Below are positions 1 to 22,039 of a stretch of DNA of 22,039 nt, piece by piece (the first letter of the stretch is position 1; every line of letters starts with the position of its first letter). Position numbers and translations under genes: made by a program. The stretch covers positions 1-22,039 of the IMG/VR virus record IMGVR_UViG_3300027763_002419. The stretch is one strand, 5' to 3'. A model generated the notes under the pieces. It had not been told where the DNA came from and made no database searches. It worked only from the letters and a program-made list of their open reading frames with translations. Source of the stretch: a virus.

Positions 1-1
1 A

Positions 2-199
2 AAACCAATTAGTCAGGAGCTTGCTGATCAGTGTCACTATAGACTAGAGTTAGATGACCGCGGAAACATTGCTTATGACATTGTAGGAATCAAGGGACAT
101 GGGGTAGTTGCAATTGATACAAGCCCCTGGCGTGCCTATGAGCACATAGAAAGATTAGAACACATCTGCAAGATAGTACTTGCATCAGGAAAATATTAA
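2..199 (+). CDS. 3' end of an unknown protein (truncated by window edge)
   Basis: An open frame runs from the left edge to a TAA directly abutting the nrdB start codon. The visible 65 residues are a mixed alpha/beta-looking tail that ends ...CKIVLASGKY. It contains a GIKGHGVVAIDTSPW stretch, but I recognise no family motif. The start lies outside the window. The zero-nucleotide junction with nrdB implies translation from one message. In many T4-like phages the nrdB neighbourhood holds nrdA and small nucleotide-metabolism genes, but nothing here identifies this protein with any of them. Confidence 0.6.
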   Translation, partial: KPISQELADQCHYRLELDDRGNIAYDIVGIKGHGVVAIDTSPWRAYEHIERLEHICKIVLASGKY

Positions 200-1300
200 A
201 TGAGCAAACAACAATATAACTTAAACACAAAGACAGACTACTTAAATCGCAAGATGTTTCTTGACCCTGCAGGCCCAGTTACTATCCAACGCTTTGAAGA
301 AGTAAAGTATAAAAAGATTGCAGACTTTGAAGCTACTGCACGTGGTTTCTTTTGGCAACCAGAAGAGATTAGTTTGACTAAAGATTCAAATGACTTTAAA
401 GATGCTAGTGATGCTGTCAAGCATATCTTCACTAGTAACTTGCTACGTCAAACAGCACTTGACAGTTTACAAGGTCGTGGACCAAGTCAGATCTTTATGC
501 CTGTGATCAGCTTACCAGAATTAGAAGCACTAGTTTATAATTGGACATTCTTTGAAACTAACATTCACTCAAAGAGCTACAGTCACATTATCCGCAACAT
601 CTACAATGTGCCAAAGGATGTGTTCAACACAATCCATGATACTAAAGAAATTGTTGACATGGCTAGTTCAGTAGGTAACTACTACGAAGCCCTACATCAA
701 ATCAATTGCCGTAAACAACTTGGTGAAGAAGTCACTGAAAAAGAACACATCAAAGCCATATACATGGCACTACATGCAAGTTATGCACTAGAGGCATTCC
801 GCTTTATGGTGAGCTTTGCCACAAGTCTTGCTATGGTAGAAAATAAAATCTTCATAGGTAATGGAAACATCATTAGCTTGATCCTACAAGATGAATTACT
901 ACACAAAGGATGGACAGCTTACTTGATTAATCAAGTGGTCAAAGAAGATCCACGTTTTGCACAAGCCAAGACTGAATGTGAAGCTGAGGTCTATGCACTA
1001 TATATGGATGTAATTCGTGAAGAAAAAGAATGGGCAAATTATCTGTTTAAGAAAGGACCAGTTATTGGTCTTAACGCTAATATTCTTCGAGACTTTATGG
1101 ACTACACCGCAGTAGGTGCCTTAAAAGAAATTGGTATCAAGTACACTAGTCCTGCACCAAAGTCAACTCCAATTCCTTGGTTCAACAAGCACGTTGACAC
1201 AAGCAAGAAACAAACTGCCTTACAAGAAAGTGAATCAACAAACTATGTTATTGGTGTAATGAGTGAAGCATTAGACTATGACGCTTTACCATCATTATAA
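200..1300 (+). CDS. nrdB: Class I ribonucleotide reductase, small (beta) subunit
   Basis: Beta subunit of aerobic ribonucleotide reductase, which generates the radical used by NrdA to make dNTPs for phage replication. The 366 residues are close to E. coli NrdB (376). Visible family signatures are the LDSLQGRGP block (metal-ligand D88), the E119...H123 segment followed by SKSYSHIIRN (radical tyrosine Y127), LEAFRF (E198) and QDELLH (E232, H235). The C-terminal tail, ending near YDALPSL, resembles the peptide that docks into NrdA. One oddity is that the first Glu/His ligand pair reads E-T-N-I-H, one residue longer than the ExxH I know from E. coli. The gene starts immediately after the upstream TAA and is followed 9 nt later by a glutaredoxin, its probable electron donor. 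NrdA is not in the window. Confidence 0.97.
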   Translation: MSKQQYNLNTKTDYLNRKMFLDPAGPVTIQRFEEVKYKKIADFEATARGFFWQPEEISLTKDSNDFKDASDAVKHIFTSNLLRQTALDSLQGRGPSQIFMPVISLPELEALVYNWTFFETNIHSKSYSHIIRNIYNVPKDVFNTIHDTKEIVDMASSVGNYYEALHQINCRKQLGEEVTEKEHIKAIYMALHASYALEAFRFMVSFATSLAMVENKIFIGNGNIISLILQDELLHKGWTAYLINQVVKEDPRFAQAKTECEAEVYALYMDVIREEKEWANYLFKKGPVIGLNANILRDFMDYTAVGALKEIGIKYTSPAPKSTPIPWFNKHVDTSKKQTALQESESTNYVIGVMSEALDYDALPSL

Positions 1301-1309
1301 GAGAGAAAT

Positions 1310-1552
1310 ATGATTACAGTATATTCAAAAAATAACTGTCCATTTTGTGACAGAGCAAAAGCCCTATTAGAAAGTAAAGGTGTTCCATTTAAAGTGATTA
1401 AGATGGAAGACGAGCCCGATGCACGTGAGTTCCTTGTGGACCAGGGATTAAGATCAGTACCACAGATTTTTAAAGATGGCATTTTGTTGCCAGGTGGCTA
1501 TCAGGGACTAGCAGACAGAGACGAAGAATTTTTTACAACACTAAAAGGTTAA
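1310..1552 (+). CDS. Glutaredoxin
   Basis: An 80-residue thioredoxin-fold redox protein. The redox-active CPFC motif sits at residues 10-13, the cis-proline motif SVPQIF at about 49-54, and a C-terminal GGY at 62-64; these are the standard glutathione- and substrate-binding positions of glutaredoxins. A purine-rich GAGAGAAA precedes the ATG. It follows nrdB by 9 nt and abuts the next gene with a 1-nt gap. In T4-like phages glutaredoxin or thioredoxin (T4 NrdC) is the hydrogen donor for ribonucleotide reductase, and that role is the natural inference here. It could also support Fe-S trafficking given the isc-like genes 3 kb downstream, but it is a dithiol CPFC type rather than the monothiol CGFS type usually linked to Fe-S carriers. 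Confidence 0.95.
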   Translation: MITVYSKNNCPFCDRAKALLESKGVPFKVIKMEDEPDAREFLVDQGLRSVPQIFKDGILLPGGYQGLADRDEEFFTTLKG

Positions 1553-1553
1553 T

Positions 1554-1844
1554 ATGATTATAGATAAAGGCGTGATGACGGGCGAAGTGGTTACATTTAA
1601 ACTAACTAGCGGAGAAGAACTAGTAGCAAAACTAGTAGATGACGGTCCTATGCACTATAGACTAAGTCGTCCAATGGTTATTGCTATGGGTCCAAACGGT
1701 CCAGGCCTAATGCCCTACTTGTTTACAGTCAATCCTGACAAAGAAGTCAAACTAGCTAAAAATACAGTTACAGTTGCAGAAGCCACTGATGCTACATTTG
1801 CCAAGCAGTTCTTAGAACAGACTAGCGGAATTAAGCTGGTATAA
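1554..1844 (+). CDS. Small beta-rich phage protein, possible Sm/SH3-like barrel
   Basis: A 96-residue protein of unknown function. Residues 8-30 (GEVVTFKLTSGEELVAKLVDD) have the alternating hydrophobic pattern of a strand-turn-strand, with a central TSGEELVAKL reminiscent of the Sm1 motif of Sm/Hfq-like barrels. The rest continues as short strands separated by Gly/Pro turns and ends in a helix. The Sm resemblance is by eye only. Position between the glutaredoxin (1-nt gap) and virion genes suggests a short conserved phage ORF co-expressed with the nucleotide-metabolism genes. Its stop codon is embedded in the TATAAATA element of the next gene. Confidence 0.7.
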   Translation: MIIDKGVMTGEVVTFKLTSGEELVAKLVDDGPMHYRLSRPMVIAMGPNGPGLMPYLFTVNPDKEVKLAKNTVTVAEATDATFAKQFLEQTSGIKLV

Positions 1845-1847
1845 ATA
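1840..1847 (+). promoter_or_regulatory. T4-late-type promoter element TATAAATA
   Basis: Exact match to the T4 late promoter consensus TATAAATA, overlapping the upstream stop codon and lying 23 nt before the start of a virion-type gene at 1871. In T4-like phages this octamer is read by the gp55-type late sigma factor. It is the best match of a family of related motifs in this window. Confidence 0.6.
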
Positions 1848-1870
1848 TTGTTATAGATTAGGAGAAGCAA

Positions 1871-2599
1871 ATGTCATTAACTACAATAACAACAGCGTTT
1901 CCGCCAGGCGGAAGTGGAACTATTACTATTACTGATACTACTGCCGCGGCTATTATAGCACAGACTGCGGCTAATGAATTGTTGTGGGGAAATGCAGGAC
2001 TAATAATTCCAGGATCTCCGATTGCAGTTATGAGTGCGACTCAAGGTACACTTAATAATATATACGAACAGTTGAAAGCAATGGACAGTAAATTAGAATC
2101 CGTTGTAGGACAAGTTACTGATTTAAATGGTCAAATGGAAAAGTCAAGGACCGGGTTGGCCAGTATATCAACGCACATGAGTCAACAAACAGTTCTAGCA
2201 AAATTAAACTATTTAGAAACAGCTAAGAATAATGCATTTACACAAGAAACTACACAAAATTCATTAAAAGATGCAGGCAAGCCGCCTACAGTAGTAACAC
2301 CACAGGCGTTTGTTGCAAAGGTCCAATCAACACTACAAGAATTAACAGTAATAAATGCACAAACTAGTATTGTAACTACAATTTCAGACTATGCCACTGA
2401 TACAATTAATACTGCCTTTACAGAATCATTAGCTTGGGCGGCAAAAACTGAAGTGGGCGGTTGGGTTGTTACCCAATATGGCAGAGTGAAAGGATTCCTA
2501 GCTGGATTATTCACTGCCGAAAAGGCTAAGGAAATTGCCCGCGATGTTAATCAAAGTGCTTTGAATGTCAGAGGTGGAAACCCTACTAACTTAGGTTAA
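1871..2599 (+). CDS. Probable virion/tail-associated protein with coiled coil
   Basis: A 242-residue protein I cannot assign to a family. The N-terminus is rich in Thr/Ile/Gly (beta-prone). Residues about 57-118 are heptad-like (NNIYEQLKAMDSKLESV...DLNGQMEK), which suggests a coiled coil. The C-terminal 60 residues are amphipathic and include WAAKTEVGGWVVTQYGRVKGF. A good Shine-Dalgarno (AGGAGAAG) precedes the ATG. It is followed 3 nt later by the PAAR-domain tail-spike gene and preceded by a consensus late promoter, so a structural or tail-assembly role is the best inference. No signal peptide or transmembrane segment is apparent. Confidence 0.75.
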   Translation: MSLTTITTAFPPGGSGTITITDTTAAAIIAQTAANELLWGNAGLIIPGSPIAVMSATQGTLNNIYEQLKAMDSKLESVVGQVTDLNGQMEKSRTGLASISTHMSQQTVLAKLNYLETAKNNAFTQETTQNSLKDAGKPPTVVTPQAFVAKVQSTLQELTVINAQTSIVTTISDYATDTINTAFTESLAWAAKTEVGGWVVTQYGRVKGFLAGLFTAEKAKEIARDVNQSALNVRGGNPTNLG

Positions 2600-2602
2600 A
2601 AT

Positions 2603-3655
2603 ATGCCAAGCGTAGCTAGACAAGACGTTGATGTTGCCGGCAATCAAAAATTAGTTGAAGGCGCACAGTCGGTACTGGTCAATAACCGTCCAGCAGTATT
2701 GATCGGCTCAGCTAATGCCAAAGGTGCCACTGTTATACGAGGCTCAACTACTGTCAGCGCAGAAAATCGACAACTTGCGCGAGTAGGTGACGCCATGTCA
2801 AACGGCACTAACATAACTACTGGTAGTCCAAACGTATTTGCCTACGGTGATGATTATTCACACGAAGCTGTAAAACGTACACTAACAATCCCAGAAGTGA
2901 AGGGGCTTGTTGCTAGTACTGTAGTTGCAAAAGTTGATCAACTTGCAGTTATAGTAGGACTTTCAAACAAAGGTGATGTGCCAGTTGCGGCAGCAGTAGG
3001 GTTACCTGCACCACCTGCCACTACTGCTTTGATAGATTGTCCAATCGATAACCTAAGCCAGACTGATAAATTTTTAAAACTAAGTCGCACACTTGATCAA
3101 TTACTCTACGAGGCGGCAAATGGTCGTTGGAAAGAAAATGGTAGTAATAATAAAATTATTAATTGTTATAAAAGTGTAGGATTTAATATTAACGGAGACA
3201 GTACTGCTTGGTGTGCGGCATTTGCAGGTTGGGTATTAAAGATGTGTTGTTTACCAGCAAAAAAAACTCTAAGTAGTTTGGAGTACAGAGGATATGGTAC
3301 TTCCGTTCCATTAGGGGATCCTTCTAAATGGAGATTAAATGATGTTGTTATTTTTACAAGAAAGGGTGGCGGTCACATTGGATTCTTTAGAGGCTATAAT
3401 CCCACAACGGGCGCACTGAAAATATTAGGCGGCAATCAGGGAGACAATCTAAGCGAAACAGAATTTAAAGCACCGTGGCCTAGCCAAGTTGTCTATGTTG
3501 GTAGAAGTTGGCAATTACCTCCAGAATATAACGTAACAGTTACTACTGCGCCAATCGGGCTAGATAAGTCGGGCCGTTTAACTGCGTTCACAGATCCAAG
3601 ATCCTCCCTATATGTACCACCAACAGGTGGCACTTCGAGCGTTAAGGTCACATAG
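2603..3655 (+). CDS. PAAR-repeat tail spike tip with C-terminal CHAP/NlpC-P60-like hydrolase domain
   Basis: A 350-residue modular virion protein. Residues 1-85 show the repeated Gly/Asn/Val-rich PAAR pattern (VNNRPAVLIGSANAKGATVIRGSTTV, then ARVGDAMSNGTNITTGSPNVFAYGD), as in proteins capping the VgrG/gp5 spike of contractile tails. After a linker with PAPPATT, residues about 155-305 match the TIGR02594/CHAP-like peptidase fold. Cys204 lies in AWCAAFAGWVLK, His258 in GGGHIGFFRG, and a polar third position follows in LGGNQGDN. These would be the catalytic Cys-His-polar residues that cut peptidoglycan as the tail penetrates. The last 45 residues are a probably disordered tail. It follows the coiled-coil protein by 3 nt and appears to end that operon, since a strong promoter begins at the next base. 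Confidence 0.88.
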   Translation: MPSVARQDVDVAGNQKLVEGAQSVLVNNRPAVLIGSANAKGATVIRGSTTVSAENRQLARVGDAMSNGTNITTGSPNVFAYGDDYSHEAVKRTLTIPEVKGLVASTVVAKVDQLAVIVGLSNKGDVPVAAAVGLPAPPATTALIDCPIDNLSQTDKFLKLSRTLDQLLYEAANGRWKENGSNNKIINCYKSVGFNINGDSTAWCAAFAGWVLKMCCLPAKKTLSSLEYRGYGTSVPLGDPSKWRLNDVVIFTRKGGGHIGFFRGYNPTTGALKILGGNQGDNLSETEFKAPWPSQVVYVGRSWQLPPEYNVTVTTAPIGLDKSGRLTAFTDPRSSLYVPPTGGTSSVKVT

Positions 3656-3684
3656 TTGACATCTAGAAATATAGACTGTATAAT
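3656..3684 (+). promoter_or_regulatory. Perfect sigma70 promoter (TTGACA-17-TATAAT)
   Basis: TTGACA at 3656-3661 begins on the base after the preceding stop codon. TATAAT is at 3679-3684, separated by exactly 17 bp. Only six bases lie between the -10 box and the ATG at 3691, so the predicted transcript would start at or within a base or two of the start codon (leaderless). Confidence 0.85.
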
Positions 3685-3690
3685 ATACAT

Positions 3691-4203
3691 ATGAATATAT
3701 TTTTAGACATGGATGATGTGGTAGCTGATTGGCACGGTCGCGCCCAAGAGATCCTTAAATTACGTGTAGTCAAAGACAGTGATCGTATTCCCCAAGCAGA
3801 ATGGGACAAGCTCAAAGAAGATATACGCTTCTATAAGGACTTGCCCGTAATGGAGGGCGCACACGAACTAGTGGATATGTGTAAGCAGTATATTGCTCAA
3901 AATCCTCAATATACTTTGAGATTCCTTACTGCATTGCCACATGACTACTCCATGCCTTTGGCCGTGTATGACAAAGTGCATTGGGGAGATCAGCACTTTC
4001 CAGGTATCCCAGTCACAATTGGTCCATTCAGTTATGACAAGTGGCGTCACTGTAAAAATGCCGGCGACATCTTGATTGATGACCGTGTGAGCAACTGTGA
4101 AGAATGGGAAGCTCGCGGCGGCATTGCACACAGATATACCACATGGGAGGCTTGTAAGCCATGGTTGGAAGAAACACTTGGCGTCTATGGGCAAAAGCCC
4201 TAG
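3691..4203 (+). CDS. 5'(3')-deoxyribonucleotidase-like HAD phosphatase
   Basis: A 170-residue member of the NT5C/HAD-fold nucleotidases, which dephosphorylate (deoxy)nucleoside monophosphates. The N-terminal FLDMDDVVADW gives the nucleophile D6 and acid/base D8 of HAD motif I. FLTALP (T80) is motif II, a Lys near residue 117 fits motif III, and ILIDDRVSNCEEWEARGG (D130, D131) is motif IV. The catalytic N-terminus fixes the start at the first ATG. That start has no Shine-Dalgarno and lies 6 nt after a perfect -10 box, so translation may be leaderless. Its last 43 nt overlap the start of a small membrane protein gene. In phages such enzymes adjust host-derived nucleotide pools during genome replication. 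Confidence 0.9.
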   Translation: MNIFLDMDDVVADWHGRAQEILKLRVVKDSDRIPQAEWDKLKEDIRFYKDLPVMEGAHELVDMCKQYIAQNPQYTLRFLTALPHDYSMPLAVYDKVHWGDQHFPGIPVTIGPFSYDKWRHCKNAGDILIDDRVSNCEEWEARGGIAHRYTTWEACKPWLEETLGVYGQKP

Positions 4204-4325
4204 GTGAAAAATCAGGCACAACAGATGCCGAAGCAGACCGCATAGCAGTTATTAGAACTGTTATTGTTCTCTGCTACGTTATTACCAACTTGTTTATTAT
4301 TGCAGGTGTGGTTAGGCATTGGTAA
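4161..4325 (+). CDS. Small single-pass membrane protein overlapping the nucleotidase
   Basis: A 54-residue frame with a strong Shine-Dalgarno (GGGAGG at 4145-4150) 10 nt before its ATG. The first 30 residues are polar (MVGRNTWRLWAKALGEK...). Residues about 32-51 are a continuous hydrophobic helix (IRTVIVLCYVITNLFIIAGV), and the protein ends VRHW. The WRLWAKALGEK start followed by one C-terminal TM helix recalls small uncharacterised proteins I associate with marine T4-like phages; this is from memory. It overlaps the end of the nucleotidase in another frame and ends 20 nt before the next ATG. Coding is supported by the RBS, the coherent amphipathic-plus-TM design and the filling of an otherwise empty gap. 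Function is unknown. Confidence 0.75.
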   Translation: MVGRNTWRLWAKALGEKSGTTDAEADRIAVIRTVIVLCYVITNLFIIAGVVRHW

Positions 4326-4345
4326 ATACAATACGGAGACATATT

Positions 4346-4651
4346 ATGATTACAATTACAGAAAACGCAAACGCAGAAATTGAAAAACTTCTAGTAGAAA
4401 ATGAAGAGCCGTTTCTACGAATAGCTATTCAAGGTGGTGGTTGTAGCGGATTTAGCTATGCTTTTGACTTCGATCAAACTAAAAATGAAGACGATTTTGA
4501 GTTTGGAAAAGTCATAGTTGACTCTATGAGCGCACAATATCTCCAAGGTGCTACATTAGATTTTACCGAAGATCTAATGGGAACTAATTTCAGCATTGAT
4601 AATCCAAATGCACAGACCAAGTGCGGTTGTGGAAGTAGCTTCTCAGTATGA
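4346..4651 (+). CDS. A-type iron-sulfur carrier (IscA/ErpA/HesB family)
   Basis: A 101-residue Fe-S scaffold/carrier. The three invariant cysteines are present: C33 in GGGCSGF and C93/C95 in the C-terminal CGCGSSF. These bind the cluster or iron delivered to apo-proteins. The start is the ATG with a GGAGAC Shine-Dalgarno 6 nt upstream; an in-frame TTG upstream lacks support. Its TGA overlaps the SOD start (ATGA), so the two are translationally coupled. It is clearly different from the second A-type protein at 5587, being more acidic with a longer mid-loop, so the phage carries two paralogues. I would call it ErpA-like without certainty. Confidence 0.92.
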   Translation: MITITENANAEIEKLLVENEEPFLRIAIQGGGCSGFSYAFDFDQTKNEDDFEFGKVIVDSMSAQYLQGATLDFTEDLMGTNFSIDNPNAQTKCGCGSSFSV

Positions 4652-5208
4652 CCATGCACTTTATCAAGTATCTTAAAGAGGATGCCGACGGCAGAGAACT
4701 TGTTCAAAGCAAACTAAAGTTTGATAAGAACGAGTTAGAACCTGTTATGAGCAAAGCAACTCTTGACTATCACTTTGACGGATTGGCCGCAAAGTATTTT
4801 GAAAGATACAATAAAGGTGAAGGTGACTCAAAGTTCAACTACGGTGGAGCAACACTACACAACTTGTTCTTTGCTGGACTTACTCCCGCAAGAGCCGCAA
4901 ATAAGCCCACAGGTGATAGTGCAGAACTTATTGATGCAGTCTACGGTAGTTTTGAAAAGTTTAAAGAAGCAGTAGAAAAAGAATTTATGGCCGCACAGGG
5001 ATCAAATTGGGTTTACATGGATCCAGGTGGCAAGTTACATACAATACACAATCACGAATACACAAAGGGCATGAGTATTGCTCTATTGATTGATGCTTGG
5101 GAACATGCATGGGCCCTAGACTATCAACAAAATAAAGTCAAGTATCTAGAAAATATTTGGCGAATTATCGATTGGTCAGTCGTAAATGACCGATTACAAG
5201 GAAGATAA
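4648..5208 (+). CDS. Fe/Mn-family superoxide dismutase
   Basis: A 186-residue SOD that converts superoxide to H2O2 and O2. The four metal ligands are visible: H42 (DYHF), H71 (ATLHNLFF), and D149/H153 (DAWEHAWALDY). Y50 fits the gateway tyrosine, and the KYLENIWRIIDW end is typical of the C-terminal domain. Differences from textbook enzymes are that the usual His-His pair after the first ligand reads Leu-Ala, and that by eye the outer-sphere position that is Gln in MnSOD is a His (N135-H136). Metal choice is therefore uncertain. There is no signal peptide, so it acts in the cytoplasm. It lies between an A-type carrier and iscU, suggesting protection of iron-sulfur assembly or of the di-iron NrdB. 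Confidence 0.9.
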   Translation: MTMHFIKYLKEDADGRELVQSKLKFDKNELEPVMSKATLDYHFDGLAAKYFERYNKGEGDSKFNYGGATLHNLFFAGLTPARAANKPTGDSAELIDAVYGSFEKFKEAVEKEFMAAQGSNWVYMDPGGKLHTIHNHEYTKGMSIALLIDAWEHAWALDYQQNKVKYLENIWRIIDWSVVNDRLQGR

Positions 5209-5210
5209 AA

Positions 5211-5603
5211 ATGGCATATAGCGATAAAGTAATAGACCACTATGAGAATCCGCGTAATGTGGGTTCATTTGGCAAGGAAGAAGAAGGTGTTGGCACAGGT
5301 ATGGTTGGCGCCCCTGCCTGCGGCGATGTGATGAAACTTCAAATTAAAGTTAGTAAAGATGGAATTATTCAAGATGCAAAATTTAAAACATACGGGTGCG
5401 GATCAGCAATTGCAAGCTCAAGTCTTGTTACAGAATGGGTCAAAGGCATGCACGTTGACCAGGCGTCAGCTCTTAAGAACAGCGACATCGCCGAGGAGTT
5501 GGCTCTTCCACCTGTTAAAATCCATTGCTCAATCCTTGCCGAAGACGCAATAAAAGCCGCAGTAGCAGACTATAAGGCCAAACAAAATGATCTCGTTAAC
5601 TGA
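5211..5603 (+). CDS. iscU: Iron-sulfur cluster scaffold protein IscU
   Basis: A 130-residue protein that aligns residue for residue with bacterial IscU (128 in E. coli), the scaffold on which IscS and iron build [2Fe-2S] clusters. All key residues are present: C37 and D39 (APACGD), C63 ([11 protein letters not shown]), and H105/C106 ([15 protein letters not shown]). The LPPVK motif (99-103) recognised by the Hsp70 HscA is intact, so the protein looks fully functional. A GGAAG Shine-Dalgarno precedes the ATG 2 nt after the SOD stop, and its end overlaps iscA by 17 nt. Neither IscS nor HscA/HscB is in the window, although a DnaK is encoded 5.5 kb downstream. The sequence is close to beta/gamma-proteobacterial IscU, pointing to acquisition from such a host. 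Confidence 0.95.
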
Positions 5604-5907
5604 TCACGCGGCTGTAAAAGTTCAGCGCCAACTAGAACGCAGAGGCAAGGGTCTTGGATTACGAGTTGGTGTGAGAACTACTGGCTGTAGTGGATTGGCC
5701 TACATCCTCGAGTATGTTGATAGTATAAATCCAGAAGATCAATGTTTTGAATCAAAAGGATGTAAACTATTTGTTGATCCAAAAAGTCTTGCCTATGTGG
5801 CAGGTTTGGAAGTAGATTGGGTTCGCAACGGACTCAATGAAGGATTTGAATTTGCCAATCCAAATGAACGTGATCGTTGCGGTTGCGGTGAGTCGTTTCG
5901 CGTCTAA
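5587..5907 (+). CDS. iscA: IscA-type iron-sulfur carrier
   Basis: A 106-residue protein very like E. coli IscA throughout, with [21 protein letters not shown], then [24 protein letters not shown]. Cluster-binding cysteines are C34, C98 and C100. In bacteria IscA accepts clusters or iron from IscU and passes them to targets; iscU followed by iscA is the native isc operon order. The start overlaps the last 17 nt of iscU, and the ATG codon is followed by a frame that is convincing from residue 2. It is the last gene of the Fe-S operon, and a new consensus promoter starts 11 nt downstream. Confidence 0.95.
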
Positions 5908-5918
5908 ACCAAAATAAC

Positions 5919-5947
5919 TTGACAAGTAACAACAAAGACTATATAAT
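5919..5947 (+). promoter_or_regulatory. Perfect sigma70 promoter (TTGACA-17-TATAAT)
   Basis: TTGACA at 5919-5924 and TATAAT at 5942-5947 with a 17-bp spacer, as at 3656. Predicted transcription start is around 5954-5956, coinciding with an ATG at 5955 that opens a nine-codon leader frame (see next entry). Confidence 0.85.
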
Positions 5948-5954
5948 AGTTCTT

Positions 5955-5984
5955 ATGTGTTTAACTTTTGGAGAAATATTTTGA
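5955..5984 (+). promoter_or_regulatory. Possible leaderless nine-codon leader peptide
   Basis: ATG at 5955, exactly where transcription from the upstream promoter is expected to begin, opens a frame encoding MCLTFGEIF and ends with TGA at 5982-5984, three bases before the ATG of the next gene. The Shine-Dalgarno-like GGAG (5970-5973) lies inside it. It could couple translation to the downstream gene or be a chance frame. Confidence 0.3.
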
Positions 5985-5986
5985 GT

Positions 5987-6379
5987 ATGCATCTTGAAGG
6001 TCCGTGGCTTAGCACCACTGGCAAAAAGAAAGGCAAAAAGAAGTTTGCATCAGCTGAACATGCAAGAAAGGCTAGAGCTTTGGAAGAATCGTGGAAAGAC
6101 CTGCTCAAAAGGCAAGGTATAGAGCAAGAGGAAAAGAAACGTGGTCGTGCTATGAGTGCGCCAAGTTTGAGTGGCAGTTACAGTTTGACCATTCCCGAGG
6201 GTCGAAATACTACTGCACATATTAAGAGTGTAGACACTGGTTTGGGCAATGCTACCCTTAAACCAGCTAAGGTTTATACTGGTACCAAAGTAAAAGGTAT
6301 TGCAACCATGCATAAGAGCAATGCAGTGCCTGTTTTCTCAGATGAGGAAGCCGTTGATATCAGCAAAATGCGTAGATAA
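5987..6379 (+). CDS. Small basic phage protein of unknown function
   Basis: A 130-residue protein if started at the ATG at 5987. A TTG at 5981, in frame and better spaced from the GGAG, is an alternative start, and a GTG at 5957 is also possible. It opens MHLEGPWLSTTGKKKGKKKF, is very Lys/Arg-rich to about residue 55 (EHARKARALEESWKDLLKRQG, EEKKRGR), and then has a Ser/Thr-rich, probably extended part. It ends DEEAVDISKMRR. I have the impression of similar LSTTGKKKGK-type short proteins in aquatic T4-like phages but know no function. The charge suggests nucleic-acid binding, which is inference only. It is the first gene behind a consensus sigma70 promoter. Confidence 0.75.
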   Translation: MHLEGPWLSTTGKKKGKKKFASAEHARKARALEESWKDLLKRQGIEQEEKKRGRAMSAPSLSGSYSLTIPEGRNTTAHIKSVDTGLGNATLKPAKVYTGTKVKGIATMHKSNAVPVFSDEEAVDISKMRR

Positions 6380-6442
6380 CTCAGTGGGATTCTGGGCTAA
6401 CTACTTAACCCGCCCAAGAAAAGTTATGAATTTTTTGGGAAC

Positions 6443-6470
6443 AGGAAGTTTTATAGTTTTTTAACTTCCT
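6443..6470 (+). terminator. Inverted repeat, possible weak terminator
   Basis: AGGAAGTT (6443-6450) and AACTTCCT (6463-6470) form a perfect 8-bp stem with a 12-nt T-rich loop in the 133-nt gap after the basic protein gene. No T-run follows the 3' arm, so termination would be poor. It may be an RNA-stability or regulatory hairpin for the hydrolase gene that starts 43 nt later. Confidence 0.3.
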
Positions 6471-6512
6471 ATGTGCTATTGCTTTTGGCGCATTAACTAA
6501 AAGGAGAAACTT

Positions 6513-7055
6513 ATGGAAAAATCCATACGTATGTTTGTACTAGGTTTGAGTTTATTATTGACTGCTATTTTTGTGCAGACTATTACTCAAACCAAATTGG
6601 CTAAGTTAGATCAAACGGCATTATTTGTCACTAACGATGTAGTCACTATTAAAGATCGCGAGCGCCAGTTAGACTGTCTTGCTCGTAACATATACCATGA
6701 AGCGGGTCACGAGCCCTTCGAAGGTAAGGTCGCTGTAGCACAGGTAACTATGAACCGTGCCGCCGACTCAAGATTTCCAAGTGATGTCTGCGGAGTTGTA
6801 TTCCAAAAGAACGTCTTTATGGAAAAAGTAGTTTGTCAGTTCAGTTGGTACTGCGATAGCGCAGTCAAACTAAGACCAGTGAACGGACCAGCTTATAAAG
6901 AGAGCTATGAAGTAGCCAAAAAAGTTCTGCTAGAGGGTTTTAGACTTGACATCCTAAAAAATGCCATGTACTATCATGCAGATTACGTAAATCCAAGATG
7001 GGGTAAGCCAAAGATTGGACAGATTGGTCGACACATCTTTTATAGGGATATTTGA
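6513..7055 (+). CDS. SleB-type cell wall hydrolase
   Basis: A 180-residue member of the Hydrolase_2/SleB family (lytic-transglycosylase-like). The core runs from about residue 49 to the end: LDCLARNIYHEAGHEPFEGKVAVAQV carries the expected catalytic Glu63, followed by MNRAADSRFPSDVCGVVFQ, CQFSWYCD and AMYYHADYVNPRWG...IGRHIFY. Residues 7-23 form an N-terminal hydrophobic segment (signal anchor or signal peptide), placing the enzyme at or outside the inner membrane. A strong Shine-Dalgarno (AAGGAG, 6501-6506) supports the start. The next gene, a small multi-TM protein, begins 2 nt after its stop. A phage endolysin or virion-release enzyme is the natural role; cell-wall remodelling during infection is the alternative. 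Confidence 0.9.
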   Translation: MEKSIRMFVLGLSLLLTAIFVQTITQTKLAKLDQTALFVTNDVVTIKDRERQLDCLARNIYHEAGHEPFEGKVAVAQVTMNRAADSRFPSDVCGVVFQKNVFMEKVVCQFSWYCDSAVKLRPVNGPAYKESYEVAKKVLLEGFRLDILKNAMYYHADYVNPRWGKPKIGQIGRHIFYRDI

Positions 7056-7057
7056 TT

Positions 7058-7381
7058 ATGGAAAAGTTTTTAGTACATTTTGAGAAGTTTGTAACAGGAA
7101 TGAAAACATTCTTTGCAGAGCAGTTTAGTCATATCAGTGCAGAAGCAATCGGTTGGGTAGCCGTATTAGTTTTGCATTGTGCAACAGTCCCAACTTGGAT
7201 TGCTGTAATGAAAGGCTTAACTGATAAGATGCCAGGAGTGGACATTATTCTTATGGTTTGGACAGCCCTAGTATTACTGTTCATCAAAGCCATTTTGAAC
7301 AAAGATATGCTTAATATCATTACTATTGGTTTGGGCTTTGCGCTTCAAGCTACCTTAATGGCGCTGATCTTTATCAAATAA
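7058..7381 (+). CDS. Small multi-spanning membrane protein, holin-like candidate
   Basis: A 107-residue protein with a polar N-terminus (MEKFLVHFEKFVTGMKTFF) and three predicted transmembrane helices at about residues 29-50, 60-80 and 84-105, ending IFIK. The ATG at 7058 is preferred over an in-frame TTG overlapping the upstream stop. Similar three-helix proteins beginning with a LxHFEKF motif occur, as far as I recall, in aquatic T4-like phages without assigned function. Size, topology and the 2-nt gap to a cell wall hydrolase would suit a holin, but that is contextual inference only. Confidence 0.75.
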   Translation: MEKFLVHFEKFVTGMKTFFAEQFSHISAEAIGWVAVLVLHCATVPTWIAVMKGLTDKMPGVDIILMVWTALVLLFIKAILNKDMLNIITIGLGFALQATLMALIFIK

Positions 7382-7401
7382 ATTTGAATAGCCAAAAGCA
7401 C

Positions 7402-7430
7402 TTGACACCTCCTTCGGGAGGTGTTATACT
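7402..7430 (+). promoter_or_regulatory. Sigma70 promoter whose spacer is a perfect UUCG hairpin
   Basis: TTGACA (7402-7407) and TATACT (7425-7430) are 17 bp apart. Bases 7405-7424 are ACACCTCC-TTCG-GGAGGTGT, an 8-bp perfect stem closed by a C(UUCG)G tetraloop. The dyad overlaps the second half of the -35 box and abuts the -10 box. Read through from upstream, the RNA would form a very stable hairpin typical of T4 terminators, so the same bases could both end the upstream operon and start the next. Confidence 0.8.
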
Positions 7431-7438
7431 ATGTACAT

Positions 7439-7459
7439 AGCGAGAAATTGCTATACTTT
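7439..7459 (+). promoter_or_regulatory. Small dyad in the 5' UTR of the lipoprotein gene
   Basis: ATAGC and GCTAT flank an 8-nt loop (GAGAAATT) just downstream of the predicted transcription start and are followed by ACTTTT. It may be a 5' stabilising hairpin or a weak attenuator. The true gene starts at 7484 with GAAAGG as its Shine-Dalgarno. Confidence 0.3.
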
Positions 7460-7483
7460 TAATACACACAGAAAGGCACTATT

Positions 7484-7963
7484 ATGCAAGGCACATTTAC
7501 TAAGGCACTTTTGGTAGCATCCGTAATTGGATTGACTGCTTGCGGTTCAATGAAACCCATTGAGGAACGAAAAACTTTTGCACAACCTAGTTGGTATTCA
7601 GATTGTGCCCAAGCTGGAACTGAAGGTTGGTTCTGGTGGGAAAAAGAATATGCGTATGCCTGCGGCGCAGGTGAGTCAGTTTACCTACAGGCCGCAGAAG
7701 AACAGATGTACGCTATCGCTATGAATAACTTTGCCAAGCGCATCAATGGTAAGGTTAACTCAGAAACTGAAATTGCTATTGTTAACGATAAGAAGACAAC
7801 CAAAACTATTATCAGTTACAAAGTTTCGGATACTGCTATTCGTAGACACTTGCAACGTGAAATGGGTCAATTCACAATGGGTGGGAAACACTATACCTTT
7901 GTGCGTTTGAAAATCCAAAAGAATGACTTTGATCAGTTGATTGCTGAAGCCAAAGGCAACTAA
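7484..7963 (+). CDS. Phage-encoded lipoprotein, LPP20-like fold possible
   Basis: A 159-residue exported lipoprotein. It has a short positive N-terminus, a hydrophobic core and the lipobox LTAC with Cys20 as the lipidated residue. The mature part contains EGWFWWEKEYAYACGAGES, then an alanine-rich helix (LQAAEEQMYAIAMNNFAKRI) and alternating strands (KVNSETEIAIVNDKKTTKTIISYKVS). This pattern recalls LPP20-type outer-membrane lipoproteins, a weak judgement by eye. It is the first gene after the hairpin-spacer promoter and is followed 1 nt later by a second lipoprotein, then a secreted protein. Periplasmic or outer-membrane phage lipoproteins commonly act in superinfection exclusion, which is a hypothesis here. 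Confidence 0.8.
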   Translation: MQGTFTKALLVASVIGLTACGSMKPIEERKTFAQPSWYSDCAQAGTEGWFWWEKEYAYACGAGESVYLQAAEEQMYAIAMNNFAKRINGKVNSETEIAIVNDKKTTKTIISYKVSDTAIRRHLQREMGQFTMGGKHYTFVRLKIQKNDFDQLIAEAKGN

Positions 7964-7964
7964 G

Positions 7965-8294
7965 ATGATCAAAGCTATTACATTAATAGCAGTGGTCTTT
8001 TTGGTAGGGTGCTCAAGTGTGCCACAGTCTACTAAGATTGGTAGTAACCAATACTGCTACACTAGTCAGACTGTGCAGACTGTGAACAAAGAATCTGTTA
8101 CCAGCACTACTACAGTTAAATGCTCAGATGATCCGGTAGAACAGTACGTTCCGGCAAAGATGGGTATTGCCAAAGATTGTACTGAAAGCTATATCACAAT
8201 GAATTTAGGTGGACAGACCGTCCGGGAGAAGTTACATGTTTGCAAGAAACACAATGGCACGTTTACTGTTGTCGACTCTAATACTTTCCGCTAG
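7965..8294 (+). CDS. Small lipoprotein
   Basis: A 109-residue protein with an N-terminal signal and lipobox LVGC (Cys16). The start ATG is 1 nt after the preceding stop and has AAAGG upstream; an in-frame upstream start within the previous gene is less likely because it would bury the signal peptide. The mature region is Thr/Ser-rich (QTVQTVNKESVTSTTTVKC) with further Cys at about residues 31, 53, 72 and 92, possibly forming disulfides in the periplasm. No family recognised. Its 3' end overlaps the following secreted-protein gene by 59 nt. Confidence 0.75.
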   Translation: MIKAITLIAVVFLVGCSSVPQSTKIGSNQYCYTSQTVQTVNKESVTSTTTVKCSDDPVEQYVPAKMGIAKDCTESYITMNLGGQTVREKLHVCKKHNGTFTVVDSNTFR

Positions 8295-8676
8295 TGCGGC
8301 ACATGCTGTTACTACTGTACCGTTGAGTGCAACTGCTGGCGTTAGAAACGATTATATTGAAACTAGCAGTATTTTTGCATTACTTACTAATGTCTATAAA
8401 CAGGCAAGCGGCACCCTATCTAGTGAAGATCAAAAGCAACATATCAAAACTGTTATTTTTGCGGCTTCAAATCTAGAAACAGGTTCTGTAGCTGAATGGA
8501 CCAATCCGGCTAATGCTACTGCTGGTCGTGTAAAAATAGTAATGACCAAACCTGTACAAGGCGGCTATTGCCGTATGCTGTTTACACAGGTAGAAAAAGA
8601 TAACGTGATAAGGGACTACACTGAATGGGCTTGCAAAACAATGGATAGTAAGTTTTGGACCTTCAGTGAGCGATAA
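8236..8676 (+). CDS. Secreted protein of unknown function
   Basis: A 146-residue protein starting at the ATG at 8236, chosen because GGGAGAA lies 5 nt upstream; an ATG at 8254 is the alternative. It has a cleavable-looking signal peptide (MARLLLSTLILSASAAHA). The mature part ends with GRVKIVMTKPVQGGYCRMLFTQVE...YTEWACKTMDSKFW. The two-cysteine arrangement and final Trp are loosely like the C-terminal domain of RT0821/17-kDa surface-antigen proteins, a weak resemblance. It overlaps the upstream lipoprotein gene by 59 nt in a different frame. Three exported proteins in a row indicate an envelope-directed module. Confidence 0.7.
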   Translation: MFARNTMARLLLSTLILSASAAHAVTTVPLSATAGVRNDYIETSSIFALLTNVYKQASGTLSSEDQKQHIKTVIFAASNLETGSVAEWTNPANATAGRVKIVMTKPVQGGYCRMLFTQVEKDNVIRDYTEWACKTMDSKFWTFSER

Positions 8677-8679
8677 ATA
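8672..8679 (+). promoter_or_regulatory. Late-promoter-like GATAAATA
   Basis: One mismatch to TATAAATA and followed by CTTATT, but it overlaps the upstream stop codon and lies only 6 nt before the next ATG. If used, the transcript would be nearly leaderless. Confidence 0.3.
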
Positions 8680-8685
8680 CTTATT

Positions 8686-10005
8686 ATGATATTTTCAATT
8701 TTACTAGCTCTCTCAGGATTAACATTAAGTGCAGTAGCAATCTATTATTCAGTGATAGGACTAACGTCAATATTTGCGGCCGCATTTTGGCCTGTTGTCG
8801 TTATGGGCACTACATTAGAAGTATCCAAACTGGTAGCTGCCAGTTGGTTAAAAGCACATTGGTCTCAAATACCAAAGCTGATGAAAACCTACATGAGCAT
8901 AGCTGTTATAATATTGATGTTTATTACCAGCATGGGAATCTTTGGCTATCTATCAAAAGCACACTTAGATCAAAATATTGTTAGTGGGGATGTACAATCA
9001 AAGATAAGCATATATGACGAAAAGATTAAAACCGCGAAAGAAAATATTGAGAGTAACCGTAAACAACTTAAACAGATGGATGAGGCAGTGGACCAAGTTA
9101 TGGCACGAAGCCAAGACGAAAAGGGAGCAGACAAGGCCAACGCTATCCGTAAAAGTCAGTCCCGCGATCGAGTTGCTCTTGCCAAAGACATTGAAGCCAA
9201 CCAGAAGCTCGTTATACAACTTAACGACGAGGCCGCACCAATTCGTGCAGAAGTACGCAAAGTTGAAGCAGAAGTCGGTCCTATAAAATATATTGCGGCA
9301 TTAATCTACGGTGATAATCCAGACCAAAATATACTAGAAAAAGCAGTCACATGGGTCATCATGATCATTGTGTTTGTGTTTGATCCTTTGGCAGTCTTAA
9401 TGCTGTTAGCCGCTCAAATGACTTGGGCATGGCGAAAAGAAAATGCGGAGGGTGACAGCCCACCAGGACCGGTTGCTGATATAGTCTCCTCGGAACCCAC
9501 TGTCACAGAATCCAGTAATGATCCTGCATACGAACAAGATGATGGCCCACTAACTGAAGAACAAATTGACCAAATACAAGAGCTTGCCAAAGAAGACTTA
9601 CCCCAAGGTGAGTTGATAGTTAAAGATGAGTTATTTCCAAAAGAAGAACCAGTTGAAACTGTAGACAGCACAATGCCAGTCGCTGATATTGATGCTTGGA
9701 ACAAAATGATCGAAGCCGCAGAAGCTGAAGTTGCTAAAGAAAAAGAATCTACATTACAAGAACGTTTGGCCACAGGCGAAACATATATAGACGGTCAAGG
9801 CGAGGAAGTCGCTCTAGATGAAGGCACAGAGTTCCCATCGAACCCAACTAAGGGTATGAAGTTTACTCGAACAGATTTCAATCCGCCAAGAGCATGTATG
9901 TTTGATGGCGCACAATGGATTGATGATGTTGAAATCGACGAGTCTAAAAAAAAGACCTACATAGTCAAGGAAGACAATCAACAAGTCAAGAAGATAGTGG
10001 AGTAA
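8686..10005 (+). CDS. Large membrane protein with coiled coil and charged C-terminal region
   Basis: A 439-residue protein of unknown function. Helices at about 3-22, 25-45 and 66-90 form an N-terminal membrane block. Residues about 100-195 are a highly charged coiled coil (KIKTAKENIESNRKQLKQM, then DIEANQKLVIQLNDEAAPIRAEV). A further TM helix lies at about 222-245 (VTWVIMIIVFVFDPLAVLMLLA). The remaining ~190 residues are acidic and probably disordered, ending in a small motif (GMKFTRTDFNPPRACMFDGAQWID). That motif resembles the KG-x-Y/F-x-RTD...FDG-x-W module common in phage structural proteins. I recall comparable multi-TM coiled-coil proteins in aquatic T4-like phages, all uncharacterised. 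A role in spanning or remodelling the inner membrane is plausible but unproven. Confidence 0.78.
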   Translation: MIFSILLALSGLTLSAVAIYYSVIGLTSIFAAAFWPVVVMGTTLEVSKLVAASWLKAHWSQIPKLMKTYMSIAVIILMFITSMGIFGYLSKAHLDQNIVSGDVQSKISIYDEKIKTAKENIESNRKQLKQMDEAVDQVMARSQDEKGADKANAIRKSQSRDRVALAKDIEANQKLVIQLNDEAAPIRAEVRKVEAEVGPIKYIAALIYGDNPDQNILEKAVTWVIMIIVFVFDPLAVLMLLAAQMTWAWRKENAEGDSPPGPVADIVSSEPTVTESSNDPAYEQDDGPLTEEQIDQIQELAKEDLPQGELIVKDELFPKEEPVETVDSTMPVADIDAWNKMIEAAEAEVAKEKESTLQERLATGETYIDGQGEEVALDEGTEFPSNPTKGMKFTRTDFNPPRACMFDGAQWIDDVEIDESKKKTYIVKEDNQQVKKIVE

Positions 10006-10008
10006 ACT

Positions 10009-10071
10009 ATGTTCAAAATAGCGAGCAAAGTGAACGCACACTTTGGCAACGTATCCAAGATAAAAAATTAA
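10009..10071 (+). CDS. Possible 20-residue peptide gene
   Basis: ATG at 10009 follows a GGAG Shine-Dalgarno at 9999-10002 and encodes a basic 20-residue peptide (MFKIASKVNAHFGNVSKIKN). Its TAA directly abuts the ATG of the next gene. The RBS and the exact fit between two genes suggest a real, translationally coupled mini-gene, but it is too short to assess by composition. Confidence 0.4.
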   Translation: MFKIASKVNAHFGNVSKIKN

Positions 10072-10461
10072 ATGCAGAATAGCATAAAAATAATCACACC
10101 CCCAGATTTGATATTTGATCAAACAAACTCAATGTTACTAGTATGTCCTAGTACAGAACTAAAAAAATCCCTAGAAGAATATCTGGCCACGCATGAAGAA
10201 GCAGTTAATATCTATTTGTTCAGCAATGAAATAGATATCAAATGGTTGTTAATTACTGCAAAAATGACAGACGTTATCATTATAGATATTGATAACTGTG
10301 GATCTAATGTTAGCCACTTTCTAGGCTACCTTTTGACTCTGCCTAATACATATTATAAGTGTGAGCACATGCAGGTGCAATGGGATTTAATAAATCAAAA
10401 TAGATTTTTTGATTTTCCAAATATATCAAAGGACTCAAATGAGAGAGAATCAGTACAATAA
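10072..10461 (+). CDS. Uncharacterised phage protein upstream of bS21
   Basis: A 129-residue protein with an alternating alpha/beta pattern. Strands are suggested at [17 protein letters not shown] and [11 protein letters not shown], and helices at [25 protein letters not shown] and [11 protein letters not shown]. The arrangement resembles a small Rossmann-like or response-regulator-like fold, but no catalytic motif is evident. It starts with no gap after the 20-residue peptide frame, and its 3' end overlaps the bS21 gene by 23 nt, so all three are probably co-translated. Function unknown. Confidence 0.7.
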
Positions 10462-10681
10462 GTTTATAGGTAATACGGTTTTTGTAAAAGACGGAGAGCC
10501 TATTGAACGAGCATTACGCAAGTTTAAAAAGAAAGTCCAAGACAGCGGACTTCTAAACGATTTACGTGCCCGTGAGTTTTATGAGAAACCCACTACAGAA
10601 CGTAAACGTAAAAAGTCAGCCGCAAAAAACCGTTGGCAAAAAGAGTTAGCCAAGCAGTCCCTACCTAAGAAAATGTATTAA
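10439..10681 (+). CDS. rpsU: Phage-encoded ribosomal protein bS21
   Basis: An 80-residue homologue of bacterial S21 (71 in E. coli). The core [43 protein letters not shown] matches the family signature (ALRRFKR...[15 protein letters not shown]), and the tail is basic and ends in Tyr. The ATG at 10439 is chosen because AAAGGA lies 5 nt upstream; an earlier in-frame TTG is unsupported. bS21 binds the 30S platform near the anti-Shine-Dalgarno end of 16S rRNA and is needed for initiation on natural mRNAs. Viral bS21 copies are established in aquatic phages and are thought to replace host S21 in the ribosome and bias translation. The N-terminus ([13 protein letters not shown]) is about 12 residues longer than usual. 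Confidence 0.92.
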
Positions 10682-10682
10682 A

Positions 10683-10967
10683 ATGAATCATCAAGAAAAA
10701 GAAGTGATGGACATTCTTCAAGAGGAATGTGCAGAAGTAATCCAAGCTGTTAGTAAAATTAGTCGTTTTGGACTTGATAACTTTAAGCCCGGAAAACCTA
10801 AAACTAATAGACAGCACTTAGAAGAAGAACTGGGCGATATGCTAGCTATGATTGATATACTACAACGTATGGAAATCGTTAGCTGGACAAATATTGAAGC
10901 CGCACAAGTAGCTAAGATTGAAAAGCTAAAGTTGTGGTCCAATATTGAAAATCTCGAGACGCACTGA
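10683..10967 (+). CDS. MazG-like nucleotide pyrophosphohydrolase
   Basis: A 94-residue all-alpha NTP-PPase. The EExxE motif is at residues 14-18 (EECAE) and the ExxD motif at 49-52 (ELGD), with the intervening QAVSKISRFG segment typical of phage MazG-like proteins. These enzymes hydrolyse (d)NTPs to monophosphates with Mg2+. In T4-like aquatic phages they are proposed to tune nucleotide pools or (p)ppGpp signalling, although direct ppGpp hydrolysis is disputed. It begins 1 nt after the bS21 stop and closes this operon, and a late-type promoter element and dnaK follow. Confidence 0.88.
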   Translation: MNHQEKEVMDILQEECAEVIQAVSKISRFGLDNFKPGKPKTNRQHLEEELGDMLAMIDILQRMEIVSWTNIEAAQVAKIEKLKLWSNIENLETH

Positions 10968-10975
10968 GATAAATA
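10968..10975 (+). promoter_or_regulatory. Late-promoter-like GATAAATA upstream of dnaK
   Basis: One mismatch from TATAAATA, situated at the end of the MazG-like gene, 79 nt before the dnaK start. It would place transcription start near 10981, leaving a ~75-nt structured leader. Confidence 0.45.
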
Positions 10976-11008
10976 AATTTGTAGGATGCCGTAAGGGTTC
11001 TACAAAAC

Positions 11009-11049
11009 GGGCAAGGCGCCCAAACTAAATCTTGCTTAATTTAAGGAGA
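11009..11049 (+). promoter_or_regulatory. dnaK leader: GC hairpin plus motif shared with hsp20
   Basis: GGGC (11009-11012) and GCCC (11018-11021) can pair. Nine bases further on come CTTGCTTAA (11031-11039) and AAGGAGA (11043-11049), 5 nt before the ATG. The same hairpin, CTTGCTTAA and AAGGAGA arrangement recurs before hsp20. The Shine-Dalgarno is followed at good spacing by the start, so it also fixes the dnaK start. Confidence 0.5.
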
Positions 11050-11054
11050 CAATT

Positions 11055-12926
11055 ATGAGCAAAGTCATCGGTATCGATTTAGGTACAACAAATTCATGCG
11101 TATCCATTATTGAAAATGGAGTCACAAAGGTAATCGAAAACAGCGAAGGCGCACGTACTACACCAAGTATTGTTGCATACGCTAACAACGAAATCCTAGT
11201 AGGCGCAAGCGCAAAGCGTCAAGCAGTAACAAATCCCAAAAATACAATCTATGCGGCCAAGCGTTTAATCGGACGTAAGTTTGATGAACAGGCTGTGCAA
11301 AAGGACATCGACTTGATGCCTTATAGTATTGTCAAAGCTGACAATGGTGATGCATGGGTCGAAGTAAATGGCGACAAACTAGCACCTCCACAAATTTCAG
11401 CGGAAGTGTTGCGTAAAATGAAAAAGACAGCGGAGGATTATCTTGGTGCAACAGTTACTCAAGCAGTTATCACAGTACCGGCTTACTTTAATGACAGCCA
11501 AAGACAGGCAACTAAAGATGCTGGAAAGATCGCAGGCTTGGAAGTACTTCGTATTATTAACGAGCCTACTGCGGCAGCTCTTGCTTATGGCGTTGATAAA
11601 GCTGATAAAAGAGATAGGAAAATTGCTGTTTACGATCTTGGTGGTGGTACATTCGACGTATCAATCATTGAAATCGCGAATGTGGAAGGCGATAAACAGA
11701 TCGAAGTACTAAGCACCAATGGTGATACATTCTTGGGTGGTGAAGACTTTGACCAACGTATTATGGATTTCCTTGTTGAAGAGTTTAAGAAAGAAAGCGG
11801 AGTTGATCTAAAGAGCGACATCCTTTCTTTACAACGACTAAAAGAAGCCGCTGAAAAAGCCAAGATCGAATTGTCTAGCAGTGCAAGTACCAGTGTTAAC
11901 TTACCATACATCACAGCAGATGCAAGTGGTCCTAAGCACATGAACATTACGATCAGTCGTAGTAAACTAGAAAGTCTAGTTGAAGAATTAATACAACGTT
12001 CAGTGGGTCCATGTCAAACTGCTATTAAAGATGCAGGTGTTTCGTTAGATGAGATCGACGAAGTTATTCTAGTCGGTGGTATGACTCGTATGCCTAAGGT
12101 ACAAGAAACAGTTGAAAAGCTGTTTGGCAAGGCACCACGTAAAGATGTTAACCCAGACGAAGCAGTTGCGGCGGGTGCGGCAATTCAAGGTGCTGTTCTA
12201 GCAGGTGATCGTAATGACGTTCTATTACTTGACGTTACACCTTTGAGCTTAGGCATTGAAACAATGGGCGGAGTGTTTACCAAATTGATTCAAAAGAACA
12301 CAACTATTCCAACTAAGCACAGCCAAACATTCTCAACAGCAGAAGATAATCAACCAGCAGTTACTATTAAAGTTGGCCAAGGTGAGCGTGAGCTTGCACA
12401 GTACAACAAATCGTTAGGAGAGTTTAATCTAGAAGGTATTCCGCCAGCTCGTCGTGGTACTCCACAGATTGAAGTTACTCTTGATATTGATGCTAATGGT
12501 ATTTTGAACGTAAGTGCCAAAGATAAAAATACCGGCAAAGAAAATAAGATCACTATTAAAGCCAACAGTGGACTAAGCGATGCAGAGATTCAACAAATGA
12601 TTCGCGATGCTGAAACCAATGCTGAAGAAGATAAAAAGACAGTAGAACTAGTTACTGCACGTAATAGTGCAGAGGCACAAGTTCATGAAATCCGTAAGGA
12701 TCTAGAAGAAGTAAAAGACAAGTTAACAGCTGAACAGGTAACCAAGATTGAAGAAGCCGCTACAGCAGTTGACGAAGCAGTCAAGGGCACAGACAAAGAA
12801 GCTATCACGCAGAAAGTCAGTGACTTGTTTGCCGCGGCACAACCATTAATGGAAGCCAAGGCACAACCTCAGCCACAAACAGGTGAATCAGAAACTGTTA
12901 ATGCTGAGTTTAAAGAAACTGTTTAA
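11055..12926 (+). CDS. dnaK: Hsp70 chaperone DnaK
   Basis: A 623-residue near-full-length DnaK (E. coli 638). It has the phosphate-1 motif [10 protein letters not shown] (5-14), [16 protein letters not shown], and the adenosine motif [13 protein letters not shown]. The interdomain linker [19 protein letters not shown] lies near residue 390, then the beta substrate-binding domain and helical lid follow. The ATPase and linker residues look intact, so the protein should be active. The C-terminus is a short Gln/Pro/Glu tail ending FKETV and lacks the usual EEVKDKK-like end. Sequence in the substrate domain ([30 protein letters not shown]) is strikingly betaproteobacterial-like from memory. No dnaJ or grpE is nearby, so host co-chaperones are presumably used. 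A complete dnaK is unusual for a phage. Confidence 0.95.
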
Positions 12927-12939
12927 TAAACAGTAATAC

Positions 12940-12989
12940 GTGGGGTGCTCGGGTGAGGCCCCACAGTCATTCTTGCTTAACTAAGGAGA
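12940..12989 (+). promoter_or_regulatory. hsp20 leader: GC hairpin plus motif shared with dnaK
   Basis: GTGGGG (12940-12945) pairs with CCCCAC (12959-12964), with an inner CTC/GAG pair. CTTGCTTAA (12972-12980) and AAGGAGA (12983-12989) follow, 7 nt before the ATG. The elements and order match the dnaK leader. The hairpin may also act as a partial terminator or processing site between the two genes. Confidence 0.5.
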
Positions 12990-12996
12990 AAATATA

Positions 12997-13422
12997 ATGA
13001 CTCAACTAAGAACTATCGACACGGCGGCTCTTGCCCATCTAAGTAGAGCACTAATCGGTTTTGATCGTATTTTTAGCGATGCCGAAAATCGAACACAGAC
13101 TAACAACTATCCCCCATTTAATCTTGTCAAACACAGTGAAAGTAACTTTGAGATAGAACTTGCTGTTGCAGGTTTTAGCAAAGCTGAAATCACTGTGGAG
13201 ATTGATCAGGATCAGTTGATCATCCGTGGACAGAAAGTAGCAGACGACTCTAAAGAATACCTACATCGTGGCCTGGCCGCTCGTGACTTTGAAAAGTCAT
13301 GGACACTGGCAGATCACATGGAAGTGGACGAAGTGGAGTTGACAAACGGTATATTAAGTGTTAAAATAACACGTATGATACCTGAAGCACTTAAACCACG
13401 TTTGATTGCCATTAAGGGTTAA
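12997..13422 (+). CDS. Small heat-shock protein (Hsp20/IbpA-like)
   Basis: A 141-residue holdase chaperone that keeps unfolding clients soluble for DnaK-dependent refolding. The N-terminal ALIGFDRIF and YPPFNLVK match IbpA-type sHSPs. The alpha-crystallin domain spans about 38-128 (IELAVAGFSKAEITVEIDQDQLIIRG ... LTNGILSVKI). The C-terminal IAI at 137-139 is the conserved I-x-I oligomerisation motif. Hsp20 genes are known in many T4-like cyanophages, so this is less unusual than its dnaK neighbour. Shared leader sequence suggests coordinated control with dnaK. Two hairpins follow the stop. Confidence 0.93.
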   Translation: MTQLRTIDTAALAHLSRALIGFDRIFSDAENRTQTNNYPPFNLVKHSESNFEIELAVAGFSKAEITVEIDQDQLIIRGQKVADDSKEYLHRGLAARDFEKSWTLADHMEVDEVELTNGILSVKITRMIPEALKPRLIAIKG

Positions 13423-13452
13423 TCGTTAACCGGGGAGAAGTAACATTCTCCC
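13417..13452 (+). terminator. Tandem hairpins after hsp20
   Basis: GGTTAA-TCG-TTAACC (13417-13431, overlapping the stop codon) is followed immediately by GGGAGAA-GTAACA-TTCTCCC (13433-13452); both stems are perfect. No T-run follows, so they may be RNA-processing or stability elements rather than efficient intrinsic terminators. Confidence 0.45.
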
Positions 13453-13453
13453 T

Positions 13454-13461
13454 ACTAAATA
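13454..13461 (+). promoter_or_regulatory. Late-promoter-like ACTAAATA upstream of clpS
   Basis: A variant of the TATAAATA late element, 21 nt before the clpS ATG and directly after the hairpin pair. This is the only plausible promoter for the clpS, heme oxygenase and bilin reductase genes. Confidence 0.45.
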
Positions 13462-13482
13462 TTCAATAAGAGGAACGAAGAT

Positions 13483-13791
13483 ATGGCGATCACAGATCTT
13501 GAAGTAAAAATTGACGAGAAAGTCAAAACCGTAATAACTGAGCCTAAGCGTTATAAAGTTATTTTTCTAAACGATGATAAAACTCCAATTGAGTTTGTTA
13601 TTGATTTATTAAAATCTGTGTTTAGACACACCGATGAAACTGCCAAAGATATTACGCTCAAAGTACACAACGAAGGGTCTGCTGTTGTTGGAGTCTATAG
13701 TTTTGAAATTGCAGAACAAAAAGGCGTCGAAGCTACTAACTTGGCTAGACAAGCAGGCTTTCCATTACAGATAAAGATTGATCCAGAATGA
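13483..13791 (+). CDS. clpS: ClpS-like Clp protease adaptor
   Basis: A 102-residue adaptor that delivers N-degron substrates to ClpAP. After a 22-residue flexible N-terminus, the fold signature is clear: YKVIFLNDDKTPIEFVIDLL (N30/D31/D32 of the substrate pocket), VHNEGSAVVGVYSFEIAE (pocket His62) and LARQAGFPLQIKIDPE. The pocket residues known to read N-terminal Phe/Leu/Trp/Tyr are present. Its stop overlaps the heme oxygenase start (ATGA). It could redirect host ClpAP to new substrates or protect others during infection; this is inference. Together with dnaK and hsp20 it makes a proteostasis group. Confidence 0.93.
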   Translation: MAITDLEVKIDEKVKTVITEPKRYKVIFLNDDKTPIEFVIDLLKSVFRHTDETAKDITLKVHNEGSAVVGVYSFEIAEQKGVEATNLARQAGFPLQIKIDPE

Positions 13792-14345
13792 GTCTAAAAG
13801 AACTAACACACGAAGCGCACCGCAATGCTGAGACTCAGCCCTTTGTTAAGGTTCTATTCTCGGGCAAGATTAGCCCTAAGTTGTATGCAACATTTCTAAA
13901 AAATCAACATCCTTGTTATGAGATTTTAGAAGTATGTGCTATGCCACATGGTTTGTTAAATGATTATCCCGAGGTACGTAGAGCACCTTCAATATTATCA
14001 GACTTCCAAGAATTGTGGAATGAAGAAGATGGTAGCCCACCAATGTGCGAAGCTACTAATAACTACATCAAATATATTTTGAGTATTAAAGACGATCCTA
14101 AGAAATTACTAGCACATTTATATGTACGACACTTCGGAGATCTATCCGGTGGACAGATGATTAAGAAGCGGGTGCCGGGACAGGGTCGTATGTATCAATT
14201 TGGTGACGATCCAGATACTATCAAAACAATCCTACGTGCTAAACTAAGCGACGATCTTGCCGAAGAAGCAAAGGTATGTTTCCAATATGCCGCTGACTTA
14301 TTTGCAGACATGATGCAGTTTGTGGAGCCGGCTAATGAGCAGTAA
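13788..14345 (+). CDS. Heme oxygenase
   Basis: A 185-residue heme oxygenase, which cleaves heme to biliverdin, CO and Fe2+ using reduced ferredoxin. The proximal-ligand segment LTHEAHRNAETQPF gives heme-ligating H11, and the distal-helix motif is GDLSGGQ (117-123) preceded by HLYVRHF. Length is a little short of cyanobacterial HO1 (about 240), comparable to compact bacterial HemO. The start overlaps the clpS stop and its last 11 nt overlap the bilin reductase, so HO and its downstream enzyme are translationally coupled. Phage HO genes are known from cyanophages and from uncultured viruses carrying pcyX. The released iron may be as important as the bilin in this genome. Confidence 0.93.
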   Translation: MSLKELTHEAHRNAETQPFVKVLFSGKISPKLYATFLKNQHPCYEILEVCAMPHGLLNDYPEVRRAPSILSDFQELWNEEDGSPPMCEATNNYIKYILSIKDDPKKLLAHLYVRHFGDLSGGQMIKKRVPGQGRMYQFGDDPDTIKTILRAKLSDDLAEEAKVCFQYAADLFADMMQFVEPANEQ

Positions 14346-15018
14346 TGTATGGGACACATTAATTAAAATTCAAGAATACCTTGAATCACGTTTTTATGCA
14401 ACAGGCAGTATTATACACGAACCCGGAATGGATCGTTTTAATCAGCCAGGTTGGGTTAACAAAGTATGGGCCAGCAGTCGCTATCGCCGTGCCCACATTG
14501 ACGTAGTAGATGCTCGTGAAACAAAAGGCCTATGGATGATGCATTGTTGCATTTTTCCACATACTCATAACCCTGCTCCAATTTTTGGCTTTGACGTTAT
14601 AGCCGGTAAAAACAAGATTACTGGCTGTTTCATTGATTATAGCCCTGGCGGCGACAAAGAACATCCTATGATTGAATACTTTGGAGAAGAAGTAGGTCGA
14701 TACGAATGGAACAAAAAACGCAAATTACCAGAATGGGCAGAGCGTATTTTCAGTGAGCATATGGTGGCCGCAGGCAATGTTAGCGATGAAGCTGAGTTAA
14801 AACAACTTACTAGCCTGGCACATATACTAATTAATCACTATTTAGAATGTGTAGACGAAACCAACAAAACCGCTAACGATACTACAGAATCACAGAACTA
14901 TTACTGTGAGAATCAAAAGCAAAACCCACATACTCCTAAAGTTATGGTTAGTTTAGGGCTAAGTGAGGAAGATGTGCAGGTGTTTATACACGATTGTCTG
15001 TTCCCTGAAATCCGCTAA
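14335..15018 (+). CDS. Ferredoxin-dependent bilin reductase, PcyX/PebS type
   Basis: A 227-residue FDBR that reduces biliverdin made by the adjacent heme oxygenase. Family features: the SSRYRRAHIDVVDARETKGLWMMH N-terminal strand region, APIFGFDVIAGKNKITGCFIDYSP with D87 at the position of the catalytic Asp of PcyA/PebS, and a C-terminal YYCENQKQNPHTPKVMVSLGLSEED...LF like the final helix of FDBRs. The start is the ATG at 14335, with GGAG 7 nt upstream; an earlier in-frame TTG is unlikely. HO plus a small FDBR in a phage without cyanobacterial signatures fits PcyX, described from uncultured marine viruses and shown to form phycoerythrobilin from biliverdin. PebS is the alternative. The exact product cannot be told from sequence by eye. 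Confidence 0.85.
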   Translation: MSSNVWDTLIKIQEYLESRFYATGSIIHEPGMDRFNQPGWVNKVWASSRYRRAHIDVVDARETKGLWMMHCCIFPHTHNPAPIFGFDVIAGKNKITGCFIDYSPGGDKEHPMIEYFGEEVGRYEWNKKRKLPEWAERIFSEHMVAAGNVSDEAELKQLTSLAHILINHYLECVDETNKTANDTTESQNYYCENQKQNPHTPKVMVSLGLSEEDVQVFIHDCLFPEIR

Positions 15019-15021
15019 ATA
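15014..15021 (+). promoter_or_regulatory. Late-promoter-like GCTAAATA
   Basis: Overlaps the bilin reductase stop, continues as CTCTATAAC, and lies 18 nt before the next ATG. Same family as 1840, 13454 and 16558. Confidence 0.4.
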
Positions 15022-15039
15022 CTCTATAACGGATTTAAT

Positions 15040-16476
15040 ATGAGAGCAAAAGAGTTTATTGTTGAAGCTAGTGGATTAAAAGCAGCCACCCCGGGCGAAA
15101 TCTACGCTGACGACCAAGGTACTGAATTTAAGTTCCAGAGCTGGAATTGGCAGTTCCCTATTGACGCACAAATTTATGCGACTCCTGTAGAGTTAGAACA
15201 AGGGGTATTAGATGCAGTTGAAGGTGATCAGAATAAAATAGTCTGGTTAAATGGCCCCAAAGGCAATAAAAGTTTTGCCTATGCAATATTTGCCGCAGAT
15301 ACTGGCGAAGAAAAATGGATTGGTAAATTTTATAGAGCAAAAAACCCTAACAATACTATAGCCGACCATGAAGTTAAACAATTTCTAGGATTGAGCGCAG
15401 GAGGGAAAGATAAAAAATCAAGCTCTGCTGTCAAATCAGAATCAGCATTAAAGCCTGGTCAGTTAGGATTAGCTGACAATCGTTCTCGTACTACAGGGTC
15501 AGTTATTAAATTAGTAAGTAGTCACGCACAAGGGCCAATGTTAGTTGATGCACTAAATCAAGCAGCCTCTGGCGATAATATTGTTTTTGTAGGCGGTGCT
15601 AGTATGGTGTCTGCTTTGCAAGACGATTTCTGTGAAACTCTTGCACCTTTAGCAATGATAGCAGGGCATCAACAAGTAGTCGGGCAATTACAACAAGCAA
15701 TTGCAGACGTATTCAAAGGCGGTGATTTAGGTGGTGCATCTATTAGTTTTCCGGTAGAACAAAATAATCCGCTAATTGACAGCTATATCATCAAGGATGG
15801 AATTTCTTTAGGTGTTAGCTCCAAAGGTAAACAAGGAGCAAAAGCAACTATTACTAATATATGGAAAGCCAAAGAAGAAGCCGCACAAAATACAACTGGT
15901 CAAGCATATATTAAAAAGTTTACTGAAGCAGTTTATATTCTTGACACTTGTAAAGAAGAAGCAGGACTTACACAACCCCTTGTACTGGCCACACGCTACA
16001 AATTAATTAGCAATGAAGAAGCCGCCGCTATGATGGAGATTATTGTAACTCCAAGGGATCCAAAATATAGATTAGCAGGCGATCCAAACATAAATCCAAA
16101 TGCAGTTAATAAACAAGTAACACCTGATGATGCTAAAAAAGTACCCCCGGTACTTAGAAGAATATTTAATATGGGTGGTTACAAAGCTGGTAGCTATGTA
16201 AGTTTCTTATGTCTAGCCAGAATTGCACACCTTGTTGCCGAACACATTAATAGCGATCCAAAAATTGACTTCGGTGAAGCAATCCGTAGTTTCTTAAATA
16301 GTTCGGCAATGGTACAGGCCAAGAGTGCTGTCGGGGCTAAGGGTAGTGATGCTATGCTTAAAAGTATAAATGTTGTATACCCGCCGAACTTCCAAGAAAA
16401 AGCCAGGATCGAATCTAATGGTTATAGTGGTACCCAAGTTAAAGGAAAATTTAGTTTTAGCTTACCGTCAACTTAA
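15040..16476 (+). CDS. Large phage protein of unknown function
   Basis: A 478-residue soluble protein. It begins MRAKEFIVE, an N-terminal signature I associate with many structural or head-associated proteins of T4-like aquatic phages. Residues 1-115 look like a compact domain, followed by a Lys/Ser linker (GGKDKKSSSAVKSE, about 121-134) and a larger alpha/beta domain. Within it, NPLIDSYIIKDGISLGVSSKGKQGA (D247, then S260-S261-K262) has the spacing of a D...(x)xK nuclease-type core, with no strong supporting motif. There is no signal peptide or TM segment. It has its own late-type element upstream and a strong terminator 23 nt after the stop, so it may be monocistronic. Structural and DNA-acting roles are both possible. 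Confidence 0.78.
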   Translation: MRAKEFIVEASGLKAATPGEIYADDQGTEFKFQSWNWQFPIDAQIYATPVELEQGVLDAVEGDQNKIVWLNGPKGNKSFAYAIFAADTGEEKWIGKFYRAKNPNNTIADHEVKQFLGLSAGGKDKKSSSAVKSESALKPGQLGLADNRSRTTGSVIKLVSSHAQGPMLVDALNQAASGDNIVFVGGASMVSALQDDFCETLAPLAMIAGHQQVVGQLQQAIADVFKGGDLGGASISFPVEQNNPLIDSYIIKDGISLGVSSKGKQGAKATITNIWKAKEEAAQNTTGQAYIKKFTEAVYILDTCKEEAGLTQPLVLATRYKLISNEEAAAMMEIIVTPRDPKYRLAGDPNINPNAVNKQVTPDDAKKVPPVLRRIFNMGGYKAGSYVSFLCLARIAHLVAEHINSDPKIDFGEAIRSFLNSSAMVQAKSAVGAKGSDAMLKSINVVYPPNFQEKARIESNGYSGTQVKGKFSFSLPST

Positions 16477-16498
16477 AAATGTATACTTAATAAGTAAT

Positions 16499-16524
16499 AA
16501 AAGGACACTTAGGTGTCCTTTTTC
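16499..16524 (+). terminator. Intrinsic terminator
   Basis: A stem of up to 10 bp, AAAAGGACAC (16499-16508) with GTGTCCTTTT (16513-16522), closed by a TTAG loop, runs into TTTTTC. It is the clearest rho-independent terminator in the window and insulates the curli locus from upstream transcription. Confidence 0.9.
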
Positions 16525-16557
16525 TTTATCTACTAATGTTAATATTTGTTGTTCTAG

Positions 16558-16565
16558 ATTAAATA
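16558..16565 (+). promoter_or_regulatory. Late-promoter-like ATTAAATA upstream of csgF
   Basis: Followed by GTATT, 29 nt before the csgF start and just after the terminator. It is the only promoter-like element for the curli genes between the terminator and csgF. Confidence 0.45.
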
Positions 16566-16594
16566 GTATTAGCAGATAACCGGGAGCGAACCGA

Positions 16595-17101
16595 ATGAAA
16601 AAAATCCTAGCAACATTGGGGATAATGCTGGCCACCATAGCCACCGCAGCCCCTCTAGGTGATTACCAGTTTAAAAGTCCAAGTTTTAATGGAGTTGGAT
16701 ATAGTTCTCACGTGCTGACCATTGAGAATCAAGAAGCAGTAAGACAAAAGGCTCGAGATGACAAAGTACAGTCGGCATTAGACAAGGCGGCTAGTGATAT
16801 TAAAAATACAAACTTATCAAAGTTTCTAAACAATTTAGAATCACGTATCTACGCACAAATAAGTCAAAACGTAGCAACGGCCATGTTTGCCAATAATAGT
16901 TGTAGTGTAGCAACTAGCTCAACATGTACCGGGTCTATCACATTCCAAGGTAGTACTATTAGTTGGTCAAGAGTAAGTGATGCTATAAACTGCACAGGAT
17001 CAGCAAACGGTACTTGCATTTTATTAAATGTAAAAGATCCAGGCGGAAGTACTACATCAATATATGTTCCGTTAGAATCATTTAACATGCCAGGAAACTA
17101 A
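16595..17101 (+). CDS. csgF: Curli assembly factor CsgF
   Basis: A 168-residue exported protein. The signal peptide is MKKILATLGIMLATIATAA, and the mature N-terminus PLGDYQFKSPSFNG matches the conserved CsgF segment (FQFRNPNFGG) that inserts into the CsgG channel. A helical neck (about residues 46-95) and a C-terminal head domain follow. The head has four cysteines (C103, C111, C133, C141) that E. coli CsgF lacks, probably two disulfides, and a vDPGGSTTSIYVPLESF end typical of environmental CsgF. A GGGAG Shine-Dalgarno lies 8 nt before the ATG. In curli systems CsgF couples secretion to nucleation at the cell surface. csgG starts 3 nt after its stop. Confidence 0.88.
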   Translation: MKKILATLGIMLATIATAAPLGDYQFKSPSFNGVGYSSHVLTIENQEAVRQKARDDKVQSALDKAASDIKNTNLSKFLNNLESRIYAQISQNVATAMFANNSCSVATSSTCTGSITFQGSTISWSRVSDAINCTGSANGTCILLNVKDPGGSTTSIYVPLESFNMPGN

Positions 17102-17104
17102 GAT

Positions 17105-18430
17105 ATGACACGTACATTATTATCATTATCTATAGTTGCTTTATTAAGTGGCTGTGCGGCAATACAAAGCACTGGCTTATCAGAAGCTGATCCAACTGTT
17201 ACAACTTCCATGCGAGGTGTCAAAAAAGAGTTTGACACCATTCCTGCACCAGCCGCAGGTAAGCCAGTTAGTGTGGCAGTTTATAGTTTTGCTGACAAGA
17301 CTGGACAACGTAGACCACAAGCAAACGTAGCTAGTTTAAGTTCGGCAGTTACACAAGGTGCTGAAACATTCTTAATACAGGCACTACAGGGTGTTGGACA
17401 AGGACAATGGTTTGAAGTTGTTGAACGTGTGGGCATTGATAACTTGACCAAAGAACGATTAATCATTCGTCAGATGCGTGAAGCCTATGAAGGCAACAAT
17501 GCTAGACCTCTGATGCCAATGCAGTTTGCCGGCATGATCATCGAAGGTGGCATTGTAGGTTACGACACTACTGTTAACAGTGGTGGTGCTGGCATGCGTA
17601 TATTTGGCATTGGCAAACAAACACAATGGAGTCAAGATACTGTTACAATTAGTGTGCGAGCAGTTAGTGTAAACACAGGCAAAGTTCTAGCAGTGGTAAC
17701 AGTACAGAAAACTATTTTATCAACAGCAGATTCGGCAACAGCATTAAAGTTCTTTGATGCTGGTACACAGGCATTTGAAGCAGAAGCAGGATTAACAATT
17801 AACGAACCTGGCACTTATGCAGTTAAAGCCGCAATTGAAATGGCAGTAGTAGAGTTAATCAAAGAAGGACAACGTAAGGCAATTTGGGATTACAAATCAA
17901 ATGTTCCTGTAGCTATTGCACCACCAGTAGTTGAAAAACCAGTACCGCCAGCGCCAGTCATATCATCAGAAATAAGAAAGCCTGAGGAGAAGAAAAATGA
18001 GTTGGTTCAAGCATCGCCCACCAAAGAATCCACCCCTATCCAAGAGTCACTCGCAGCCGCACCACAGCAGTCCGATGAGCGAAAAATACCTGCAGGAATC
18101 GAAGGAAAAAGTGAAACCATTAAAGAAGAAATAGTTACTAAAATAACAGCTAAACCTGAAGTTAAAAAAGCGGATGCAGATTTAAAAGTAACAGACATGC
18201 AGACAGGAGTAAAGCCAACTATAACACTGTTTGGTGAACGAGTATTAAAAGAAAATTCGTTTTTATATGCAGAAGAAAAAGAAACAAGTACCAAGAAGTG
18301 GTGGTTTGCCAAAGGTACTGTAATGAGCATTAGACAGCCAGGAACAGAAGGTTGGTGGAGAGTAACAGTAGCAGACGGTACTGACCGTGGGGGTTGGATA
18401 CAGTCTAATAAGTTAGAAGACAAGAAGTAA
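17105..18430 (+). CDS. csgG: Curli secretion channel CsgG with C-terminal SH3-like extension
   Basis: A 441-residue lipoprotein; E. coli CsgG is 277. Lipobox LLSGC gives lipidated Cys17. Residues about 47-265 cover the whole CsgG domain: SVAVYSFADKTGQ, QWFEVVERVGIDNLTKERLIIRQ, MIIEGGIVGYDTTVNSGGAGMRIFGIG, VRAVSVNTGKVLAVVTVQKTIL, INEPGTYAVKAAIE. CsgG oligomers form the outer-membrane pore for amyloid subunits. The residues facing the E. coli constriction (Y51, N55, F56) appear replaced here by non-aromatic ones (around Q72-L78). After the CsgG domain come ~100 Pro/Lys/Glu-rich residues and then residues 372-438, an SH3-like beta domain (ITLFGERVLKENSFLYAEE, WWFAKGTVMSI, GWWRVTVADGTDRGGWIQSNKL). 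Such domains often bind cell wall, which would be new for CsgG. Confidence 0.93.
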   Translation: MTRTLLSLSIVALLSGCAAIQSTGLSEADPTVTTSMRGVKKEFDTIPAPAAGKPVSVAVYSFADKTGQRRPQANVASLSSAVTQGAETFLIQALQGVGQGQWFEVVERVGIDNLTKERLIIRQMREAYEGNNARPLMPMQFAGMIIEGGIVGYDTTVNSGGAGMRIFGIGKQTQWSQDTVTISVRAVSVNTGKVLAVVTVQKTILSTADSATALKFFDAGTQAFEAEAGLTINEPGTYAVKAAIEMAVVELIKEGQRKAIWDYKSNVPVAIAPPVVEKPVPPAPVISSEIRKPEEKKNELVQASPTKESTPIQESLAAAPQQSDERKIPAGIEGKSETIKEEIVTKITAKPEVKKADADLKVTDMQTGVKPTITLFGERVLKENSFLYAEEKETSTKKWWFAKGTVMSIRQPGTEGWWRVTVADGTDRGGWIQSNKLEDKK

Positions 18431-18431
18431 T

Positions 18432-18468
18432 GGTGTTGTTTTTTTTACAGTGTAAATTTTTTAACACC
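18432..18468 (+). repeat. Bipartite dyad centred at 18450
   Basis: GGTGTT (18432-18437) and AACACC (18463-18468), and the inner TTTACA-G-TGTAAA (18444-18456), share one symmetry centre; only the T-rich segments between them mismatch. It lies 2 nt after the csgG stop and 116 nt before the curlin gene. Candidate operator or RNA hairpin. Confidence 0.45.
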
Positions 18469-18496
18469 TAGAGGTAACGATATTTTAACAGCGGCA

Positions 18497-18525
18497 TATA
18501 ATTTCGAAAGGAGCCGGCTTAAATA
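18497..18525 (+). promoter_or_regulatory. Candidate promoter elements before the curlin gene
   Basis: TATAAT (18497-18502) lacks a convincing -35. CTTAAATA (18518-18525) belongs to the late-type family. Either could start a transcript for the curlin/FecR genes independent of csgF-csgG. The 153-nt gap also holds three AAGG-type Shine-Dalgarno sequences. Confidence 0.35.
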
Positions 18526-18547
18526 TTTTAAAGGGACATGGAATCCC

Positions 18548-18587
18548 AAAGGAGCGTACTATGTTAAACTATCATAGTATGATATGA
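18548..18587 (+). promoter_or_regulatory. Upstream micro-ORF overlapping the curlin start
   Basis: AAAGGAG (18548-18554) precedes an ATG at 18561 by 6 nt. The frame encodes MLNYHSMI, and its TGA (18585-18587) overlaps the curlin ATG at 18584 as ATGA. TACTATG (18557-18563) and CATAGTA (18573-18579) form a hairpin over this ATG. The curlin start has no close Shine-Dalgarno of its own, so translation is probably coupled to this leader. Confidence 0.5.
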
Positions 18588-19546
18588 AGATGAAAAAAAG
18601 AATGACAGGCGTTGGTGAGTTGTCGAGAAAATTACTCACAGTGGTGCTTTTAAGCGTTTCAGCCATAAGCTGGGCCGCAGATAACAGTATTTACATCGAC
18701 CAAGCGGGCGATAACAGCACAGTCACGATGACACAAGATGGCGCTGGCAACAGAGTCAAAGGAATATTAACTAATGGAACAGCTGGTGCTAGTACAGACC
18801 CTGCTAAACTAGTAGGCAATAATCAAACTGTTACTGTTAACCAAGCAGGACCGAATAACGTACTTACATTAGGAGCCAACAGTACAGTTGGAACTACTGG
18901 TAAAGGTATTGATATCAACTATCAAGTTGATGTTGGCGGCAACATTGGTTTTATTAACAGTAATAATAATGGTCAAGGTGTTAGTGCTAGTAACTTGATT
19001 GATATTATTCAGTTAGGTGGTAATGCTATTGCTACAGTAAGCATGTTAGGTAATACCAATAGTCTAACTGTTAGATCTAGTGGTGGTGGTGGCAATAGTA
19101 TCGTAGCTGACATTAATGCTGATAATGTTACAGCAGTTGTGGATCAAACATTAGGTGGCGGTAACGAAACTATTCTTAACCTAACAGGTAATAAGGGTAG
19201 TGTAAACATTACTAGTACCGGTGCAACTAACCTTTCTAATGTAACACAAAGCGGTGGTGGTGTAAATGGTAACGATGTTAAAATTGTTCTAGACGGTTCT
19301 GGTAACCAAACTACAGTAAGCCAAGCAGGTGTGAGCGATAACACAGTTGATTATAAAGTAATGGGATCAAACAACATTGCTAGTATTGTACAGAGTGGCG
19401 GACTAAGTATTGGTCAATATGCAAAAGCAGACATTTCTGGATCTAACAACGATATTGGTATAACACAGCAGGGTAGCGTAGATAATGTAGCTAATATTAA
19501 GATCACAGGAAGTTTTAATACTTACAGAATCTTACAGAAGAATTAA
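18584..19546 (+). CDS. Curlin-repeat amyloid subunit (CsgA/CsgB-like)
   Basis: A 320-residue secreted protein. After a signal peptide (MKMKKR..LLTVVLLSVSAISWAA; ATG 18590 is an alternative start) the mature chain is built of degenerate curlin repeats of the S/I-x-I-x-Q-x-G-x-x-N-x-x-x-I/V-x-Q type. Examples are IYIDQAGDNSTVTMTQDGAGN, TVTVNQAGPNN, NQTTVSQAGVSDN and IGITQQGSVDN. The motif is spread over about 285 residues, roughly twice the length of E. coli CsgA. Chain composition is Gly/Asn/Thr/Val-rich with no cysteine, as in functional amyloids. It follows csgG by 153 nt and precedes the FecR-domain gene by 9 nt. CsgG/CsgF would export it. No CsgE or CsgC is seen. Confidence 0.9.
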   Translation: MKMKKRMTGVGELSRKLLTVVLLSVSAISWAADNSIYIDQAGDNSTVTMTQDGAGNRVKGILTNGTAGASTDPAKLVGNNQTVTVNQAGPNNVLTLGANSTVGTTGKGIDINYQVDVGGNIGFINSNNNGQGVSASNLIDIIQLGGNAIATVSMLGNTNSLTVRSSGGGGNSIVADINADNVTAVVDQTLGGGNETILNLTGNKGSVNITSTGATNLSNVTQSGGGVNGNDVKIVLDGSGNQTTVSQAGVSDNTVDYKVMGSNNIASIVQSGGLSIGQYAKADISGSNNDIGITQQGSVDNVANIKITGSFNTYRILQKN

Positions 19547-19555
19547 GGGGCATGA

Positions 19556-20668
19556 ATGAAATCGTGGATAGCAATACTGTGCTTGGTTGCACTTGGTAGT
19601 TCATCTAGCCACGCGGCAATTGGTAAAGTAACAGAGCAACTTAACACTCCTCCTAGCATCCAGAGAGCAAATCAAACACTCTCTGGTGCCAAGGGCACTG
19701 GGGTGGAGATGAATGACTCCATAAAGACACAACAAGGTAAAGTAGGTATCACCTTTGAAGACGACACTCGTGTGCAGGTCAACGAAAACTCAAAGTTAGT
19801 CATAGACGATTTTGTTTACGATCCTAAATCAAAAGCAGGTAAACTTGGTGCTAAGATTGCATTAGGTACTGTACGTTATGCTAGCGGACAGATTGCTAAG
19901 AATAGCCCACAAAACGTAGCACTCAATACTCCAACAGCAACTATATCTGTACGTGGTACAGACTTTACAGCATCAGTAGACGAGCTTGGCCAAAGTACTG
20001 TTATTCTGTTACCCAGTTGCCCCGATGACCGCAATAAAAGTAGAACTAAAGACGATATAGAAAAGAACTGTAAGGTAGGAGAAATTACAGTTGAAAGTGA
20101 TGCAGGAATTGTCATATTAAATCAAGCCTTTCAAGCAACACAGGTTAACAGTCGTAGTCAGCCTCCAAGCCGTCCTGTAATACTAAACCTAAGCGAAGAT
20201 GCCATTGGCAATATGCTGTTGTTAAGTCCACCTAAAGAACTTAAAGAAGCTGGCAAGAATGATAAAGGCAATAATAAAAGTTATCTAGACGTTGATTTCT
20301 TAAAAGAAAAAGGACTAGAAAATGCTCTTGAAATGCAAATAGCCAGCATGTATGTTGATCGTCTAGCACAAAACTTTTTAGATAACCAGTTCCTTGCCAG
20401 CATATTTGACATGATAGGTAATGGACTAAGTGAAAACTTTTTAGCAGAAATTGATACTGTATTACCTGACTATAAAAAATCTAGCGGCATTGTTGCTCTC
20501 AAAGATGATATGACTGTTAGCCTATGTCGAGATAGTGGCAGTGACATTCAGTGTGTTACAACACCGTTGACACAAAACTCTACAATATATCAAACTCAGG
20601 GATCATTGGAGTTTAAGAATCGTGTTAATCAAGGCAACAATACTATTATTACCATAGTACAAAAATAA
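19556..20668 (+). CDS. Secreted FecR-domain protein with curlin-like C-terminus
   Basis: A 370-residue exported protein. The signal peptide is MKSWIAILCLVALGSSSSHA. Residues about 46-145 form a FecR-type beta domain (GTGVEMNDSIKTQQGKVGITFEDDTRVQVNENSKLVIDDFVYDP ... VALNTPTATISVRGTDF), as in large periplasmic and surface FecR proteins. Unlike the canonical FecR signalling protein, no TM helix or sigma-factor partner is visible. Residues 155-172 hold a charged Cys-flanked insertion, and about 225-320 are helical. The last residues, VNQGNNTIITIVQK, read as one curlin repeat unit. AAGGGG lies 5 nt before the ATG. Its TAA overlaps the next ATG (TAATG). It may organise or nucleate the curlin fibres. 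Confidence 0.85.
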   Translation: MKSWIAILCLVALGSSSSHAAIGKVTEQLNTPPSIQRANQTLSGAKGTGVEMNDSIKTQQGKVGITFEDDTRVQVNENSKLVIDDFVYDPKSKAGKLGAKIALGTVRYASGQIAKNSPQNVALNTPTATISVRGTDFTASVDELGQSTVILLPSCPDDRNKSRTKDDIEKNCKVGEITVESDAGIVILNQAFQATQVNSRSQPPSRPVILNLSEDAIGNMLLLSPPKELKEAGKNDKGNNKSYLDVDFLKEKGLENALEMQIASMYVDRLAQNFLDNQFLASIFDMIGNGLSENFLAEIDTVLPDYKKSSGIVALKDDMTVSLCRDSGSDIQCVTTPLTQNSTIYQTQGSLEFKNRVNQGNNTIITIVQK

Positions 20669-21903
20669 TGAAACGTCTACTACAGTTCTTATTCTTATTA
20701 ACTGTATGTGTTAGCGCATACAGTCAAGCATCTGGGTTAGCTGACTTAAAATTTGGCTCAGCACAGATAGCAGATAGCCAATGGAATGTTCAGGCCTGTA
20801 CCCAAACGGCAACTTGCCAAATCTATAGTAAGAATCCCGGAACAGCATATAAGATTCCGTGGTGGAGTGGACAACTGACTTGGGCCGCCGGAGATTACGT
20901 TAAGTTTAAAACAACCGGTGATTCTACAAATCCGTGGGAAGCAATACAGTATACCACTAACGGAACACAAAAAGCAGTAATGGGCACTGGACATATTGTT
21001 AACATGGGCAACGACTATTTTTTCTTTGTAGGTAATGATAATGACACCGGTCAGTTGTTTAGTATGACTCAAGGATTTGCTAATACTAGTGGCGTTACAT
21101 GGACAGGTACTCTAAATCCCACTGTGGCACAAACTAATGCATACGCAACTAATGGTAGTACAACTCCATTAGCCGCAGGGCAAACTGCCGCGCCACCTCC
21201 GCCTGCAGGTCCTACGATAGAAGGCGGAACTATAACACAGACTAATGCTCCTGCCAATCAGACTTTTACCAGTGGTGGATCAAGTTCAGCTGGACCTACC
21301 TCTTCTCAGACAACAAGATATAATGCATGGAATAACGGTGTCCAAGCGCCTGACAACTATTTGTATATTGAGCAAGTAGGCGGAAATTATAACACAGTTA
21401 ACATTACACAATCTGGTGTAAAGAATACTATGGATCTTGGTATTAACGGCGGATCAAATACTATCAATGCTACACAAACTGGTGCAAACTATTTAAATGC
21501 ATTGGTACAAGGTAATACTAATGCCGTTACTAGTTTGCAAACTAACACTAGTGGCACACATTATCAAGAAACAAAGATAATGAACGGTAATAACAATACT
21601 ATAAGCACAATACAAAAAGACAACGGCAATAGTTTAATGTTTAATACCGTTACAGGTAATAGCAATACTATTACAGCAGTACAAGAGGGTGCCGGAAATC
21701 ATTACTTAGAAAGTAAATTATTAGGCAATGGAAATAATGTTACAGCCAATCAGTCAGGCTCAACTGGTAACAAAGCCAATATAGATTTAACTAATGCAGG
21801 CGGATCATCTAGCGTTGACTTACAACAGTCAGGCGGCAAATCATTTACCATAATTCAAAGTTGTACCAATCCAGCAGGGTGTAGCACAGTAATTCGACAG
21901 TGA
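20668..21903 (+). CDS. Two-part curlin-repeat adhesin with novel N-terminal domain
   Basis: A 411-residue secreted protein with signal peptide MKRLLQFLFLLTVCVSAYSQ. Residues about 25-155 form a Trp- and aromatic-rich beta domain with a disulfide candidate (C44/C50), matching nothing I recognise. Residues 160-225 are a Thr/Pro/Ser/Gly linker (AAPPPPAGP). Residues 231-411 are curlin repeats (YLYIEQVGGNYNTVNITQSG, NTINATQTGAN, NTISTIQKDNGN, NTITAVQEGAGN), ending in a Cys pair (C399, C405) and VIRQ. The fibre-forming half could add a displayed N-terminal domain to the amyloid, in a CsgB-like or tip-adhesin role. Start overlaps the FecR stop by 1 nt, so synthesis is coupled. Confidence 0.85.
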   Translation: MKRLLQFLFLLTVCVSAYSQASGLADLKFGSAQIADSQWNVQACTQTATCQIYSKNPGTAYKIPWWSGQLTWAAGDYVKFKTTGDSTNPWEAIQYTTNGTQKAVMGTGHIVNMGNDYFFFVGNDNDTGQLFSMTQGFANTSGVTWTGTLNPTVAQTNAYATNGSTTPLAAGQTAAPPPPAGPTIEGGTITQTNAPANQTFTSGGSSSAGPTSSQTTRYNAWNNGVQAPDNYLYIEQVGGNYNTVNITQSGVKNTMDLGINGGSNTINATQTGANYLNALVQGNTNAVTSLQTNTSGTHYQETKIMNGNNNTISTIQKDNGNSLMFNTVTGNSNTITAVQEGAGNHYLESKLLGNGNNVTANQSGSTGNKANIDLTNAGGSSSVDLQQSGGKSFTIIQSCTNPAGCSTVIRQ

Positions 21904-21913
21904 GGACCATAAA

Positions 21914-22039
21914 ATGTATTCATCATTTAGACAAATAGAGTATGAAAGAAAAAGACAACAAGAAAAAGAATCACTACAGCGTACCAGACTTATCCAAGGC
22001 ATAATATTAGCACCTATTATGTTTTTAGGTTGGTTTCCT
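21914..22039 (+). CDS. Start of a small membrane protein (truncated by window edge)
   Basis: ATG 10 nt after the curlin adhesin stop, with GAGG upstream. The visible 42 residues are a highly charged helix (MYSSFRQIEYERKRQQEKE..) followed by the beginning of a hydrophobic segment (GIILAPIMFLGWF). This looks like an N-in membrane protein. No family recognised. It may close the curli operon. Confidence 0.6.
   Translation, partial: MYSSFRQIEYERKRQQEKESLQRTRLIQGIILAPIMFLGWFP

Follow-up and report, generated by a model that had tools for sequence, protein, structure and literature searches.

The window, that is, the whole stretch of 22,039 nucleotides of the IMG/VR record IMGVR_UViG_3300027763_002419, encodes a heme oxygenase (HO) and, overlapping with it, a ferredoxin-dependent bilin reductase (FDBR) of the PcyX type. 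The reading preferred here, to which a probability of about 60% is assigned, is that these genes are the downstream part of a phage bilin pathway in which phycoerythrobilin (PEB) would be the wanted product, most likely with a redox role.

Organization of the clpS-HO-pcyX run

The HO gene (positions 13788–14345, plus strand; Pfam PF01126 Heme_oxygenase, E 1.5e-21) starts with the ATG at 13788, ends with the TAA at 14343–14345 and codes for 185 residues, and the FDBR gene (14335–15018, plus strand; PF05996 Fe_bilin_red, E 3.2e-18) extends from the ATG at 14335 to a stop at 15018 and codes for 227 residues. Neither frame has internal stops, and the two overlap by 11 nt (14335–14345); coordinates as well as Pfam matches are in agreement with the overlapping gene pair described in the initial annotation. 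The overlapping run is opened by clpS (13483–13791, plus strand; PF02617, E 1.8e-28), the gene of the N-degron adaptor, whose stop shares 4 nt with the HO start (ATGA, 13788–13791). Upstream of the cassette are the conserved context gene dnaK (11055–12926, plus strand; PF00012, E 5e-258) and the gene of an hsp20/IbpA-like small heat shock protein (12997–13422, plus strand; PF00011, E 7.8e-16).

The order dnaK-hsp20-clpS-HO-FDBR is retained in most jumbo-phage loci. The clpS gene adjoins HO-FDBR in most relatives, and in most jumbo-phage loci HO and FDBR either overlap or directly adjoin each other, with intervening genes in a few. In one locus (L347, 3539–5310) a QueF-like and an adenosylhomocysteinase-like protein, both named by reading the sequence, are encoded between the two. 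When compared with relatives, the dN/dS values, where computable, are about 0.02–0.09 for the FDBR and 0.04–0.10 for HO. Both genes are under purifying selection, and the constraint on the FDBR is as strong as for any gene tested.

A hairpin, GGGGAGAA-GTAACA-TTCTCCCT, is located between hsp20 and clpS (13432–13453, plus strand). It has a short, G-rich/C-rich stem, closed in the window by the hexaloop GTAACA, and is present in 96 of 101 distinct clpS leaders (among relatives L002–L081, L191–L228 and L269–L347), 76 of these having a GNRA loop. The mean minimum free energy of the leaders is −16.8, compared with −6.9 after shuffling, but for the leader of the window the advantage over shuffled versions is only modest (z −1.55). 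Changes on both sides are seen at 8/8 hairpin pairs, a statistic that is biased in that each leader was aligned by the position of its own hairpin; the presence and folding-energy comparisons are fairer evidence than the covariation statistics. Rfam has no match for this hairpin, and the 356-kb relative has only three such GNRA hairpins genome-wide. It may act on clpS-HO-pcyX at the level of translation or of RNA stability, and ClpS, HO and PcyX, having overlapping ORFs, would probably be co-translated behind it.

A sigma-70-like promoter candidate, TTGACA-17-TAAAAT (13339–13367, plus strand), lies within the 3' end of hsp20, upstream of clpS; it has 11/12 consensus matches and an identical sequence in relative L003, which is weak evidence for a promoter. 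The sequence CTAAATA upstream of clpS was considered as a late-promoter motif and rejected, being neither conserved nor more frequent than expected by chance over the window. An excess of TAAATA is seen near clpS.

The reductase is of the PcyX type

By sequence, the closest solved structure is that of PcyX_EBK42635 (Protein Data Bank [PDB] entry: 5owg), with an E value of 2e-66, when PcyA is matched at about 1e-17. The AlphaFold model of the window FDBR (mean pLDDT 93) also has 5owg as its top PDB match, with a TM score of 0.93 (target-normalised) and an rmsd of 1.5, followed in rank by PcyA, PebB, PebA, HY2 and PebS. In the FDBR tree, the window sequence groups with PcyX and with the Mosig-like and jumbo-phage sequences (support 99/95), apart from PcyA and PebS; this tree was built without alphaproteobacterial PcyA and without the FDBR of phage CB_2, and in its final form it excludes three very divergent, long-branched FDBR-like frames of one genome (G390). 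The protein is thus placed among the PcyX sequences of the FDBR tree, and not outside the family, the outcome named by the initial annotation as counting against its reading.

Asp56, His70 and Asp87 of the window protein correspond to Asp55, His69 and Asp86 of PcyX (PcyX positions were assigned by counting, with the conserved His/Asp pattern as the reference), and the equivalents of these residues are kept in 203, 205 and 204 of 205 sequences, respectively. Both catalytic aspartates are therefore present on alignment, and the PcyX-type reading is upheld by sequence, tree, predicted structure and active-site residues. Marine phage PcyX makes PEB, and Asp55 distinguishes the PEB-making PcyX from the CB_2 PcyA, which makes phycocyanobilin (PCB) (PMC11480375). 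From its grouping with PcyX, its active-site residues and its fold, PEB is therefore the predicted product of the window reductase.

It could also be considered that the enzyme is PcyA-like and makes PCB, or that it makes another bilin. The only NCBIfam match of the window FDBR is the PcyA model, with a score below the cut-off of that model, and the FDBR of the freshwater phage CB_2 proved to be a PcyA (PMC11480375). Asp55, which is retained in the window and in nearly all relatives, is however absent in CB_2 and is a glutamate in the cyanophage PcyA row of the alignment; the tree also sides with PcyX, away from PcyA, and PcyX is the best structural match. A product other than PEB is therefore quite unlikely.

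The heme oxygenase has been replaced repeatedly

The HO sequence matches heme oxygenases of the PDB, down to an E value of 3.7e-13, and the fold of its AlphaFold model matches those of HmuO, HO-1 and HO-2. The proximal histidine, His11, is conserved, and so is the distal-helix motif GD(L/M)xGG, which is GDLSGG (residues 117–122) in the window; the human HO-1 row of the alignment is excluded from the evidence. The protein is predicted to convert heme into biliverdin IX-alpha, CO and iron.

The HOs of the relatives form two lineages, which are about 40% identical to each other. When the HO type is mapped on the FDBR tree, nine changes are counted, at least five of which are forced by supported branches, and the AU test rejects a single clade for HO type B (p = 0.0016). 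The HO gene was therefore exchanged several times beside an FDBR that was retained. In the type B proteins (L005, L009 and L020, compared with L002, L003, L027 and others), the distal-helix sequence is often GDLFGGQ rather than GDLSGGQ.

With the FDBR as query, 325 stretches of IMG/VR were found to encode relatives, and the 80 best of these were examined; scans seeded with three different HO queries gave 200 HO loci. An FDBR is found beside HO in 189 of the 191 testable loci, the further nine of the 200 ending too near to judge; two marine contigs with HO have no FDBR within 3 kb. The pairing of HO and FDBR is near-obligate.

In one genome scan for bacterial sources, PcyX gave six matches, five on contigs of metagenome-assembled genomes (MAGs) and one being a decayed copy in Shewanella surugensis. 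A bacterial source of PcyX was considered and dismissed; at least one of the five MAG contigs is a jumbo-phage contig binned into a MAG. This marine contig (L166, 335 kb, Neomarinimicrobiota MAG) has the order hsp20-clpS-HO-nitrilase-FDBR, the nitrilase-like gene between HO and FDBR being named by reading the sequence. The genome of Shewanella surugensis DSM 17177 contains a decaying cassette, with HO and an FDBR frame that is truncated close to a transposase gene (L168, 7456–8225; L233); its second FDBR copy has an asparagine at the Asp55 position. FDBRs are rare in the sampled class (3/369 genomes), G390 being one of the genomes with a match.

Phage group, host and habitat

Four relatives are records of 345–364 kb, each with a T4-type capsid protein (PF07068). 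The capsid protein of the 356-kb relative, one of the four compared, is 68–72% identical to those of Sinorhizobium phage Phosso, Vibrio phage 2.275.O and Serratia phage BF, a capsid group which we take to be RaK2-type. The 22-kb window itself has no capsid gene, and the evidence on capsid and genome size comes from these relatives. In a tree with a small reference set, the DnaK of the phages branches as the sister of that of betaproteobacteria (97/96), and the window IscU matches the proteobacterial IscU model, both of which bear out the proteobacterial-like character noted for these proteins in the initial annotation, as does the lack of photosynthesis genes in the window for its non-cyanobacterial character. 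Judged by these sequence affinities, the phages are probably jumbo myophages of about 350 kb with a RaK2-type capsid, infecting non-phototrophic hosts, which we infer to be beta- or gammaproteobacteria.

A cyanobacterial host, in which the cassette would maintain phycobilisomes, is suggested by the other FDBR-bearing isolate phages, which are cyanophages, and cyanophages with pebS or pcyA and ho1 have, as here, a phage-borne HO and FDBR. A signature of such a host is however absent: the DnaK and capsid affinities point elsewhere, the capsid of the relative being closest to those of jumbo phages of proteobacteria. PebS is a distant FDBR, cyanophage PcyA is only 23–31% identical to the window FDBR, and the records of P-SSM2 pebS and P-SSM4 pcyA have no two-gene overlap with HO. 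It is highly improbable that the host is a cyanobacterium.

Two relatives (L003 and L192) were sampled in a study of freshwater bacterioplankton (PMC7527133; metagenomes 3300020160 and 3300020141), and four others (L008, L019, L053 and L074) are from the metagenome 3300009164 of Lake Simoncouche (PMC10960955). According to PMC11480375, PcyX had been known only from marine viruses. A freshwater-lake jumbo-phage branch of PcyX, with its gene context, its HO replacement and its near-obligate pairing, is new, and no earlier report of the gene pair in these jumbo phages was found in open-licence PMC papers.

Several other genes of the window may be mentioned. A curli-type cluster (16595–21903) encodes CsgF, CsgG, a curlin-repeat protein, an FecR-domain protein and a second curlin-like protein. 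In pelagimyophages csgF and csgG are present and CsgA/CsgB-like subunits were considered to be missing (PMC7029224); unlike in that picture, curlin repeats (PF07012) are detectable here. Ribosomal protein bS21 is also phage-encoded (10445–10678; PF01165), and a tetraspanin-like membrane protein (8686–10005; Pfam match below the curated cut-off) is common to Mosig, Flavobacterium, Xanthomonas and other large phages.

Pathway context and the possible role of the bilin

A gene of 5-aminolevulinate (ALA) synthase (TIGR01821, over the cut-off) is found in 10 of 17 records, including three of the four records of about 350 kb and a 72-kb contig of the close relative L003, where it is about 60 kb from the cassette; it is not found in the 22-kb window nor in one record of about 345 kb. 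The two ALA synthase genes that were examined are intact and have the GTLGKA motif. In the jumbo-phage records, including the four of about 350 kb, there is no model match for Fer2 ferredoxin or GAF, and phycobilisome proteins are not found above the cut-off; a PF00502 phycobilisome match in one record (G009) was dismissed, being below the cut-off and inside a 753-residue frame. Ferrochelatase also has no model match in these records, but the model missed the annotated ferrochelatase of Mosig as well, which makes this a weak negative.

In the preferred reading, HO would open host heme, generating biliverdin IX-alpha, CO and Fe(II), and PcyX would then catalyse the four-electron reduction of biliverdin into PEB, presumably with host ferredoxin as the donor. 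The phage ALA synthase, encoded elsewhere in the genomes of most relatives, would feed the entry of the tetrapyrrole pathway, such that the phage would add flux at ALA and withdraw it as PEB. The formation of PEB would pull HO forward, and the released iron could go to Fe-S and di-iron proteins.

It is also possible, although somewhat unlikely as the whole explanation, that the cassette serves heme-iron salvage, an option already raised in the initial annotation. HO would then free the iron of host heme for a phage-directed use by IscU/IscA/ErpA, Fe-SOD and the di-iron ribonucleotide reductase, and PcyX would just clear biliverdin, whose retention on HO otherwise slows the enzyme. This is in agreement with the gene content of the window, where the ribonucleotide reductase small subunit, ErpA, an Fe-SOD-like protein, IscU and IscA are all encoded within 22 kb, and with the occurrence of IscU in 12 of 17 records; iron supply is also discussed in PMC11480375, and ALA synthase could top up heme while HO serves iron. 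In the window, the genes of ErpA, the Fe/Mn-SOD-like protein, IscU and IscA are consecutive (4343–5907), forming a phage Fe-S assembly module. Iron salvage alone nevertheless fits poorly, because heme made by the phage, as expected from the ALA synthase of most relatives, only returns the iron that was put in, and because the FDBR is strictly kept while HO is exchanged. The constraint on the FDBR, being at least as strong as that on HO, and its retention beside nearly every HO are too much for a disposable clean-up enzyme, and the Isc genes near the cassette vary among the relatives. Iron salvage is thus weakened as a complete account and is still a real rival.

The presence of ALA synthase and the strict retention of the FDBR therefore favour the bilin as the wanted product: PEB would probably be made for its own sake, beyond a mere waste of iron release. 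It is unlikely that PEB is supplied as a chromophore, bound by a photoreceptor or globin of host or phage. With the product of the CB_2 phage PcyA, a functional phytochrome is formed in E. coli (PMC11480375), some heterotrophs have globins that bind bilins (PMC10151467), PEB in a phytochrome would give a photo-inactive adduct that could jam host light signalling, and an acceptor without known domains can be envisaged. The search for bilin-binding GAF proteins proposed in the initial annotation, in its phage part, however gave none, and the phage records, including the four of about 350 kb, also encode no phycobiliprotein above the cut-off. PEB would be no light-harvesting pigment here; a redox-active linear tetrapyrrole, acting as radical scavenger or electron sink, is its most likely role, and this is a guess.

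Comparison with known systems

The arrangement of HO and PcyX is less novel than the initial annotation implied. The two genes are already annotated as neighbours in Pelagibacter phage Mosig EXVC030M (MT647606), which is in culture, and the pair is also known from marine metagenomes. Phages whose hosts are not phototrophic have been described with hemO-pcyA/X(-alaS) cassettes, the purpose of which is called enigmatic (Wegner 2024, PMC11480375). Heterotrophic bacteria, too, have FDBRs (Rockwell 2023, PMC10151467), whereas the initial annotation had assigned the family to phototrophs and cyanophages, with PcyX as the known exception.

In Mosig and in the marine metagenome cassette of PcyX (EBK42635, 5owg), HO is directly followed by an overlapping PcyX-type FDBR, as here, the catalytic residues are the same, and the host (SAR11) is non-phototrophic. 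The sequences are however only 48% (FDBR) and 44% (HO) identical between Mosig and the window. Mosig, a T4-like pelagiphage, has a genome of 141 kb, its own ferredoxin and the cassette beside the neck genes, whereas here the phages are of about 350 kb with a RaK2-type capsid, the cassette follows dnaK-hsp20-clpS, the relatives are without Fer2 ferredoxin, and ALA synthase is far away.

The valaS-hemO-pcyA/X loci, including that of the freshwater pmoC-phage CB_2, resemble the relatives in having ALA synthase, HO and FDBR in one genome, and CB_2 also resembles them in its freshwater occurrence and non-phototrophic host. The CB_2 FDBR, without Asp55, makes PCB (PMC11480375), whereas the FDBR described here is PcyX-type with Asp55, and the alaS gene of the relatives is tens of kb from the cassette and not inside it.

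The RaK2-type jumbo myophages BF, 2.275.O and Phosso share the capsid group with the 356-kb relative, and in Phosso hsp20 and clpS are close together, as here. No HO or FDBR match was found among the RaK2-type isolates of the phage collection; the Phosso gene after clpS was considered as an HO remnant and was discarded, having no Pfam match.

Taken as a whole, it can tentatively be proposed that lake jumbo phages of non-phototrophs have a split de novo bilin pathway, with ALA synthase at its entry and HO and PcyX at its exit, in which PEB would be a free, non-photosynthetic metabolite and the operon would be coupled to ClpS and have a dedicated leader RNA hairpin. What PcyX is used for in hosts that have no phycobilisomes is recognized as an open question. 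The combination of PcyX, near-obligate HO pairing and ALA synthase is relevant to whether the cassette serves iron salvage or pigment production, and the freshwater jumbo-phage clade makes the PcyX question testable in new, possibly cultivable hosts.
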